Positions 1-64,000 of a DNA stretch of 64,000 nucleotides are shown piece by piece. Both the position numbers and the translations under genes were made by a program. The notes under the pieces are model-generated. The model was not told where the DNA came from. It worked only from the letters and a program-made list of their open reading frames with translations, and made no database searches. Source of the DNA: Kiritimatiellaeota bacterium B1221 (lineage in GTDB: Bacteria > Verrucomicrobiota > Kiritimatiellia > SS1-B-03-39 > UBA6053). Location: the NCBI GenBank assembly GCA_029269125.1, contig JARHXX010000015.1:1-64000 (forward strand), written 5' to 3'. Within the stretch, counting starts at the first letter, position 1. Each line of letters opens with the position of its first letter.

Positions 1-232
1 AGGATTTCCACGCTCGGAGATCGTGGACTACGGCTGTGAAATGAAACAAGAGCCAAAGCGAGGATTTCCACGCTCGGAGATCGTGGACTACGGCTTGTGA
101 AATGAAACAAGAGCCAAAGCGAGGATTTCCACGCTCGGAGATCGTGGACTACGACTGTGAAATGAAACAAGAGAGTATGCCAGGATTTCCACGCACGGAG
201 TGCGTGGACTACGCTTGTGCGTGGATTACGAT
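1..232. repeat. Tandem array of about 60-bp hairpin repeats (3.8 copies)
   Basis: Copies begin at 1, 61, 122 and 182 (60, 61 and 60 bp, then a partial copy). Each opens with AGGATTTCCACG and contains a 9-bp stem around a GGA loop. The stem is perfect in the last copy (188-196 with 200-208) and has one mismatch in the first three. A shared spacer, GAAATGAAACAAGAG, follows. The same hairpin and spacer recur at 28728-28800. The array lies directly downstream of the minus-strand gene ending at 226 and may continue beyond the left edge. It resembles REP/BIME-type intergenic elements, but the family was not identified. Confidence 0.85.
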
Positions 233-507
233 CTCGGCGGACCGCGATTTATATACACTTTTACGCCGGATTGTGAACTTCCGGCGGGAGGCTTGCCGGT
301 GAACCAGCTGCGGATGCGTTGGAAAATGAGGGTGAGGATGCCGAGGGCCATAAAGAACAAGGCTGCCCAAAACATAAAGAAAAGGAGGGCGACGCCAATA
401 ATCAAGGCCACGGCGCCAAAAAGATATAACTGCCACTTCTTCGGCTTTTTAAAGGGGGTAGAGGCCCTTTGATCGCTGGGATTCATACGTTCGGGTTCAA
501 TTTCCAT
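226..507 (-). CDS. Small two-helix membrane protein, unknown function
   Basis: Protein of 93 residues. A polar N-terminus with a basic stretch (about residues 18-25) precedes a long hydrophobic region, about residues 27-62, that could form two tight membrane helices. A basic segment (QRIRSW) follows and then a polar tail of about 25 residues. The hydrophobic pattern with flanking positive charges is what supports a real gene, because no family was recognised. The last few codons run into the edge of the repeat array, so the C-terminus may have been altered by repeat insertion. It is divergent from the zinc-ribbon membrane protein starting at 600, across a 92-bp gap. Confidence 0.6.
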   Translation of the reverse strand: MEIEPERMNPSDQRASTPFKKPKKWQLYLFGAVALIIGVALLFFMFWAALFFMALGILTLIFQRIRSWFTGKPPAGSSQSGVKVYINRGPPRS

Positions 508-599
508 TCATCTATTATGTATCAATTTTCGCATCTGTAAAGCTTCGCTGATGGAATATAGGCTTGCGCTAGTCTTTAGGGTCGGCAAAAGAAGTCGTT

Positions 600-1046
600 A
601 TGTGCAAACAAATTTCCCGTGAGCGTAAAACAGCTTATTACATTGGTGGTTTCATTATGGCCATTGGATTTATAAGTTTCCTGTCGGCTTTTGTCAGCGG
701 TATCATAAATTTTGGAAACTTCTCAAATTTTGAAGGACAGGTTCGTTCTTTTGGAATTCGCGCGTTCGGTGGCGCAATCTTGGTCATTATTGGGGGGATG
801 GTTCGGAGAATTGGCGCGACCGGGTTGGCGGGGTCGGGCGTGATCTTGGATACTGAACAGGCGCGGGAGGAACTTGAACCTTACAGTCGGATGGCCGGGG
901 GAATGGTCAACGATGCACTGGATGAGGTGGAGCTCAAATTCGGCGCGTCCTCGCCGGAAAAGGTGATTATGATCAAGTGCCGGGAATGCGGGAAATTGAA
1001 TGAAGAAGACTCAAAATTTTGTCAGGAGTGCGGGAAAGAGCTCTGA
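600..1046 (+). CDS. Membrane protein with C-terminal zinc ribbon
   Basis: Protein of 148 residues with two predicted membrane helices (about residues 12-36 and 50-72), then a cytoplasmic linker and a C-terminal zinc ribbon. The ribbon uses two CxxC pairs, C127/C130 (CRECGK) and C141/C144 (CQECGK). This double knuckle is typical of zinc_ribbon_2 type domains found on many unrelated bacterial membrane proteins, where it probably mediates protein contacts. The function is unknown. It converges on the membrane protein at 1052-1723 with a gap of only 5 bp. Confidence 0.8.
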   Translation: MCKQISRERKTAYYIGGFIMAIGFISFLSAFVSGIINFGNFSNFEGQVRSFGIRAFGGAILVIIGGMVRRIGATGLAGSGVILDTEQAREELEPYSRMAGGMVNDALDEVELKFGASSPEKVIMIKCRECGKLNEEDSKFCQECGKEL

Positions 1047-1051
1047 AGTGT

Positions 1052-1723
1052 TTAGGGGCTTCGGGTGACGAAGGTGAGTATCAGAGAGAAGAAACACAGG
1101 ACCAGATTAAATAAGGGAACCTGTAAGTCGGGGGGAAGGCTGTAAATCATTAACACGGCAGGGATCCATACCATCCAGGAACTGAATTGAATGGTTGCGT
1201 AAGAATGGATTATAAGTTTAGGGGTGTACAATTTACGAAACCGGCTCCATGAAAAACCACAATTTTTCCACCCGTAGAACACGAGACCCACGGGGGTGGC
1301 CCACAATAAATTCCATGGGCCTTGGTCTATCAACATTTTATACAAGAGGGTTTTGAAGTCGGTGCCCGAACCAAACCATACAGTTTGAAAGGTGTAGAAG
1401 GTATCGACAAATGCACCCTGAACCGCCCAATAGATGACATAAAAGAAGAAATAGCGTACTTTCAGGCCCGGAGGGATACGTCCGCGGCGCGCCATGACTC
1501 CCCAAGGAATCAGCCCCCCGAAAAGGGCGGTTGAGAGAATTGCAAAGAGGATGCCGGCCGAGGCTTTGAGTTCACCGATGGTTTCAAAGGCGGGGCGCAA
1601 GGATTCCATCCCAAAATACAGTCCCAAAATACAAGCGGCAAAAATTTGCAGCACAATGGCCGGAAAGCGGTTTTGAATTAATGCCGCTTTGATGGTGTGC
1701 CAAATGGAGGGTGGGGGATGCAT
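1052..1723 (-). CDS. Polytopic membrane protein, possibly Mpv17/PMP22-like
   Basis: Protein of 223 residues, rich in aromatic and hydrophobic residues, with about five or six possible membrane segments. The C-terminal half has a DQGPWNLLW segment, then a tryptophan-rich helix (SSWMVWIPAVLMIYSLPP) and a final hydrophobic helix. The order and spacing recall the eukaryotic Mpv17/PMP22 family, in which a DQ...P motif precedes a W-x-x-WP segment. That comparison is from memory and is only a suggestion. There is no enzyme motif. It faces zwf divergently, with about 160 bp between the starts. Confidence 0.7.
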   Translation of the reverse strand: MHPPPSIWHTIKAALIQNRFPAIVLQIFAACILGLYFGMESLRPAFETIGELKASAGILFAILSTALFGGLIPWGVMARRGRIPPGLKVRYFFFYVIYWAVQGAFVDTFYTFQTVWFGSGTDFKTLLYKMLIDQGPWNLLWATPVGLVFYGWKNCGFSWSRFRKLYTPKLIIHSYATIQFSSWMVWIPAVLMIYSLPPDLQVPLFNLVLCFFSLILTFVTRSP

Positions 1724-1886
1724 AGAGGTGCGGGCTCCCTATTCCCTCCATGGAGAGGTTTCGATAAAAAAGGGTGATCGATTCCCGAACGGTATGCCGG
1801 CGGAGGGTATAAATAACGGTTTTGAGGTTCTTCGGGAGTCAATTCCAATTCCCTTTTCTTGACATTAAGCTCTTTAGCGAGGATAT

Positions 1887-3470
1887 GTGCGACCTATGAG
1901 TCCTGTAATTAACATTCATCATTCCTCTTCCGATTCCCAGTCCGGCCGTATCCCGGATTTGATCGTGGAAGATTCGCAAACTGTAGTCATCTTTGGGGGG
2001 ACCGGAGATTTAACCCGGCGTAAACTCCTGCCGGCGTTGTTTGCAATGCACTATGAAAACCGCTTGCCCGAAAAAATCCGGATCGTGGCCTTTGGCCGTC
2101 GGGATTATACAAATGAAAGTTTTCGGGAGGAGATGTGCAGTGAAATCGAAAGTTTTCAACGGGTGAAGGGCAGTAAGGCGGATGTAAAAGCTTTTGCGGA
2201 GCACATTGATTATTTTAAAGGCGGCCTTGATGATGCGGAATCCTTTGACCGCTTATCCAAGCAGTTGGATGATGCGGAAGTTTATCCGGCGAACCGGGTG
2301 TTTTATTTATCGGTTGCCCCCAGTTTTTTTGGTCCGGTGACCACCCTGCTGAAAGAATCCGATCTGGTGTATTCACCCACCCATGCGCATTGGAGCCGGG
2401 TGGTGATTGAAAAGCCGTTTGGGCGGGATTTGGAAAGTGCGATGGATCTCAATCGTCATGTGCTGAATCTTCTCGATGAATCACAAGTGTATCGTATCGA
2501 TCATTATTTGGGAAAAGAAACGGTTCAGAATATTTTATCTTTCCGGTTTGCGAACACGATTTTTGAACCGGTATTTAACAGCAGTTACGTGGATCACATC
2601 CAGGTAACCGCCAGTGAAACTGTGGGGATGGAATCCGGTCGCGGGGCGTATTTTGACACCGCGGGTGCGCTAAGGGACATGATGCAGAATCATATTTCCC
2701 AGTTGCTTTGCCTGGTGACCATGGAGCCGCCCAGCGGATTTTCTTCAGATGCGGTGCGGAATGAAAAGGTAAAAGTCTTACAGAGTATCCGCATTCCCAA
2801 ACTGGATGATGTGCGGGAGAATGTGGTGCGGGCACAGTATGTCTCCGGAACCATGGGGGACAAAAAGGTGACGGCCTATGTGGATGAAGACCGGGTTCCC
2901 TCCGGCACGTCCACCGAAACCTTTGTGGCGGCCAAATTTTTTATTGATAACTGGCGCTGGTCCGGGGTGCCCATGTACCTGCGCACGGGGAAGCGGATGG
3001 GCCGCAAGCAAACCAGCATTACGGTTCAGTTCAAAAAACCGCCGATGGAGTTGTTCCGCACGGTTGAGTGTGCCAACGATGTTTGTGATTTGACCGAGGC
3101 GCAACCCAATGTGTTAACCTTCCGGATTCAACCCGACGAAGGGATCTCTCTGCACTTTGCGACCAAACGTCCGTCCATGCATATGGTGGTGGAGGATTCG
3201 GAACTCGATTTCAATTATGCGGAAAACTACGAGGGCACCTTGCCTGAAGCCTATGAACGTCTGTTAATGGATGTGATGCGCGGAGATGCCACCCTGTTTA
3301 TGCGTTCTGACGAAGTGGAAGCCGCCTGGCGGATTATGGATCCGATTCTGCAAGCGTGGCAGGAGCGGAATGCCCGGATTCCCCTTCATTTTTATTCACC
3401 CGGTTCCTGGGGGCCCCTGGCGGCCGATGAATTGTTTGAGAATGAAGTGGGGGCCTGGCAGAATCAGTAA
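1887..3470 (+). CDS. zwf: Glucose-6-phosphate 1-dehydrogenase
   Basis: Catalyses NADP-dependent oxidation of glucose-6-phosphate to 6-phosphogluconolactone, the entry step of the oxidative pentose phosphate pathway. The protein has about 527 residues, slightly longer than usual because of a 30-residue N-terminal lead. Visible signatures are the dinucleotide-binding loop GGTGDLTRRK (residues 37-46), EKPFG (175-179) and the active-site motif RIDHYLGKE (203-211) with its catalytic histidine. The start is a GTG 4 nt after GAGGA; an in-frame ATG lies three codons later at 1896 and could be used instead. No other pentose phosphate gene is adjacent, so it appears to be transcribed alone. Two hairpins follow the stop codon. 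Confidence 0.95.
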   Translation: MRPMSPVINIHHSSSDSQSGRIPDLIVEDSQTVVIFGGTGDLTRRKLLPALFAMHYENRLPEKIRIVAFGRRDYTNESFREEMCSEIESFQRVKGSKADVKAFAEHIDYFKGGLDDAESFDRLSKQLDDAEVYPANRVFYLSVAPSFFGPVTTLLKESDLVYSPTHAHWSRVVIEKPFGRDLESAMDLNRHVLNLLDESQVYRIDHYLGKETVQNILSFRFANTIFEPVFNSSYVDHIQVTASETVGMESGRGAYFDTAGALRDMMQNHISQLLCLVTMEPPSGFSSDAVRNEKVKVLQSIRIPKLDDVRENVVRAQYVSGTMGDKKVTAYVDEDRVPSGTSTETFVAAKFFIDNWRWSGVPMYLRTGKRMGRKQTSITVQFKKPPMELFRTVECANDVCDLTEAQPNVLTFRIQPDEGISLHFATKRPSMHMVVEDSELDFNYAENYEGTLPEAYERLLMDVMRGDATLFMRSDEVEAAWRIMDPILQAWQERNARIPLHFYSPGSWGPLAADELFENEVGAWQNQ

Positions 3471-3513
3471 TTGCTGGTTTTGAGCAGTGCGTTTTTCCGT
3501 TCTGTAAATTCGA

Positions 3514-3579
3514 GCGGACCTTCAGTCCGCCTTATAGTATCCATACGACAACCCAGCCCCCGCAAGCGGGGACCGGGCT
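3514..3579. terminator. Two hairpins after zwf; possible terminator or REP-like structure
   Basis: The first hairpin pairs GCGGAC (3514-3519) with GTCCGC (3525-3530). The second pairs CCCCGC (3558-3563) with GCGGGG (3566-3571) around an AA loop, inside an outer AGCCC/GGGCT pair. Neither is followed by a clear T-run, so intrinsic termination is uncertain. The CCCGC-AA-GCGGG core recurs near 61371 and 61587. The rest of the 220-bp gap before the ATPase gene shows nothing recognisable. Confidence 0.4.
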
Positions 3580-3690
3580 ATCATTCGATTGGACCGGCGG
3601 CCCAAGAAGAAGTTGCCTCTTAAGGACGAAATCCGTAACTTGGCCTTATTCAAGGTTGATCTCTTATTTTAGCGCCTCTATGTTTTGGGC

Positions 3691-6075
3691 ATGAAAACAT
3701 ATGAAAAGCTGGGTGCATTTTATTTAGGGAAAACGGAAGCATCGGAAGAACGGGATGCATCGACCCTGATGTATGATGCCAAGGATTTAACCACCCACGG
3801 GGTGTGTGTGGGAATGACGGGGAGCGGGAAGACGGGATTGTGTCTGTCACTGATTGAAGAGGCGGCCATGGATGGGATTCCGGTATTGGCCATTGATCCC
3901 AAAGGGGACTTGGGTAATTTGCTTCTGACGTTTCCGGATTTGTTACCGGAAGATTTTGCGCCGTGGATTGATCCGGCGGAGGCGATGCGCAAAGGGGCGA
4001 CGCCTGAAGATTATGCGGTAAAAGTGGCCAAGACCTGGAAAGAAGGGCTGGCCTCCTGGGATCAGGATGGGGAGCGGATCCGGCGGATGAAAGAAAATGC
4101 GGACTTCACGATTTATACCCCGGGGAGTACGGCGGGGCGTCCGTTGACGGTACTCAAATCTTTTAATGCGCCTCCGGAGGTGTTGCGAAACGATCCGGAA
4201 TTGTTGGCGGAGCGGGTGGACTCGTCGGTGGCGGGCCTGATGGCTTTGTTGGGGGTGCGCGGGGATCCGTTGCAAAGTCCTGAGTACATTTTAATGGCCA
4301 ACCTTTTACGTCATGAATGGGAGGCGGGCCGCGATTTGGATTTGCCGGGGATTTTGAATGGCATTCAAAAACCTCCCTTTGATAAAGTCGGGTTTTTTGA
4401 TTTGGAAACATTTTATCCGGCCAAAGAACGGATGCAGTTGGCGATGCGGTTGAACAATTTATTGGCCTCCCCGGGTTTTGCCAGTTGGTTGGAAGGGGAT
4501 GCCCTGGATATCAATTCCCTGATGTACACCAAGGAAGGCAAAGCGCGGGTGACCATATTGTCGATCGCACATTTGAGTGAAAGCGAACGCATGTTTTTTG
4601 TCACCCTGCTGCTGAACGAATTGGTGGCATGGATGCGAGGTCAGCCGGGAACCTCCAGTCTGCGGGCTTTGTTGTATATGGATGAGATTTTCGGATTTTT
4701 TCCACCCTCCGGAAATCCGCCCTCCAAGCGTCCGATGTTGACTTTGCTTAAGCAGGCGCGGGCCTACGGGTTAGGATGTTTATTGGCGACCCAGAATCCA
4801 GTGGATTTGGATTACAAGGGCTTGTCCAACACGGGGACCTGGTTTATTGGCCGCCTGCAGACCGAACGGGATAAAATGCGGGTGATGGAAGGGCTGGAGG
4901 GGGCTTCGGCGGGTGGAAAATTTGACCGGGCAAAGATGGAGCAGATTTTGGCAGGTTTGGGCAGTCGGCGTTTTCTGTTGCACAATGTGCATGATGACGG
5001 GCCGGTGGTGTTTCAGACCCGCTGGGCGATGAGTTATTTACGGGGGCCTTTGACCCGGGAGCAGATCCGGTTGTTGAATCCCAAGAGGCTCACCGAAGAG
5101 GCATCGACGGCCGCTCCGTCGGAGACGCCTGAGAAGAAGGAGGAAGAAGCGATTGCAGAAAAGCCGGAAGTACAGATTTCTTCCGCGATTTTGCCTGCGG
5201 GGATTCCGGAGGCGGAGCTGCCTCTGGCAACGCCGGGGGCTTCACAGGCCTGTGTTCCCTGTATTGCGGGGGTTGCGAAATTACATTATGTCCGTGCGTC
5301 GAAACATGTGGATCTATGGAGGGAGCAGGCCTTTTATGTGCCGATTCGGGATGGCTTCACCCCGGTGGACTGGGAGGAGATCGCTTTTGCGGAGGGGACG
5401 GGAGGTTTTGCGCCCGCGGAGAAAGGAAAAGTCCGTCCGCCACTGCCCGGTGCCGCTGGAAATGCCAAGAATTTCAAGAGTTGGGAAAAGGAAGCCAAGT
5501 CGGTGCTGTATGAACAACAGACTTTGACCCTGTTAAGTTGCAAGGCCTTGAAGTTGGATGCGGAGGAGAATGAAACGCCGGAAGCTTTTCAGGCCCGCCT
5601 GCATCATGCAGCCCGGGAAAAGCGGGATTTGGAGGTGGAGGCTTTACGTCAGAAAATGGAGAAGAAATTTTTAACCCTGCGCGATCAAATCCGTCGCGCG
5701 GAAGATCGGGTGGAGCGGAGCAAATCTGCCCATTCCGAGAAGAAATTGAATACCGCACTGAGTTTCGGCAGTACGTTGCTTGGAGCATTTTTGGGTAGCA
5801 AAAAGGCCTCGGTCACCAATGTGAACCGGACCCGGAGCAGTTTGACCAAAGCGTCCCGGCTGGGCAAATCCAAAGAGGATATTCAACGGGCGGAAGACGA
5901 GTTGGCCGCGCGCACCCAGCAGTATGCCGATCTGGAAGTGCAACTGGAAAAAGATCTGGAAGCCATTAAACAGGCGTATTCCCCGGAAAATCTTCAGGTG
6001 GATGAATGGGTCCTGCCTTTCCGGAAATCCGATTTTCGTTTCAGTTTTTTCGGGCTGCTTTGGCGGGAAATCTAA
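3691..6075 (+). CDS. HerA/FtsK-like ATPase (DUF87/DUF853 type) with C-terminal coiled coil
   Basis: Protein of about 794 residues from the ATG at 3691; an upstream in-frame TTG at 3685 is less likely. The Walker A motif GMTGSGKT lies at residues 41-48 and is followed by an IDPKGDLGN segment typical of HerA-type ATPases. A Walker B-like strand (LLYMDEIFGF) lies near residue 331 and a TQNP sensor-like motif near 369. The family contains hexameric DNA or protein translocases. After residue 460 comes an acidic linker, then a region with predicted coiled coils (about 620-690 and 720-765) around a short hydrophobic glycine-rich stretch. No nuclease such as NurA is adjacent, so the partner and role are unknown. 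It appears to be a single-gene unit. Confidence 0.8.
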   Translation: MKTYEKLGAFYLGKTEASEERDASTLMYDAKDLTTHGVCVGMTGSGKTGLCLSLIEEAAMDGIPVLAIDPKGDLGNLLLTFPDLLPEDFAPWIDPAEAMRKGATPEDYAVKVAKTWKEGLASWDQDGERIRRMKENADFTIYTPGSTAGRPLTVLKSFNAPPEVLRNDPELLAERVDSSVAGLMALLGVRGDPLQSPEYILMANLLRHEWEAGRDLDLPGILNGIQKPPFDKVGFFDLETFYPAKERMQLAMRLNNLLASPGFASWLEGDALDINSLMYTKEGKARVTILSIAHLSESERMFFVTLLLNELVAWMRGQPGTSSLRALLYMDEIFGFFPPSGNPPSKRPMLTLLKQARAYGLGCLLATQNPVDLDYKGLSNTGTWFIGRLQTERDKMRVMEGLEGASAGGKFDRAKMEQILAGLGSRRFLLHNVHDDGPVVFQTRWAMSYLRGPLTREQIRLLNPKRLTEEASTAAPSETPEKKEEEAIAEKPEVQISSAILPAGIPEAELPLATPGASQACVPCIAGVAKLHYVRASKHVDLWREQAFYVPIRDGFTPVDWEEIAFAEGTGGFAPAEKGKVRPPLPGAAGNAKNFKSWEKEAKSVLYEQQTLTLLSCKALKLDAEENETPEAFQARLHHAAREKRDLEVEALRQKMEKKFLTLRDQIRRAEDRVERSKSAHSEKKLNTALSFGSTLLGAFLGSKKASVTNVNRTRSSLTKASRLGKSKEDIQRAEDELAARTQQYADLEVQLEKDLEAIKQAYSPENLQVDEWVLPFRKSDFRFSFFGLLWREI

Positions 6076-6330
6076 ATCAGGAGAAGCCGGCATGGTTTGT
6101 TTCCGTTTTGGGGCATGCGGTGATGGTGGGTAAATAACCGGAATGGGTAATTTTCGAAATTGACTTTGTGCAGGACGGATATGAAAATCCCCTCCTAAAT
6201 ACTTAGCTCAAATTATGAAAAATCTATTCTCTCTTATGGGGGCTGTTGCGGTTTTGTTTGCTGCTGTCCCTCTGAATGCCGATGTTGCGGTGACGATCGA
6301 TACCAGCACGACTTATCAAATTTTTCGTGG

Positions 6331-6882
6331 ATGGGGATGGGTCAATTCGCTTCCGGATTACATTACGCCCGGCTCCGGGACGAGTTGATCTATGAACTCG
6401 CAGATCAGTACGGACTCAATCGGGTCCGCTTTGAAATTCCCGCCGGAAATAAAGCCGGAGAAACAGGCTGGGAAGCGGTAAATGACAATGCCGACCCGAA
6501 CAAAACCCGGTGGTCGAACTATAATCGGGCTGATTTGGACCGCCGGGTGACGGAAATTGTGGGTCCCTTTGCCCGGCATGTCCGGGGCAGAGGGGATCCC
6601 TTTGACATGTATCTCAGCTATTCGTTTTACACGAATGGATCCTCCGGTCTTTCTCCGGCCTGGATCCAGTATAATCCCGGAGAGTACGTGGAGTTTGCCA
6701 TGTCGCTGCTGCTCCGGCTGAAATATGTACACGGATTGGAGGCGGACTACATCTGCATCCTTAATGAGGCCAGTTATAAGAAGGTATTCACGGTGGACAC
6801 CGTCCGCACCATGATTACGGCATTGGGGCCGGTGATGCAGGCCGCGGGACTCAAAACCAAAATCCAGTATCCGAGAGCGTGA
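6331..6882 (+). CDS. Frame-B fragment: N-terminal catalytic half of the GH30-like glycosidase
   Basis: This segment holds the first half of the (beta/alpha)8 barrel. It contains a strand with NRVRFEIPAGN, a typical glycoside hydrolase clan A feature, and ICILNEAS, whose glutamate is the best candidate for the general acid/base because it follows an asparagine as in GH30 and GH5-like enzymes. The first codons of this frame, before about position 6370, are out-of-frame translation and do not belong to the protein. Read alone it lacks a signal peptide and the nucleophile, so it would not be an active enzyme. Confidence 0.6.
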   Translation: MGMGQFASGLHYARLRDELIYELADQYGLNRVRFEIPAGNKAGETGWEAVNDNADPNKTRWSNYNRADLDRRVTEIVGPFARHVRGRGDPFDMYLSYSFYTNGSSGLSPAWIQYNPGEYVEFAMSLLLRLKYVHGLEADYICILNEASYKKVFTVDTVRTMITALGPVMQAAGLKTKIQYPRA

Positions 6883-8912
6883 ATGTGGGTGTGGCCGTAA
6901 ATAACTTTATCACCCCGACCGCATCGGATGATGAACTGTGGTCCTGGGTGGGGGCGGTCACTTATCACCGTTATGGCAGCATGGAATTGTTGCCGGACTT
7001 GGCCGCCTTTGCCGGCGGGAAAAATTTACCCACGGGCATGACAGAACATTCAAATTTGAACGTGGACAGACTCTATGAGGATCTGACCGTGGGAAATGTC
7101 TCTTACTGGGAGGTGTACGGGATTGGCAGTGAGGTGGTTTTGTTTGAAAATCCAGCCAATTATAATTTTTTGGAGCGACAGTCGAATTGGTGGCGTTTCC
7201 GTCAGTTTATGCAGTATGTCCGTCCCGGCGCGGTACGGGTGGACGTGAGTTCGGATGACAGCCAGTTGCGGGTGCTCGCCTGGAAGCATCAGGGGAAAAC
7301 CATCTTGAATCTGCTGAACAACAGTGACGGTACCCAGCGGGTGGTCAACATTGAGGGTCTCAGTCCGGGGGGTTATGGATTCACGGGGGCCCGATCGACC
7401 GCCGCCCCGATCGAACGGGGATTACAGACGGTTGGACAGGATGGGACGCTGACCCTGACGCTGCCCGGGAGTACGATTTACACCCTTTATCCGCATCCGG
7501 GAGGAAATTTACCCCCGTATTTCACAGATTTCCGTCCTTCGGTCGGATATTTGGTGTCGCCCGACAGTTCCTTCACTTTATCCGCGGCTGCTCAGGATCC
7601 GGAAGTGGACACGCTCACATTTCAGTGGAGTCTCATCGAACAACCTTTGGGTGCCAATGCGTTGTTGGCCACTCCCTCTGCCGCTACCTGTGTGGTAAGC
7701 GGGTTGACGGTTGCCGGAGATTATACCTTTGGTGTCGCGGTCTCGGACGGGAGCAATACGACCACCCGCGAGGTGCGGATGGAGGTGTTTGCCGGTAATC
7801 CCGCCCCGAAAATCCATGATATGCAAAACCGACAACCGGTGCGGGTGACCCTGCCGGATACGGAAACACAACTCCGCAGTTCGGTATGGAATGTGGACGG
7901 GGATCCGCTGACCTATCAGTGGTCGGTGGTGTCCCAACCTGCGGGGGCAAATGCCCAATTTGATGCGCCGACCTCGGATCGGACTCAGTTGACGGATCTT
8001 ACGGTCGCCGGTGAATATGTGGTTCGGGTTTCGGTATCGGACGGCACTTCCACCGTACACAACGAATTAACCGTTCCGGTATACCCTTTGAATACCCAGC
8101 CGGTGGTGACGGCAGCGGCGACCTCAACTGCGTTGACGCTTCCGGAGGCGGAAACCACCCTGAATGCCACTTGTACGGACGGGGACGGGGATTCGTTGAG
8201 TCACTGGTGGAAACTGGTGAGCGCGCCCACTGGTGCCCGGCCGGTATTTGTTTTCCCCACGGAAGAGCAAACCCTGGTGAAAGGGCTGGTGATCCCCGGG
8301 ACCTACAGCTTCCAGCATGTGGCCACTGATGAAACCAAAGTGGGAACCAGTAACACGGTGACCGTAACCGTGGCTGCGGGGAGTTCGCCGGAACTGCTGT
8401 TTTTGGCGGCGCCGAATGGAGACGAAATCTATGAGCCGGGACAGACCATTCAGATCCGCTGGGCCAGTGCCCATTTTACGGATGAGGTGAAATTGGAATT
8501 TTATGACGGAAGCACCTGGAGTGAGATTGTTTCGGCCACCCCGAATGACGTGGTGGAGGCGAACACACTTCCGGCTTCAACTCTGAGCGGGTGCAAGATC
8601 CGGATTTCCGACGCGGCGGATGGGAATCCGGCGGATGAATCCGATGCCGGTTTTCGGATATATCTTCCCGGAGAATTTTCCAGCAGGCTGGTGGAAGGGG
8701 ATACCGGAGCCGGAGCGTCCCTGGAATGGGACACCCTCCCCGGAGGATATGAATATCAACTGTATTCTACGGATATGCTTGATCCGGTGAATTGGCAGCC
8801 GTTGGGACCGCGCGAACCGGTGGAGAGTCTGTGGTTTGAAAGGGTAAAGACAGATGCCGATACCGGCGTGCCTATGCGTTTTTACCGGGTGGAAAGAAGT
8901 GTGATGGAGTAA
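6879..8912 (+). CDS. Frame-C fragment: rest of the glycosidase plus PKD/Ig-like and Kre9-like domains
   Basis: The first 220 residues finish the GH30-like unit. They contain VTYHRYG and GMTEHSN, whose glutamate is the likely nucleophile, then a beta-sandwich (RVLAWKHQGKTILNLLNNS) typical of GH30. Next come three PKD/REJ-like beta-sandwich repeats of about 95 residues, each with a TLTFQWSLIEQP-type strand and a GDYTFGVAVSDG-type strand. A Kre9/Knh1-like domain follows (PNGDEIYEPGQTIQIRW). No PEP-CTERM tail or other sorting signal is seen at the C-terminus. The substrate cannot be assigned; GH30 members attack glucans, galactans or xylans. Confidence 0.75.
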   Translation: MNVGVAVNNFITPTASDDELWSWVGAVTYHRYGSMELLPDLAAFAGGKNLPTGMTEHSNLNVDRLYEDLTVGNVSYWEVYGIGSEVVLFENPANYNFLERQSNWWRFRQFMQYVRPGAVRVDVSSDDSQLRVLAWKHQGKTILNLLNNSDGTQRVVNIEGLSPGGYGFTGARSTAAPIERGLQTVGQDGTLTLTLPGSTIYTLYPHPGGNLPPYFTDFRPSVGYLVSPDSSFTLSAAAQDPEVDTLTFQWSLIEQPLGANALLATPSAATCVVSGLTVAGDYTFGVAVSDGSNTTTREVRMEVFAGNPAPKIHDMQNRQPVRVTLPDTETQLRSSVWNVDGDPLTYQWSVVSQPAGANAQFDAPTSDRTQLTDLTVAGEYVVRVSVSDGTSTVHNELTVPVYPLNTQPVVTAAATSTALTLPEAETTLNATCTDGDGDSLSHWWKLVSAPTGARPVFVFPTEEQTLVKGLVIPGTYSFQHVATDETKVGTSNTVTVTVAAGSSPELLFLAAPNGDEIYEPGQTIQIRWASAHFTDEVKLEFYDGSTWSEIVSATPNDVVEANTLPASTLSGCKIRISDAADGNPADESDAGFRIYLPGEFSSRLVEGDTGAGASLEWDTLPGGYEYQLYSTDMLDPVNWQPLGPREPVESLWFERVKTDADTGVPMRFYRVERSVME

Positions 8913-8939
8913 AGCCCCTTCTGTGAGGGGGGGGGGCTT
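8912..8939. terminator. GC-rich hairpin overlapping the glycosidase stop
   Basis: AAGCCCC (8912-8918) pairs with GGGGCTT (8933-8939) across a loop containing a run of ten G. No T-run follows. It is a possible terminator at the end of the broken glycosidase gene. The G10 run would also be prone to length errors in sequencing. Confidence 0.35.
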
Positions 8940-9145
8940 GGGCTCCGGGGGCATGTGAATCATTTGATTCTGTATTACTGTGTTTACCCGTTTACTGATT
9001 TCCTTAGGATTTTTTCAGTCACCGGTGCGGTTTTCAGGGCTGGTTTACTGACAGGAGCTAAAATAAATTCATTTTTATATAGATGCTAGGTAGCATCTGT
9101 TGTACGGTTCGTGAAATTAACCTTTTATTGTTTCATGGAGTTCTA

Positions 9146-10069
9146 ATGAAAATTTTTTCCGCATCCTATCTTGTCCGACTACTCACTGTCCTTTGCGGTT
9201 GCGCCACCGTTACGCAAGCGGCGGAGATCACCCAAATCAAAAGTCAGGCTGCCGGTACACATTGGAATCAGGCGACGTCTGACGGGGATGATGTCTGGTC
9301 TGATGGCAATGCGGCCAGCGGAGCGAATGATTATGTGAATAATGCATATACTTTACGGACGCCCACCTCCAGTTCCACATTTAATGGTAATTCACTCACC
9401 TTGGAAACGGGGGGGAGCTTGTTATTGAAACCCGGGGGTGCCGGCCGGGTATTCACGGTGAATGACCTGATTCTGGAGGGAGGGAAGATCGTTCATGGGC
9501 AACCCAGTATTACAACTTCAGAAATCGCGGGTTCCATTACCCTGCTCTCGGATTCCGCTTATGAAGCGACCGGGTCCTCCTATCGCCGGGCTACCATTTC
9601 GGCCTCTATTTCGGGAAGTAGTGTCTTTGACATTACCCTCGGGAGCAGTGACCGCCTTGAAATCTCCAGCGTGGCCAATACTTTCGATGGTGAATGGCGG
9701 GTGAATCAGTACCTGAGTGAAATACCGCTCGGTTTTTTTGCTTCGGGAAACGGATCATTAGGTAATGCCAGTGTGTATATTGATACAGGTGTCGCTTTTG
9801 ATGTGGATTATGACATCAGCAACCCCACCAAAAGTCTGGACATGAGCGGGGTGATGACACTGGACCAGGATCACACCTTCGGATCGGTGAGTATTGCCGG
9901 GGATGTGTTGGCGGCGGGCACCTATACTTTTGCGGATTTGAACAGCAGTTACGATGCAAACTTTGTAGATGGCGGCACCGGCAGCATTACGGTGATTCCG
10001 GAACCCGGATCCATTGTCCTGTTGTTTGTCGGGATGACGGGTTTGTTCGCGCTGACCCGCCGGCAATAA
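9146..10069 (+). CDS. Secreted PEP-CTERM sorting-domain protein
   Basis: Protein of about 307 residues from the ATG at 9146, which follows a TGGAG element; an in-frame ATG at 9083 would add 21 residues before the signal peptide. A signal peptide ends near TQAAE. The mature part is rich in Gly, Ser and Thr, and strand-forming residues suggest a beta-helix or beta-sandwich passenger. The C-terminus carries a PEP-CTERM tail: IPEPGS, a hydrophobic helix (IVLLFVGMTGLFAL) and the basic end TRRQ. This tail is known to be processed by an exosortase in the inner membrane. No exosortase gene is in the window. The biological role is unknown; surface or matrix attachment is an inference from the family. 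Confidence 0.85.
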   Translation: MKIFSASYLVRLLTVLCGCATVTQAAEITQIKSQAAGTHWNQATSDGDDVWSDGNAASGANDYVNNAYTLRTPTSSSTFNGNSLTLETGGSLLLKPGGAGRVFTVNDLILEGGKIVHGQPSITTSEIAGSITLLSDSAYEATGSSYRRATISASISGSSVFDITLGSSDRLEISSVANTFDGEWRVNQYLSEIPLGFFASGNGSLGNASVYIDTGVAFDVDYDISNPTKSLDMSGVMTLDQDHTFGSVSIAGDVLAAGTYTFADLNSSYDANFVDGGTGSITVIPEPGSIVLLFVGMTGLFALTRRQ

Positions 10070-10107
10070 GACCGCTCATAAAAAGTATATTGCCAAGCTT
10101 GTGCCCT

Positions 10108-10152
10108 GCACCCCGTCCCGGGAGCCCATCACGCAGCGCTGGCCCGGGGTGC
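10108..10152. repeat. Long GC-rich hairpin between PEP-CTERM gene and recQ
   Basis: GCACCCCG (10108-10115) pairs exactly with CGGGGTGC (10145-10152). A CCCGGG palindrome lies inside the loop. There is no T-run, so this may be a dispersed palindromic element and not an intrinsic terminator. Confidence 0.4.
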
Positions 10153-10219
10153 CTGTTCGCATATTCATTTGTACCCGAAAGCTTTTGCCAATCTTTGATT
10201 TCTGTTTTAAGTCGGCTGT

Positions 10220-12277
10220 ATGTTAGCAACTGCTTTAAAACGTCATTTCGGATTTGACCGGTTCCGGGAGGGGCAGGAGGAGGCGGTGCAGTCGGTCCTC
10301 GACGGCAAAGATGTGGTGGTGGTGATGCCCACGGGTTCGGGTAAATCGCTTTGTTTTCAGTTGCCGGCCATGGAATTGCCGGGGGTGACACTGGTGATTT
10401 CGCCGTTGATTGCGTTGATGAAAGATCAGGTGGACAGTTTGAACCGTTTCGGTTTGCCGGTGACGTTTATCAATTCGACGTTGCATCCGCGGGAAATGGA
10501 GGATCGTCTGGCGCGGGTGCGGGCGGGAGAAATCAAGTTGCTTTATTTGGCACCGGAGCGTCTGAAAGATCCGCGTTTTCTGAAATTGCTGGACCAGATC
10601 GACATGTCGATGCTGGCGGTGGATGAGGCGCACTGTGTGTCTCAGTGGGGGCACGATTTCCGTCCGGATTATTTGCATCTGCACAAAATCACCTCACGTT
10701 TTCCGGAGGCGCGGGTGATGGCATTGACGGCGACTGCGACGGGGAAAGTACGCGAAGATATTGTGGAGCATTTGGGGTTGGGAAGAAAGGGGCGGGCACA
10801 ACCGAAAGTATATGTGCACGGTTTTATTCGTCCGAATTTACACATCGGGGTGACCCGCTGCGCTACGCACGACGCAAAATTGGCGCGGGTGTTGAGTGTG
10901 ATGGAAAAATGGAAGACGGGAATTATCTATTGTTCCACCCGAAAACAGGCGGAGCGGGTGGTGGTGAAGTTGGCCGGGAAGGGACAGCAGGTGACGCTTT
11001 ATCATGCGGGCTTGCCGGATAAGGAGCGGACAAAAATTCAAAATCAGTTTATAACCGGTCAGGCCAATGTGGTGGTGGCCACCAATGCGTTCGGCATGGG
11101 GGTGGATCGTTCGGATGTGCGCTTTGTATTGCATTGGGATGTGCCGGGGAGCATGGAGGCGTATTATCAGGAGATCGGTCGGGCAGGAAGGGACGAGGGG
11201 CAATCCTGGTGTGAGCTGCTGTATAATTTTGCGGATGTGCGGACGCAGGAATTTTTTCTGGAAGGCGGCAACCCCAGCAAAGAAACCATCCTCGAATTGC
11301 TGTCCTTTTACCGGCGGCGCTGCGCAAATCATCCGATGTCCTTTTCGGTGGATCTTATTAAAGAGGATTTGACCACGACCAACAATCCAATGGCGATACG
11401 CACTGCGACCTGGATTTTGGAAAGGGCGGATTGCGTGCAGCGGGAGGAGGATCCCGGTTCGCGAAGCCAAGCCATTTTTGCGAATGAAAAAATCAACGAG
11501 CGAAGTTTGGCGGAGCAGTTGATGAAGGCCGAAGCGAAAGCGGCGAGGGACCGAATCAAGTTGGATGCGATATTGGATTATGCGAATCGGACGGACTGCC
11601 GGCATAAACAGATTTTGGATTATTTCGGAGACACCACGGATTTGGGTGAAAATTGCGGGGCTTGTGACCGTTGTGATACCGGGGCTGAAAAGGTGCCGGA
11701 AACGTTCTCCGAAGAGAGCTGGGTGGCGGTGCAGAAAATTCTGTCGGCGGTGGCGAGATTGGATGGACAGTATGGGCGTGCACGCATTGCGGAGTTGTTA
11801 AAAGGTTCCAAGACCAAAGGGATTAAAGAAGCACATCTGGAAGATCATCGCTGTCACGGTTTGTTGAAAGAGTGGACATTGGCGTCGATTGTTTCGGCGA
11901 TTGATGAGCTTTTGCAGGACGGATGTTTGGGGCAGACCCGGCAGGAATATCCCACGCTGGAACTGACGCCCCGCGGGAAACAGGCGATGTTTCGTAAAGT
12001 GCAGCCCCGGGTGGCGTTTGCGGCGGCAGCTCCTGCGGAAGAGGATCTGGAATTAGATGAAGATTTGCTCAAAGCCTTGAAAAGCTGGCGAATGAAGCGC
12101 TGCCGGATTGCGCATTTAAAGCCTTTTCATGTGTTGAGCAACAAAACCCTGGAAGCGTTGGCGGCACGGAAGCCGGTCAGTGAACAAGAGATGCTGGCGG
12201 TGCCGGGAATCGGTCCCTCGAAGATGCAGAAATACGGCGAGGACTTACTGAAGATGATGAAAGCGGCGACTTATTAA
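10220..12277 (+). CDS. recQ: ATP-dependent DNA helicase RecQ
   Basis: A 3'-5' superfamily 2 helicase used in recombination and replication-fork repair. Of 685 residues, the N-terminal RecA-like lobes carry Walker A MPTGSGKS (36-43), DEAH (135-138) with the RecQ-specific aromatic loop region QWGHDFRPDY, and motif VI QEIGRAGRDEG. The zinc-binding cysteines are seen in DCRHKQ and NCGACDRC. A winged-helix RQC domain (about 495-590) follows, then an HRDC domain at the C-terminus (about 610-685) with the helix-hairpin motif VPGIGPSKMQKYG. The full RecQ-RQC-HRDC architecture and length match bacterial RecQ. It appears monocistronic; the next gene begins 136 bp later. Confidence 0.95.
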   Translation: MLATALKRHFGFDRFREGQEEAVQSVLDGKDVVVVMPTGSGKSLCFQLPAMELPGVTLVISPLIALMKDQVDSLNRFGLPVTFINSTLHPREMEDRLARVRAGEIKLLYLAPERLKDPRFLKLLDQIDMSMLAVDEAHCVSQWGHDFRPDYLHLHKITSRFPEARVMALTATATGKVREDIVEHLGLGRKGRAQPKVYVHGFIRPNLHIGVTRCATHDAKLARVLSVMEKWKTGIIYCSTRKQAERVVVKLAGKGQQVTLYHAGLPDKERTKIQNQFITGQANVVVATNAFGMGVDRSDVRFVLHWDVPGSMEAYYQEIGRAGRDEGQSWCELLYNFADVRTQEFFLEGGNPSKETILELLSFYRRRCANHPMSFSVDLIKEDLTTTNNPMAIRTATWILERADCVQREEDPGSRSQAIFANEKINERSLAEQLMKAEAKAARDRIKLDAILDYANRTDCRHKQILDYFGDTTDLGENCGACDRCDTGAEKVPETFSEESWVAVQKILSAVARLDGQYGRARIAELLKGSKTKGIKEAHLEDHRCHGLLKEWTLASIVSAIDELLQDGCLGQTRQEYPTLELTPRGKQAMFRKVQPRVAFAAAAPAEEDLELDEDLLKALKSWRMKRCRIAHLKPFHVLSNKTLEALAARKPVSEQEMLAVPGIGPSKMQKYGEDLLKMMKAATY

Positions 12278-12413
12278 TTTTACCGTGAATCGGCGGGGAT
12301 TTGTTTTCGTAGGTTATGCTGAATGGGAACTGGAATCCGCGTAATTTTCGTGGCAACAAGCGGTTTGAAATCGAAACCTTGCAAATCACACTCTGCCGCT
12401 TCATACTGTGGGA

Positions 12414-13946
12414 ATGAAAATGTTGTGTGTCTTCCTGTTACTGGGAGTATGTCCATTCCTTCCGGCTCAAACCCGGACTTTTCGTTTGCCGGATCTAGAG
12501 CGTAAAGAGACGCAGGTTTTCCCGGTCGGGGCCGGGGCAATGCCTCAGGATCCGCTGTTGATGGCCCTGGGAAATCCTCTCACCCGGGAACAGGCTGTGC
12601 TGGAGTATAAACGGCTCGGAGCGCAAGCTGTACCGGATTTAGTGGCGCATTTGCGGGATTCGAACAGCGGTATACGATTGTTGGCGATATCCGCCATGCA
12701 ATATGCCTGGGTTCCGGGTACTGAGCAGGCGGTTTTACCCTTTTTAAAATCTCCCCGGGATGCGGAGGCGAAATCCGCGTGGTACCTCCTGAAACAGAAA
12801 ATGGAGAAGGGGGCGCTGGATCAGTGGGTGAGGGAACATCTCTATGAGATGAATCTTGGGCGTTTAATTGAGGTTATGGGGGAATGGGAGAGTGAGGCGC
12901 CCGATGCTTCCCGCATGTTGGAATTATTGAGCCGGCCCCGGTATTGGCAGGCGGCACTGCCGTATTTGCCCCGATATACGGCCCCTGAATTCCGAAGTTT
13001 TACCCGGTATATTGCGGATCAGGCACATGGCCAGTGGCTGATTTTTGCACTTGCCGGCATGATTCAGCAGGGAGACCGCAGTCCCTTGGTCTGGCAGCAA
13101 ATGGAGGTGTTTTTAGCGAATGAGGATCCCCGGGTGCGGGAGATGTCGGCTGAATTTTATCGCTGGCATGGTGGTAAATCCGCTTTACCCCTTTTAAAAA
13201 AGGCCTGGGCGAAGGAGCAGGATCTTTTTGCTCGCGAGAGTATGGCGGAGGCCCTCCGGATCATTTCCATCCGGACGGATGCCGACTTTCCTGTGCCGCG
13301 GCAGCCCATGGAGCCGGTGGTGAAGTATACAGGCGGGCTGCGTCCGGAAGATCCGGAGGTTTCGCAGAAACGGATTGTGGCACTGCGGAAGGCGATGGGG
13401 TATGCGGACCAGGGGGCGCGAACGGTGGATGGGGATGCGCCCGGAATATTGGTGCGGCCGGTACGTGCCTTTTTCAACGATCATCATGATTTTGGTTTGC
13501 AGGCGAAAGCGGGATCCGGGCCTTTTGCAGGTTTGGTTCACTTGGGGCGGGACATGGCCTGGGGAGAGGATATGGCTTCGGTTTTGGCGGTGGCCCCGGG
13601 CGTGGTAAAGCGGGTGCAGATTGCCCGGGAAAGTTGGGGAGGGCTGGTGGTGATTGAACATCTCTCGCCCAGCGGAAAGAAATTCTGCAGTTTATATGGG
13701 CATTTGGGTCCTTTAATCACAGTGAATCCAGGGGATGAGGTATTGGCCGGAGCCAAATTGGGTGGGTTGGGGCGAAGTTTTACGGCGGAAAATGGCGGAT
13801 ATCTCTCCCATTTACACTTCAGCATTTATGACGGGCCTTACGGATCCGGGAAGTGGGTGAATGGGTACATGGCGCCTGAATTATTTGCGCTTGGAGGTCA
13901 CAAGTGGATAGACCCGTATATTTTGTATCAGGGCTTTAAACGGTAA
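12414..13946 (+). CDS. Exported M23-type metallopeptidase with HEAT-like N-terminal region
   Basis: Protein of about 510 residues from the ATG at 12414 (a GTG at 12408 is in frame). A signal peptide (MLCVFLLLGVCPFLPAQ) is followed by about 300 residues of helical repeats resembling HEAT/PBS-lyase repeats, for example AVPDLVAHLRDSNSGIRLLA. The C-terminal domain resembles LytM/M23 peptidoglycan endopeptidases. It has a HLGRD motif near residue 373, where the family has HxGxD, a GHLGPL strand, and SHLHFS near 464, where the family has the HxH zinc ligands. M23 enzymes cut peptide cross-links in the cell wall. The HEAT-like fusion suggests docking to a partner protein. Some M23 homologues are inactive, but the ligands here look intact. 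Confidence 0.8.
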   Translation: MKMLCVFLLLGVCPFLPAQTRTFRLPDLERKETQVFPVGAGAMPQDPLLMALGNPLTREQAVLEYKRLGAQAVPDLVAHLRDSNSGIRLLAISAMQYAWVPGTEQAVLPFLKSPRDAEAKSAWYLLKQKMEKGALDQWVREHLYEMNLGRLIEVMGEWESEAPDASRMLELLSRPRYWQAALPYLPRYTAPEFRSFTRYIADQAHGQWLIFALAGMIQQGDRSPLVWQQMEVFLANEDPRVREMSAEFYRWHGGKSALPLLKKAWAKEQDLFARESMAEALRIISIRTDADFPVPRQPMEPVVKYTGGLRPEDPEVSQKRIVALRKAMGYADQGARTVDGDAPGILVRPVRAFFNDHHDFGLQAKAGSGPFAGLVHLGRDMAWGEDMASVLAVAPGVVKRVQIARESWGGLVVIEHLSPSGKKFCSLYGHLGPLITVNPGDEVLAGAKLGGLGRSFTAENGGYLSHLHFSIYDGPYGSGKWVNGYMAPELFALGGHKWIDPYILYQGFKR

Positions 13947-14029
13947 GACACTTGCCATCAACGAATATGAGAACTTCTAAAAAGCCTTTTTGGCTTGAGC
14001 GAAGCGAAAAAGAAAGGCTTATGTAAGGC

Positions 14030-14368
14030 ATGAGGACCTCCATACGTTTTTTAAAAGTTTTCTTTAAATCCATGGGCTTTTTGGCACCCATCTGGTTGTT
14101 TTTGACCGGGGTGATTTTCCTGTTGGGGGTCATGATCGCCCGCAGGGAAAATTTACCGGTGGGGGATGGCATCTATTTTGCCTGGGTGACGGCTTTTACG
14201 GTGGGCTATGGGGATATTGTACCCGGAGGCGCTTTTACCCGAATGTTGTCATTGGCGATAGCTCTGACCGGAATGATTTTCACCGGTTTATGGGTGGCGG
14301 TCGCGGTAAATGCGGTGAAGATCGCATTGGGCCGGGATTTCACCCGTCACGACCATGATGGGACTTAG
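14030..14368 (+). CDS. Minimal two-helix potassium channel (ion_trans_2)
   Basis: Protein of 112 residues with an outer helix (about 22-42), a pore loop containing the K+ selectivity filter TVGYGD, and an inner helix (about 75-100). This is the basic KcsA-type pore, expected to act as a tetramer in the inner membrane. No RCK/TrkA-N gating domain is attached and none is encoded next door, so gating is unknown. A hairpin (AAGCC/GGCTT near 13982) lies upstream. The 3' end overlaps the convergent acetyltransferase gene by 4 bp. Confidence 0.85.
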   Translation: MRTSIRFLKVFFKSMGFLAPIWLFLTGVIFLLGVMIARRENLPVGDGIYFAWVTAFTVGYGDIVPGGAFTRMLSLAIALTGMIFTGLWVAVAVNAVKIALGRDFTRHDHDGT

Positions 14369-14883
14369 TCCGTCGAAAAAGCCGGGTCATAGTGGACGAT
14401 CCCCCCGGGCACTTCTCCGTTGAATGCGCGGGCCATAAAAAAGGGGGCCAATGCGCCGGGGAGGATTAAATTTTCGTAAGTGTTGAAGCCGAAGCGTTCA
14501 TAAAATCCGGGTTCACCCAAAACCACACAACCGGATACCTCCCGGGACTTCATTTCTTTCAGCCCGGTTTCAATCAATTGCCGGCCAATCCCCATGCGTT
14601 GAAGGCGGGGATTCACGGACATGGGACCCAATCCTATCCAGTTTTGTGTTCCTTCGGGGCTGCCATCGTCAATTTCCACGGGTGAAAAAGCAATTTGGCC
14701 TACCAACTCACCCGATTCATCGATAGCCACCAGCGAAAGGAGAAGTTTACGACTTTCCCGCAGACGCTGCAGAATGGCCCCTTCATTTTGATGGCTATGG
14801 GGGTCAAATGCAAAAGCGAGATTGAGCAAGTCGTCAATCGCTTCGAGATCGCTTTTGTTTTCAGGTCGGAGGGTAATTTTCAC
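14365..14883 (-). CDS. GNAT-family N-acetyltransferase (YhbS-like)
   Basis: Protein of 172 residues with the full GNAT fold. Motif A is seen as LGPMSVNPRLQRMGIGRQLI, where the R-x-x-G-x-G/A segment binds the acetyl-CoA pyrophosphate. FYERFGF near residue 130 is the usual C-terminal acetyltransferase strand. The sequence pattern (GLGPMSVNP..QRMGIG, VLGEPGFYERFGF) matches YhbS-type enzymes whose substrates are mostly unknown. It is divergent from the RND efflux operon, separated by about 140 bp that should contain both promoters. Confidence 0.9.
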   Translation of the reverse strand: MKITLRPENKSDLEAIDDLLNLAFAFDPHSHQNEGAILQRLRESRKLLLSLVAIDESGELVGQIAFSPVEIDDGSPEGTQNWIGLGPMSVNPRLQRMGIGRQLIETGLKEMKSREVSGCVVLGEPGFYERFGFNTYENLILPGALAPFFMARAFNGEVPGGIVHYDPAFSTD

Positions 14884-15022
14884 GCTGTCTGCTATGCGAA
14901 ATCATTTATTGCATGACCAGCTAATAATAAAGAGATCACATGCTATTCAGCATTAAACACTTGTATTTCAATGGTGTGCGAGTCAAACAAGGTGCTATCT
15001 ACCTTCCTTCCTAAGGCCTTTT

Positions 15023-16147
15023 ATGAAATCTACTTTCTCTGTTTTGTCGTTTTTGTTTGTTTCCTTCCTATCGGTTTCTTGCCGAAAACCGAATGAATTT
15101 CAGCCTCCCCCCCCGCCACAGGTGACGGTAGAGAATCCGGAAGTGAAGGATGTGGTGTTGTATGACACTTTTCCCGGTTTGGTGGATGCACGTGAATCGG
15201 TGACTTTGGTGGCTCGGGTGAACGGGTTTTTGGAAGAAGTGCACTTTGATGATGGCGCCAAGGTTCAGGAAGGTGATTTGTTATTCACGATTGAGCAAGA
15301 AGGATATCTGGCTTCTCTGAATGCGGCCAAAGCGACCTTGGCCCAGGCCGAAGCGGGTTTGAGTTTGGCGCAAGCCTCCCTCAGTCGGAAAGAAAAGGCT
15401 TATGAAAGCCAAGCGGTTTCCGAGCTGGATGTTTTAACTGCCAAAGCGGACGTGCAAGGGGCGGAGGCCGCCGTGCAAGCTGCCGCCTCCGCGGTAGAGG
15501 GGGCAGAATTGAATTTATCTTACACCAAGATTGTTGCGCCGATGAGCGGGATTATTTCCCGAAAGTATGTGAGTGAGGGGAATTTAGTGGGACCGGGCGC
15601 CGTGACAGAGTTGGCCTTGTTGCTTTCGATTGATAAAGCGAATGTTTACTTCAGTGCGGATGAAAGGCGCTTGATTCCCAAATTGCGGATGATGGAAGAT
15701 TATCCTCAGAAGGGTGGAAAATTTCTTTCCGCTGTGAAATTGGCGCTCTCGGATGGACAAGATTATGACTTAGAAGGGAAAATTGATTATATGGATAACA
15801 GCTTGGATACCCAGACCGGTACTTTAAAGGTGCGGGCCGTATTTGAGAATCCTGAGGGATTTTTGGTACAGGGGATGTTTGCCAAAGTGAAAATTCCCAA
15901 GGATAATAAAGGTGCTATTTTGATTCCTGAAATCGCGGTCCAACGGGACATGGTGGGCTCTTTTGTTTACACGCTGACCGCAGAAGATAAGGTCGAAAGT
16001 GTTTATGTGAAATTGGGAGCGCTGTACGGTCAACAACGGATCATTCAGGAGGGCTTAGGGAAATCCGATAGGGTGGTCACGCGGGGGATTCAACGGGTCC
16101 GGCCCGGTGCAAGTGTGACCGTGAGCGGATCCCCAAAAGGAGAATAA
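15023..16147 (+). CDS. RND efflux periplasmic adaptor (AcrA/MexA-type lipoprotein)
   Basis: Membrane fusion protein of 374 residues and the first gene of a tripartite efflux operon. The signal peptide ends in a lipobox, LSVSC, with the lipidated cysteine at residue 20. The barrel-sandwich motif FLEEVHFDDGAKVQEGDLLF opens the lipoyl domain. It is followed by an alanine-rich alpha-hairpin (about 100-165), the second lipoyl half (VAPMSGIISRKYVSEGNLV), and beta-barrel and membrane-proximal domains. It would link the inner-membrane pump to the outer-membrane channel. Three nucleotides separate it from the pump gene, so translation is likely coupled. Confidence 0.95.
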   Translation: MKSTFSVLSFLFVSFLSVSCRKPNEFQPPPPPQVTVENPEVKDVVLYDTFPGLVDARESVTLVARVNGFLEEVHFDDGAKVQEGDLLFTIEQEGYLASLNAAKATLAQAEAGLSLAQASLSRKEKAYESQAVSELDVLTAKADVQGAEAAVQAAASAVEGAELNLSYTKIVAPMSGIISRKYVSEGNLVGPGAVTELALLLSIDKANVYFSADERRLIPKLRMMEDYPQKGGKFLSAVKLALSDGQDYDLEGKIDYMDNSLDTQTGTLKVRAVFENPEGFLVQGMFAKVKIPKDNKGAILIPEIAVQRDMVGSFVYTLTAEDKVESVYVKLGALYGQQRIIQEGLGKSDRVVTRGIQRVRPGASVTVSGSPKGE

Positions 16148-16150
16148 ACT

Positions 16151-19100
16151 ATGTTTAGCCACTTCTTTATTCGTCGCCCCATTTTCGCCGGGGTGATTTC
16201 GATTGTGATTTTGATCCTTGGGGTATTGTCGTTGCTCTCTTTGCCGGTGGCTCGCTACCCTGAGATTTCACCGCCGACCATTACGGTGACTGCATTGTAT
16301 CCCGGCGCGGATGCGCAAACGGTGGCCGATACCGTGGGAACCCCGATTGAGCAAGAAGTCAACGGGGTGGAAAACATGCTGTATATGAACAGTGTGTGTG
16401 GAAATGATGGTTCATATTCTCTTACCGTCACGTTTTCTTCTGAAACCGACTTGGATACGGCCAATGTTTTGACCCAAAACCGGGTTTCCTCGGCCATTGC
16501 GAAATTGCCTCAGGAAGCGCAACGGATGGGTGTAACCGTGAAGAAGAAATCCACGGATGCGAATCTTTACCTTGCTTTGTACAGCCCGGATAATTCCTTG
16601 GACGGATTGTTTCTCTCGAACTATGCCAATATGCAATTAAGGGATGAGTTGGCCCGTTCGCCGGGTGTGGGGGAGGTTTTGAGTTACGGTGTTGGTGACT
16701 ACAGTATGCGAATTTGGTTGAATCCTGAAGCCATGCGGGTGCGGGAAGTCAGTGTTAACGATGTGTTGAATGCAGTGCGGGATCAGAATGTGCAGGTGGC
16801 TGCCGGTAAAGTAGGCGAGCCGCCGGTGCCGGATGGTCAGGCCAACACATTTTCCATCATGGTTCAAGGTCGTCTTGAAGACGTGGATGGATTTAAGAAT
16901 ATTGTGATTCGAGCGACGGAAGATGGGGATGTGTTGCGATTGGGGGATATTAGTGAAATCGAATTGGGTTCCAGTGCCTATAATATTACCTCCTCTTATA
17001 TGGGTAAAGATTCTGCGACTTTGGTCATCTACCAAATTCCGGGCGCGAATGCATTGGAAGTGGTTGAAGGGGTTAAATCGCGGCTGGCCAGTTTGGAAAA
17101 ATCATTTCCTGACGGTCTTGCCTATGAAATTGTTTACGACAATACCGATGTGATTAAGGCCTCCATCAAGCAGGTGGTTTCCAATTTGTTTATGACCTTG
17201 GCATTGGTGGTATTTACGGTTTATCTGTTTTTGCAGAACTTCCGCGCGACCATTATTCCTTCGGTGACCATTCCGGTATCTTTGGTGGGGACCTTCGGGG
17301 CCATGGCCGCCATGGGTTATTCGATCAACCAGTTTACCCTGTTTGGTTTGGTATTGGTGATCGGAATTGTGGTGGACGATGCGATTGTGGTGGTGGAAAA
17401 CTGTACCCGTCTGTTGGATGAAGGCAAATCGCCTAAAGACGCGGCGATGGAAACCATGACCGAAGTTTCCGGTCCGGTGATTGCCACTACGCTGGTGCTC
17501 TTGGCCGTATTTGTACCGACCACCATGATGGGAGGAATCATCGGTACGCTGTTTAAACAGTTTGCGGTGACCATTTCGATTGCCACGGTGTTTAGTTCTA
17601 TCAATGCGTTGACCTTAAGCCCTGCCTTATGCGGAGTGTTGTTGCGTCCCAGCAGTGGACCCACTAAAAATCCATTCTTTAAAGCGTTTAACCGAGCGGT
17701 GGATAACAGCCGGAGTGGTTGTACCAAGTTGGTACGGGTGGCGATTCGGCGGGTGGCCATTGGCACCCTTTTATTTGCGGGCATGGTGGGGCTGGCTCTT
17801 TTTGGTTTCGGTCAGCTTTCCTCCGGTTTTGTTCCTCAAGAGGATGAAGGGTATTGTATCGTGAATCTCTCGTTGCCAGATGCCTCCTCACAAGAGCGGA
17901 TGGTGGATTTTTCCAAACATGCTGAAAAGGTCGTCGGTGACATTGCCGGCGTGAAAAATTATATTACCATTACGGGATATTCCATTCTGGATGCAGTGGC
18001 GATTCCGAATGCCGGCTTTATGATTGTGGTATTTGAAGATTGGGCGGATCGGACTCCGGAGGAGCATCAAAAGTATATTCTTCAACAGTTAAATCGACGG
18101 TTCAGTGTCATTCAAGATGGCGTGGCTATGTCCTTTCCAGTGCCTTCTCTTCCCGGGGTGGGATTGACTGCGGGGATTTCTTTCATGCTTCAGGACCGGG
18201 GAGGGGTCGGCATGGAAACCTTGCAAACCACCGGAGCTGATTTTATAACGGATGCGAATGCCCAATCCGGATTGTCTTCGATGTACAGTCCTTTTCGAGG
18301 GGCCGTGCCTCAGTTGAAAGTAAATGTGGACCGTGACCAGGTACTCACCAAAGGGTTGCCGTTGGGATCGGTTTTTGCCGCTATGCAGACTTTCTTAGGG
18401 TCGTCCTACATTAACGACATCACTTTGTTTAACCGCTCTTTCCAAGTAAAGGCTCAAGCTGATCGGCGTTTCCGAACTGAACCGGAAGATATTCTCAGCT
18501 TGGAGGTTCGTCATCCAAATGGCAGTAGTATTCCGATTAGTGCGCTGGCTTCGATTGAAGAGGTGGTCGGTCCGCAAAGTATTACCCGGTTTAATCAGTA
18601 TCCTTCTATGAAAGTATTGGGACAACCCAGTCCGGGCTTTAGTACCGGGGATGCGATGGAAATTGTGGAAGATATGGCGGCTCGAAAATTAAGTTCATCG
18701 TATGGTTACGAATGGGTGGACCTCTCTTATCAGGAAAAACTGGCGACGGGTTCCACCTCTGCCATTTTTGCGTTGTCGATCATTCTCGTTTATCTGGTGC
18801 TGTCGGCGCAATACGAAAGTTGGTCATTGCCGATCAGTGTGTGTCTCTCGGTTCCCACTGCGCTTTTAGGGGCGGTGGTGGGAATTCTGGCCCGCGGATA
18901 TGATAACAATGTGTATACCCAGGTCGGGATTGTGTTGTTGATCGGCTTGGCAACCAAGACCGCGATTTTGTTAGTAGAATTTGCCAATGTGCAACGACAG
19001 GATGGGATGTCCCTCACCGATGCCGCCGCCAAAGCGGTGGATTTGCGTTTGCGCGCGGTGCTGATGACGGCCTTCTCCTTTATTTTAGGGGTATTGCCTT

Positions 19101-19291
19101 TGCTGTTCTCCACGGGTGCGGGTTCCGAAAGTCAAAAAGTGATTGGTACCACGGTATTCTCAGGAATGATTGCGGCGACCTTTATCAGTTTGATCGCGAT
19201 TCCCATGCTTTATTATTTGGTGGCGCGTCTAAGTGGTGAAAAGGATGAATTTTCAACCCAAGATGCAGGGTCGAAGGAGGTGAAAGCATGA
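16151..19291 (+). CDS. RND multidrug efflux pump, AcrB/HAE1 type
   Basis: Inner-membrane proton-driven transporter of 1046 residues, normal length for the family. It starts with the typical FFIRRPIFAGVISI helix and PEISPPTITVTA porter segment. Twelve membrane helices are expected in two halves separated by large periplasmic loops. GIVVDDAIVVVENCTR in TM4 carries the paired aspartates of proton relay, and GLATKTAILLVEFA in TM10 carries the conserved lysine. The HAE1 class exports hydrophobic and amphiphilic drugs, bile salts or detergents; the substrate here is unknown. The stop overlaps the outer-membrane factor start (ATGA). No TetR-type regulator is adjacent. Confidence 0.95.
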   Translation: MFSHFFIRRPIFAGVISIVILILGVLSLLSLPVARYPEISPPTITVTALYPGADAQTVADTVGTPIEQEVNGVENMLYMNSVCGNDGSYSLTVTFSSETDLDTANVLTQNRVSSAIAKLPQEAQRMGVTVKKKSTDANLYLALYSPDNSLDGLFLSNYANMQLRDELARSPGVGEVLSYGVGDYSMRIWLNPEAMRVREVSVNDVLNAVRDQNVQVAAGKVGEPPVPDGQANTFSIMVQGRLEDVDGFKNIVIRATEDGDVLRLGDISEIELGSSAYNITSSYMGKDSATLVIYQIPGANALEVVEGVKSRLASLEKSFPDGLAYEIVYDNTDVIKASIKQVVSNLFMTLALVVFTVYLFLQNFRATIIPSVTIPVSLVGTFGAMAAMGYSINQFTLFGLVLVIGIVVDDAIVVVENCTRLLDEGKSPKDAAMETMTEVSGPVIATTLVLLAVFVPTTMMGGIIGTLFKQFAVTISIATVFSSINALTLSPALCGVLLRPSSGPTKNPFFKAFNRAVDNSRSGCTKLVRVAIRRVAIGTLLFAGMVGLALFGFGQLSSGFVPQEDEGYCIVNLSLPDASSQERMVDFSKHAEKVVGDIAGVKNYITITGYSILDAVAIPNAGFMIVVFEDWADRTPEEHQKYILQQLNRRFSVIQDGVAMSFPVPSLPGVGLTAGISFMLQDRGGVGMETLQTTGADFITDANAQSGLSSMYSPFRGAVPQLKVNVDRDQVLTKGLPLGSVFAAMQTFLGSSYINDITLFNRSFQVKAQADRRFRTEPEDILSLEVRHPNGSSIPISALASIEEVVGPQSITRFNQYPSMKVLGQPSPGFSTGDAMEIVEDMAARKLSSSYGYEWVDLSYQEKLATGSTSAIFALSIILVYLVLSAQYESWSLPISVCLSVPTALLGAVVGILARGYDNNVYTQVGIVLLIGLATKTAILLVEFANVQRQDGMSLTDAAAKAVDLRLRAVLMTAFSFILGVLPLLFSTGAGSESQKVIGTTVFSGMIAATFISLIAIPMLYYLVARLSGEKDEFSTQDAGSKEVKA

Positions 19292-21009
19292 AAAATCGAT
19301 TCACAATTTCTCTACTCGCGACTGGTTTTGCTTTAACCGGTTGTCGGAGTCCCGACATGGCTTCGGTGGTTCCCAAAATGGAACAACCGGAAGGATGGGC
19401 AACAACCCTCAATTCCAAAGAAAAATTGGCCGCCGAAGAACTGGCGGTGTGGTGGACCCAGTTTGATGATGAAATTCTTTGGCGCTTGGTTCAACGTTCG
19501 TTGGATGAAAACTTAAATTTACAGGTTGCCGCGGCGAGAGTGGAAGAATCACTCGCGTTACGTGGGGTGGCGGCAGGAGAGCGAGTTCCGTTGGTGAATG
19601 GTTCTGCGGCCGTCATGGATATCAATCAAAGCCTACTGGAGGGTGGGGTTGATTACACCGGTTACAGCGTGGGTTTTGATGCCAGCTGGGAATTGGATTT
19701 ATGGGGGCGAATCAAAAAAACTGTAGATGCAGCCGATGCCAATGTACAAGCCTCCGTTGAGGATTTACGGGGCGTTCGCGCGTTGATTGCCTCTCAGGTT
19801 GTTTCCGGATACATTACTTTACGCGAGTTGCAGTTGCGTCAGGAATTGGCCATTAGCAATATCGAACGTCAACGAGAAACCTTGAAATTGACACAAGGGC
19901 GTTTTAATTCAGGGCTGTCGCCTCAACTAGATGTTAATCAGGCACGTCAGAATCTTTCCGGAACGGAAGCGGCCTTACCTTCATTACGTCAACAGGAAAA
20001 AGAAGCGCTGCGTGCACTGGAAGTACTTGCAGGGTACACTCCAGGTTCACTGGAAGAATTGCTCAATGAAAATCAGGAAGTGCCGGTGGCCTCGCAAGCC
20101 AAATTGATGGATGTGCCTGCGAATGTATTGCGTAGACGTCCGGATATTCGAGCGGCGGAACAGCGGCTTTACGCGGCGGCATTGCGGGTAGGGGTGGCTG
20201 AGGCGGATCTTTATCCCCGAATCTCGCTGTCCGGAACCTTCGCCTGGCAGTCTGATGAAACCGGAAACCTGTTTGACAGCAGTTCGATTTCCTCCAGTTT
20301 TGGACCCAGTATCTTCTTACCGATTTTTCAAGGGGGAAGACTTCGTTCTCAGGTGGATGCAGCCGAAGCCCAGGCTTTACAGATTGAGTTGGGTTACAAA
20401 CAAACGGTGTTGGAGGCTTTGCAAGAAGTGGAAAATGCTTTGTATGCCTATCAACAGGAGCAGCTCCGTCTTGAAAAACTCAACGAAGGAGTGGTGGCCG
20501 GTGAAGCCACGGTGGTGCAGGTGCGCAGTTTGTATGAAAACGGTCTCGTGACTTTTCTGAACGTTTTGGATGCCGAACGGAACCTGGCATCCCTTCAGGA
20601 TTCCGCGGCCGCCAGTCTGGGGCAAAGCTCCCGGAATTTGGTCAGTGTTTATCAGGCATTTGGTGGAGGTTGGGATGCGCCGGAGTTTGAAGCACCGGAA
20701 CATGTGGTCGAACAAAGCCGTACAGACGTAAGCGAGAATGAAGCCGAACTATTCGTGGAATCAAAAGCCGCAGGTGTCTTGACCTTGAAAATTGAATCCT
20801 ATTTGCGTTATACTCGGATGGATGAGGCCAGTCAGGGTATGGTGGATGAAATAAAAGTGCAGATGGAGGATTCAGAGGTCCTGAGCCATTTGCTTCCCGG
20901 AGAACGGGTGCGGATAAAATGGACCGAAGTTGAGGTTGTTCAAGCTGAACAAAGTTTTCATGAGGTGGAGGTGAATGGGGTGGAGCGATTAAGTCCTGAG
21001 AGCCCCTAG
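19288..21009 (+). CDS. RND outer-membrane factor (NodT/OprM-type lipoprotein) with extra C-terminal tail
   Basis: TolC-like outer-membrane channel of 573 residues and third gene of the efflux operon. The lipobox LTGC places the lipidated cysteine at residue 19. Two OEP repeats are visible: VWWTQFDDEILWRLV...LNLQVAAARVEES at the start and DVPANVLRRRPDIRAAEQRL in the middle. GLVTFLNVLDAERNLASLQD marks the end of the second helical barrel half. NodT proteins usually stop soon after this point, near 460-480 residues. Here about 100 further residues follow, acidic at first and then strand-rich, matching no domain I recognise. Start overlap with the pump gene implies coupled expression. Confidence 0.93.
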   Translation: MKNRFTISLLATGFALTGCRSPDMASVVPKMEQPEGWATTLNSKEKLAAEELAVWWTQFDDEILWRLVQRSLDENLNLQVAAARVEESLALRGVAAGERVPLVNGSAAVMDINQSLLEGGVDYTGYSVGFDASWELDLWGRIKKTVDAADANVQASVEDLRGVRALIASQVVSGYITLRELQLRQELAISNIERQRETLKLTQGRFNSGLSPQLDVNQARQNLSGTEAALPSLRQQEKEALRALEVLAGYTPGSLEELLNENQEVPVASQAKLMDVPANVLRRRPDIRAAEQRLYAAALRVGVAEADLYPRISLSGTFAWQSDETGNLFDSSSISSSFGPSIFLPIFQGGRLRSQVDAAEAQALQIELGYKQTVLEALQEVENALYAYQQEQLRLEKLNEGVVAGEATVVQVRSLYENGLVTFLNVLDAERNLASLQDSAAASLGQSSRNLVSVYQAFGGGWDAPEFEAPEHVVEQSRTDVSENEAELFVESKAAGVLTLKIESYLRYTRMDEASQGMVDEIKVQMEDSEVLSHLLPGERVRIKWTEVEVVQAEQSFHEVEVNGVERLSPESP

Positions 21010-21214
21010 ACCGACGGATCTTTCAGCAGTCAGAAGTTTTTTTACGGGCGCGATGCTATAAGTTCGCTCTTGATTCAGTATCGATATGTGGTTCAATTTG
21101 GCTAACCTGCTTGGCTGAAAGTTGAGATTTGGTTTTGTCCCAAATCAGGCTTTTATCTTCTCAGGTACGTTCTCATTGCCACATATATCTTTGTGGTTCG
21201 GACTGGTTTCCACT

Positions 21215-24200
21215 ATGCGCCTCAAACTATATACTTCTCTCTTACTTATTATATTATCGGGAGCTCATTTTGTCTCGTTTACGATTCGGCAGGAAGAGAC
21301 GAGGCATCGGAAAGAATTTTTGGCGACCGCTGTTGATTTGGCGAAAGCGATTGAGCCGCACAGGTTAAAGAAAGCATTTGATCCGGGACAAGGGGGGGCG
21401 TACCCGGATTTGGATCAGTTGAAAATTCAATTACGTACTGTACTGAAACTCATTCCTGATGCCGAATTTATTTATATGATGAATCGGATGCCGAATGGGG
21501 ATGTCGCATTTATCCTGGATCTTGATGCAGATGCGGATGCGGAAGATGATGCTGCATTTGGCGAAATATATGAGGATGCCTCTCCGGAGCTGGTTGAGTG
21601 TTTTGATACGGGCCTGCCCTTTGTTGAAGGACCTTTACCGGACGAATGGGGTGTTTGGGTCAGCGCGCTGGTTCCGATTTTCGATCCGGCAACTCAAGAG
21701 GTCATTGCGGTCATCGGGTTGGACATTGATGCAAAGGACTGGCGCCAACAAATTGCCCTGTCGGCCCGTATCCCTCTGCTGCTTACGGTTCTTGCCCTCT
21801 GTCTTTGGCTGGTGACCTTTTCCTATTTCCGGAAAACAAATCTTCACGCATCCGGACAGCATTCGTGGTATTTCGAAACGGGGCTTACATTTTTGACCGG
21901 GCTGCTTGTAACCATTGGGGTGGTCTTCTCGGTTCATCGTTTTGAAAATCAATCGGATCATAAGCTTTTGCTTACTGCGAATATGCAAAAAGCGATTGAA
22001 GTTGCGAGGGGACTTCAACATTTCGATGAAGTTGAATTGCGGAGTGTGAAAGATTTTTTTGATGTAAAGGGAAAAGTGAGCTCCGAAGATTTTCATTTAT
22101 TTACCCGGCATTTTATCCAAAGTGGATATCTGCGTTCCATTTCCAGGGTGAAGATACATGCACAGACCCGAAAATGGGATGTGGTGTATGAATCTTCGAC
22201 GGGAGATTCGACTCTTTTGCAGATGTTGGATGAAGGGCCGCCGATCCCTTTGCTCCTGAAAAATCATCAACATGGATTGGCCAGTGCATGGGTTTCCTCT
22301 GAAGCGGATGCGGCTCCTAATCCTTCGCTTTGGATTGCCTCTCCCATGGCAAGAAATCCGGGGGCAGATGTGGTTGATGCTGATTATGTGGTTGCAGAAC
22401 TCAATCCGCTTAAAATGCTCAATCGAACCGTTCATGAAAATTTTTCTGCGGATCATTCCTTCACCATTAAGATGAAGTTATGCCTTATCGATGCGGGAAA
22501 GCATTACGATTTATTTAATCCCAGCACACCGGAAGATCACCTCGTTAATTCCTCAAAGTCCCGGATCCCGATATTTGCATTTGGTAAAACTTTTATGGTT
22601 TCCGCCGACCACGAAGACCAATTGCCCCCCTTGGGACCTATGAGTATGACTACGCTCATTTCCGGTTTGATTCTGAGTGTTGCCGGTGCGTTTGTGGTGG
22701 GACTGCTGGTGCACCGAAGGGATGAATTACAAGCGGAAGTGAAGAACCGTACCCGCCATTTGAAATTTAGTGAGGAGCGGTTGTCCCAAATTAATGAATG
22801 TCTGCTGAGTTTCACCGCAGAACCTGATCAAAATATCCAGCGCCTGACCTCCCTTGCGGGGGAAGTGCTTTATGGAATCGCGGCCTATTATCATCGCTTG
22901 GAGGGGGGGGAGCTGCTGTTTCAAAGTGGATGGTCACCGCCGGACGGTGAGCCGTATGAAACGTTTCTCCCTGTTTCTGAATTCTGTGCCGAGGTGATTT
23001 CGAATTCGGCGGAAAAGTTTTTACACCGACACTCCGAAGCTCATGAATGGAGAACTTTTGTGGGCCATGTCGTGGTGAAGTCGGGGAATGCCGTGGGTTG
23101 TCTTTCCGTACTTTTTCCCGAAAGTATTCAGATGACGCAAAGGGACATAAGTTTTCTGGCCGCCATGTCTGCTGCGATTCAAGTCGAAGAAAACCGTCGC
23201 TTTGCCGAGCAAGGGGTTCTGCGACGTGACCGGTTACTGGAAGCCTCTGCGTTTGCCGGAAATGAATTAATTTCCGAACCGGATTTTGATAAAGCGATTT
23301 CCGAGGCTTTAAAAGTTATTGGACGTTCTTCAGATCAGGATCGGGCCTATATTTTTGAAGTGCATTCGGATGCGGCAAATGAGTCATATCTGATGAGCCA
23401 ACGTTACGAGTGGACCCGGGAGGGGGTCAGTGTGCAACTTGACAATCCGGAGCTTCAAAATATTGCCGCTGAAGATTATTTATCCCGATGGATTCAGCTG
23501 CTCAGACAGGGCGAGTCGATTGAGGGGTTGGTTAAAGATTTTCCGGAAACGGAAAGAGCTTTACTCGAACCCCAGGATATTATTTCTCTGTTAGTGGTTC
23601 CTATTTTACAGCAGGGCAAACTGTGGGGGTTTATTGGTTTGGATAACTGCCATTCTTCTTATCTGTGGAGTAACAGTGAACGTGCCATTTTACTCGCCAT
23701 TGCATCTTCAATTGGATCTGCAATGGAACGGAAAATTACCGAAGAGGATCTTTTGCACAGTAATGCCGATCTACAGGATTCGATGGAGAGAGCGCGAGAG
23801 CTGATGCTGGAAGCTGAAAAAGCCAACGCCGCCAAAAGTGAATTTTTGGCACGGATGAGTCACGAAATCCGTACACCTATGAATGGAATCTTGGGGATGG
23901 CGCGTATTCTCCGTCAGGAAAAACTGAATAAGGAGCAATGTGAGCTCGCGGATATTATTATTCAGAGCGGAGAGCATTTACTGGAAATCATCAATGATAT
24001 CCTGGACTTCTCCAAGATTGAAGCCGGAAAAATTGTGCTGGCGCAAGATGAAATTGATTTGGGGGCTCTCATGAGAAATGTCCATGAACTGCTTTCAGTG
24101 AAAGCCAAAGAAAAAGGCATTGCTTTCGAGATGACAGATGAGGCTGCGCTGCGGGAACCGCTGATCGGTGATACGATGCGCTTGCGCCAAATTCTGGTGA

Positions 24201-24970
24201 ATTTAGTGGGGAACGCGATCAAATTTACCGAACAGGGTTTTGTCCGGATGAAAGTGGGAATGGTTCAACCGCAAGCAGAAGGGGTGGCGCTCTGTTTTGA
24301 GGTCTCCGATTCCGGTCCGGGGATTCCGGAGGATCGGATCGAAGATCTTTTTCAAGAATTCACTCAATTGGATGGTTCGGCCGCCCGTCGCTATGAAGGA
24401 ACGGGACTGGGACTTTCCATTGTAAGAAAGCTTTTGGAATTAATGGACGGCGAGTTGAGAGTGGAAAGTGAAGTGGGAAAAGGATCTGTGTTTTCATTCA
24501 CGATTGAACTGAAAAAAGCTGCGCAGTCCCCGGTTGCGGAAAATCCTCTGCCGTCAAATTCGAAATCCCTGTCTAAAACTCTTCCGCGATTTTCCGAAAT
24601 TCATTTACTGGTCGCGGAAGATAACCCGGTAAATCAGAGAGTGATCACTCTCTTTTTGAAACGTTTGGGGGTGACCTGTGATGTGGTTTCGAATGGATTG
24701 GCGGCTCTGGATGCGATTGCCCAAACGTCATACGCGTTGGTTTTGATGGATGTGCATATGCCGGAAATGGATGGATTGGAGGCGACCCGAAAACTACGAA
24801 AACGGGAGGGGCAAAGTGGGACTCATCTTCCGGTGATTGCCCTTACTGCCGATGCCATTAAAGGAGATCGCGAAAAATGTATTGATGCCGGCATGGATGA
24901 CTACATTACCAAGCCACTGCAGATGGAACAACTTTCCGGGGTATTAAAGCGCTTTGTGTCGCTTCAATAG
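21215..24970 (+). CDS. Membrane hybrid sensor histidine kinase with two GAF-like domains and a receiver
   Basis: About 1251 residues from the ATG at 21215; a TTG at 21122 would add a poorly conserved lead. An N-terminal helix and an extracytoplasmic sensor of about 180 residues are followed by two helices (about 190-215 and 230-250), a second extracytoplasmic region and a fourth helix near residue 490. Two GAF-like domains come next. The kinase core has [10 protein letters not shown] with the phospho-accepting histidine near 883, [13 protein letters not shown] (N box), DSGPGIPED and GTGLGLS. The receiver domain has VAEDNPVNQ, the phospho-aspartate in [12 protein letters not shown] near 1179, and ITKPL. 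No HPt domain or response regulator is adjacent, so the output partner is elsewhere. The efflux operon ends about 205 bp upstream, but co-regulation is not shown. Confidence 0.93.
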
Positions 24971-25024
24971 ACGAAGGGTTTGGAATGAGAAGAAATCCGC
25001 TACACAAAAAAGGAAAAAAATGCC

Positions 25025-25747
25025 TTAATGCATGCGCTTTCTGAAAGCGAGCATGCTGAGCAGACCACCAATCATGAGGATCAGAGAGGTAGGTTCGGGT
25101 ACAGCGGTGACGACCACATTATCAAAAAGGACTTGTTGTACGTTGTTACCGCTGTTGTTCACATTAGGAATATAAAATCCGATGTAGAGATCTTCGCCCT
25201 GCAGACCGGACCCGGCCGCATCCCAGGAGACTTGACCATTGAGTGTCCCTTTAGTCGCATCCGGTAGGGTGGAGTAGTCACCTTTGTCAAAGGTGGCTAA
25301 AGAGCCGTCGGCATCCAGTGACACGCCGACACCGGATCCTCCGGAAAACACCCCGTCATCATCGGTGAAAAAACCGCCGACAAAATTAGAGGGTAGAGAA
25401 TTATCGGAGCGGGATCCGATGACCACGTCCAAGGTGTAAATCAGCGACTCGTCGATGGTGCCGATATTCTGAAATATATACCCGGGTTCATTGGTTGAAG
25501 GTACACTACGCGAATCCACCACCAGCCACTGGTCACCGTCGGGAGCTGTAGGGAAGACTCCACTCGTTTTCTGAACCGCAATCCGTGCGGAAGAGTGAAT
25601 CCAGCCGGTTGCTTCGTTTATGTAGCTACCCGTGTCCGGAGATTCAAAACTGCCGTTTGTCACGGGGATAATGGCCGCCCGGAGTGTAAAGGTCGTGGTG
25701 AAACCGAAGAAGAACAGTAAGCGTATGGAGGCGTGTAGCGTATTCAT
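25025..25747 (-). CDS. Secreted PEP-CTERM protein next to a XylR-type regulator
   Basis: Protein of 240 residues. After a signal peptide (FFFGFTTTFTLRA) the mature region starts NGSFESPDTGSY and continues as a beta-sandwich-like domain similar in style to carbohydrate-binding or DUF642-like modules (GWIHSS, VLFDNVVV); no specific family is claimed. The tail has VPEPTS, the hydrophobic LILMIGGLLSMLAF and a basic end (RKRMH), a standard PEP-CTERM signal. It is transcribed divergently from the regulator at 25886, which makes it a candidate target of that regulator. No clear Shine-Dalgarno sequence precedes the start. Confidence 0.85.
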   Translation of the reverse strand: MNTLHASIRLLFFFGFTTTFTLRAAIIPVTNGSFESPDTGSYINEATGWIHSSARIAVQKTSGVFPTAPDGDQWLVVDSRSVPSTNEPGYIFQNIGTIDESLIYTLDVVIGSRSDNSLPSNFVGGFFTDDDGVFSGGSGVGVSLDADGSLATFDKGDYSTLPDATKGTLNGQVSWDAAGSGLQGEDLYIGFYIPNVNNSGNNVQQVLFDNVVVTAVPEPTSLILMIGGLLSMLAFRKRMH

Positions 25748-25773
25748 TATAAATGAGTTATTTGGGGATTTAA

Positions 25774-25779
25774 ATTATA
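25774..25779 (-). promoter_or_regulatory. Putative -10 box for the PEP-CTERM gene
   Basis: On the minus strand this reads TATAAT, a perfect consensus -10, 27 nt upstream of the PEP-CTERM start. No good -35 hexamer is seen at the expected distance, which fits an activator-dependent promoter. A 7-bp inverted repeat (TCAACAT at 25781-25787 and ATGTTGA at 25834-25840) flanks the region and could be an operator for the divergent regulator. Confidence 0.4.
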
Positions 25780-25885
25780 CTCAACATTTATCAGTTTTTG
25801 GGGGCTTTGGTAATGGGATTTTGAGTCAAAAATATGTTGATTCCGCCCAGCTTTTGGCAAAGCTCTTTGGGATGGAGGGGCGGAG

Positions 25886-27016
25886 ATGACCACAAAAGTT
25901 GAACATATTGGTATTTTGATGGACCTCTCCACGGGAGAAGGTCGGGAGATGGTTCGGGGTGCAACGGCTTACGCGCAACAGCGGGCGAATTGGGAAATCG
26001 TATTCCCGTGTTTTGAGAGTGTGGGTTTGGAACCGGTGAATATTCCCTATTGGTGTGACGGCCTATTACTTCGTCCTCTGAAGGCAGCAGATCAAGAGGC
26101 CTGTCTCCGCTTTAAGGGACCTAAATTTGGATTGGTTTGGCGTGGGATTGGCAATCGGGGGGTGCCTTGTCTGACCACACAGGGAAAGGAAGTTGCGCGG
26201 ATGGCATTTCAGCATTTGCGGGAGATCGGGATTGAGCGAATGGGCGTGGTCGGATTCAAGGACTCCGGATTTTCCCATGTACGGAGTGAACTCTTTTTGG
26301 ACTGTGTGGCGGAAGCGGGGTTGGAGGGGGGACGGTTTGAGCTGACCTCTCCTCCGGATCGGGCGGGATTGATCAAATGGCTACAAGGCTGGGAGCGTCC
26401 GTTCGGGATTTTTGCGGTCAATGATTTGCTTGCGAGAGAAGTGCTCAACTGCGCGCTCGAAGCGAAGATTCGGGTTCCCGGGCAGATGGCTGTGATCGGA
26501 GCGGGCAATGACGACACCTTTTGTACGGTGGCGGGACCCACCTTATCGTCGGTAGATCCCGGGGCGTATCGAATCGGGTACGAAGGTGCACGGCGCTTAG
26601 ATCTTTTGATGAAAGGAAAGTCCTTACCTGCGAACGAGGAGTTTTTGCCTCCTTTAGGAGTGGTGGCCCGCGAATCCACTCGATCTGAATTTCACGATCC
26701 ACTCATTGCAGATTTGTTGTGTGTGATTCGGGATGAGGCGCCCAGAGGACTTCGCGTGGCGGATCTATTGGCTCGTTTTCCGATCTCAAAGAGTTCGTTA
26801 AATCGAAAGTTTTTGCACGCGACAGGGAAGAGTCCCTCTGAGGAAATTCAACGGGTCCGACTGGAACGAGCCAAGTTTTTGCTGAAAAGTTCCGGTTTGA
26901 GCAATGAGACCATTGCCGCCGAGTCAGGGTACCCCACAGTTAAAGCCTTCTATGTGGCGCTACGGGCGGCCACGGGAATGACGCCCCGGGCTTTTCGGAT
27001 GCATCGGGGGGCATGA
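25886..27016 (+). CDS. XylR-type transcriptional regulator (LacI-like sensor plus AraC DNA-binding domain)
   Basis: Protein of 376 residues. Residues 1-265 form a type-1 periplasmic-binding-protein fold: HIGILMDLSTGEGREMVRG at the start, FGIFAVNDLLAREVL, and VIGAGNDDTFC, typical of LacI/XylR sensors. The C-terminal 100 residues are an AraC-type double helix-turn-helix (FPISKSSLNRKFLHATGKSP, then LSNETIAAESGYPTVKAFYVA). Proteins with this order, like E. coli XylR, bind a sugar and activate catabolic genes. The ligand is unknown. The only divergent neighbour is a PEP-CTERM protein, and the next gene downstream is purK, so no sugar catabolic operon is attached. Confidence 0.92.
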   Translation: MTTKVEHIGILMDLSTGEGREMVRGATAYAQQRANWEIVFPCFESVGLEPVNIPYWCDGLLLRPLKAADQEACLRFKGPKFGLVWRGIGNRGVPCLTTQGKEVARMAFQHLREIGIERMGVVGFKDSGFSHVRSELFLDCVAEAGLEGGRFELTSPPDRAGLIKWLQGWERPFGIFAVNDLLAREVLNCALEAKIRVPGQMAVIGAGNDDTFCTVAGPTLSSVDPGAYRIGYEGARRLDLLMKGKSLPANEEFLPPLGVVARESTRSEFHDPLIADLLCVIRDEAPRGLRVADLLARFPISKSSLNRKFLHATGKSPSEEIQRVRLERAKFLLKSSGLSNETIAAESGYPTVKAFYVALRAATGMTPRAFRMHRGA

Positions 27017-27078
27017 GATCCATGAATGGGAAACGCTTTTCTCTCGGCAGAGCGCTCATTTTTTAGCATAGGAAGCTC

Positions 27079-28224
27079 ATGAAGTCATTTTTTGGAAACG
27101 ATCAGGTATTGGGCGTATTGGGCGCGGGGCAGCTAGGGAAAATGCTGGCTGCCGCGGCGGCGCCCTGGGATTTGAATTTGCAGATGTTGGACCCTACGGC
27201 AGGGGCGCCGGCCGCGCATTTGTGCACAAAGTTTGTGCAGGGGGATTTTCGGGACAAACAAACCGTTCTCGATTTCGGCGCTGACTGCGACCTGATCACG
27301 ATTGAGATCGAACAGGTAAATGTGGAAGCGCTGGAAGAATTGGAGGCTGCCGGAAAGGTGGTTCATCCCAGTCCGCGCGCGCTAAGAATCATTCAGGATA
27401 AAGGACTGCAAAAAAAATTTTTTGTGGAGCAGGGCTTACCCAGTTCGGAATTTGAATTGTTTGAGAATGCGGCAGCGGTGAAGGCGGCCGGGCTTCAATT
27501 TCCCTGTGTGCAAAAAGTGCGGACCGAAGGGTATGATGGGCGGGGAGTGAAAATTTTACGTTCGGACGCAGATCTAGATGATTTGTTGCAGGGACCCTGT
27601 TTGGTGGAAGATGCGGTGGAGGTGGAAACGGAGATTGCGGTGATCGCGGTACGAAATCCTTCAGGACAAGTCGTAAGTTTTGATCCGGTGGAAATGAGTT
27701 TTCATCCCACCGCGAATTTGGTGGAATTTTTGGCTGCGCCGGCGCGGATTTCGCCTGAGCTGGCTGCGAAAGCCAAAGCCCTGGCAGAAAAAACCATCGT
27801 CGCTTTTGATCTTTGTGGCATTCTGGCGGTGGAAATGTTTGTGGATCCGCAGGGTGAAATCTTATTGAATGAAGTCGCGCCGCGTCCACATAACAGTGGA
27901 CATCACAGCATCGAAGCCTGTGTGAGTTCCCAGTATCAGCAGCATCTGCGGGGGATTTTGGATTTGCCTCTGGGAGACTGCTCTCTGCGTCAACCGGCGG
28001 TGATGATTAATATTCTCGGGGAAGAGGGGAAAAGCGGTCCGGTGGTTTACGAAGGGGTGAAAGAGGTGTTGAAAACCCCCGGCGCGCATTTACATTTGTA
28101 CGGGAAACACGAAACCCGCCCCTTCCGCAAAATGGGGCATCTTACCGTCTGTCATGATGACTTGGAACATGCTATTGTTCAGGTCAAAACTCTCCAAAAA
28201 ACCTTTAAGGCCACTGCATTATGA
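27079..28224 (+). CDS. purK: N5-carboxyaminoimidazole ribonucleotide synthase
   Basis: PurK uses ATP and bicarbonate to convert AIR to N5-CAIR in purine synthesis. The protein has 381 residues and an ATP-grasp fold. It begins with the preATP-grasp signature VLGAGQLGKMLAAAA, followed by QDKGLQKKFFVEQGLPSS, the lysine-containing PCVQKVRTEGYDGRGVKIL strand, and LLNEVAPRPHNSGHHSIEAC, the metal-binding motif diagnostic of PurK. The stop codon overlaps the purE start (ATGA), so the two are translationally coupled. Confidence 0.96.
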   Translation: MKSFFGNDQVLGVLGAGQLGKMLAAAAAPWDLNLQMLDPTAGAPAAHLCTKFVQGDFRDKQTVLDFGADCDLITIEIEQVNVEALEELEAAGKVVHPSPRALRIIQDKGLQKKFFVEQGLPSSEFELFENAAAVKAAGLQFPCVQKVRTEGYDGRGVKILRSDADLDDLLQGPCLVEDAVEVETEIAVIAVRNPSGQVVSFDPVEMSFHPTANLVEFLAAPARISPELAAKAKALAEKTIVAFDLCGILAVEMFVDPQGEILLNEVAPRPHNSGHHSIEACVSSQYQQHLRGILDLPLGDCSLRQPAVMINILGEEGKSGPVVYEGVKEVLKTPGAHLHLYGKHETRPFRKMGHLTVCHDDLEHAIVQVKTLQKTFKATAL

Positions 28225-28727
28225 ACTCAGCAAAAGTTGCAATTATTATGGGCTCTGACTCCGATCTCCGGGTGATGGGCGAAGCTGCAGAATTTTTAGA
28301 ACTGATGGAAGTGCCGGTGGAAGTCACGGTGGTATCCGCCCATCGGACACCGGCCCGGTTGTTTGATTTTGCCATGTCGGCGGAAAACCGGGGGATTGAA
28401 GTGATTATTGCCGGAGCCGGTGGCGCGGCACATTTACCCGGGATGGTGGCGGCGATTTCGCCTTTGCCGGTGATTGGGGTTCCGATTAAATCACGAAACT
28501 CGATTGATGGCTGGGACAGTATGCTTTCGATTTTGCAAATGCCCGCCGGAGTGCCGGTGGCCACGGTGGCAGTGGACGGTGCCAAAAATGCGGGCATTTT
28601 GGCGGCGCAAATCTTATCGGTTGCTGATTCGGTTTTGCGTACAAAAGTGAAAAATTACAAAGAAGATTTGAATCAGCAGGTTTTAGATAAGGTAGAGCGG
28701 TTGGAAAAGGGTGGCTGGAAGTCGTAG
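28221..28727 (+). CDS. purE: N5-carboxyaminoimidazole ribonucleotide mutase
   Basis: PurE moves the carboxylate of N5-CAIR to give CAIR, the step after PurK. The 168-residue protein shows the class I signatures MGSDSDL near the N-terminus, SAHRTPARL with the active-site histidine, and GAGGAAHLPGMVA. Length and motifs match bacterial PurE. Its stop is followed at once by a repeat element (28728-28800) that fills the gap to the convergent gene. Confidence 0.96.
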   Translation: MNSAKVAIIMGSDSDLRVMGEAAEFLELMEVPVEVTVVSAHRTPARLFDFAMSAENRGIEVIIAGAGGAAHLPGMVAAISPLPVIGVPIKSRNSIDGWDSMLSILQMPAGVPVATVAVDGAKNAGILAAQILSVADSVLRTKVKNYKEDLNQQVLDKVERLEKGGWKS

Positions 28728-28800
28728 TCGACGCACTCCGTGCGTGGAAATGAAACAAGAGCATAAGCTGAAATTTCCACGCTCGGAGATCGTGGACTAT
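28728..28800. repeat. Second locus of the hairpin repeat seen at the window start
   Basis: A hairpin in one orientation (28728-28748, TCC loop) is followed by the spacer GAAATGAAACAAGAG and then a hairpin in the other orientation (stem 28776-28784 with 28788-28796, GGA loop). The second half matches the array unit at 1-232 almost exactly. It fills the gap between the converging purE and the gene ending at 28804, so it could act as a bidirectional terminator or mRNA 3' stabiliser, as REP elements do. Confidence 0.8.
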
Positions 28801-28803
28801 GGG

Positions 28804-30126
28804 TCATTGCGGTAAGGCCCACTGATTGATGAAAATCTCGTTATCATCATCCAGATCCCCCTGATCATCTTTTCCGTCACTACCCACGGAATAAATCATT
28901 TTTTGTTCTGGGAGATATTTCATGTTTTTCCCGTCAAAAGGATCGAGGGGAATGGCGGATAAAATATTGGGAACTAATTCGGAAAGGGCCTCCGGAAATT
29001 CTCCGTGATCCAAATTATAGAGATGAAGTGCGGCTTGGGTTTTTAATTGCTCAATCGATTTTTGATGAGAATTTTGCAATTCTTTATATAGGTCCATCGT
29101 CCCCGAACTATAACTTTCAAGGAAATCTTTGCCGATGCGGTTAAAGGACTTATAGATGTTTTCCCAATCGGTTTCTGCATAAAAGTGTTCCTGTTCTTTG
29201 ATGCTCTCTTTGTTTCGATATGCTCCTGGAAACTGCGGAGGATCGAGTTTCTGCAATTCGTGTAAAACCATTTCCAGATACCAGGCTTTTGTCCGGTTGG
29301 GTTGATGAAAAAACTGTCTCTGCTTCCACCAATTTAATTCTGAATTATAAAATAATAATTCATCAAAATTGTCATGAGTTTCCGCTTCTTGATATACGGA
29401 TCGGATCGTCTGGTATTCGTTTATACTCAGCCAAACCTTCTGTTGGGTATCAATAGAGGGCAATCCATTAAGATTTTTTATCAGCAATCTAAGTTCATCT
29501 CGACCCGGGGGCTGACCCGCAAAATCGCTTCGGAGTTGATTAAAAAAATAGTTGCTTCCAAATGCCCAACCAAAACATCCATGGATAGAGTATTCCCGGT
29601 TGGCTATGTTTTGAAAGAGATCGCGCATTCGGGTATATTCTCTGATCCGATCTTCCTGGCTGGGGAGTTGCGAAATCTGAAAAAGAAAGACGGCTGCAAT
29701 GTTTTGTCCATGTCGATATAACGGTATTTTCTCTTCAGAATAGCTGATCTCCCACTTGGGTTGATAGTCTCCTTTTTTCATCCCCGCATTCCACAGTTCA
29801 TAAAACTCCCAGTTGTGAAGAACCCAGCCCTGAATTTCCTCCGCATATTTTTCGGGATCATCCAGCATGGCTTGTACCCGATTGGCTTCGGGTAACTCCA
29901 AAAATTTCACCGCTTGCTCAAATTCAAAACGCCCATTCCTTTCCTCCGGAATCGGTTCAGGAGTGACCCACATCATGCGATCGTCTACCGGTTTTACATC
30001 CCAAATTGGGGAGATAAATAAGATCAGCTGAATCAACACGAGCAGACCGATCATCACCAGGGCAAAAATACACCAGTTTTTAATGGGCCACTTGGATGAG
30101 GGCGTGTGAAGGGCTTGGTTGTGCAT
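28804..30126 (-). CDS. Membrane-anchored protein with GspG-like C-terminal tail, unknown function (paralogue 1)
   Basis: Protein of 440 residues. One helix (about 18-40) is followed by FISPIWD and a large, mostly helical exported domain rich in Trp, Tyr and charged residues. The last 75 residues look like the C-terminal half of type II secretion pseudopilin GspG: a helix with LHLYNLDHGEFPEALSELVP, then IPLDPFDGKNMKY, YSVGSDGKDD and an acidic DLDDD stretch, where GspG has its calcium-binding loop. It lacks the type III prepilin leader with a Glu at +5, so it is probably not a true pseudopilin. It is the third gene of the cassette starting at 32617, 8 bp after its paralogue. Function unknown. 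Confidence 0.75.
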   Translation of the reverse strand: MHNQALHTPSSKWPIKNWCIFALVMIGLLVLIQLILFISPIWDVKPVDDRMMWVTPEPIPEERNGRFEFEQAVKFLELPEANRVQAMLDDPEKYAEEIQGWVLHNWEFYELWNAGMKKGDYQPKWEISYSEEKIPLYRHGQNIAAVFLFQISQLPSQEDRIREYTRMRDLFQNIANREYSIHGCFGWAFGSNYFFNQLRSDFAGQPPGRDELRLLIKNLNGLPSIDTQQKVWLSINEYQTIRSVYQEAETHDNFDELLFYNSELNWWKQRQFFHQPNRTKAWYLEMVLHELQKLDPPQFPGAYRNKESIKEQEHFYAETDWENIYKSFNRIGKDFLESYSSGTMDLYKELQNSHQKSIEQLKTQAALHLYNLDHGEFPEALSELVPNILSAIPLDPFDGKNMKYLPEQKMIYSVGSDGKDDQGDLDDDNEIFINQWALPQ

Positions 30127-30134
30127 CGCTTGGA

Positions 30135-31493
30135 TCAGGGAGTGGGAAGATAAAAGATCAGGCCCTCGTTTTTCCAGTCAAAAATATGGGTATGGAAATA
30201 TGCAGGGCTAACGCCTATCTCAGGATTGAGTACACTGTCCGCAAGTTTACAGTAGAGGAATTGCTTTTCTCGAAAGTAGGTGATGTCCTCACCGGTGAAA
30301 GGATCGAGAGGGCGTTGAGTTAGATAGCGGGGGACGAGTTGGCTGAGGCTTTCCGGGAGTTGTCCATGATCCAAGTGATAGCGCTGGAGGGCAATTTGGG
30401 TTTTGAATAAAATCAACTTTTGCCCCATCCAAGAAGAAGCCATCAAATCCATGGGGACCCAAAGCTTGTTTTGGACTTCTAAAAATCTATTTCCACTTCG
30501 GTTGAAGTGATGGGCCAAGCCCAAAAAGTCCCTGGGGGAAACTATGGTGGATCCGATGACGTCCATATTCGTCCTGAGTTCGCCCGGGATCATTTCCGGA
30601 TCTAATTGCTGTAAATTAAATGCATAACTTTCAAAAAGCAGATTCCGGGTACGCCGGGGTTGATAGAAAAAAGTCAGGCGATCGATCGGGTTTTGATCAA
30701 AAAAGCCAAAGGGATCAGAAGAGTTGTTTACTTTTTCATAGAAAGTACCCGCATCTTCACCTGCTTTAAGTTTAGCAAGATCCAGCTGGTACATTTGCCG
30801 TAACATCCAGATGCGGTATGTTTCGTTCACCGGCGGCAACCGGTTTATTTCCTCCGCTAAAACCCGAAGTTGTTCAGGAGTGGGGGGATGAAGGGTGAAT
30901 TCATGTCGAATCTGAAAGACCGCACCTTCGGAAATCGATGCATGTTCCTGGATGCGGGAGACATGAAATTCCCCTTGGGCAATCTGGATTCCCAATTCAA
31001 TTTGTCGGACCCGGTCGCGGATTCGGTCCAGAGGATCCGAAAAGGAGAGGGTACGTAAATTCAGGGCCTGAAAAGAATTGAACGAATGCAGTTTCTCTAG
31101 ATCCTCAGCTGATTCGAACCATGGTCCTTGATAAGCTCCCTTGGCCCTTGCCCGGTCCATGCCCTTAAAAAACAATTGGTTTTGTTGGATCCATTTCAGT
31201 AGTTCTTCCCGAAAGGTTTCCGGTTGGTTCCAAAAGAGATCGAATTGATCTTCTGGAGGCATCACCAAGCTGGCCATGGCGGCTTCTACTTCCTCGAAGG
31301 CATTTTCTTCTGCCGGCATGGGGGTGGGGCGGCATCGCAACACCGCATCGTCCATAAGCGGTTCATCCCAAATGGGAGAGATGAAGAGCCCGGCCGGAAT
31401 AACAATCAGGAGGGTGAAAAACACGCCCCCGAAGATACACCACTGTTTTCGCCCCCAGGGGTTGTGGGGGTGATTCAGGGCCTCGTCTGTCAC
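30135..31493 (-). CDS. Membrane-anchored protein, unknown function (paralogue 2)
   Basis: Protein of 452 residues with the same plan as the downstream gene: a short cytoplasmic start (KQWCIFGG), one helix, FISPIWD, a long helical exported domain, and near the end RYHLDHGQLPESLSQLVP plus RPLDPFTGEDITYF. Both copies also share LQ(K/Q)LDP and an N-terminal PxPxPEE-type segment. Overall similarity is low, so the duplication is old. Unlike its paralogue it lacks the acidic GSDGK tail. The start codon overlaps the stop of the coiled-coil gene at 31490 (ATGA), indicating coupled translation. No enzyme motif is seen. Confidence 0.75.
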   Translation of the reverse strand: MTDEALNHPHNPWGRKQWCIFGGVFFTLLIVIPAGLFISPIWDEPLMDDAVLRCRPTPMPAEENAFEEVEAAMASLVMPPEDQFDLFWNQPETFREELLKWIQQNQLFFKGMDRARAKGAYQGPWFESAEDLEKLHSFNSFQALNLRTLSFSDPLDRIRDRVRQIELGIQIAQGEFHVSRIQEHASISEGAVFQIRHEFTLHPPTPEQLRVLAEEINRLPPVNETYRIWMLRQMYQLDLAKLKAGEDAGTFYEKVNNSSDPFGFFDQNPIDRLTFFYQPRRTRNLLFESYAFNLQQLDPEMIPGELRTNMDVIGSTIVSPRDFLGLAHHFNRSGNRFLEVQNKLWVPMDLMASSWMGQKLILFKTQIALQRYHLDHGQLPESLSQLVPRYLTQRPLDPFTGEDITYFREKQFLYCKLADSVLNPEIGVSPAYFHTHIFDWKNEGLIFYLPTP

Positions 31494-32617
31494 TCGCCCC
31501 CTTCCAGCTCCCGGGTGATTTCAGAGAATTTTTGTTGGAGGGCATCACTATTGAGGGGAACCAAAGCGGGGAGGTGCATATTGCGGAGGGCGCTGAGATC
31601 TTTGACTGCTGACTGCATTTCCTCGGCGAGGGTGGCGGCGATGTTGATGGTCTGATAGGCGTTCATGGCGACTTTGAATCGTTGGTCCAGCGCCTTTTGA
31701 CCTTCGTAGACTTGGTCCCGCACATTTTGTAAATGTTGACGGTAGAGCACCAGGGCGTCGGCGGTGACTTCCTGGGTATTTAAGCTGGATTGCAGCAGTC
31801 CCTGATGTTCCGCATCACTGAAGCGAATGAGGTCTTTGGTTTCTTTCATCAGTTCATCGTTTTGCTTTTCCAGTTCTGCGATGCGATCCAAATAGAGGTG
31901 ATCGACCCGGTCGAGCACCCGTTCGTGGGCGTAAAGCATGGTGTGGATCAGGGTGACATGAATTCCGTAATAGCGCCGGGCGGCTTCGGGGTCGTCGGGG
32001 CTTTGGATGACCAGTTCCTCTAACTGATTATTCAGCAGCCGGATATTATCAAACACGGCGCTGAGATCCATCATATCGGAGCCGGAAATGGAGCTCAGGT
32101 AGAAACGGACCTGTTCTTCGGACAACTTTAGGCCCATATTCTGATAGGCGGTCATCATCCGGTCTACCTGTTCATCCTGTTGAATTTTTAAATTATCGAT
32201 ATCGGTTTCAAGAGCCTCAATTTCTTCGATATATTCCGCACGGGTTTTTTTATAAAATTCCAAAGGGGATTTTTCTTCATCGGCAGACAGGGTGGCTTCA
32301 CGAAGTTCGCGAACTTGGGTTCTGCGTTGATCGATGCGGTTTCCCAGTGACCGGTAGGCTGCCCGTGCCTCGGTGAGGCCGGAAACTTCCATCACTTCCA
32401 GCACCTCTTCCAACAGTTTATTGATGTCCCGGTCCAAATCCTTTTGATCCCGTCCAATCCATTTGGATGGCGGGAGGCTTCCGCGGGTCGCTTCGAGATC
32501 GATGACCTCTAATAAAGGATCTTTACTCTGTTTCCAAAGGGCTTGAGGATTCTCTTCAGCACGCGGGGTCAAGGGGACGAATAGACATGCGCAAAGCAGA
32601 AGGCTGGGTGTTTTCAT
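31490..32617 (-). CDS. Exported coiled-coil protein, first gene of an unknown three-gene cassette
   Basis: Protein of about 375 residues from the ATG at 32617; longer upstream starts would only extend into the promoter region. The signal peptide (LLLCACLFVPLTPRAEE) is followed by an almost entirely helical mature protein, highly charged with long heptad stretches at about 70-170 and 255-290 (DRIAELEKQNDELMKETKDL). A short loop, SSISGSDMMDLSAVFDNIR, breaks the helices in the middle. There is no beta-domain or anchor, so it should be a soluble periplasmic rod. It is the first of three overlapping or nearly abutting genes, with a deacetylase gene 56 bp upstream. Confidence 0.75.
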   Translation of the reverse strand: MKTPSLLLCACLFVPLTPRAEENPQALWKQSKDPLLEVIDLEATRGSLPPSKWIGRDQKDLDRDINKLLEEVLEVMEVSGLTEARAAYRSLGNRIDQRRTQVRELREATLSADEEKSPLEFYKKTRAEYIEEIEALETDIDNLKIQQDEQVDRMMTAYQNMGLKLSEEQVRFYLSSISGSDMMDLSAVFDNIRLLNNQLEELVIQSPDDPEAARRYYGIHVTLIHTMLYAHERVLDRVDHLYLDRIAELEKQNDELMKETKDLIRFSDAEHQGLLQSSLNTQEVTADALVLYRQHLQNVRDQVYEGQKALDQRFKVAMNAYQTINIAATLAEEMQSAVKDLSALRNMHLPALVPLNSDALQQKFSEITRELEGGE

Positions 32618-32673
32618 TCGCAGAGTATAAGGGAAGGCCCGGGAAATGAAAAGCCCAGGCCTTGCCTGTATTT

Positions 32674-33327
32674 TTAAGCAAACAGGTCGCAGATTTCCAC
32701 CCATTCGCAATCGGGGTCGGCAGAGATCCCTGCGATGCAGGCATCAAAGTCCTCCCACATTTTCTCGGTAATCAATTCGTAGGAATGTCCCCAGAAATAA
32801 AAGACGCCTCCCTGCGTTTTGGCCTGCTCAAATTTTTCCTGAAAATCTTCGGCATTAAATTTGCAGGTGGGGTGGAAGGCAAAGGGGCCTTCAGGTGCGG
32901 GAAGCGTCGGGAGAGCGTTTTTAACCGTGCGGCCGTAGACGTGACCTTCTTCTTTGAGAAGTTCTTTGACCGCATCATTGTAGGTGCCGTAAGGATAGGC
33001 AAATCCGTCAATGGGTTGTTGAAAAATATCCTGGAGCTGTTTGCGGTTTTCCGAAATTTCGTAGCGGGCCTCCTCCACCGGGATGGCTTCCAGATGGGGA
33101 TGGTTCAAGCTGTGGTTTGCAATGGTGAAACCTTCGTAAACCGAAACCAATTCGTCGCCGCCCAGCGCGGTCACCTGGGTACCTTTGTATTCCCAGCCCG
33201 GTTTCCGTTGAGGACTGTGCCGGGCGGCATTTAAATTAAAGGTGGCGGTGGCATTATATTTGCGCAGGATTTCGATAAGACGGATATCCGCGGTGATGCC
33301 GTCATCCCAACATTGTACAACTTTCAT
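32674..33327 (-). CDS. Polysaccharide deacetylase (NodB/CE4-like)
   Basis: Protein of 217 residues, which is only the catalytic NodB domain. The metal and catalytic motifs are visible: WDDG (residues 7-10; motif 1, usually TFDDG), NHSLNHPHL (motif 2, H...H metal ligands) and GFAYPYG (motif 3). There is no signal peptide, so the enzyme is probably cytoplasmic or acts on a small substrate; secreted chitin or peptidoglycan deacetylases would need one. It precedes the coiled-coil cassette by 56 bp on the same strand and could be co-transcribed with it, although the intergenic gap also allows a separate promoter. Confidence 0.85.
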   Translation of the reverse strand: MKVVQCWDDGITADIRLIEILRKYNATATFNLNAARHSPQRKPGWEYKGTQVTALGGDELVSVYEGFTIANHSLNHPHLEAIPVEEARYEISENRKQLQDIFQQPIDGFAYPYGTYNDAVKELLKEEGHVYGRTVKNALPTLPAPEGPFAFHPTCKFNAEDFQEKFEQAKTQGGVFYFWGHSYELITEKMWEDFDACIAGISADPDCEWVEICDLFA

Positions 33328-33354
33328 TTTTATTTCACCGATGGAGTGTTTTTA

Positions 33355-33388
33355 TAAAAAAGCCACGCCCACAGGAAGGGGGCGTGGC
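33355..33388 (-). terminator. Intrinsic terminator of the acidic lipoprotein gene
   Basis: On the minus strand a perfect 9-bp stem, GCCACGCCC (33380-33388) with GGGCGTGGC (33362-33370), is followed by a run of T. It lies 27 bp after the lipoprotein stop at 33415 and just before the deacetylase gene. This is the clearest intrinsic terminator in the window. Confidence 0.85.
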
Positions 33389-33414
33389 ACAAGACAATAG
33401 GTCAAAATGACAAC

Positions 33415-33618
33415 TTACATTGCATCTTCGACTTCGTCCGCAGCCTCTTCAGCGGCTTCGGTGCCCTCTTCGGCTGCTTCTTCCACGGCATCGGTTGCTT
33501 CGTCAACCATTTCTTCCGCATCTTCTGCAGTGGTTTCTTCCACGGGTTTTTCAGCAGGGGTGCAGGCGGTGAAAAAGCCAAGTCCAAGTGCCATCATTGC
33601 AAGTAATAATTTTTTCAT
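33415..33618 (-). CDS. Small acidic, Ala/Glu-rich lipoprotein
   Basis: Protein of 67 residues. A signal peptide with lipobox FFTAC puts the lipidated cysteine at residue 19. The mature 48 residues are almost only Glu, Ala, Asp, Val and Thr, in an imperfect repeat (DATDAVEEAAEEGTEAAEEA). This composition should form one amphipathic helix with a strong negative charge. GAGGAG lies 8-9 nt before the ATG and a strong terminator follows, so the gene is a well-defined single unit, likely highly expressed. Small lipoproteins like this are common in the phylum, but no function is known; a structural, Lpp-like or ion-binding role is speculation. Confidence 0.85.
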   Translation of the reverse strand: MKKLLLAMMALGLGFFTACTPAEKPVEETTAEDAEEMVDEATDAVEEAAEEGTEAAEEAADEVEDAM

Positions 33619-33698
33619 AAGTTCGATCTCCTCGAGTTGGGGTTGAAAGGCGAGCGTAGAGGGCTACCGCCTGACTTCAATCTATAATTTCATTTTTT

Positions 33699-33712
33699 GT
33701 GAAAGATTTCAC
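33699..33712. promoter_or_regulatory. Palindrome upstream of the lipoprotein gene
   Basis: GTGAAAGATTTCAC is a palindrome with 6-bp arms around a 2-bp centre, 81-94 bp upstream of the lipoprotein start and just past the U32 stop codon. On the minus strand a TATAGA -10-like hexamer lies close downstream. It could be a regulator binding site; the factor is unknown. Confidence 0.3.
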
Positions 33713-33715
33713 AGG

Positions 33716-34954
33716 TCAACGGGGGGACAGGGTATAGAATTTGAGTCCCTTGTGCATGTAGGGTTTTTGGGGAAGGGTAATCACGGATCCTTTTTCCGCC
33801 TGTTTTACGGGTTTTCCGTCTAACCGGATGCCTGTGGGGGTGATTTCCAGAAAACCCAATTCCGGACTTTCGATAAAGATCCCGGTGCCTTCGCTTAGTC
33901 CTTCGGATTCCAGACGGACGCTGACGTGCTGGCCATCCGGATCCATTTGGATGATTTGTCCCACATAGTCTTTCCGGTGGGTGGACTGGTTGCCGGGGGC
34001 TGTCGTCCAGGATCCCATGGGTTTCCCCATATAAAACCCTTCGGAAAATCCCCGGTTATACACTTTTTTCAATTCTTCCAGCCCTTCTGATTTACAACGA
34101 CCGAACGCCTGGGAGAACGTGGGAGTGCCGTGTTTTGCCAAATAGGTGTCTATCGCTTTGCGGTAAACGGAAATAACGGTATGCACGTAATCGGGGCTGC
34201 GGTTGCGTCCTTCAATTTTTATGGAGTTCACCCCCGCATCCAACAGTTTTTCCAGAAAGGGAAGGGTGCATAAATCTTTGGGACTCATGACATGATGTTT
34301 TTCGAGGCTGAATCCTTCACCTCCACGTTCGGATTGGATTCCGTATCCCCGGCGGCAGGGTTGGGCGCATTCTCCCCGGTTGGCTGAACGCCCCTTTTCA
34401 AATTCGGACATAAAACAGCGACCGCTGACAGCCACACACATGGCTCCATGGCCGAACACTTCGATTTTGAGATCATCCAAATCTGCACGGGCTTTGATTT
34501 GGACAATATCTTCCAGGGTGCATTCCCGGGCCATGACCACTCTGCGAATTCCCATTTGCGCAAAAAATTTAAGGGAGGCGCTGTTGCTGACGGACATTTG
34601 GGTGGAGATATGTACAGGCAGACGGAGGGCTTTCGCGGCGGTGATCACCGCGAAATCCGCAGCGATCACCGCATCCACCCCGGCCTGTTTGGCGGCTGCG
34701 AGTACGGAATCGAGTTGCGCCAGTTCCGACTCATACACAATGGTGTTCAAGGTAAGGTAAGCTTTTGCGCCCGCATCCCGGCAGCAGGATACCACTTCGG
34801 CCAGTTCTTCAACAGCAAAGTTTTTAGCTCTTGCCCGCATGTTGAAATGACCGGCACCGAAAAAGACGGCATCCGCCCCGGCATTGAGGGCGGTACGCAG
34901 TTGAGGCCAGCCGCCGGCTGGCGCGAGCAATTCCACCGATTGAGTTGATTTCAT
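33716..34954 (-). CDS. U32-family peptidase-like protein (TrhP/YegQ-like)
   Basis: Protein of about 412 residues from the ATG at 34954, which has AGGTG at good spacing; a GTG three codons upstream is also in frame. The N-terminal barrel starts VELLAPAGGWPQLRTAL. The U32 signature IEVFGHGAMCVAVSGRCFMS is present, followed by the conserved Cys pair in GECAQPCRRGY and IKIEGRNRSPDYVH. U32 proteins related to E. coli TrhP and RlhA take part in tRNA or rRNA hydroxylation using prephenate-derived chemistry and an Fe-S cluster, so a role in RNA modification is more likely than proteolysis. A short C-terminal barrel (about 330-412) completes the protein. Confidence 0.88.
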   Translation of the reverse strand: MKSTQSVELLAPAGGWPQLRTALNAGADAVFFGAGHFNMRARAKNFAVEELAEVVSCCRDAGAKAYLTLNTIVYESELAQLDSVLAAAKQAGVDAVIAADFAVITAAKALRLPVHISTQMSVSNSASLKFFAQMGIRRVVMARECTLEDIVQIKARADLDDLKIEVFGHGAMCVAVSGRCFMSEFEKGRSANRGECAQPCRRGYGIQSERGGEGFSLEKHHVMSPKDLCTLPFLEKLLDAGVNSIKIEGRNRSPDYVHTVISVYRKAIDTYLAKHGTPTFSQAFGRCKSEGLEELKKVYNRGFSEGFYMGKPMGSWTTAPGNQSTHRKDYVGQIIQMDPDGQHVSVRLESEGLSEGTGIFIESPELGFLEITPTGIRLDGKPVKQAEKGSVITLPQKPYMHKGLKFYTLSPR

Positions 34955-35097
34955 GGGGTGCACCTAATGACTTTTAGAGTCATTGCCAATGAAAAAGGGT
35001 GTCCGGTTTCGGTTAGGAAAGCTTTCGATAACATCCGCTTGAAATCTCGCGTACTTTTTGTCAACTTGCGGATAAATCACAAACCGGATTATTCAAC

Positions 35098-35595
35098 ATG
35101 AAAAAAATTCTTCTCATTTGCGCATTATTTTTCGCCTTTTCATTACAAGCGCAGGACCTGAAACTGCATAAAGGGGATTTTGAAGTTTCCGGAAACGGTG
35201 AATTCAATCAGGGCGTCTTGGGTGGGGAGGTTCGTTTCGGTTCTTTTGTTGCGGACTATTTGCAGTTGGGCGTGGATCTCACTTATTACGATACCGACCT
35301 GCTGAACCGCTTTTCTTTGGGTACCTACATGCTTTATATGTTTGAAACCCAGACGTATGCTCTGCCGTATGTTGGCGGAAAAATCTCTCTCAGTTCTTTG
35401 GAGCCGGATGGAGGAGAAAACGAATCGGGCCTGGACTTCACCTTGCTTTTCGGATTAAAATATTATGTGGCGGATAACGTCAGTTTAAACACCGAAGTGC
35501 ATGTGGGATACAGTTCCGCGGAAACCTACATCGACAGTGACGAGGCGACCAGCTCTGACTACGGCCTGACCCTCGGTATTTCCTATTACTGGTAA
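35098..35595 (+). CDS. Small outer-membrane beta-barrel protein
   Basis: Protein of 165 residues. The signal peptide (MKKILLICALFFAFSLQAQ) precedes a run of alternating amphipathic strands (about eight), for example QLGVDLTYYDTDL and YALPYVGGKISL. The protein ends in a strand with terminal Tyr-Trp (GLTLGISYYW). The aromatic final residue is the usual BAM recognition signal of outer-membrane barrels. It resembles OmpW/OmpA-type eight-stranded barrels without an OmpA peptidoglycan domain. It is followed by the SRAP gene 6 bp later, an unlikely functional pair. Confidence 0.8.
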   Translation: MKKILLICALFFAFSLQAQDLKLHKGDFEVSGNGEFNQGVLGGEVRFGSFVADYLQLGVDLTYYDTDLLNRFSLGTYMLYMFETQTYALPYVGGKISLSSLEPDGGENESGLDFTLLFGLKYYVADNVSLNTEVHVGYSSAETYIDSDEATSSDYGLTLGISYYW

Positions 35596-35601
35596 ACCGC
35601 G

Positions 35602-36300
35602 ATGTGTGGCCGTTTTACACTGGCCAAAGATGCCAAAAAGCTGAAAAAATCCTTCCCGGAATTTCCGGTGGATCCGCGGATGACACCGCGTTACAATATT
35701 TCGCCGACCCAGCCCGTTTCTGCATGGGTCGGTGATCCGTCTCCCCGATTGGAAATCTTCACCTGGGGACTGATACCGCCCTGGGCCAAAGATCCGGCTT
35801 TTGGCGCCAAATGCATCAATGCCCGGGCGGAAACACTGATGCAAAAACCCAGTTTTAAAACGCCATACCGTCGAAAACGCTGTCTGATTCCGGCTGATGG
35901 ATGGTACGAATGGAAGCGGCGCACGCAAAACCCCAAACTGCCGGTGCGTTTTCGACGTCGGGATGACGGTTGTTTCGCATTTGCCGGCCTCTGGGACGAA
36001 TGGCACGATAAAGAAGGGGGGATGATCATGAGTTGCAGTATTATTACCACCCGGCCCAATGCACTCACCCGCAAGATCCATCCGCGCATGCCCGCGGTAC
36101 TGCGGGAAGAGGATTGGCTTCCGTGGTTGGATGCCAACGCGAGTCTGAAAGAGTTGGACCGCATGCTCGAACCGGTGGCGGCCGATGAGTTTACCTACGA
36201 CGAAGTCAGTCCCGAAATGAACCGCTCCGGGGTGGAGTCACCCGGTTTTATTGCGCCCTGGCAGGCGGAACCCAGGCCCTCTCAGGGAGAGCTTTTTTAA
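35602..36300 (+). CDS. SRAP-domain protein (HMCES/YedK family)
   Basis: YedK/HMCES proteins cap abasic sites in single-stranded DNA by forming a thiazolidine cross-link through their Cys2. This 232-residue protein begins MCGRFTLAK, so the nucleophilic cysteine becomes N-terminal after methionine removal. The other active-site elements are also present: NISPTQPVSAW (Asn), CINARAETLMQKPSFK (Arg and Glu region), CLIPADGWYEW (Glu), and TTRPNALTRKIHPRMPAVL with the conserved histidine. Its length matches YedK. It shields the replication fork, and dnaE lies convergently downstream, which is probably a chance arrangement. Confidence 0.94.
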   Translation: MCGRFTLAKDAKKLKKSFPEFPVDPRMTPRYNISPTQPVSAWVGDPSPRLEIFTWGLIPPWAKDPAFGAKCINARAETLMQKPSFKTPYRRKRCLIPADGWYEWKRRTQNPKLPVRFRRRDDGCFAFAGLWDEWHDKEGGMIMSCSIITTRPNALTRKIHPRMPAVLREEDWLPWLDANASLKELDRMLEPVAADEFTYDEVSPEMNRSGVESPGFIAPWQAEPRPSQGELF

Positions 36301-36380
36301 GGCCACACAAAAGGAATCCATGCAAGCGGGACTCCGGTGGTAGCGGGTTCACTTCCGCGTTCTTCGTTTGCGAAGTTTCC

Positions 36381-36450
36381 CCCGAAGCGTTTACGCGAAG
36401 GGTACTGCGGAACCCTGGTTCTGCGGACCCCTTCGCGTGAACGCTTCGGG
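36381..36450. repeat. 22-bp inverted repeat forming a long hairpin
   Basis: The arm at 36381-36402 matches the reverse complement of 36429-36450 with one mismatch in 22. Between the arms GAACC pairs with GGTTC around a CT loop, so almost the whole 70 bp can fold into one branched hairpin. A smaller hairpin (CTTCG/CGAAG) lies just upstream near 36362. It sits in the 285-bp gap between the convergent SRAP and dnaE genes, where no gene is credible. There is no T-run. Confidence 0.75.
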
Positions 36451-36585
36451 AGGCACCATCTGAAGATGGAACTGGGACGTTTTACTGGACAACCGGATCA
36501 TGCATGGGAAGATATGCCGTTCGCCCCGCAAGCGGTACGCTGGTTTTTCTCCTCATCCGGTGAGCGTCTTCTTTAACTGCCCGGG

Positions 36586-39500
36586 TTACGAATAGCCCAA
36601 ATCCGCAGGCGGCCCGCCGAAGCTGCGTTGGCGGGGCGGGAGTTTACAGACTTTATCTATGGGTTTGATGAACACGGTGTCCTCCCCAAACAAATCCTCT
36701 ACGGCGCTTTTGAATTTATGCCCGGGATGCACTTTGAATTCCGGTGCACTGTTCATGAAAACGCGTTCTCCGGCAGGAAAGCTGACGCAGAAATGCAGGG
36801 GGGTATTGCCTGAATAGGCTTTCAATTTTTCCCGCAGATCCCTGAGCGTTTTTTCTTCTGCCTGGGAGTCGGTTAAATGGACGCTGGCTTTTTCGGCGTA
36901 CCATTCCGGCACCTTTTCCAGTACCGTGATTTCGCTGATCACCATTTGGGGCGCGTCATCCCGCAAACTGAATTCTCCGGCCACCATGACGGGGAGTTCG
37001 TTGTGCAGCCCCTCGGCAAATTGTTGGACGGTTTCTTTAAACATCACCACCGGTAAATGGCCGTTGAGCCCCTCGAGCACAAAGCTCGCCATCTCATTTC
37101 CGGTTTTGGTGAAAAACTTCCGCCACTCTGTAATCAGACCGCCCATGCGAAATTCGTCTTTATCGTTGAGTTCACTGAGGTTGTCGAAATGATGGGTGCT
37201 GAAAGTCTCAATTTCCCATTCAAATTCCTCCAGGGGGTGGCCGGAAATGTAAAACCCAAGCAGATCTTTTTCGTAGGCCAGCATTTTGCTGGTGGCCCAG
37301 GGGTCCACCTCGGGTAGTTCTTCGTCGTTGAGTTCCCCCTGATTTGTTTCTTCCGCCATGAGATCAAACAGACTGGTTTGGCCCTGTTCTCGGTCTTTGC
37401 GGAGGCTGACGGCCCGCTGCAGGGCGAAATCAATACCTCCAAACAGGCGCGCGCGGGAGATACCGGTCCAATCGAAAGCTCCGGCCTTGATCAGTCCTTC
37501 CAGACAGCGTTTATTCACCACTTTGGAATCCAGGCGGGTGCAGAAATCCATAAAACTTTCAAAGGGGCCGTTGGCCTCCCGGTCTGCCACCAGTGAGTCC
37601 ACTGCGGCCGCGCCGACGCCTTTGATGCCGGAGAGGCCGTAACGGATATTTCCGTCCTCCGGACGAAAGGTTTTCACCGACTGGCGGATATCCGGGGGCA
37701 GCACCTCCATACCCATTTCTTTACATTCAGCAATGAATCCGGTGAGTTTTTCCGCATTGCCGATTTCCAGGGTGAGCACCGACGCCATAAATTCAGCGGG
37801 GTAGTGGGCCTTGAAATAGGCGGTCTGAAAGGTCACAAAGGCGTAGGCGGCCGAATGGGATTTGTTGAAACCGTAACTGGCAAATTTCTCAATGGTTTCA
37901 AAAATCTCGGTGGCTTTCTGGGCCGGGATACCGTTGACCTCTTTGCAGCCCTCGACGAATTTCGCCTTCATTTCGGCCATGATATTGGCGTCTTTTTTTC
38001 CCATCGCACGCCGGAGCAAATCCCCCTGCGCGAGGGTGAAGCCGGCCAGGACATTGGAGGCGCGCTGTACCTGTTCCTGATAAATGAAGACCCCGTAGGT
38101 TTCTTTCAGCACCTGTTCGAGCAGGGGGTGGGCGTATTCAATTTCCTTGCGGCCGTGTTTACAGTCGATATAGCCCGGGATCATGCTCATGGGGCCCGGA
38201 CGGTAGAGGGCGATCAACGCGATAATTTCTTCGATTTTGTCCGCCTGGAATTGGCGGAGCAGGTTCCGCATTCCTTCCGACTCCACCTGGAACACGGCCA
38301 CAGTATCTCCACGTCCCAGCAGTTCAAAGGTTTTGGGATCGTCGAGGGGAAGCTTCAGGGGATCGATGCTGATGCCGTGGGTTTCTTTGACGTTGTCCAC
38401 TGCGCCCTGAATCACCGAAAGGGTTTTGAGACCCAGGAAGTCCATTTTCAGCAGACCGGTCATTTCCAGCGGTTTCATTTCGTACTGGGCCACCGCCAAC
38501 CCGTCTTTATCCCGGCAGAGCGGGATAATGTCGTGCAGGGTTTTTTCGCCGATCACCACTCCGGCGGCGTGGGTGCCCTGGTTCCGGTGCAGACCCTCGA
38601 GGATGCGGGCGTACTTCATGATCTGCTGGGCCTGGGGGTCGGCCAGCGCTTTTTTGAAGTCGGGGCTGAGTTCTTCCGCTTTGGCCAGGGTCATCCCCGG
38701 ATCTTCGGGGATGAGTTTGGCCAATTGATCGCAGTAAGCGAGGGGGATTTCCATGGTCCGGCCGATATCCCGAATCACGGTTTTTGCACCCAGGGTACCA
38801 AAGGTAATGATTTGGGCGCAGTTTTGCTGTCCGTAGAAATCTTTGACATACTCGATCACTTCCGGCCGGCGGGTTTGACAGAAATCGATATCAAAATCGG
38901 GAGGGGATACCCGGTCGGGGTTCAGGAAACGTTCAAAAATCAATCCGAAGTGCAGGGGATCCACTGCGGTAATGCCCAAGGCGTAAGCCACCAGACTGCC
39001 CGCTCCCGAACCACGGCCGGGTCCTACGGGGATATCGTGCCGGCGGGCCCAGTTGATGAAATCCCATACTACCAGGAAATAGTTGACGTAGCCGGTGCGT
39101 TTGATGACTCCGAATTCCATTTCCCAGCGGTCTTTGAGCGTGTGCTCCATTTCGGTTTGTGGGTTGGTGATATCCGCACCGTCGTAGAGCTTTTTAATTC
39201 CCTCTTCCGCCAGATGGGTCAGGTAATCCTCGTCATCCGTAAACGTTTCGGGAAGCGGGTAAATGGGGAAATGGAGATCCGCTTCGTCGTTCAGCTTCAG
39301 CTTCACATTGCAGCGGTCCATGATTTCCACGGTGTTGTGCAGGGCCTCCGGCACGTGTCCGAAGAGTTCCCACATTTCGGCCTGGGTTTTAAAATAGTAC
39401 TGGTCTCCCTCAAATCGGATCCGTTTTTCGTCCCGGAATTTTGCCTGGGACTGCATGCTCAACAGCACATCATGCGCTTCGGCATGTTTTTGCTCCATGT

Positions 39501-40128
39501 AGTGAACATCGTTGGTGGCGACCAGAGGAATGTCCAGCTTTTGGGACATGCGGATCAGTTCCGCATTCACTTTTTTCTGGGCGGGGATGCCGTGGTCCTC
39601 GAGTTCAAAGTAAAAATTTTCCGCCCCGAAGAGTTCCCGGTACTGAGAAGCCACCCGTTCGGCTTCGTCCTGTAAGTCATCCTGTAAATATTGGGGGATT
39701 TCCCCGCGCATACAGCAGGAGGTGGCGATGAGACCTTTGCTGTATTGCGAAAGCAGTTCCATGTCGATTCGGGGTTTATAGTAAAACCCCTCCAGGTGGG
39801 CCCGGGCACTCAGGCGGGCCAGATTGTGGTAGCCTTCCTCGTCTTTGGCCAGCAGGAGCAAATGGGACATGCGACCCGCATTGCGGGATTTTTCGTTCAT
39901 GTCTTTGCAGGTGTTCATTTCGCAGCCGATAATCGGTTTGATGCCTGCGCCCTGACAGGCATTGTAGAAATTGATCGCCCCGTGCATCACCGAATGGTCG
40001 GTAATCGCCAATGCCGGCATTTCCAGTTTCGCGGCCTGTTTTACCAAAGGTTTAATCTTGATGGTGGAATCCAGCAGCGAATAGCTGGTGTGCAAATGGA
40101 GATGAACGAAAGGTTGGGTCGGCGGCAT
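36586..40128 (-). CDS. dnaE: DNA polymerase III alpha subunit
   Basis: Replicative polymerase catalytic subunit of 1180 residues. The N-terminal PHP domain is clear (FVHLHLHTSYSLLDS, ALAITDHSVMHG, IKPIIGCEMN). The palm has GPGRGSGAGSLVAYALGI and the catalytic aspartates in PPDFDIDF. Next come the fingers (HAAGVVIGEKTL, FASYGFNKSHSAAYA) and the tandem helix-hairpin-helix (RYGLSGIKGVGAAAVDSL). The OB fold (FRMGGLITEWRKFFTKTGN) and a short C-terminal domain complete a standard DnaE1. No epsilon (DnaQ) gene is nearby; the PHP metal ligands look intact, so intrinsic proofreading is possible. Confidence 0.97.
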   Translation of the reverse strand: MPPTQPFVHLHLHTSYSLLDSTIKIKPLVKQAAKLEMPALAITDHSVMHGAINFYNACQGAGIKPIIGCEMNTCKDMNEKSRNAGRMSHLLLLAKDEEGYHNLARLSARAHLEGFYYKPRIDMELLSQYSKGLIATSCCMRGEIPQYLQDDLQDEAERVASQYRELFGAENFYFELEDHGIPAQKKVNAELIRMSQKLDIPLVATNDVHYMEQKHAEAHDVLLSMQSQAKFRDEKRIRFEGDQYYFKTQAEMWELFGHVPEALHNTVEIMDRCNVKLKLNDEADLHFPIYPLPETFTDDEDYLTHLAEEGIKKLYDGADITNPQTEMEHTLKDRWEMEFGVIKRTGYVNYFLVVWDFINWARRHDIPVGPGRGSGAGSLVAYALGITAVDPLHFGLIFERFLNPDRVSPPDFDIDFCQTRRPEVIEYVKDFYGQQNCAQIITFGTLGAKTVIRDIGRTMEIPLAYCDQLAKLIPEDPGMTLAKAEELSPDFKKALADPQAQQIMKYARILEGLHRNQGTHAAGVVIGEKTLHDIIPLCRDKDGLAVAQYEMKPLEMTGLLKMDFLGLKTLSVIQGAVDNVKETHGISIDPLKLPLDDPKTFELLGRGDTVAVFQVESEGMRNLLRQFQADKIEEIIALIALYRPGPMSMIPGYIDCKHGRKEIEYAHPLLEQVLKETYGVFIYQEQVQRASNVLAGFTLAQGDLLRRAMGKKDANIMAEMKAKFVEGCKEVNGIPAQKATEIFETIEKFASYGFNKSHSAAYAFVTFQTAYFKAHYPAEFMASVLTLEIGNAEKLTGFIAECKEMGMEVLPPDIRQSVKTFRPEDGNIRYGLSGIKGVGAAAVDSLVADREANGPFESFMDFCTRLDSKVVNKRCLEGLIKAGAFDWTGISRARLFGGIDFALQRAVSLRKDREQGQTSLFDLMAEETNQGELNDEELPEVDPWATSKMLAYEKDLLGFYISGHPLEEFEWEIETFSTHHFDNLSELNDKDEFRMGGLITEWRKFFTKTGNEMASFVLEGLNGHLPVVMFKETVQQFAEGLHNELPVMVAGEFSLRDDAPQMVISEITVLEKVPEWYAEKASVHLTDSQAEEKTLRDLREKLKAYSGNTPLHFCVSFPAGERVFMNSAPEFKVHPGHKFKSAVEDLFGEDTVFIKPIDKVCKLPPRQRSFGGPPADLGYS

Positions 40129-40232
40129 GGGGTCTTCTTGCCAAATGCTTCTTAGAAGCTCAAGATTTGAGTGAAATCATTCTGGAGTCTTGTCTCGAAT
40201 CACCTCATAATCATGAGTGTTTGAGACCCCTG

Positions 40233-41033
40233 ATGTATATTCCATTCCCAATATTAGACCCGCGAAACGGTTTTCTTTGTATTGAAAAGCTGGTTTTTGG
40301 CGTACTATTTTTGGCAAGCTGTTCAAAAACTCAAAGCATTCAGCCCACTGATCTGGATGCAGAACCATCCTTGAATTCCACTGCGGTTTCTCAACCAAGC
40401 CTCTCGTCGGCAAATGGACTGACGGTAAAAGAGCCTGAACTGCAGAAGAAAGAGACTCCTAAACTAAAGAAACCAATAGAAGAATACATCAACGACCTCG
40501 CAAGCAATAATGCGGCTGTGAGAATTGACGCCATGGGGGCGCTCGAGCAGGCGGGAGTCGCTGCGGTTCCAAATCTTATTGAATTCGCAAAGGGGGCTAC
40601 AGGTGCTCCACGAGTAGGAGCATTTTTTGTTCTCGGAGACGTGGCTACTTCAGAGCATTTAGAACAACTTGAGAGTTTTCTAAATGACAAAGAGAATCCC
40701 CTGGATTCTAGAGCGAAAGCCGTTCTCTTTGGAACAATGGCTAAGGTGGGAGGAGAACAATATTTAGACCTGTTCAAAGAGGAGATCAAGCTTGCCACGA
40801 ATGAAGATGTGCAAACCTCACTTGCTGTAGCTTTAACTGAAATGGGGGACAATTCGGGAACAGGTGTTTTTCTGTTGTTTTTGGAAACAAAACAAGGACG
40901 AGCGACGATCTTTGCATCTAAATGGCTGCAAAAGATCTATGGGAAAGATCTGGGAACGGATCCGGATGTCTGGCGTAACTGGCTGAAAAAGAATGGTATC
41001 ACTTTTACACCTATTAAGTATCCCTCACCCTAA
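40233..41033 (+). CDS. Lipoprotein with HEAT-like repeats
   Basis: About 266 residues from the ATG at 40233; the true start is uncertain, and a TTG at 40167 is also in frame. A hydrophobic segment ends in the lipobox FLASC near residue 30. A low-complexity Ser/Lys linker follows (about 35-80), then helical repeats of HEAT/PBS-lyase type: INDLASNNAAVRIDAMGALE, AAVPNLIEFAKGATGAPRVG and similar. The C-terminal segment (YGKDLGTDPDVWRNWLKKNG) is typical of HEAT-repeat proteins from this phylum. It probably works as an anchored protein-binding scaffold. No partner is evident nearby. Confidence 0.7.
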   Translation: MYIPFPILDPRNGFLCIEKLVFGVLFLASCSKTQSIQPTDLDAEPSLNSTAVSQPSLSSANGLTVKEPELQKKETPKLKKPIEEYINDLASNNAAVRIDAMGALEQAGVAAVPNLIEFAKGATGAPRVGAFFVLGDVATSEHLEQLESFLNDKENPLDSRAKAVLFGTMAKVGGEQYLDLFKEEIKLATNEDVQTSLAVALTEMGDNSGTGVFLLFLETKQGRATIFASKWLQKIYGKDLGTDPDVWRNWLKKNGITFTPIKYPSP

Positions 41034-41116
41034 GCTGTCTCCGGATCTGAAGGGATCTTGTCCTGGATCTGGGCAATGGGCTTGAATTTATATGTGTGAG
41101 GGCCTATACCTTCCTT

Positions 41117-41410
41117 ATGACTGCCGCAACCCATCCGTACCTGTCTGAACACCTTTTCTGGGATGTCGATCCTGAGCAGGTGGATGTGGAGGTGCATGCC
41201 GGATTTTTGATCCCCCGAATCATGGACCGGGGAACGATGAAGGATGTGGATTGGGCCTGGAATTATTACGACCACGACCGGATCAAGCAGATTCTGCTCC
41301 ACGCACCCAGTCTTCACAAAAAAACCATCGCATTTTTCAGCGCCCAGTTTCAGGTCCCTTTAAATGCATTTCGCGCATACAGAAATCGGAATCAAAGATG
41401 GACAGCCTGA
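41117..41410 (+). CDS. DUF6922-like small protein
   Basis: Protein of about 97 residues from the ATG at 41117; a GTG at 41096 would add seven. It contains HPYLSEHLFWDVDPEQ near the start, then IPRIMDRGTMKDVDWAWNYY and an IKQILLHAPSLHKKT helix. This matches my memory of DUF6922, a small all-helical family often found beside AbiEii-type nucleotidyltransferase toxins. No such toxin gene is present here. A 41-codon reading frame at 41364-41489 overlaps its 3' end in another frame (ending LTWEQVKADLIRKIPFT); whether it is a gene or a remnant cannot be decided. Confidence 0.65.
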   Translation: MTAATHPYLSEHLFWDVDPEQVDVEVHAGFLIPRIMDRGTMKDVDWAWNYYDHDRIKQILLHAPSLHKKTIAFFSAQFQVPLNAFRAYRNRNQRWTA

Positions 41411-41511
41411 ACCTTCCCCCCGTGATCTGCGGGGCCTCACCTGGGAGCAGGTGAAGGCGGATCTTATTCGGAAAATTCCCTTTACATAAATCCTGCGAGT
41501 AAGCCTGTTTC

Positions 41512-42384
41512 ATGATCGACACCGGAAAATCCATTGCCATCGGCATTCTGACCATCTGCACCAATCTGGTGTTAATGTTGGTGAAATTGTGGGCGGGAGT
41601 GTTGGGAAACTCTTCGGCACTGATTGCGGACGGGATTGAATCGGCGGCGGATATTCTGGTTTCGTTGATAACCTGGTCGGGTTTTACGCTTTCTTTACGG
41701 CCGGCGGATGACAAACACCCCTTTGGTCACGGAAAGATTGAGGCGTTGACGGGGGTGTTTTCGGGGGCGGCTCTGATTGGGGCGGCCGGTTTTATTACCT
41801 GGCAATCCATTCGCGAATTGGGAAACGAGCAAAGCACGCCGGCGTGGTTTACCCTGCCGGTGCTCTTGCTGGTGGTGGTGGTGAAGGAGGGGCTTTCACG
41901 GTATATGCTGGGGCTGGAGGAGGTTTCCGGCAGCCGGGCGATTGAAGGGGATGCCTGGCACCACCGGTCCGACGCGCTGACCTCCGGGGCGGCGGCGATT
42001 GGTATTTGTATTGCGTTGGTGGGGGGACCCGCCTTTGCGGCGGCGGATGAATGGGCGGCCCTGTTTGCCTGTGTGATCATTGTGTTTAATGGGATTCGGA
42101 TCATCGATGGGGCCCTGCACGAGGCCCTGGACGGGGCGGTGGCCCCCGAACTGGAGGCGGAAGTCAGACAGCACGCAAATGAAATTGAAGGGGTGGCCAA
42201 TATCGAAAAATGTCTGATCCGCAAAAGCGGGATCGGTTATTTTGTGGAAATTCATGTGGAAGTGCCCGGGCAAATGACCGTCTCCAAAGGCCATGCCATT
42301 GGTCACGATGTCAAAGAGCATCTGATTGAGACCATGCCGAATTTATTTGATGTGGTGGTGCACTTGGAACCGATGGAACGATAA
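41512..42384 (+). CDS. Cation diffusion facilitator family metal transporter
   Basis: Inner-membrane H+-coupled exporter of divalent metals, 290 residues. Helix 2 carries IADGIESAADI, equivalent to the first metal-binding pair of FieF-type proteins but with Glu in the place of the usual His. Helix 5 carries GDAWHHRSDALTS with the His-x-x-x-Asp pair. HPFGHGKIEAL is the conserved cytoplasmic loop after helix 2. The C-terminal 85 residues form the cytoplasmic dimerisation domain (VEIHVEVPGQMTVSKGHAIG). Substrate (Zn, Fe, Mn or Cd) cannot be read from sequence. Confidence 0.93.
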   Translation: MIDTGKSIAIGILTICTNLVLMLVKLWAGVLGNSSALIADGIESAADILVSLITWSGFTLSLRPADDKHPFGHGKIEALTGVFSGAALIGAAGFITWQSIRELGNEQSTPAWFTLPVLLLVVVVKEGLSRYMLGLEEVSGSRAIEGDAWHHRSDALTSGAAAIGICIALVGGPAFAAADEWAALFACVIIVFNGIRIIDGALHEALDGAVAPELEAEVRQHANEIEGVANIEKCLIRKSGIGYFVEIHVEVPGQMTVSKGHAIGHDVKEHLIETMPNLFDVVVHLEPMER

Positions 42385-42411
42385 ACAAAGGCACGGACCG
42401 CAAAAAAAAAA

Positions 42412-44466
42412 CTATTTGAGGATCGTTATCACTTCATCCGCATTTTCGGCGGCAAGCAGTTGTTCACGTCTATCGTGGTTGACCATTTTACGGCTGATAT
42501 CTGCCAGCAGCTGAATGTGGGGGCCTACTTGGATTTTGGGGGAGATCACCAGAAAGAAAAATCGGGAGGGTTTTCCGTCCACCGCCCCAAAATCAATACC
42601 GGTTTTGTGGATGCCTACCACGAGGATAATCCGCTCGATGTTACTGGATTTCGTGTGAGGGATGGCCAGACCATCTTCAAAACCGGTGGAAAGAGCCGCC
42701 TCGCGGTCTTGTACATCTTTGATGACCTGATCCCGATTCGAAATCAGTCCGTTGGTGACGGCGAGTTCCACCAGCTCTGTGATCACCGAGTTTTTGTCGT
42801 TACTTCTTAATTCCAACGAAATGAGCGATTTATTTAAATGTTTAGACAGCATGAAATTTGAGGTTTCGTGGCTGTCTTCCACCTTGACGATCTTGCTCAT
42901 TTCGGGTGATTTCACCAATTTTTCGAGAGAAGAGACGGAATGATCCAGATCCACTAAGGTTTCGTATAAGGTTTTACGTCCGTAGGTGAGATCTTGTTGA
43001 TTTTCGGCGGTGATGGTGAAGCCCGTCTGTTCGGCGTCAATGGCCAGATGTTTCTGTCCGCGACTGAGATGGTAGGCTTTTCTGGGGTCGCCTGACGAAT
43101 GGGTGACAAAAAAGCCTTCGGTTTTAAAGGCGGAAAGGACGCGTGAAGTGACCAGGTCTCCCAGAGGTTCGGTGGGGAAATTCAGCTGGTAGGATACCCC
43201 ACTGTGATAATCAAAGTAGGACTTGTCAGGTTTGATTTTCAGTAGGGCCATCAAGCTTTTGACGGTGGTGCCTTGAACCAGCAGGGTGAAAAGAATGTAG
43301 CCCAGGGTGATTTGAATGATGGTGTCTCTGCCCGGAAAATCCATGGGGATCGCCAGTACCAGGGCCACGGGAACGGCCCCGCGCAATCCGCCCCAAAGTA
43401 AAATTGTCTGATAGGCAAAAGAGATTTTTTCCTTTTGAGCAAAGCGATTGTATAGGGGGACCAAAAGATAAATGACTGCGGCCCGGGCGAAGGTGACCAC
43501 GGGAATCACAATCAGCAATAAACGAAATCCTTTGAGGAGTTTGGCGGGATCGCTGAAGTTATGTGCTTCGGTGAGGCCGAGGAGTAAAAATACAAAGCTG
43601 TTGGCGACAAAGGAGAAAAATTGCCAAAAATGCTCCATAAAGTGATGATTTTCGTGGGCAATTTGATTGCTTGTAAGCAAAGAAACCATCAATCCCGCAG
43701 CCATGGTGGACATCACGCCGGAGACATGGAGTTGGTCGGCAGTAATAAAAGAGACATAGGCCATGATGAGACTGATGGTGATTTGCAGAATCACATTGTT
43801 TTTTTGAGCGCGGACAACCATGGCTCCCAAAAATCCCACAACCGTGCCGGTGAGCAATCCTCCCAGCATCACCCACAAAAAATTGACCACGGAATTGAAG
43901 AACAAAACATTCACGGTGTCGATTCCGCTGTGAATGGCTGAAAGTACGATGGTGAAGAGTACAATCGCGGTCGCGTCGTTAAAGATGCTTTCGCCGTCCA
44001 CCAGGGTCACCAATCTTCTGGGAGCCCCGATTTCACTAAACAGCGAAATGACCGCCACCGGGTCGGTGGCGGAGATCAACGCTCCAAATAACAGGGCCGC
44101 CCCAATTCCAATGGCGGTGAAATGATTTAAGAGGCCGCCGATAATGCCGGCCGAAAGCAGTAATCCCAAGATCGCCAGTAACAGTATGGGAACGATATTT
44201 TTCCGCAAGGCCTTCATATCCATATTAATGGAAGCATCGTAAATGAGGGTTGGCAGGATTAAATAGAGGATGGTGGCAGGGGTCAGATCAAGGCGGATTA
44301 ACCTTTGGTAATCCAGTTTGAGGGCCAGGTATCCCGCGATAAAACCAATGACGACGAGTCCGATGGTGTAGGGAAAACGTAATTTTTGGAGTAAAATCGA
44401 AGCGAAGACAGAGACGGTTAAAAAACCGATGATCATCAAAATGTTTAGTGCAAGTTCATGCTCCAT
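42412..44466 (-). CDS. CPA1-type cation:proton antiporter fused to a PTS EIIA-like domain
   Basis: Protein of 684 residues. The first 420 form a Na+/H+ exchanger domain with about 12 helices, including LPTLIYDASINMD, LISATDPVAVISLFSEIG (the ATDP motif) and VDGESIFNDATAIV, whose ND pair binds the cation. Residues 430-530 form a soluble linker domain. The last 140 residues resemble PTS EIIA type 2 (nitrogen PTS-like): EDGLAIPHTKS with the phospho-accepting histidine near residue 604. The fusion suggests that ion exchange is controlled by PTS phosphorylation or by nucleotide/metabolite state. No EI or HPr gene is nearby. It converges on the CDF gene with a 27-bp gap. Confidence 0.9.
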   Translation of the reverse strand: MEHELALNILMIIGFLTVSVFASILLQKLRFPYTIGLVVIGFIAGYLALKLDYQRLIRLDLTPATILYLILPTLIYDASINMDMKALRKNIVPILLLAILGLLLSAGIIGGLLNHFTAIGIGAALLFGALISATDPVAVISLFSEIGAPRRLVTLVDGESIFNDATAIVLFTIVLSAIHSGIDTVNVLFFNSVVNFLWVMLGGLLTGTVVGFLGAMVVRAQKNNVILQITISLIMAYVSFITADQLHVSGVMSTMAAGLMVSLLTSNQIAHENHHFMEHFWQFFSFVANSFVFLLLGLTEAHNFSDPAKLLKGFRLLLIVIPVVTFARAAVIYLLVPLYNRFAQKEKISFAYQTILLWGGLRGAVPVALVLAIPMDFPGRDTIIQITLGYILFTLLVQGTTVKSLMALLKIKPDKSYFDYHSGVSYQLNFPTEPLGDLVTSRVLSAFKTEGFFVTHSSGDPRKAYHLSRGQKHLAIDAEQTGFTITAENQQDLTYGRKTLYETLVDLDHSVSSLEKLVKSPEMSKIVKVEDSHETSNFMLSKHLNKSLISLELRSNDKNSVITELVELAVTNGLISNRDQVIKDVQDREAALSTGFEDGLAIPHTKSSNIERIILVVGIHKTGIDFGAVDGKPSRFFFLVISPKIQVGPHIQLLADISRKMVNHDRREQLLAAENADEVITILK

Positions 44467-44643
44467 GCGCAGTTTTCTCGTTTAGGTTTCGTTGACGAAC
44501 CGTTCCTTTCTTTGTTGAGGAAGATGAGGCGTGCGGTCGTGGTGTTGGTTTGGATATGCGGAGGCTTCTATGACGACAGAAGGTGGATGGAAGGTCTTTC
44601 CTTTTAAATTTTTAAAAATCTGCCCTGCCTGCACCGCGCCGGC

Positions 44644-45531
44644 TTAGTTGCGAGGGCTGTTTTGCATCCACTGGCTGGGAACCACGCCGTAGGTCTGGTG
44701 AAAAATGCGGGTGAAGTAGGAATGATCCCGGTATCCACAGTGAGCGGCCACATCTGCAACGGTCATTTGGTGGGAGCTTAATAAATCGGCCGCCACCTCC
44801 ATACGTTTGCTTCGTACGTAGGCCATGAAGGAGCTGCGGGTTTCCAGATGAAAACGACGGGATAGATAATCCGGGTGGCATGCGAGCTGTTGAGCCATCC
44901 ATTTTACACTGAGGTCCGGGTTGCAGGGGTGGTCCAAAATCAGTTCCAAGGCTTGTCGGATTAATCGGGAAGGGGTGTCCTGGCTCGAAATTCGCATGCC
45001 ATCTAACAAAATATCCGCGAAAACTTGTGCTTGATGAGGGGGGGCTTTGCTGGAGGCTGAAATGAAATGGATCATTCGGTCGATAAAGGATTTCTGGGTG
45101 AAAGGCATGCTGATGGAGGTATGCATCTGTGGTGGATTCCCGTCGACAAAGTTTGCGGAGAGGCGTCCCGAAAAAATCCCCATGAAAAAGTGGCTGTATC
45201 GACCCTGATCATCCATCTGCCATTGCTCATTTACATTCGGGTTTGACGGATAAAGTGCGATCGATCCCGGGGGGATTTTAAACCGGGTTTGATGCAGACG
45301 AAGGACGTTTTGTCCGCGGATTTGTAAGAAGAGTTTCCACTCTTTCGCTTCCTCTTTGGGGAGGGGATGTGGGAAATAGAGTCCTGAATTTCCTGCGAGG
45401 CATTGAGCGGCCCACCAGCGAATTGCTTCACGTAGATAGAGACCCGGTTTGTGAACGCCGGTTTTCGGATTTCCGGATTCAGATGTCAGAAAAGTACTAA
45501 TAAAATCAGATTTTTGTGAGCTGGTTTTCAT
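44644..45531 (-). CDS. AraC-family transcriptional regulator
   Basis: Protein of 295 residues. The N-terminal 180 residues form a cupin-like ligand-sensing domain with many Trp and His residues (KIPPGSIALYPSNPN). The C-terminal 100 residues are the AraC double helix-turn-helix: LSVKWMAQQLACHPDYLSRR, then MTVADVAAHCGYRDHSYFTR and the closing FHQTYGVVPSQW. It is divergent from the Gfo/Idh gene, with 62 bp between the starts, so it is the likely regulator of the Gfo/Idh-DUF1080 pair. The ligand may be a sugar or keto-sugar. The gap of 177 bp to the antiporter gene holds nothing recognisable. Confidence 0.92.
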   Translation of the reverse strand: MKTSSQKSDFISTFLTSESGNPKTGVHKPGLYLREAIRWWAAQCLAGNSGLYFPHPLPKEEAKEWKLFLQIRGQNVLRLHQTRFKIPPGSIALYPSNPNVNEQWQMDDQGRYSHFFMGIFSGRLSANFVDGNPPQMHTSISMPFTQKSFIDRMIHFISASSKAPPHQAQVFADILLDGMRISSQDTPSRLIRQALELILDHPCNPDLSVKWMAQQLACHPDYLSRRFHLETRSSFMAYVRSKRMEVAADLLSSHQMTVADVAAHCGYRDHSYFTRIFHQTYGVVPSQWMQNSPRN

Positions 45532-45593
45532 GAATATTAGGGTATTCTCCTTTTTTTAATCGAAATTCAACTCTTTTCAGAAAAGGTCAGTTT

Positions 45594-46658
45594 ATGGAAA
45601 ATCTAAGATGTGCGGTAATTGGTTTGGGGATGGGGATGGGACATTTGCGGGGGTATTTAGAAAATCCGCGGGCGGAAGTGGTGGGGTTGGTTGATTTGGA
45701 TGAAGAACGATTGGCCCGTGGATTGAAAGATGCGCCGGGTGCAAAGGGCTATACGGATTTTGAAAAGATGCTGCGGGAATGTAAACCGCAGGTGGTGTCG
45801 GTGGCCTTGCCGAATTTTTTGCATGAGCCGGTGACCATTGCCTGTCTGGAGGCGGGAGCGGATGTGTTGTGTGAAAAACCGATGAGCAGCAGTCTGGCAT
45901 CGGCCCTCCGCATGGAACAGGCGGTGGAAAAAACCGGCAAACGGATTTTTATGAATCTTTCCCAGCGCTTTAAAAAGGAAAATCAGGCGGCCCGGGAACT
46001 GATGGAAAGCGGAGCGTTTGGCGAGGTGTATCATGCATATACGGAGTGGACGCGCCGGGATTGGATCCCCGGGTTTGGGGGATGGTTCGGGCAAAAGGAA
46101 TTGTCAGGAGGCGGTCCCATGCTGGATATTGGTATTCATAAAATTGATATGGCGCTGTGGCTGATGGGGCGGCCCAAGCCGGTGACGGTTTCCGGGATCA
46201 CCCATCATCAGCGGGGGATGCCTCTGGCAAAAAAAGAAGGGGTCAAATTTGATGTGGAGGATTACGCCACCGGATTTGTTCGTTTTGAAAATGGGGCCTC
46301 GCTGATTTTTGAAGCCTCCTGGGCGGGCTATCAACAGACCTATTCCCAGGAATCCTTCAAACTGATTGGAACCCGGGGCGGATTGGAAATTGCCGAAGGC
46401 AAGCAGGGGCTGGACTACATTTACAACCATGAAGTCAACGGGGTGCCGCTGGCCTCCCGCTTGGTCTGCGATAAAATGGAAGGGAAGAGTTCCACCGAAA
46501 GTCTGGTGGACTGTATTTTGGATGACAAACCCTTCCGGGCAAACATGGAGGACGGCATTCGCATGCAGGTGATTCTCGAAGCGTTGTATGAAAGTGCAAA
46601 CCGCGGATCAGAAGTGAATATTGCCAAAGATTTCCCCGATGCATTTGCGCTGTTGTAA
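45594..46658 (+). CDS. Gfo/Idh/MocA-family oxidoreductase
   Basis: NAD(P)-dependent sugar dehydrogenase of 354 residues. The Rossmann fold opens with RCAVIGLGMGMGHL. EKP lies in VLCEKPMSSSL, and the catalytic Asp/His motif is in GGGPMLDIGIHKIDMALWL. The C-terminal alpha/beta domain follows (FVRFENGASLIFEASWAGY). Family members oxidise sugars at C2 or C3 or reduce keto-sugars. A DUF1080 gene lies 52 bp downstream and a divergent AraC regulator upstream. Together this suggests a cytoplasmic route through 3-keto-glycosides, though the substrate is unknown. There is no Tat signal, unlike many secreted Gfo/Idh proteins of this phylum. Confidence 0.93.
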   Translation: MENLRCAVIGLGMGMGHLRGYLENPRAEVVGLVDLDEERLARGLKDAPGAKGYTDFEKMLRECKPQVVSVALPNFLHEPVTIACLEAGADVLCEKPMSSSLASALRMEQAVEKTGKRIFMNLSQRFKKENQAARELMESGAFGEVYHAYTEWTRRDWIPGFGGWFGQKELSGGGPMLDIGIHKIDMALWLMGRPKPVTVSGITHHQRGMPLAKKEGVKFDVEDYATGFVRFENGASLIFEASWAGYQQTYSQESFKLIGTRGGLEIAEGKQGLDYIYNHEVNGVPLASRLVCDKMEGKSSTESLVDCILDDKPFRANMEDGIRMQVILEALYESANRGSEVNIAKDFPDAFALL

Positions 46659-46710
46659 GGGGAACCTCCGAAATCTGAAATTTGAAATCTGAACATATAA
46701 AGGAAAAATT

Positions 46711-47442
46711 ATGGAACCTGTACGACAACTTGAAAATGAACATCTTGGATACTCAGACACCCCGAAACTGGCCAGTGGCTACACGGTGCATGACGGCACC
46801 CGTCCGCAAATGCCGGTGGTGGATGCGCAACCCGACCAAGTGCCCAGTGATGCGGTGGTCTTGTTTGACGGTCGCAGTCTGGAAGGATGGCGCAATGTGA
46901 ATAACGGTGAAGCCTGCGGATGGCAATTGCGCGAAGATGGCGCGATGGAAGTGGTGCCGGGTGTTGGGGACATCCAAACGGAAAAAGAATTTGGGAGCAT
47001 GCAATTGCATGTGGAGTTCATGAGTCCGGTGGTGGTGAAAGGGCAGGGGCAGGGACGCGGAAACAGTGGCGTCTTCTTGATGGGGCGTTATGAAATCCAA
47101 GTTCTTGACAACTACGAAAATCCGACCTATCCCGACGGAACCGTGGGCGGGATTTACGGTCAAACCCCTCCCTTGGTCAACCCCATCCGCAAACCCGGCG
47201 AGTGGAATGAATATGATATTCTGTGGAAGGCACCGGAGTTTAATGGTGAAGATCTGGTTTCCCCCGCGGTGGTCACGGTGCTGTTGAACGGCGTGGTGCA
47301 GCACCACGCGGTAACGCTCAAGGGACCGACCGAACACAAAGTTCTCCCCGGCTACAAAGCGCATCCGGCTAAAGGTCCGTTGAAATTACAGGACCATGGC
47401 GACCTGGTGCGCTTCCGCAATATTTGGGTGAGGGAGCTGTAA
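46711..47442 (+). CDS. DUF1080 protein (3-keto-disaccharide hydrolase-like)
   Basis: Protein of 243 residues with a concanavalin-like jelly-roll fold. The family signatures are VVLFDGRSLEGWRN near residue 50, GNSGVFLMGRYEIQVLDNY in the middle, GGIYGQTPP, and the final LQDHGDLVRFRNIWVREL. Some DUF1080 proteins have been shown to hydrolyse 3-keto-glycosides made by Gfo/Idh oxidoreductases. The start lacks any signal peptide or lipobox, so this copy should act in the cytoplasm together with the adjacent dehydrogenase; many other members are secreted. The region after its stop consists of repeats. Confidence 0.92.
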   Translation: MEPVRQLENEHLGYSDTPKLASGYTVHDGTRPQMPVVDAQPDQVPSDAVVLFDGRSLEGWRNVNNGEACGWQLREDGAMEVVPGVGDIQTEKEFGSMQLHVEFMSPVVVKGQGQGRGNSGVFLMGRYEIQVLDNYENPTYPDGTVGGIYGQTPPLVNPIRKPGEWNEYDILWKAPEFNGEDLVSPAVVTVLLNGVVQHHAVTLKGPTEHKVLPGYKAHPAKGPLKLQDHGDLVRFRNIWVREL

Positions 47443-47455
47443 CACAGACACTTCT

Positions 47456-47620
47456 GTCTGTGATCCCCGGCGGCTCCGCCGCGTGTGCAAAGCGGCAAGT
47501 GATGCGGAAGCATGAGAGAAGAGGTGCAAAACCCCTACAGGGTTTAGACAAAACCTGGTGGGGTCCGAGGGTTTCGCAGGCTCAACCCCCGGCTACGGTG
47601 CGCCATCCCTTTCAGGGATC
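47456..47620. repeat. 165-bp intergenic direct repeat, copy 1
   Basis: Identical in length to copy 2 at 47676-47840, with about nine differences (about 95% identity). It contains GCGGCTCCGCCGC, which can fold on itself, and small palindromes such as AACCCCTACAGGGTTT and ATCCCTTTCAGGGAT. The palindromes and stop-free translations resemble the non-coding repeats scattered through genomes of Bacteroidota and Verrucomicrobiota. No gene is credible here. Confidence 0.88.
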
Positions 47621-47675
47621 TGAGGAAAGGCGGGAGTTGTAAAGGAGATATAAGTTTTCCGATGGTAGGATTTTT

Positions 47676-47840
47676 GTCTGTGATCACGAGCGGCTCCGCC
47701 GCGCGTGCAAAGCGGCAAGTGATGCGGAAGCATGAGCGAAGAGGTGCGAAACCCCTACAGGGTTTAGATAAAGCCTGGTGGGGTCCGAGGGTTTCGCAGG
47801 CTCAACCCCCGGCTACGGTGCGTCATCCCTTTCAGGGATC
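47676..47840. repeat. 165-bp intergenic direct repeat, copy 2
   Basis: Second copy at a spacing of 220 bp from copy 1. The 55-bp spacer between the copies is not itself duplicated in full, although both copies are followed by a similar GGAAAGG/GGGAAGG stretch. The pair lies between the 3' ends of the DUF1080 and MATE genes. Confidence 0.88.
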
Positions 47841-47898
47841 CGAAGGGAAGGAGAAATCGGCAGAGGTTTTGCCTGTTATTTATGATGGCTGGATGTAG

Positions 47899-47917
47899 CT
47901 CCACGGTCCCCGTGGAG
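47899..47917. repeat. Hairpin near the MATE gene 3' end
   Basis: CTCCACGG (47899-47906) pairs with CCGTGGAG (47910-47917) around a TCC loop. A second small hairpin, GCGGC-GTA-GCCGC, lies near 47960. They complete the structured 550-bp gap but lack a T-run on either strand. Confidence 0.5.
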
Positions 47918-47992
47918 AACCGAGCGAGGGCAAATGGTAGCGGTTTGCACCCGCGGCGTAGCCGCTCGTGGTCACAGGCAGGAATGGCTGTG

Positions 47993-49327
47993 TTACCGGT
48001 GCAGCCACTTCCACAATCCCATGGCGAGAAAGAGGGCGCCGACGTTACTAAGGGCAATGCCGGCGTAAAAGCCGGGGAGTCCGTAGTAGTATTGCCCGGC
48101 GCAGGCCAGCGGAATCATGAGGATGAAAAAGCGTCCGAGAAAAGTCACCGAGGAGTAGAAGGGGTGCCGGAGGGCATTAAAGGCGGAAGTGAATTGGAGT
48201 TTCCAGGCGAAAAATCCGTAGCTGGCCGGAACGATCCACAGGTGTTGCTGGATGAGCCGCAATGATTCGGGGTTGACGGTGAACATGCCTGCAATTTGTT
48301 GACCAAAGCCGGCAACGGTCAGCCAAATGAGCAGGGAGCCGGCAAAACAGAATTTACCGGTGAAGCAGATGGCTTCGCGGATGCGGTCGGGTCTGTCGGC
48401 GCCGCTGTTTTGTCCGACGAAAGGTGCCATAACGGTGGATAAGGCGAAGAAGGGGCTCATCATCAGCGATTCGATACGGGTGCTCACGCCCCAGGCGGCG
48501 ACGGCGGCCTCCCCATTTCGGGAAACGATGGCGGTGAGTACACCGTTGGCCACCGGTATCATTTGATTGGTGACCGTCGCGGGGCAGGCGATGACCATGA
48601 CTTCTTTCCAGGAGGTCCACACGGCGCGGAGGCTCCCCAGTTTGAACACCAACAATTTATATTTGAAACGGAGCAGGCTGAACATCACCACGCAGATGAC
48701 TAAATATGCAATGATGGTGGCAAGGGCGGCGCCCTGCAGACCCATGGCCGGAATGGGGCCCCATCCAAAAATGAACAGGGGGTCTAAAATCACATTGATG
48801 AAGCCCGCAATCAGCATCACCATACTTGGAATCATGGTGTTGCCGGAGGCGCGGATGACGGAATTGCCCAGCATGGGAATGACGATAAATGCGATGCCGC
48901 AACCCCAGGGGAGCATGTAGGACCGGATGAGCGGGAGGAGATCCCGGGTGGCGCCCATGGCGAGCAGAATAGGATTGAGCAGGGGGTATCCCACGCTCAA
49001 CAGGCTGATCACCACCACCAGACCTAACAATAAACTATGAGAGGTGAGCATGCGCACCCGTTCGCCTTCACCGGCACCTATCGCCCTGGATACTACGGAC
49101 GAGACGCCGATACTCATCCCCATGCTGCTGCCGGTGACAAAAAAGACCAAAGGAAAGGTAAATGCCATGGCGGCCAGTTCCTGCTGACCCAACTTTCCAA
49201 TGAAATAGGTGTCCACCAAATTAAACAGCATATTGGCGAGCAGGCCGACCGTCATGGGACCGGTCATCCGCAATAATTCCGAACCAACCGGACCTGTTGT
49301 TAAAGATGGCGTACCCGCTTTTGACAT
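47993..49327 (-). CDS. MATE-family efflux transporter
   Basis: Inner-membrane drug or metabolite exporter driven by Na+ or H+, 444 residues with 12 expected helices. The N-terminal lobe starts LLRMTGPMTVGLLANMLFNL and continues VDTYFIGKLGQQELAAMAFT, a hallmark of the family. The second lobe repeats the pattern (VAAWGVSTRIESLMMSPFFA). LDPLFIFGWGPIPAMGLQGA is the conserved loop near helix 6. It resembles the DinF/NorM-like branch, but the substrate cannot be predicted. The gene stands alone. Confidence 0.93.
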   Translation of the reverse strand: MSKAGTPSLTTGPVGSELLRMTGPMTVGLLANMLFNLVDTYFIGKLGQQELAAMAFTFPLVFFVTGSSMGMSIGVSSVVSRAIGAGEGERVRMLTSHSLLLGLVVVISLLSVGYPLLNPILLAMGATRDLLPLIRSYMLPWGCGIAFIVIPMLGNSVIRASGNTMIPSMVMLIAGFINVILDPLFIFGWGPIPAMGLQGAALATIIAYLVICVVMFSLLRFKYKLLVFKLGSLRAVWTSWKEVMVIACPATVTNQMIPVANGVLTAIVSRNGEAAVAAWGVSTRIESLMMSPFFALSTVMAPFVGQNSGADRPDRIREAICFTGKFCFAGSLLIWLTVAGFGQQIAGMFTVNPESLRLIQQHLWIVPASYGFFAWKLQFTSAFNALRHPFYSSVTFLGRFFILMIPLACAGQYYYGLPGFYAGIALSNVGALFLAMGLWKWLHR

Positions 49328-49431
49328 AAGGGCTTTCTCTTACGCTATTCCTGACAACATGCAAACCACATAGCGGGGTTTCATTTTAGAAATCCCCTGA
49401 GTCCTGATTCAATGCATTTACAGATGGTTAT

Positions 49432-50385
49432 TCAAACCAAAGCGCCGTCCTGATATCCGGGTTTTTCCCATGGCGGTTGGGTATTTGCCAGCACCCGGGT
49501 GGAGATGCGGGTGAGGTGGGTCATTTCTTCTTTGGTGAAGGGAGTGAAGTTTGTGGCCATGGCCACATTTTCATTGAGGTGGGCGAGGGAGTCGAGGCCT
49601 ACCACGGCGCAGTAAATGCCGTCCAAACTCAGGGCATAGCGTATGAGGTCGCTGCCTTTGAGATCCGCTCCCCGGGCATGGCGGACGGTTTTCATGGCAA
49701 TCACGCTGACGTTTTGTTCTCTGGCCAGCGGTAAGAGTTTGTCTTCATATTTGCCGTTGTCGTCGCGCGTGCAGGGAAACACCGTCATCATGGCATCGGG
49801 ATGGAAGCGTTTTAGCGCGTTGCACAGCACATCCGCCCCGCTGTGGCCGGTGATGCCGTAGTGGTGAATGACTTTTTCATCTTTGAGTTTTTGTACCGCT
49901 TTAAAACAGCCCTTTTCCATTCGGTCCAGATCTTCTTTGGCTTTCAGATTCCACATGTGGAGAATATTGAGATGATCCGTTTTTAGATTTTTGAGACTGG
50001 TCTCCACATCCCGCATCAGACTGTCGTAATCTCGTCCGCCACTTTTTGAGACCAGAAAGATTTTGTCGCGGTGTTTTGCAACCACGGGCCCGATGATTTC
50101 TTCACTGGGACCGTAGCCCCGGCAGGTATCCCAATAATTAATTCCTTTTTCGAGTGCTTGTTCCAGCAGGGCCTGGCCTTCCCCGACTTTGTTTTTGTAG
50201 GGTTGGGTGAAGGCGGATCCCAATCCGAGTCCCAGCAGAGACACCGGGGTGCCGATTTTCCCGAGGGCCTGCCGGTCGATCCCCGCCACGGCGGGCGCCC
50301 GGGTTTCGGCGGCAGTGAGTTTGCCGAGGCCGGCGGCTGCCGCACCGGCCAAAGCTGTTTTTAAAAAGTCGCGTCGATGGGTCAT
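49432..50385 (-). CDS. Tat-exported aldo/keto reductase
   Basis: Protein of 317 residues. The N-terminus has a twin-arginine signal (HRRDFLKTALAGAAAAGLG), so the folded, probably NADPH-loaded enzyme would be exported. The aldo/keto reductase tetrad is visible as Asp in YWDTCRGYG, Tyr in the same motif, Lys in FLVSKSG and His in NILHMW. The family reduces aldehydes and ketones or oxidises sugars. Exported members with Tat signals are common in Planctomycetota and Verrucomicrobiota, often in sugar degradation, but no pathway genes are adjacent here. It is divergent from selO. Confidence 0.92.
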   Translation of the reverse strand: MTHRRDFLKTALAGAAAAGLGKLTAAETRAPAVAGIDRQALGKIGTPVSLLGLGLGSAFTQPYKNKVGEGQALLEQALEKGINYWDTCRGYGPSEEIIGPVVAKHRDKIFLVSKSGGRDYDSLMRDVETSLKNLKTDHLNILHMWNLKAKEDLDRMEKGCFKAVQKLKDEKVIHHYGITGHSGADVLCNALKRFHPDAMMTVFPCTRDDNGKYEDKLLPLAREQNVSVIAMKTVRHARGADLKGSDLIRYALSLDGIYCAVVGLDSLAHLNENVAMATNFTPFTKEEMTHLTRISTRVLANTQPPWEKPGYQDGALV

Positions 50386-50489
50386 GATGTCCTTTAGAGT
50401 TTTTTAAAAGGTATTCCTCTCGTTGCAGGATTACAAGGATATCTCTTGGTTGGAGATTGCGTGGTTCGCTTGAACGCGTAGGTTGAGGT

Positions 50490-51866
50490 ATGCCTATTTC
50501 TCAACAGACCTATTTGAATTTACCTCCTGAATTGTATCAACTCCAGGAACCGCAACCGGTATCCGATCCGAAAATGGTGATTTGGAATCACAGCTTGGGG
50601 GAGGAATGGGGTTTGGGTGAAGATGTGGCTTTGTTTGCCGGAAATGCGGTGCCTGCATCTTTGACGCCCCTTGCGCAGGCCTACGCGGGTCATCAGTTCG
50701 GACATTTCACCATGCTGGGGGATGGGCGGGCGGTGTTGCTGGGGGAAGCTGAAAAGGGGGGCGGTGAAAGAGTGGATGTGCAGCTGAAAGGATCGGGTCG
50801 CACCCGCTATTCACGGGGCGGGGATGGGCGGGCGGCGCTTGAGCCGATGTTGCGTGAGTATCTCATCAGTGAAGCCATGCATGCCCTGGGCATCCCCACC
50901 ACCCGATCGCTTTGTGTGGTCTCCACCGGAGAAAAGGTGTATCGGGAAGAGGTCTTGCCCGGCGCAATTTTGACCCGGCTCGCTTCCAGTCATTTGCGGG
51001 TGGGCACATTTGAATTTGCCGCGGGTTTTCGTCCACCCGAAGAGCTTTCCGCGCTGTTGCGGTATGCGATGGACCGGCATGATCCCGCCTGTGAGACGGG
51101 AGCGGATTTTTTTCAGGGGGTGATTGATCGGCAGGCCTCCCTGGTGGCCAAGTGGATGGCGGTGGGATTTGTGCACGGGGTGATGAATACGGATAATGTC
51201 GCAATTTCCGGAGAGACCATTGATTACGGACCCTGCGCGTTTATGGATCGATATGATCCCGAGACTGTGTTTAGTTCCATTGATCAGCAGGGGCGCTATG
51301 CCTATGGAAATCAACCACAGATCACCCACTGGAATCTCGCGGTGTTGGCCAGTGCACTGCTCCCGTTGTTTGACGAAGAGGAGGAGGCGGCGGAAGCTAT
51401 TGCCCGCGAATGCTTGGATCGTTTTCCACAAATTTTCCGGGCGGTGTGGCAAAAAGAAATGAATGAGAAGCTGGGGCTCAGTTCTCTGCAGGTGGGGGAC
51501 GACCAACTGGTGGGGGACTTGCTGAACCGGATGCATGAAGGTCAGATGGACTACACAAACACTTTTCGGGATTTACATCCGGAACATCCGCTGACGGGAT
51601 TGGAAGACTGGCATCAGGAATGGGTGAAACGGCTCGCGGGGGAAGAGGGGGTGATGGGGAGAATGCAGGCCCATAATCCCGCAGTGATTCCGAGAAACCA
51701 ACAGGTGGAGGCGGCGTTACATGCGGCGGGAGAAGGGGAGATGTCACACTTTCATTCGCTTTTGGATTTGCTGAAGGATCCCTATAATCGAAAGCAGGAT
51801 TTCGGTGAATTGGCGGTGACACCACCAAAGGATGCACCGGCTTACAAGACCTTTTGCGGGACTTGA
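50490..51866 (+). CDS. selO: Protein adenylyltransferase SelO (YdiU/UPF0061)
   Basis: SelO is a pseudokinase that transfers AMP from ATP to Ser, Thr or Tyr of target proteins and is linked to redox stress in E. coli. The 458-residue protein has the usual signatures: AYAGHQFGHFTMLGDGRA, LKGSGRTRYSRGGDGRAALE and VHGVMNTDNVAISGETIDYG, where the Asn and Asp take the catalytic loop and metal positions. The C-terminus is YKTFCGT, with a single cysteine; the C-terminal Sec or Cys motif in other SelO proteins is longer. TTGAGG lies near the ATG. Confidence 0.94.
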   Translation: MPISQQTYLNLPPELYQLQEPQPVSDPKMVIWNHSLGEEWGLGEDVALFAGNAVPASLTPLAQAYAGHQFGHFTMLGDGRAVLLGEAEKGGGERVDVQLKGSGRTRYSRGGDGRAALEPMLREYLISEAMHALGIPTTRSLCVVSTGEKVYREEVLPGAILTRLASSHLRVGTFEFAAGFRPPEELSALLRYAMDRHDPACETGADFFQGVIDRQASLVAKWMAVGFVHGVMNTDNVAISGETIDYGPCAFMDRYDPETVFSSIDQQGRYAYGNQPQITHWNLAVLASALLPLFDEEEEAAEAIARECLDRFPQIFRAVWQKEMNEKLGLSSLQVGDDQLVGDLLNRMHEGQMDYTNTFRDLHPEHPLTGLEDWHQEWVKRLAGEEGVMGRMQAHNPAVIPRNQQVEAALHAAGEGEMSHFHSLLDLLKDPYNRKQDFGELAVTPPKDAPAYKTFCGT

Positions 51867-51947
51867 AGAGGCGGCTTCATCCAAATGTAATTATCGTAAA
51901 AGGCACAGGCCCGAGTTTGCGTCTGCCCTTCTGGAGAGTCCCTGGAT

Positions 51948-54020
51948 TTACTTCCGGCGGAATTGAAAGTAGATGAGTCCTACTCCGGTGAGGAGGATGA
52001 GTCCAAAAGTGCCGGGCTCCGGAATCGCAGTGACCTGCCAGACGGTATTTCCTGATCCGTCGGTCGTGGCACCAAACTCCGCCAGCGGATTGCTGGAGTC
52101 AGATATCTGGTCCGCGAACAGAGACCAGGTCGAGGTTTGGTCGCCGAGCCCCACGAAGTTATCAATGGTATCATTCAGATTTAAGATCTGACCGCTGTTG
52201 AGGTCGAGCACTGCACCGGAGGCGAGCAGCAGAGAACCTGCGCCAATTTCAACAGAGGCGCTGTTGAGGTTGGCGTCCAGTACACTGTCTTCATCAATCT
52301 CAAGTGTTCCCACAATCAGTTTTTCACCATCCAAATCTGATGCGATAAGGCCACCGGAGGACACGGGGTTGTTGTTCAGGTGATTATTCACCAGTTGGAC
52401 ATGTGCGGTATCTGCGGCGCCATTTCCGATTTTCAGGTGATCCATTCCCCAGCTCCCCTGGGTGATCCCCCCATCGCCTGTCGCGGCGGCGGCATCGGCA
52501 ACTTCAAAAGTCACGGCACTGCCTCCGGGAGTACCTCCATTCATGACGAGAGTGGAGTTGCGTAAATTATCACGTCCACTGTAAGAGTTTATCCGGACAT
52601 CCCAATTGCCGCCCAGGGTTAAATGGGTGCCATTGGCTCCGCCGTCGATGCCCATATTTTGATGGGCCAAGTTGCCGCTGGCGGGCGCGTCGGGGCCTTT
52701 TCCGTTCGGCGCCTCCATGCGCACATCGCCTTTAATGATGACATCCGAATCTTCGACGATCAACAGGATCGGATCAAAATTGTATCCCGAGTTGGTTTCA
52801 CTGGCGTCATCAACCAGTTTCAGACCCTGTTCGAGGGTGAGGTCGTATCCTTTCGTATCGTAAATCTGGGCATCTGAATTGCCATCAGAATTTCTGAGGA
52901 TCATGCTGTAGCCACTACCCTCGGCAATGCCTCCGTTAAAAACGACTGCATCATTCATAAAACTGACGTGGCCCGTTTGGTTGATTTGGTGGGTGCGCCC
53001 GGAAGATCCCTCACTGTTCATCCACAAACTTCCGTAAGTTCCCCCGTGCATCCGCATGGCGGTCTGGTCGGTGTGGCTTACCGACTGCATGCCGTTCATG
53101 CGGATATTGAGACCTCCGAGATTATCCAGACGTCCGCCGTCAATGGACTCCACAACATAGCGTCCGGGACCGCTTTCACCGGCGGAAGCCGTCATGGTGA
53201 CAAAAGCGAGGTCATCGAAGTTCCAGGTCTGGTCGCTCCGCACATCCAGGTGAACCAGGCCCAGTCCCATGGCGCCTGCGGTGCGGTTTCCGGCCTGTTC
53301 CACATTGATGGTGGCGCCCACACCGGTAAAGCGGAATTGAGGGTTGAGGTCGTTGGTGGCATTCTCCTCCCGTGAACCGCCGGTCACCTGCATGAGACTG
53401 CCGTCCCCGTCAGTGGTGGGGGTGTTAAAATTGACCGTACTTCCGGTAATGTTGATGATGGTGCCGCTGGCGGGGTTGGCATCCCCGCCGCCGAGATTGA
53501 AAAATCCCCAGGAGGGAGAGCCGCGGCCTGTACTCTGACTGATATCCCAGCTGGAGGTGTTGATAACGACGCCGGTGGTCTGGGTACCGATTCTTAGACG
53601 GTTTTCACGTACGCTACCGCCTCCCCCTGACCCGGTTCCGGTGAACACCATTCCCAGAGGGAGGGTGAGGCTTTTATCGATGTAGAGGTCGGATTGAATT
53701 CCGTACCACAAACCGAAGTTCGCATTGTATTCGAAGCCTTCGGGATTAAAATTGATATCGGTATCCGCGATGTAAAGGTCCCCCTCGACTGCGCCATCGC
53801 TGTTGTCATAAAACTGAATGAGGGCGGTATCGCCGGCACCGGGAATGCTGCCGCCAATCCAGTTTGCGCCATCATTGATGTCGGTGGCGCTGCTCCCACT
53901 GTTTGAATTAAGTCCGTCCCATAAAATCTGGGCATTGCTGGCGCTGGAGAGAAAAAAGAACGCGGTGGCCGCAATGCGGGTTCGAAGCTTTATATTCGAA
54001 AAATGTCGATAGGGTTGCAT
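51948..54020 (-). CDS. Large secreted PEP-CTERM protein with beta-helix-like passenger
   Basis: Protein of 690 residues. A long signal peptide ends near SSASNA, and the mature part starts ILWDGLNSNSGSSATD. About 620 residues of Gly, Asn, Ser and Asp-rich sequence follow, with short strands of autotransporter-associated type such as GNWDVRINSYSGRDNL and NSTLVMNGGTPGGSAV. These should wind into a beta-helix. The tail IPEPGT, a hydrophobic helix (FGLILLTGVGLIYF) and QFRRK is the PEP-CTERM sorting signal. AGGAGA lies 5 nt before the ATG and a near-consensus promoter lies at 54067-54096, so it should be well expressed. A surface or matrix role is an inference from the family. Confidence 0.88.
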   Translation of the reverse strand: MQPYRHFSNIKLRTRIAATAFFFLSSASNAQILWDGLNSNSGSSATDINDGANWIGGSIPGAGDTALIQFYDNSDGAVEGDLYIADTDINFNPEGFEYNANFGLWYGIQSDLYIDKSLTLPLGMVFTGTGSGGGGSVRENRLRIGTQTTGVVINTSSWDISQSTGRGSPSWGFFNLGGGDANPASGTIINITGSTVNFNTPTTDGDGSLMQVTGGSREENATNDLNPQFRFTGVGATINVEQAGNRTAGAMGLGLVHLDVRSDQTWNFDDLAFVTMTASAGESGPGRYVVESIDGGRLDNLGGLNIRMNGMQSVSHTDQTAMRMHGGTYGSLWMNSEGSSGRTHQINQTGHVSFMNDAVVFNGGIAEGSGYSMILRNSDGNSDAQIYDTKGYDLTLEQGLKLVDDASETNSGYNFDPILLIVEDSDVIIKGDVRMEAPNGKGPDAPASGNLAHQNMGIDGGANGTHLTLGGNWDVRINSYSGRDNLRNSTLVMNGGTPGGSAVTFEVADAAAATGDGGITQGSWGMDHLKIGNGAADTAHVQLVNNHLNNNPVSSGGLIASDLDGEKLIVGTLEIDEDSVLDANLNSASVEIGAGSLLLASGAVLDLNSGQILNLNDTIDNFVGLGDQTSTWSLFADQISDSSNPLAEFGATTDGSGNTVWQVTAIPEPGTFGLILLTGVGLIYFQFRRK

Positions 54021-54066
54021 GTTTGTCTCCTGAAAAAGATTTCTTTGGGGTTTTTTAACTAAACAT

Positions 54067-54096
54067 ACTGTAACTAACGTTTGATCTATATGTCAA
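54067..54096 (-). promoter_or_regulatory. Sigma-70-like promoter of the large PEP-CTERM gene
   Basis: On the minus strand TTGACA (54091-54096) is an exact -35 hexamer and TACAGT (54067-54072) matches four of six -10 bases, with an 18-bp spacer. It lies about 47 bp upstream of the start codon at 54020, with AGGAGA (54026-54031) between. This is the best promoter match found in the window. Confidence 0.55.
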
Positions 54097-54184
54097 ACCT
54101 CAATTCTACATAGGGAGGATGACAGGGCGCCGCCCCCGGTTTACCCGGATCTGCGGAGGAAAAGCGCTTATAAAGCAGTGGGCG

Positions 54185-54862
54185 TCAGCTCTCGATCAGT
54201 ATGACGGTGAGGCGTTTGGGTCCGTGGGCCCCGAGGACCAGAATCCGTTCAATATCCCCCGTGCGGCTGGCGCCGGTGATAAAGGAAATGAAGGAGGGAA
54301 GGTTCTTTCCGTATTTCTCCCGCAACAGATCGTAACCGGAAAGCATATCCGGGAGGAGCTGATCCCGGGTGGCGAGGACCACATGGTGGGGCGGGAGTAC
54401 ACTTAATGCCCGGCCTCCGGAACCTTTGCTGGTGACCAGAACCGATCCGGTTTGGGCGATCAGCGCTTCGCATCCGCTGATTCCGGCATCACAGCTTTCA
54501 AGGGCGGTGGTGCCGGGTTGATCTTCCATCCAGATGACTTCCGGCGCCAACCCGGGAACCGCCACATCGGTGAGTGGCTGATGGTGGGAGGCTACTTTTT
54601 TCCAGCCACAGGATTTCGAAAGTTCCAGCACCGCATCGGTGGCGGCGGAAAGGGTTGGCACAAGATGGATTTCCACTTTCAGTTTTTCGCCCAGGCGACT
54701 GAAGTTGGCGAAACGCTCCTCAAAGGTGTCACCGCCGGGAGGCATGAATTTACGCGCTTCGCGCGGATTACGAATGCCGTCACCCGCGAGGGCGCGGACC
54801 TGCGGATGAGAGGGAACCGACAGGGCTTCGCGTACCCGGCCTAAAACTTCTTCTTTACTCAT
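54185..54862 (-). CDS. lutC: LutC-like LUD-domain lactate utilisation protein
   Basis: Protein of 225 residues starting at the ATG at 54862, which overlaps the lutB stop (ATGA); a longer frame runs back into lutB but has no support. LUD-domain signatures are EVIWMEDQPGTTALESCDAG, ISGCEALIAQTGSVLVTSKG and HVVLATRDQLLPDM. In Bacillus, LutABC oxidises L-lactate to pyruvate with Fe-S electron transfer. LutC is the small soluble member with an unclear catalytic role. It is the second gene of a lutB-lutC pair. Confidence 0.88.
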   Translation of the reverse strand: MSKEEVLGRVREALSVPSHPQVRALAGDGIRNPREARKFMPPGGDTFEERFANFSRLGEKLKVEIHLVPTLSAATDAVLELSKSCGWKKVASHHQPLTDVAVPGLAPEVIWMEDQPGTTALESCDAGISGCEALIAQTGSVLVTSKGSGGRALSVLPPHHVVLATRDQLLPDMLSGYDLLREKYGKNLPSFISFITGASRTGDIERILVLGAHGPKRLTVILIES

Positions 54863-56265
54863 GATTTTCCCTGCTGTTTCTCTTTCCATTGTTTGTGGAA
54901 TGATTTGGGGGCTGGCGGATGTAATTCGCGGGTTTGGGTCCAGGCTTTCAATGGATCCGCTTTTTTTCCTTTGAGAGGACGCCAACATTTTTCTCCCAGG
55001 CGCATCAGGCCTTCGCAACTGCGGTAAAGTTTGGGGCGGGCCATCACTTTGGAAAACTGACGCATGGCAAAGCGTTCCATGGTGCCCCCTTTTTCGACCA
55101 CTGCATCGCGGCGGTTCCGCATCAGGTGATGATGCAAATCGATTTTGACCGGACAGGTTTCACTGCAGGCTCCGCAAAGGGAAGAGCTGTAGGACAGATG
55201 CTTATAGGGTTGCAGTCCACGCAAATGGGGGGTGATCACAGAACCGATGGGCCCCTGATAGGTGGTGCCGTAAGAGTGACCGCCGATATTTTTAAAAATA
55301 GGACAAACATTCAGACAGGCGCCACAGCGGATGCAGCGCAGGGCGTCGCGCTGTTCCGGATCGGCGAGCAGGCGGGTACGATGGTTATCGACCAGCACTA
55401 AATGAAACTCTTCGGGGCCGTCGACTTCACCTTCCTGGCGCGGTCCGCCAATCATGGAGTTGTAACCGGTGAGCCACTGACCGGCCCCGGCGGTGCCCAG
55501 CAGGGGAAGCATAATACTCAGATCATCAAGTTTGGGGATGACTTTTTCGATGCCCATCACTGCGATATGCACTTTGGGCAGGGAGGTGGTAAGCCGGGCA
55601 TTGCCTTCATTTTCGGTAATCGAGATCATGCCGGTTTCGGCCACTCCGAAGTTGGCACCGCTGATGCCGATGTCGGCTTCGCAGTATTTTGTACGCATAT
55701 ATGACCGGGCGATCATGCAGAGCTCTTCCGGATCATTGCTGGGTTCACTGCCGATTTTTTCTTCAAAGACTTTACTGATTTTGTTCCGTTTCAGATGCAT
55801 GGCCGGAAACACGAAATGGAAAGGATCCTCGCCCCGGAGTTGCACAATGAATTCGCCCAAATCGGATTCCACCACTTCCATGCCTGCTTTTTGCATGGCC
55901 GGATTCAGGTGAATTTCTTCGGTGGTCATGCATTTGCTTTTGATTACTTTTTTGGCGTCACAGTCTTCTGCGACCCGCAGGATGTAATCGACCGCTTCCG
56001 CCCCGTTACCCGCCCAGCAAATTTTGGTGCCGCGGGCCTCCAAATTCTGCGTCATTTCTTCGAGCAGCGTATCCAGATTTTCAATGGCCTCCCATTTAAT
56101 GGCTGCGCCGGTGCGTTTGGCCTGATCGAAATCTCCAAAGGTTTCTTCAACCCCTCCACGAGTGTTTTCGTAGCCCTTAAGTGCGGTCTGCATCCATTTT
56201 CGGTGGTCAAAATCGACGGTGCTCTCTTTGGTGTCCGACTTGAATTGAGTGAGGGGAGTTGTCAT
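54859..56265 (-). CDS. lutB: LutB-like iron-sulfur lactate utilisation protein
   Basis: Protein of 468 residues, the usual length for LutB/LldF. The N-terminal LUD domain carries CWAGNGAEAVDYI and ISGANFGVAETGMISITENE. Two ferredoxin-type clusters follow: CIRCGACLNVCP near residue 310-325 and CGACSETCP near 358-367. The C-terminal DUF3390-like helix region has MERFAMRQFSKVMARP. LutB is thought to be the electron-transferring subunit of L-lactate dehydrogenase LutABC. LutA, normally the first gene, is absent here, as larA lies on the other side of the divergent promoter region. It may be elsewhere in the genome. Confidence 0.93.
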   Translation of the reverse strand: MTTPLTQFKSDTKESTVDFDHRKWMQTALKGYENTRGGVEETFGDFDQAKRTGAAIKWEAIENLDTLLEEMTQNLEARGTKICWAGNGAEAVDYILRVAEDCDAKKVIKSKCMTTEEIHLNPAMQKAGMEVVESDLGEFIVQLRGEDPFHFVFPAMHLKRNKISKVFEEKIGSEPSNDPEELCMIARSYMRTKYCEADIGISGANFGVAETGMISITENEGNARLTTSLPKVHIAVMGIEKVIPKLDDLSIMLPLLGTAGAGQWLTGYNSMIGGPRQEGEVDGPEEFHLVLVDNHRTRLLADPEQRDALRCIRCGACLNVCPIFKNIGGHSYGTTYQGPIGSVITPHLRGLQPYKHLSYSSSLCGACSETCPVKIDLHHHLMRNRRDAVVEKGGTMERFAMRQFSKVMARPKLYRSCEGLMRLGEKCWRPLKGKKADPLKAWTQTRELHPPAPKSFHKQWKEKQQGKS

Positions 56266-56537
56266 AAACTGTTGGCTTTGCCTGAAACCGGTGGGAAATC
56301 AAGAGGTTTTAGGTCAGGACATTTCCGATTTCCCGCCCCGCGCAGGGGAAAGCTCATCGCTTATTGCCTTATAGGATTCTTCACATATTCACTTCAACAT
56401 CATCCCCTTTCATGGGGGCAATGTGTGGTGTGTCCGTAAAAAATACTGATTGCTTTGGGTCTGGGATTCGTAATGACCGGATTGAATTTGTTTGTCTCAT
56501 CTTGCTTCATTTGGGAGTTTCCCTATTAAACTTCGAT
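56266..56537. other. Divergent promoter region between lutB and larA
   Basis: This 272-bp gap separates the starts of lutB (minus) and larA (plus) and should hold both promoters. No GntR/LldR-type operator or consensus -35/-10 pair was found by eye. It contains CCCCTTTCATGGGGG near 56404, a short inverted repeat. The larA start has no obvious Shine-Dalgarno sequence. Confidence 0.4.
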
Positions 56538-57800
56538 ATGAACTGCACGCTTGATTATGGAACCTCCCCGCTGACGCTCAATTTGGATGGATTAAACGCA
56601 ACCGTTTTAGAGCCGCGCTATCCGGCAGCTTTGCAAGATGAAGCGGCGGCGTTCCGGGAGTCCGCCGCGCATCCTTTTGGTGGAAAGCCATTGAAAGATC
56701 GGGTGGGGGCTGGAGAAACGGTGGCGATTGCGATTCCGGATATTACCCGGGCCTTGCCGAATCAGAAATTGTTGACCTGGCTGTTTGCGGCGTTGCCGCA
56801 TGTGCCTAAAGAAAATTTTGTGATCATTTCCGGCACCGGTACCCATCGGGCGAACACCCGGGATGAGTGGGTGCATATGGTGGGCGAAGAGATCTATACG
56901 CAATACCGCTGTATCGATCATGACGGACATGATCCGTCGACGCTGGTGTCGGCGGGGCACTCTGCATTTGGCTATGAGGTGCGCTACAACCGCGAATATG
57001 CGCAAGCGGACCGGAGAATTTTGCTGGGCTTTATTGAGCCGCATTTTATGGCGGGATTTTCCGGAGGGTATAAAGCGGTTTTTCCGGGGGTAACCGGGGT
57101 CGAGGCTATTTTGCATTATCACAATGCGGAAAATATCGGGCATGCCAAAAGTACCTGGGGGGTGACGGAAAATAATCCGACCCAGGCGCATGTGCGGGCA
57201 GGGGGCAGTTTGTTGCCCGCAGATTATTTGGTGAATATCACTCTCGATCGTGAGCGGCGGATTACCGGTTTCTTTTGCGGAGATGTGCTGCCCGCCCACG
57301 AAGCGGGCTGTGCGTTTTGCAAAGAAACCGCGATGTCGCATTGTGAGGAGGGCTTTGATGTGGTGGTCACCTCGAACAGCGGATATCCGCTGGATCAGAA
57401 TTTGTATCAAAGCGTGAAGGGCATGTCAGCCGCTTCGCAAGTGGTGAAGCCGGGGGGATTGATTCTGATGGCGGCCCGTTGCAATGATGGCTTTCCTGCC
57501 CATGGAAATTTCCGGAAGTTGCTCGAAGAACATGATTCGCCCGATGCGATGTTGGAAACCATTTGCGCACCCGGCTTCCGCGAATTTGATCAGTGGCAGG
57601 TGCAAGTGCTCGCGCTGATTTTAAACAAGGCGCGGGTGGGGTTGTATTCCGAAATGAATCCGGCATCAGTGCGGGCTGCACATTTGGAGCCGGTAACGGA
57701 TCTTCGGTCTGCGATTGATACCGAGTTGGTCCGCATCGGAAATCCGCAGGCCCGGGTGGCGGTGCTGCCTGAAGGCCCGTTGACGATTCCGTATCTTTAG
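56538..57800 (+). CDS. larA: LarA-type nickel-pincer lactate racemase
   Basis: LarA interconverts D- and L-lactate using a nickel-pincer nucleotide cofactor. The protein has 420 residues from the ATG at 56538; upstream in-frame ATGs would add an unsupported 58-residue lead. The catalytic residues are present: H103 in SGTGTHRANT, H169 in GFIEPHFMAG, K179 in SGGYKAVFPG and H195 in LHYHNAEN. Each is exactly five residues before the well-known H108, H174, K184 and H200 of Lactiplantibacillus plantarum LarA. Some homologues racemise other 2-hydroxy acids. The divergent lutBC pair suggests a role in feeding D-lactate into L-lactate oxidation. LarB, LarC and LarE, which make the cofactor, are not in the window. 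Confidence 0.93.
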   Translation: MNCTLDYGTSPLTLNLDGLNATVLEPRYPAALQDEAAAFRESAAHPFGGKPLKDRVGAGETVAIAIPDITRALPNQKLLTWLFAALPHVPKENFVIISGTGTHRANTRDEWVHMVGEEIYTQYRCIDHDGHDPSTLVSAGHSAFGYEVRYNREYAQADRRILLGFIEPHFMAGFSGGYKAVFPGVTGVEAILHYHNAENIGHAKSTWGVTENNPTQAHVRAGGSLLPADYLVNITLDRERRITGFFCGDVLPAHEAGCAFCKETAMSHCEEGFDVVVTSNSGYPLDQNLYQSVKGMSAASQVVKPGGLILMAARCNDGFPAHGNFRKLLEEHDSPDAMLETICAPGFREFDQWQVQVLALILNKARVGLYSEMNPASVRAAHLEPVTDLRSAIDTELVRIGNPQARVAVLPEGPLTIPYL

Positions 57801-57834
57801 GGTGAAAACACATCCCTTCCGGGGTCCTTGTAAA

Positions 57835-58098
57835 GGGCCTGTTGATTTATTCAGAAACCTTCCTGAAAACGCCAAAGGCGTGACCCCAACCCAGCCAAGG
57901 GTACAACCCTCGGGGTTTGTATCCCAAGGGTTCTAAGCCCTGAAAGTACGGCCCTATATCACTCTTACATCATGGTTTACAGGGTCGCACCTTCAGTATT
58001 GAATGATATTGCATCTTCAAGCCAGGGGTTGCACCCCAGGCGGGTATAGGGTCGCAGCGTTTCGGTTTTTTCGTTGAAAACAATAAATCAACGGACCC
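57835..58098. mobile_element. 264-bp non-coding element with 17-bp terminal inverted repeats (MITE-like)
   Basis: The left end (57835-57851) matches the reverse complement of the right end (58082-58098) at 15 of 17 positions, including an exact 11-bp run GTTGATTTATT. Inside are hairpins (CGCC-AAA-GGCG and an extended GGGTACAACCC region) and a GGGGTTGCACCCC palindrome. It fills the 325-bp gap between the 3' ends of larA and the GH13 gene. No transposase gene and no clear target-site duplication were seen, so it could be an immobile structured repeat. Confidence 0.6.
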
Positions 58099-58125
58099 GA
58101 ACATGAGGAACTCGAAAGTGAATTC

Positions 58126-61100
58126 TTACATCCGGGTGCGATAGATAAAGGCCGTTTGGGCGGGAACCTTTATACTGTTTTGTTGTGCGTTGAGGGTGGT
58201 GCCGTCTCCGTGGATGAGGACTTGATCTCCGTCTCCAACGCGAATCCAGTTTCCTGAAGCCAGGTTCAGGTTGAAGGTTTGTTCCTGTTCGGAGGCGTTC
58301 ATCAGGATCATCACTGCGGGTACGCCGGGACGTTCATGATGGGCGTTGAATGTCCAGCCGAGGACTTGATCTGAGTCCGTTTCGATAAACCGGGTGTAAT
58401 CCAGAGAAGGATTGTCTTTCACGCGTAAGGCCGCGCCTTCAGGGCTGAGGCGAAAGGCGATCATTTGTTTGTAGTAGGTCAGGACTTCTTTTGCGTGATC
58501 ACGTTCCCGTTCGTGCCAACGGAGGGAATTGAGTTCGTCGCCTTTGTTGTAGGTGTTGCGAATCCCGTGTTTACTGCGCAGGTAAGCTTGGCCTTCGGTT
58601 ATGAGAGGGGTGCCCAAAGAGCCGAAAATCAGGGTGGCGGCAAGTTTATGAATCCGTTCATCACGCTCAGACAATTCGCGGCCATCATGATCGGGGTTGG
58701 TGGTGAGTTCATCCACCAGAGCATGATCGTCATGGCTTTCCATATAGTTGACACTCTGCAGAGGATGGCGCGTCCAGTTTTCCACACTGCCGCGAATGGC
58801 CTGTTTGAGGTCCGCTTTGCCGCCGTGTCCTCTCACAAACTGTTTCGCGGGTTCACGGAAACGGTCGTTCCATGCGCCCCAAGTCGTGGGTCCTAGAAAA
58901 TCTTTATGGCTCCCCCGGAAGCTCCAAGGCTCGGAGTGTAAGACGACGTGGGGATGTTTATTGCGGATCTCACGTTCAATTTCCAAAAGGGTTTGGTCAT
59001 CAATTAATTCGCAGAGGTCAAAGCGAAATCCGTCGATCCCGTATTCTTCGACCCAAAAGAGAACACTTTCGATGATGAGGCGGCGCATCATGAGCCGTTC
59101 GCTGGCGACATCATTTCCGCAGCCACTGTAATCCACATTGGTATAATCGGGGTTGAGGCGGAAGTAGTATTTCCGGTCGATGAGGTTAAACACATTTAGA
59201 CCGCCGATATGGTTGTACACCACATCCATAAAAACGGCAAAGCCCTGTTGGTGCAAGCCGTCTACCAACTCCCGAAACTCGGCTACTTGCGAACCTTCCA
59301 GGGGGCGAGTGGCATAGGAGGATTCCGGGGCAAAGAAAAAGGAGGTGGCGTATCCCCAGTCGTGCTTGTCGCTAAAGCCATTGTTGAACTCATGCAGGGG
59401 CATAAACTGAATGACATTTACGCCGAGGGCCTTCAGATGATCCAGCCCGGTGCCGGTTCCTGTGGTCGCTAAAACCCCGGGATATTTTCCCCGCAGATGT
59501 TCGGGGACGCCGGAGGAGGGGTGTTGGGTGAAATGCCGCATATGGGTTTCGTAAATCACCATGTCTTCCCACGCGACCCGGGGTCGGGGCTGTGGTTGTA
59601 CAGACCCGGCATGCAAATCCATCACCATGCTGTTTCCTTCAGCCAGTCCCACCGCAGTGGCGTAGGGGTCCCCCAGCCAGGCTGCCGGATTAAATCCTTC
59701 CCCGTTGCCAAGGGGACCGGCGATTTGGTAGGCGTAGTATTGGCCGGTGTGCAGTCCCGGCTGACGGTGTTCCCAGACCCCGTTTTGATCTTTTTTCATG
59801 TCTATTTTTTGTGCCGGCTCCACCGGCGTTTCCTCTGCGGTGACGTAGTAGGGGCCGTCAAAAAGTCCCAAGGTGACCGAGGATGCGCGGGGGGCGAAAA
59901 TCCTATAGGTGGTTTCATTTTTGACCGGATCCAAAGTGACACCCATTTTTTTGGGACTGTAAAGGGTATCCAGAATGGAGCCCGGACTGGGCCACACATG
60001 GATGGTTTTTTCGTGCAGGCCGGTTAATTGAACCAGTGGCGTTTGACTTAGATCTATGGGCTCGGCTGTTTGAATGATGAGCTCCGGCAGTGCGACATCC
60101 GCCCGGGGGAGCTGAAGATTCATATGGGTGGTGCCCGGTTCCAGCATGGCGTTGGGTGCATCGGCCGGTGGGCTTTTCCATTCGTCGTTTATCACAAATT
60201 TGAACAGAATTTCCCCCTGGCTTACTTTGCTGTCAATAGGGGGGTAGGGGAGGCGCACCCGCCAAGTTTCGCCTTCTCTTTTCATGCGGGTATCCGCAGC
60301 TTCAGCGTTCCAGTCATTAAAATTTCCCGCGACTTGGGCGGAGTGGATATCCTGGGGGGACATACCGTAACTTGCCGGGTCAAAGACAAATTCCACCTCA
60401 TTTCCCGTCATGCGGTAGCCCTGCACTGCCGGATCTTCCCGGGGCGTTTGCCAGCGGAGTTTCAGTGCGCCCAAATCCGGTTTGAGGGAGACCGCGACCT
60501 CTGCTGGATTTTCCGGTTTTTCATAGAGACGAATTCGAATCTGGTGGGGGTGCTCAATCAGGGCTTGTGATACCACTTGCGGGGGGCGTTCCATCTGTCC
60601 CGCCTCATTGATGTGCAGAATGCGGTTGGCACCGCTTTCCCATTCGCCATCCACAATAAACTTAAATTCATAGCTGCCGAAAGGGACCCCGATACCGGAC
60701 ACGGAAAAGGCCCAGAGACCGGGCGCTGCCTTTTGCATAGAAATCTTTTCATGCCAGCCGTCCCAGGCTCCGGAGATTTTTACGCTGTTTGCAAACAGGG
60801 TTTGATAATAAATCCATTCAGAGGGGATGTTGCCGGGGATTCCCCGTTCCTGATTGGATAAGATGAGATCGCTACTCACAGGGGGCGGGACTGCTGCGGG
60901 AGCGGCGGTCGGCGTGGAGGCTGTGGAGGGAGCGGGCGCCGGAGGGGAGGGCATCTGGTGGGTGGATTTTTGTTCCCGGGGGATCGACGGCGCAGGCACC
61001 CCGGATTCCTGTAAGGGCGCTTTTTTCATGGAGGCGTAGCGGAATCCTGCGATTAGAACCGCGATAAATAAAATGGCGGTAACCGCGATGGCTACCGGAT

Positions 61101-61140
61101 GCAGGTTCAGACGACCGGATGGGGAAGAGGGTTGTGTCAT
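58126..61140 (-). CDS. Membrane-anchored GH13 pullulanase-type glycosidase with starch-binding-like domains
   Basis: Protein of 1004 residues starting at the ATG at 61140, which follows CAGGAG; an upstream frame adds 87 unlikely residues. An N-terminal helix (about 15-35, AIAVTAILFIAVLIAGF) and a Pro/Ala-rich linker (about 45-90) anchor it in the inner membrane with the enzyme outside the cytoplasm. Two AMPK/E-set-like sandwiches (WDGWHEKISMQKAAPGLW; AGNFNDWNAEAADTRM) and a CBM48-like domain (KNETTYRIFAPRASSVTLGL) precede the catalytic barrel. The GH13 regions are DVVYNH (about 640), GFRFDL with the nucleophile (about 704), HSEPWSF with the acid/base (about 735) and ESHDDH (about 802). It is probably a pullulanase or debranching enzyme. 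Confidence 0.9.
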   Translation of the reverse strand: MTQPSSPSGRLNLHPVAIAVTAILFIAVLIAGFRYASMKKAPLQESGVPAPSIPREQKSTHQMPSPPAPAPSTASTPTAAPAAVPPPVSSDLILSNQERGIPGNIPSEWIYYQTLFANSVKISGAWDGWHEKISMQKAAPGLWAFSVSGIGVPFGSYEFKFIVDGEWESGANRILHINEAGQMERPPQVVSQALIEHPHQIRIRLYEKPENPAEVAVSLKPDLGALKLRWQTPREDPAVQGYRMTGNEVEFVFDPASYGMSPQDIHSAQVAGNFNDWNAEAADTRMKREGETWRVRLPYPPIDSKVSQGEILFKFVINDEWKSPPADAPNAMLEPGTTHMNLQLPRADVALPELIIQTAEPIDLSQTPLVQLTGLHEKTIHVWPSPGSILDTLYSPKKMGVTLDPVKNETTYRIFAPRASSVTLGLFDGPYYVTAEETPVEPAQKIDMKKDQNGVWEHRQPGLHTGQYYAYQIAGPLGNGEGFNPAAWLGDPYATAVGLAEGNSMVMDLHAGSVQPQPRPRVAWEDMVIYETHMRHFTQHPSSGVPEHLRGKYPGVLATTGTGTGLDHLKALGVNVIQFMPLHEFNNGFSDKHDWGYATSFFFAPESSYATRPLEGSQVAEFRELVDGLHQQGFAVFMDVVYNHIGGLNVFNLIDRKYYFRLNPDYTNVDYSGCGNDVASERLMMRRLIIESVLFWVEEYGIDGFRFDLCELIDDQTLLEIEREIRNKHPHVVLHSEPWSFRGSHKDFLGPTTWGAWNDRFREPAKQFVRGHGGKADLKQAIRGSVENWTRHPLQSVNYMESHDDHALVDELTTNPDHDGRELSERDERIHKLAATLIFGSLGTPLITEGQAYLRSKHGIRNTYNKGDELNSLRWHERERDHAKEVLTYYKQMIAFRLSPEGAALRVKDNPSLDYTRFIETDSDQVLGWTFNAHHERPGVPAVMILMNASEQEQTFNLNLASGNWIRVGDGDQVLIHGDGTTLNAQQNSIKVPAQTAFIYRTRM

Positions 61141-61904
61141 GGGACTCCTGGGGCAAAAGCATTCGAATTTCCGAAAGGTAAAGGCATATTTCTTTGAAGC
61201 AAAGAAAAAATTCAAACGTTTTAATTTTATCAGAATACAGGCATTGCTGATCTTGCTGAAAAATACTTTGCCAGCTAATACGTATTCTGTGTATGCGAAA
61301 CGGCGTCTCGCTGGCGGGGCGATCCTCCTGCCTGGAGCAGGACAAGGATTCCTCCTTAAAAAAACCGGAGTCCCGCTTGCGGGACGGACGGAATAATCCA
61401 TTCACCGCGGCAAGCGGCACTTCGCTGGGGAGGGGGGAATGGTTGGAGGAGAGGGGGAGGGATTTTAATGTCGATGCATGGTTTAAAGCGGAGGAGGCAA
61501 AACGTTTTTGATTTAATAATCGTACATCGCCGATGTTCGAATAATTAAAAAGAGAGGACTGAGATAATGCGCTTGCCCCCGCAAAGCCCGCAAGCGGGAC
61601 CGCGTTGGGAGCGGAGGGATGTATGGGGCCGGGTTGGGGAGGGATTTGCTTTCCGTCCGGAAAATACCCGACTTTTATCTGATGAAAGGTCGTCTCATGG
61701 AGTGTTTTAGAAAAGAAGACCGCCGATTTTCACAGGGACGTTATTCAGGAAAGATCATTATGATGGCATCGGAACCAGTATCCCCATCGGAATTCTCACG
61801 GCTTTTTTCGCGGCGGAATAAGGCAGGCATACGAATCATAATCGATGCCCGGTCCCGATTGCGATCCTCGGCTACGGTTTTAATTAAAATGTTCTAAACG
61901 AACA
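61141..61904. other. 764-bp gap between the GH13 and ABC exporter genes
   Basis: No convincing gene is visible. The 260 bp next to the GH13 start are AT-rich and should carry its promoter. A terminator-like hairpin (61363-61391) lies in the middle. Beyond it are a CCCGC-AA-GCGGG palindrome (61587-61598) and reading frames of up to 92 codons on the plus strand that look like chance. The length is unusual here, where most gaps are under 250 bp, so an undetected small RNA or degraded gene is possible. Confidence 0.5.
61363..61391 (-). terminator. Terminator-like hairpin downstream of the ABC exporter
   Basis: On the minus strand GTCCCGC-AA-GCGGGAC (61370-61385) forms a 7-bp stem, extended outside a 3-nt internal loop by CCG/CGG pairs, and is followed by a run of seven T. 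It lies about 510 bp past the ABC gene stop, so it would end either a long 3' UTR or an unannotated minus-strand transcript. Confidence 0.45.
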
Positions 61905-63689
61905 TTACGCCTGTAATTCTTTCATCCGTTTAAAGGCACCGTCGGGTTTGTTGGCGAGTTCTTCATAGGTGCCCATTTCGCTGATTTTTCCGTCTTCGAG
62001 CACGATCACCCGGTTGGCGTTTCGGATGGTGGAGAGGCGGTGAGCGACGATGAGGGTGGTGCGGTTGATGATCATGCGGTCGATGGCTTCCTGCACCAGT
62101 TTTTCGGACATGACATCCAGAGCGGAGGTGGGTTCGTCCAGCACAATGACTTTGGGGTCGCGGACCAGGGCGCGGGCAATGGCGAGACGCTGACGCTGTC
62201 CGCCGGAGAGTCTGGCGCCGCTTTCCCCGATGCGGGTATTGAGGCCCTCCGGCAGTTTGTCCACAAATTCGCGGAGGTTTGCGGCGTCCATAATTTCTTC
62301 AAACTGGACTTCATCCACGGTATCGAGTCCAAACAGAATATTTTCCCGGATGGTGCCTTCGAAAAGGACGCTTTCCTGGGGGACCACGGAGATGAACCGC
62401 CGCCAGGCCCGCATATCGATGGCTTCCATATCCTGACCGTCGAGGAGGATATGCCCTTCGCTGGCCCGGCGAAAGCCGATGGTCAACTGCATGAGAGTGG
62501 ATTTTCCGCCACCGCTGGGACCCACAATGGCCACGCACTCTCCGGCGGAAATATCGACATTCACGTTGCTGAGTGCGGGTGTGGAAGCGCCCCGATAGGT
62601 GTAGCCCAGATTTTGGTATTGAATGCGGCCCTTGACGGAGGAGACCCGTGATTTTCCCTGGTTGTGTTCGAGGTCGGGGCATTCCAGGACTTCGCCGATG
62701 GATCGCACGGATTCCATCCCCTTGGCCATTTGTGGATAAAGGTTGAGCGCTTGGGAAACGGAATTAAGGATTTGTTTAAACAGCTGTTCAAATAAAATCA
62801 CTTCCCCCACGGTTAGTTTTCCCTGCATGCAAAACCAGCAGCTGATCAGAAACAAAATGAGATTTCCGATCATGAAAGCGACAGTATTGGATGAGGCGAA
62901 CAGGGCATTGATGCGGTCGAGTCGCTGGCCTTGATTGTTCACCTGGTTCAGCTTCTGGTCCACCCGTTCGGTGGCGGGTTCTTCGATGCCGTGGGCCCGG
63001 CTGACCGGGATCATGTTGATCATTTGGCTGACTTGAGAGTTCATCTCTTCGATTCGCTGACGGAACGCGCGGTTTTCGTCACGGATGCGATTTTTGAAAA
63101 TATGACGGAGGGTCATCACCAGCGGGACCATGGCCAGATACACCAGAATCATATAGGGCCGGGACAACAGGGTAATGCTGGTGGTCACAAGCAGGGTGGT
63201 GACAATGGCGAGCCCCATTTCCATGGTGTGCTGAACCACCATATGCACCTGTTCCACATCCCGCAGCACTTTGGCCTGTAAGCGGCCGGATTCGGAATCG
63301 TCGTGGTATGGAATCGAAAGTTGTTGAAAGCGGATGACCAAGGCCTGGCGAAGTCGGCGTTCCAAATTGCGGGCCACTTTGCTTACTTTGGAAATAAACA
63401 GGGTGTGTAAAGGAACATTGGCCAGGAGGGCGAGGACCAAAATAGAGACGGATATCAGTACTTTACGATTCGAAATGCTTTCGGGCTGTACGACTTTATC
63501 GAGCAATAAAGCGGTGACCAGGGGGGTGATCCACATGATCGAATGCTTTAAAAAAAACGTGATGATGATTTGGATGAAATTCCATAGAGAGCAATTTGCC
63601 CAACGCCAGAGGGTGCGGGCGGGGTGCTGACTCTGATAAGACCATTCCAGAAATTTAGGAGAGTTGGACTTGTGCGATGACGCTTTCAT
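61905..63689 (-). CDS. ABC exporter with fused membrane and ATPase domains
   Basis: Half-transporter of 594 residues expected to work as a homodimer. The membrane domain (about 1-330) has six helices. The ATPase domain carries Walker A GPSGGGKST, the Q-loop region, the signature LSGGQRQRLAIARALV, Walker B KVIVLDEPTSALD and the H-loop IVAHRLSTI. The closest known types are MsbA/LmrA-like exporters for lipids, peptides or drugs. N-terminal PFLYPQ-like signatures for a specific substrate are not seen. It is followed on the same strand by the long gap before the GH13 gene. Confidence 0.94.
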   Translation of the reverse strand: MKASSHKSNSPKFLEWSYQSQHPARTLWRWANCSLWNFIQIIITFFLKHSIMWITPLVTALLLDKVVQPESISNRKVLISVSILVLALLANVPLHTLFISKVSKVARNLERRLRQALVIRFQQLSIPYHDDSESGRLQAKVLRDVEQVHMVVQHTMEMGLAIVTTLLVTTSITLLSRPYMILVYLAMVPLVMTLRHIFKNRIRDENRAFRQRIEEMNSQVSQMINMIPVSRAHGIEEPATERVDQKLNQVNNQGQRLDRINALFASSNTVAFMIGNLILFLISCWFCMQGKLTVGEVILFEQLFKQILNSVSQALNLYPQMAKGMESVRSIGEVLECPDLEHNQGKSRVSSVKGRIQYQNLGYTYRGASTPALSNVNVDISAGECVAIVGPSGGGKSTLMQLTIGFRRASEGHILLDGQDMEAIDMRAWRRFISVVPQESVLFEGTIRENILFGLDTVDEVQFEEIMDAANLREFVDKLPEGLNTRIGESGARLSGGQRQRLAIARALVRDPKVIVLDEPTSALDVMSEKLVQEAIDRMIINRTTLIVAHRLSTIRNANRVIVLEDGKISEMGTYEELANKPDGAFKRMKELQA

Positions 63690-63749
63690 CCCTCCGGTTC
63701 TGTTTCGGTATTTCAGAATTGCAAGACCCCGACAGCAAAAATATCCTTA

Positions 63750-64000
63750 TTAATTCACCCGGTGTTCCTGAGGAGAGGGTTTAAAGAGTCGGGGGTCCAG
63801 TTTGGAAACGCTTTCGCTTTCGAGCACGTAGAGAAAATAATCCTCTTTGTGGGCGGGGTCGGTGCTTTCTTTTCGCCAGAGTTTGAGGGTGCCCGAGACT
63901 TCGATCGGCCCGTCGATGTACGGATAGTTTTCTTTGCCTTCGGGCTGGCGGACCAAAACCACTTGATTGACGGCGGGGGGGGCGCAAAAATTACAGCCGG
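63750..64000 (-). CDS. 3' end of a gene running off the window, CxFC-motif protein (DUF3299-like)
   Basis: Only the last 83 or so codons are in the window, with no start codon upstream within it except an internal GTG. The visible part includes GCNFCAPPAVNQVVLV followed by a strand-rich domain (IDGPIEVSGTLKLW) and DYFLYVLESESVSKL. A CxFC/PPP/NQ pattern with a beta-rich continuation is typical of DUF3299-type exported proteins, which probably bind a metal or redox partner. The assignment is from motif memory and is weak. It is the gene upstream of the ABC exporter on the same strand, 60 bp away. Confidence 0.6.
   Translation of the reverse strand, partial: GCNFCAPPAVNQVVLVRQPEGKENYPYIDGPIEVSGTLKLWRKESTDPAHKEDYFLYVLESESVSKLDPRLFKPSPQEHRVN

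Follow-up and report, generated by a model that had tools for sequence, protein, structure and literature searches.

A conserved helical rod protein of Kiritimatiellota, its SPFH gene neighbourhood and two membrane proteins with a predicted GspG-type domain

The three genes described here are real but do not make up a fixed set, and the gene for a helical rod protein is the constant part of the locus. They lie in the window, by which we mean the whole 64,000-nucleotide stretch of DNA analysed. The rod is conserved, has a predicted helical fold, and within its class both neighbours and co-occurs with a tandem pair of SPFH (Band_7) genes. We tentatively propose that it is a periplasmic envelope factor, most likely a partner of the SPFH pair, whose operon gained GspG-domain membrane proteins in one genus.

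Layout of the locus

The window sequence confirms three minus-strand open reading frames, and because homologues exist in other genomes we regard all three as real genes. The features of the locus are as follows.

31490..32617, minus strand: rod gene, 375 aa; all-helical, probably exported product; conserved member of the locus
30135..31493, minus strand: protein 2 (middle gene, P0002), membrane protein with predicted GspG domain, 452 aa, GTG start
28804..30126, minus strand: protein 3 (last gene, P0003), membrane protein with predicted GspG domain, 440 aa
31380..31436, minus strand: N-terminal membrane segment of protein 2, residues 20-38, from hydrophobicity
30013..30084, minus strand: N-terminal membrane helix of protein 3, residues 15-38
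28807..29091, minus strand: protein 3, residues 346-440, the GspG-like domain at its C-terminus, with SVGSDG loop, from fold comparison
30249..30425, minus strand: protein 2, approximately residues 357-415, the initial half of its GspG-like domain, after which the loop motif is lost
32674..33327, minus strand: NodB-type polysaccharide deacetylase, the neighbour upstream, probably transcribed as a separate unit
32624..32652, minus strand: promoter-like site TTTTCA-17-TATACT, whose end lies 6 nt upstream of the rod ATG
28727..28800, plus strand: a single palindromic repeat unit, lying between purE and the protein 3 stop codon

The tight coupling described in the first-pass annotation is borne out, as the rod stop and the protein 2 start overlap by 4 bases (GTGA) and a gap of 8 bases separates protein 2 from protein 3. 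The NodB-like deacetylase that it placed just upstream is also present. The promoter-like site before the rod start is conserved in the G004 MAG; B12222 has it too, differing at one position of the first hexamer. A scan for such sites gave 5 against a shuffle mean of 5.3, i.e. no excess, and the evidence for this one is its conservation. Because three species retain this site directly ahead of the rod start, the deacetylase probably belongs to a transcription unit apart from the rod operon. No RNA family scored above cut-off in the window.

The rod protein

The rod had been described as exported and helical. Its predicted structure is indeed all-helical (pLDDT 84, pTM 0.74); export is probable, judging from an N-terminus that looks signal-peptide-like by inspection, in which the hydrophobic stretch is short (best 19-residue mean just 1.03). 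Attempts to name the rod by sequence or fold led to no family. The best scores of the window's rod were 14.7 bits against Pfam (curated cut-off 33) and 14.1 bits against NCBIfam (curated cut-off 45). Among 12 rods, one matched ATG17_like (3.8e-7) and one BAR_3 (1e-4), which we take for coiled-coil noise. The best hit of a PDB profile search, a mitochondrial carrier at E 0.025, was taken as chance, and fold searching returned generic helical bundles only. Kinship of the rod to the family of proteins 2 and 3, or to GspG, was rejected by profile-profile comparison.

The rod and a tandem SPFH pair

Of 97 relatives examined, counting the window's own genome, 13 have a rod. The window's family (Kiritimatiellota) is represented by 11 genomes, G000-G010, and 10 of these have it. 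Each rod genome has a single match; only in G010 are there two, both fragments lying at the ends of contigs. A scan of named genomes placed rods in B12222 and the G004 MAG only, and no rod was found on plasmid or viral contigs, in one search with the G051 rod alone and in another with the profile and a single peptide pattern. A scan across the phylum covered 387 genomes; three short matches of about 100 residues (G234, G122 and G126; E 9e-5 to 9e-4) were taken as chance and dropped.

Six of the 13 rod genomes have a tandem SPFH gene pair next to the rod, in two orientations: convergent in G003, G006, G008, G009 and G010, and co-directional in G051, which belongs to another family. Rod and pair are unlinked in G000, G001, G002, G004 and G005, and the pair of the window's genome is encoded on another contig. 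Both SPFH proteins score above the Band_7 (PF01145) cut-off. Somewhere in the genome, the pair is present in 12 of the 13 rod genomes. Its second member, SPFH-b, exceeds 500 bits in 13 of the 97 genomes, 12 of them with a rod; this line was chosen once a gap from 560 down to 379 bits had become apparent, and the 379-bit match of G092, a genome without a rod, falls below it. The co-occurrence of rod and SPFH-b gives a Fisher P of 2e-13 over the 97 genomes, uncorrected for kinship, and of 8e-4 in the 86 genomes outside the family (2e-3 if G092 is counted), values that are inflated because most rod genomes are close kin.

Outside the window's class the link fails. In the phylum scan, six rod genomes in group f57 and two in f32 have no SPFH-b match at E 1e-40, and ten genomes with a weaker SPFH-b (206-401 bits) have no rod match, nor any in the stretch read around the SPFH-b gene. 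All six f57 rods have lipoprotein-like N-termini by eye, with no SPFH pair in the stretch read, and one lies 9 bases ahead of an MlaA gene.

Rods have envelope-type neighbours in FtsW/RodA (G019), a VCA0040-like undecaprenyl-phosphate translocase (G003) and MlaA (G150). Many other neighbours do not fit this theme: sigma-70 and mevalonate decarboxylase (G005), TPR and sulfotransferase (G001), a P-type ATPase (G006), a Na/H exchanger (G008), TyrS and GH92 (G083) and YchF (G051). The gene maps of the loci came from a simple longest-ORF script with some rod starts set by hand, in which small or overlapping neighbours may be missed.

The f57 rods raise the possibility that the rod acts alone, as a structural protein associated with peptidoglycan or the outer membrane, and that its SPFH neighbourhood was inherited without a functional link. 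That the SPFH-adjacent genomes belong mostly to one family is consistent with this. However, adjacency occurs in two families with differing gene orientation, and rod and pair keep company in 12 of the 13 rod genomes. We consider a rod acting alone rather unlikely.

The rod gene and its downstream partners

The first-pass annotation viewed the three genes as an envelope complex. The envelope location is plausible and partly supported, but a three-gene machine is not: the rod of G004, 89% identical to that of the window and with the same flanks, has neither paralogue behind it. There the corresponding gap consists of about six tandem units of the palindromic repeat, reaching the end of the rod gene, and no remnant of proteins 2 and 3 was found in it. 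In B12222 the rod is followed by one paralogue, stop and start sharing one base. For the remaining ten rod genomes among the 97, neither the rod contig nor the stretch read around the rod gave a match to the paralogue family, some of these contigs being short. The three genes do not form a conserved unit.

The paralogue family, for its part, occurs in 51 of the 97 relatives, is separate from the rod and is expanding. Its members elsewhere adjoin MscS, RecA, EamA or phosphatase genes. The observations named beforehand as telling against a complex, homologues that stand singly among unrelated neighbours or a match to a known machine, have largely been made. A conserved three-gene machine was rejected on these grounds. 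The overlap and short gap of the window, the abutting pair of B12222 and a tree in which proteins 2 and 3 and the B12222 copy form one clade (support 100/99) would fit a dedicated complex of a soluble rod and two anchored partners that function only together. As a general rule such a complex is largely refuted by the G004 rod, the ten other genomes and the scattered family members, and we think it improbable.

A GspG-type domain in proteins 2 and 3

Proteins 2 and 3 share 31% identity across 418 columns and each has one strongly hydrophobic N-terminal segment, in agreement with their earlier description as old paralogues with one membrane helix. The annotation had recognised no known family in any of the three genes. 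By profile and predicted fold, the C-terminal domain of the paralogue family matches that of GspG, the major pseudopilin of type II secretion. Compared with 12 GspGs, the family domain gave an hhalign E of 7.9e-8, whereas three unrelated profile pairs gave 0.1-1.2% probability, and GspG 2kep was the best PDB profile match of the family (E 0.032). The protein 3 model superposes on 3gn9 with Z 9.0 (2.3 A, 86 residues, 24% identity). Foldseek alone gave no match for protein 3 at E <=0.001, with GspG absent from the first 50 rows; GspG surfaced on realignment after Foldseek, where the three best rows were GspG/EpsG. Against Pfam T2SSG, protein 3 scored 17.2 bits, below the cut-off of 21, and protein 2 had no match. 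Kinship of the family to SPFH was rejected by profile-profile comparison.

The SxGxDG loop of GspG has a calcium-binding role. It is kept in protein 3 (SVGSDG) and lost in protein 2 (CKLADS). Among 15 aligned family members, none matched N_methyl at E up to 1 and none has a GFxxxE-type motif in the first 60 residues. The C-terminal domain might suggest that proteins 2 and 3 are pseudopilins, from a type II secretion or pilus machine, that have degenerated. This is very improbable given the missing prepilin signal, the roughly 300 residues between membrane helix and domain, and the true GspGs encoded elsewhere in the same genome.

Discussion

In the explanation we tentatively prefer, the rod would be exported, would physically contact the SPFH assembly, and might brace or tether it towards the cell wall or outer membrane. 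A member of the multi-copy GspG-domain family would have established itself downstream of the rod gene in a common ancestor of the window's species and B12222 and stayed tightly coupled to it in both, with two old copies here and none in G004. Proteins 2 and 3 would be accessory. Both combine a single membrane helix with a large helical domain and, away from any pilus context, a C-terminal domain of GspG type; co-produced with the rod, they may serve as modules for binding on the outer side of the inner membrane, calcium stabilising protein 3 only. More broadly, and more doubtfully, the rod may found a family of exported helical partners of tandem SPFH pairs, lipid-anchored in one group and a periplasmic counterpart to NfeD, to whose operon one genus added GspG-domain membrane proteins.

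SPFH scaffolds are common, and it is unclear what most bacterial ones do. If our reading is right, a conserved exported partner offers a handle on the envelope roles of some of them in a barely studied phylum, and the GspG domain, present on membrane proteins that are multi-copy and not pilins, would be an example of a secretion-pilus module put to a different use. The part of the literature covered holds no description of the rod or of the GspG-domain family.

Among known systems, PspA/Vipp1 and other long helical hairpins bear comparison with the rod, whose residues 209-342 superpose on Vipp1 7o3w (Z 8.7, 2.8 A, 131 residues). The match sits in a helical-bundle background: the PspA/Vipp1 rows reach Z 8.0-8.8 and the other bundles 8.0-10.5, AhlC (Z 10.5) and BBK01 (Z 10.4) ranking best; 6zvr, taken as a test of PspA/Vipp1 ESCRT-III kinship, gave a Foldseek E of 0.48 at probability 0.99. 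Moreover, PspA/Vipp1 is cytoplasmic, whereas the rod appears to be exported.

The SPFH genes resemble HflK/HflC and other paired SPFH proteins in being a tandem pair with a hydrophobic N-terminus, but they score 21.5 and 38.3 bits, below the NCBIfam hflK cut-off of 159.4, and their candidate partner is a helical rod. A 2009 survey of prokaryotic SPFH proteins (PMC2636767) names NfeD as the partner that shares an operon with SPFH1, 2 and 5, and describes one type, SPFH11a/b, as an adjacent pair.

Proteins 2 and 3, finally, are like GspG (PulG, EpsG; PF08334, TIGR01710) in the related profile and predicted fold of the C-terminal domain and, for protein 3, in the loop. They differ in lacking the class III (GFxxxE) prepilin signal, and in architecture: GspG is small and its helix runs straight into the domain, whereas in the protein 3 model a helical part separates the membrane helix (15-38) from the domain helix, which begins at 343. 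Copies of the family are also scattered, with none beside gsp genes in the loci read.

Layout and conservation of the cassette

Three minus-strand genes make up the cassette, and their coordinates bear out the tight coupling noted in the first-pass annotation, with a 4-bp overlap between the rod and protein 2 genes and an 8-bp gap between those of proteins 2 and 3:

31490-32617, minus strand, rod gene
30135-31493, minus strand, protein 2 gene
28804-30126, minus strand, protein 3 gene

A promoter-like TTTTCA-17-TATACT lies 6 nt 5' of the rod ATG. The genus also holds Kiritimatiellota bacterium B12222 (CP120722) and the MAG G004 (contig CAKZLZ010000044); the site is the same in G004 and carries TTTCCA in B12222, within a largely variable gap. 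This conservation suggests that the transcription unit probably starts at the rod and that the upstream NodB-type deacetylase gene is probably a separate unit. The rod transcript may perhaps be leaderless.

Counting the window's own genome, the rod was detected in 13 of the 97 genomes of the relatives set. Of the 11 family genomes 10 have it, the exception being G007, which is 86% complete. Proteins 2 and 3 are absent from the G004 locus, where the rod has the same flanks as in the window, the deacetylase at 97% identity on one side and purE at 93% on the other. B12222 carries the rod and a single anchored protein, which shares 44% identity with protein 3. For the other ten rod genomes we found no anchored-family match on the rod contig or in the stretch around the rod, several of these contigs being short. 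The cassette is thus not the fixed three-gene set it had been taken for, and proteins 2 and 3 appear to be additions that it can do without.

In a tree, the B12222 copy groups with proteins 2 and 3 in a single clade (support 100/99), with protein 2 on a long branch, suggesting that one family member probably came to lie downstream of the rod before the window's genome and B12222 split. Since G004 is nearer to the window's genome by rod identity (89%, versus 74–75% for B12222), the simplest history for the absence in G004 is loss.

A palindromic repeat of 60–65 bp, often tandem, occurs at positions 1-230 and 28727-28800 of the window and at L045:7850-8237. In G004 an array of about six tandem 65-bp units takes up the 400 bases that run to the rod gene end, occupying the place of the missing proteins 2 and 3. 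The 25-base core of the repeat (at most 1 mismatch) has 50 copies in the window's genome and 39 in G004, and none in G001, B12222 or G003; a reversed control pattern gave 0.

The rod and its neighbours

By sequence the rod was assigned to no family. Its model is all-helical (pLDDT 84, pTM 0.74), and fold comparison gave generic helical bundles, with AhlC at the top (Z 10.5). A profile of 12 rods had matches in 18 of the 387 genomes scanned across the phylum. Three of these matches are short and probably due to chance, and six are in another group of the phylum, outside the window's class (f57), with N-termini judged by eye to be lipobox-like.

An envelope location of the rod is suggested by the appearance of the N-termini, weak in the window's own rod, and by some neighbours, namely SPFH, FtsW/RodA (G019), a VCA0040-like translocase (G003) and MlaA (G150). 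Other neighbours have no envelope theme: sigma-70 and mevalonate decarboxylase (G005), TPR and sulfotransferase (G001), a P-type ATPase (G006), an Na/H exchanger (G008), TyrS and GH92 (G083) and YchF (G051). In G150 (L094:6255-9374) the rod is of lipoprotein type and is followed, after 9 bases, by the MlaA-domain gene.

Six of the 13 genomes with a rod have a tandem pair of SPFH (Band_7) genes next to it. The pair is convergent with the rod in five (G003, G006, G008, G009 and G010). In G051, which belongs to a different family, it is downstream and co-directional, its second gene being truncated by the end of the contig. The window's genome has the pair elsewhere, on contig C72. A profile of one SPFH gene (SPFH-b) scored above 500 bits in 13 of the 97 genomes, 12 of them with the rod and all 12 with the second SPFH gene as well; the mismatches are G007, with the pair but no rod, and G083, where the reverse holds. 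The co-occurrence P of 2e-13 is inflated by kinship; outside the family (86 genomes) it is 8e-4, or 2e-3 counting G092, and two cases carry it. Further out the link fails: in the wider phylum, 8 full-length rods are in genomes lacking the pair, and 10 genomes have weaker SPFH-b matches and no rod. As a function for the rod, partnership with the SPFH pair has the best support, yet we only infer it.

On C72 (L096:165-4744) three genes precede the SPFH pair, an arrangement shared with B12222 (L110) and G004 (L112). They encode a 205–220 aa protein (PEP-CTERM in the window's genome), a protein of ~407 aa (no Pfam match there) and one with a prepilin-type start.

The anchored protein family and its GspG-like domain

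Aligned over 418 columns, proteins 2 and 3 share 31% identity. A profile of 15 family members matched 51 of the 97 genomes. Many of these matches are confined to the C-terminal part, and a single genome has up to 10, some being pieces of one gene. The neighbours of family members, among ten proteins scanned, are unrelated: MscS and AraC, RecA, EamA and a DSP-type phosphatase. A further GspG-domain member in the window's genome (C78:219397-220686) has one in-frame TAG, which may mark a pseudogene or reflect an error in the assembly; on G004 contig C171 a match of equal extent is open.

The first-pass annotation matched none of the three proteins to a known family. By sequence and model comparisons, the C-terminal domain of the anchored proteins is GspG-like (GspG being the type II secretion major pseudopilin). 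Protein 3 (P0003) scored 17.2 bits against T2SSG, under the cut-off of 21, and 4 of the 15 members matched T2SSG at E up to 1. The family profile had GspG 2kep as its best PDB match (E 0.032) and gave E 7.9e-8 against 12 GspGs of related genomes; three unrelated profile comparisons, as a control, reached a probability of only 0.1–1.2%. For the protein 3 model (pLDDT 84, pTM 0.79) the best rows were three GspG/EpsG chains (Z 9.0, 8.9 and 8.6), which were not among the first 50 rows of Foldseek alone. A Z of 9 is modest, yet the match, with 24% identity, spans 86 of the 112 residues and is in line with the sequence evidence. In protein 2 the first half of the domain is retained and the loop is gone.

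A secretion-pseudopilus domain on multi-copy, non-pilin membrane proteins is, in our view, the less expected result. True GspGs are also present in the window's genome, on contigs C83 and C70; the family proteins share the C-terminal domain with GspG and differ from it in the prepilin signal, absent from all 15 members.
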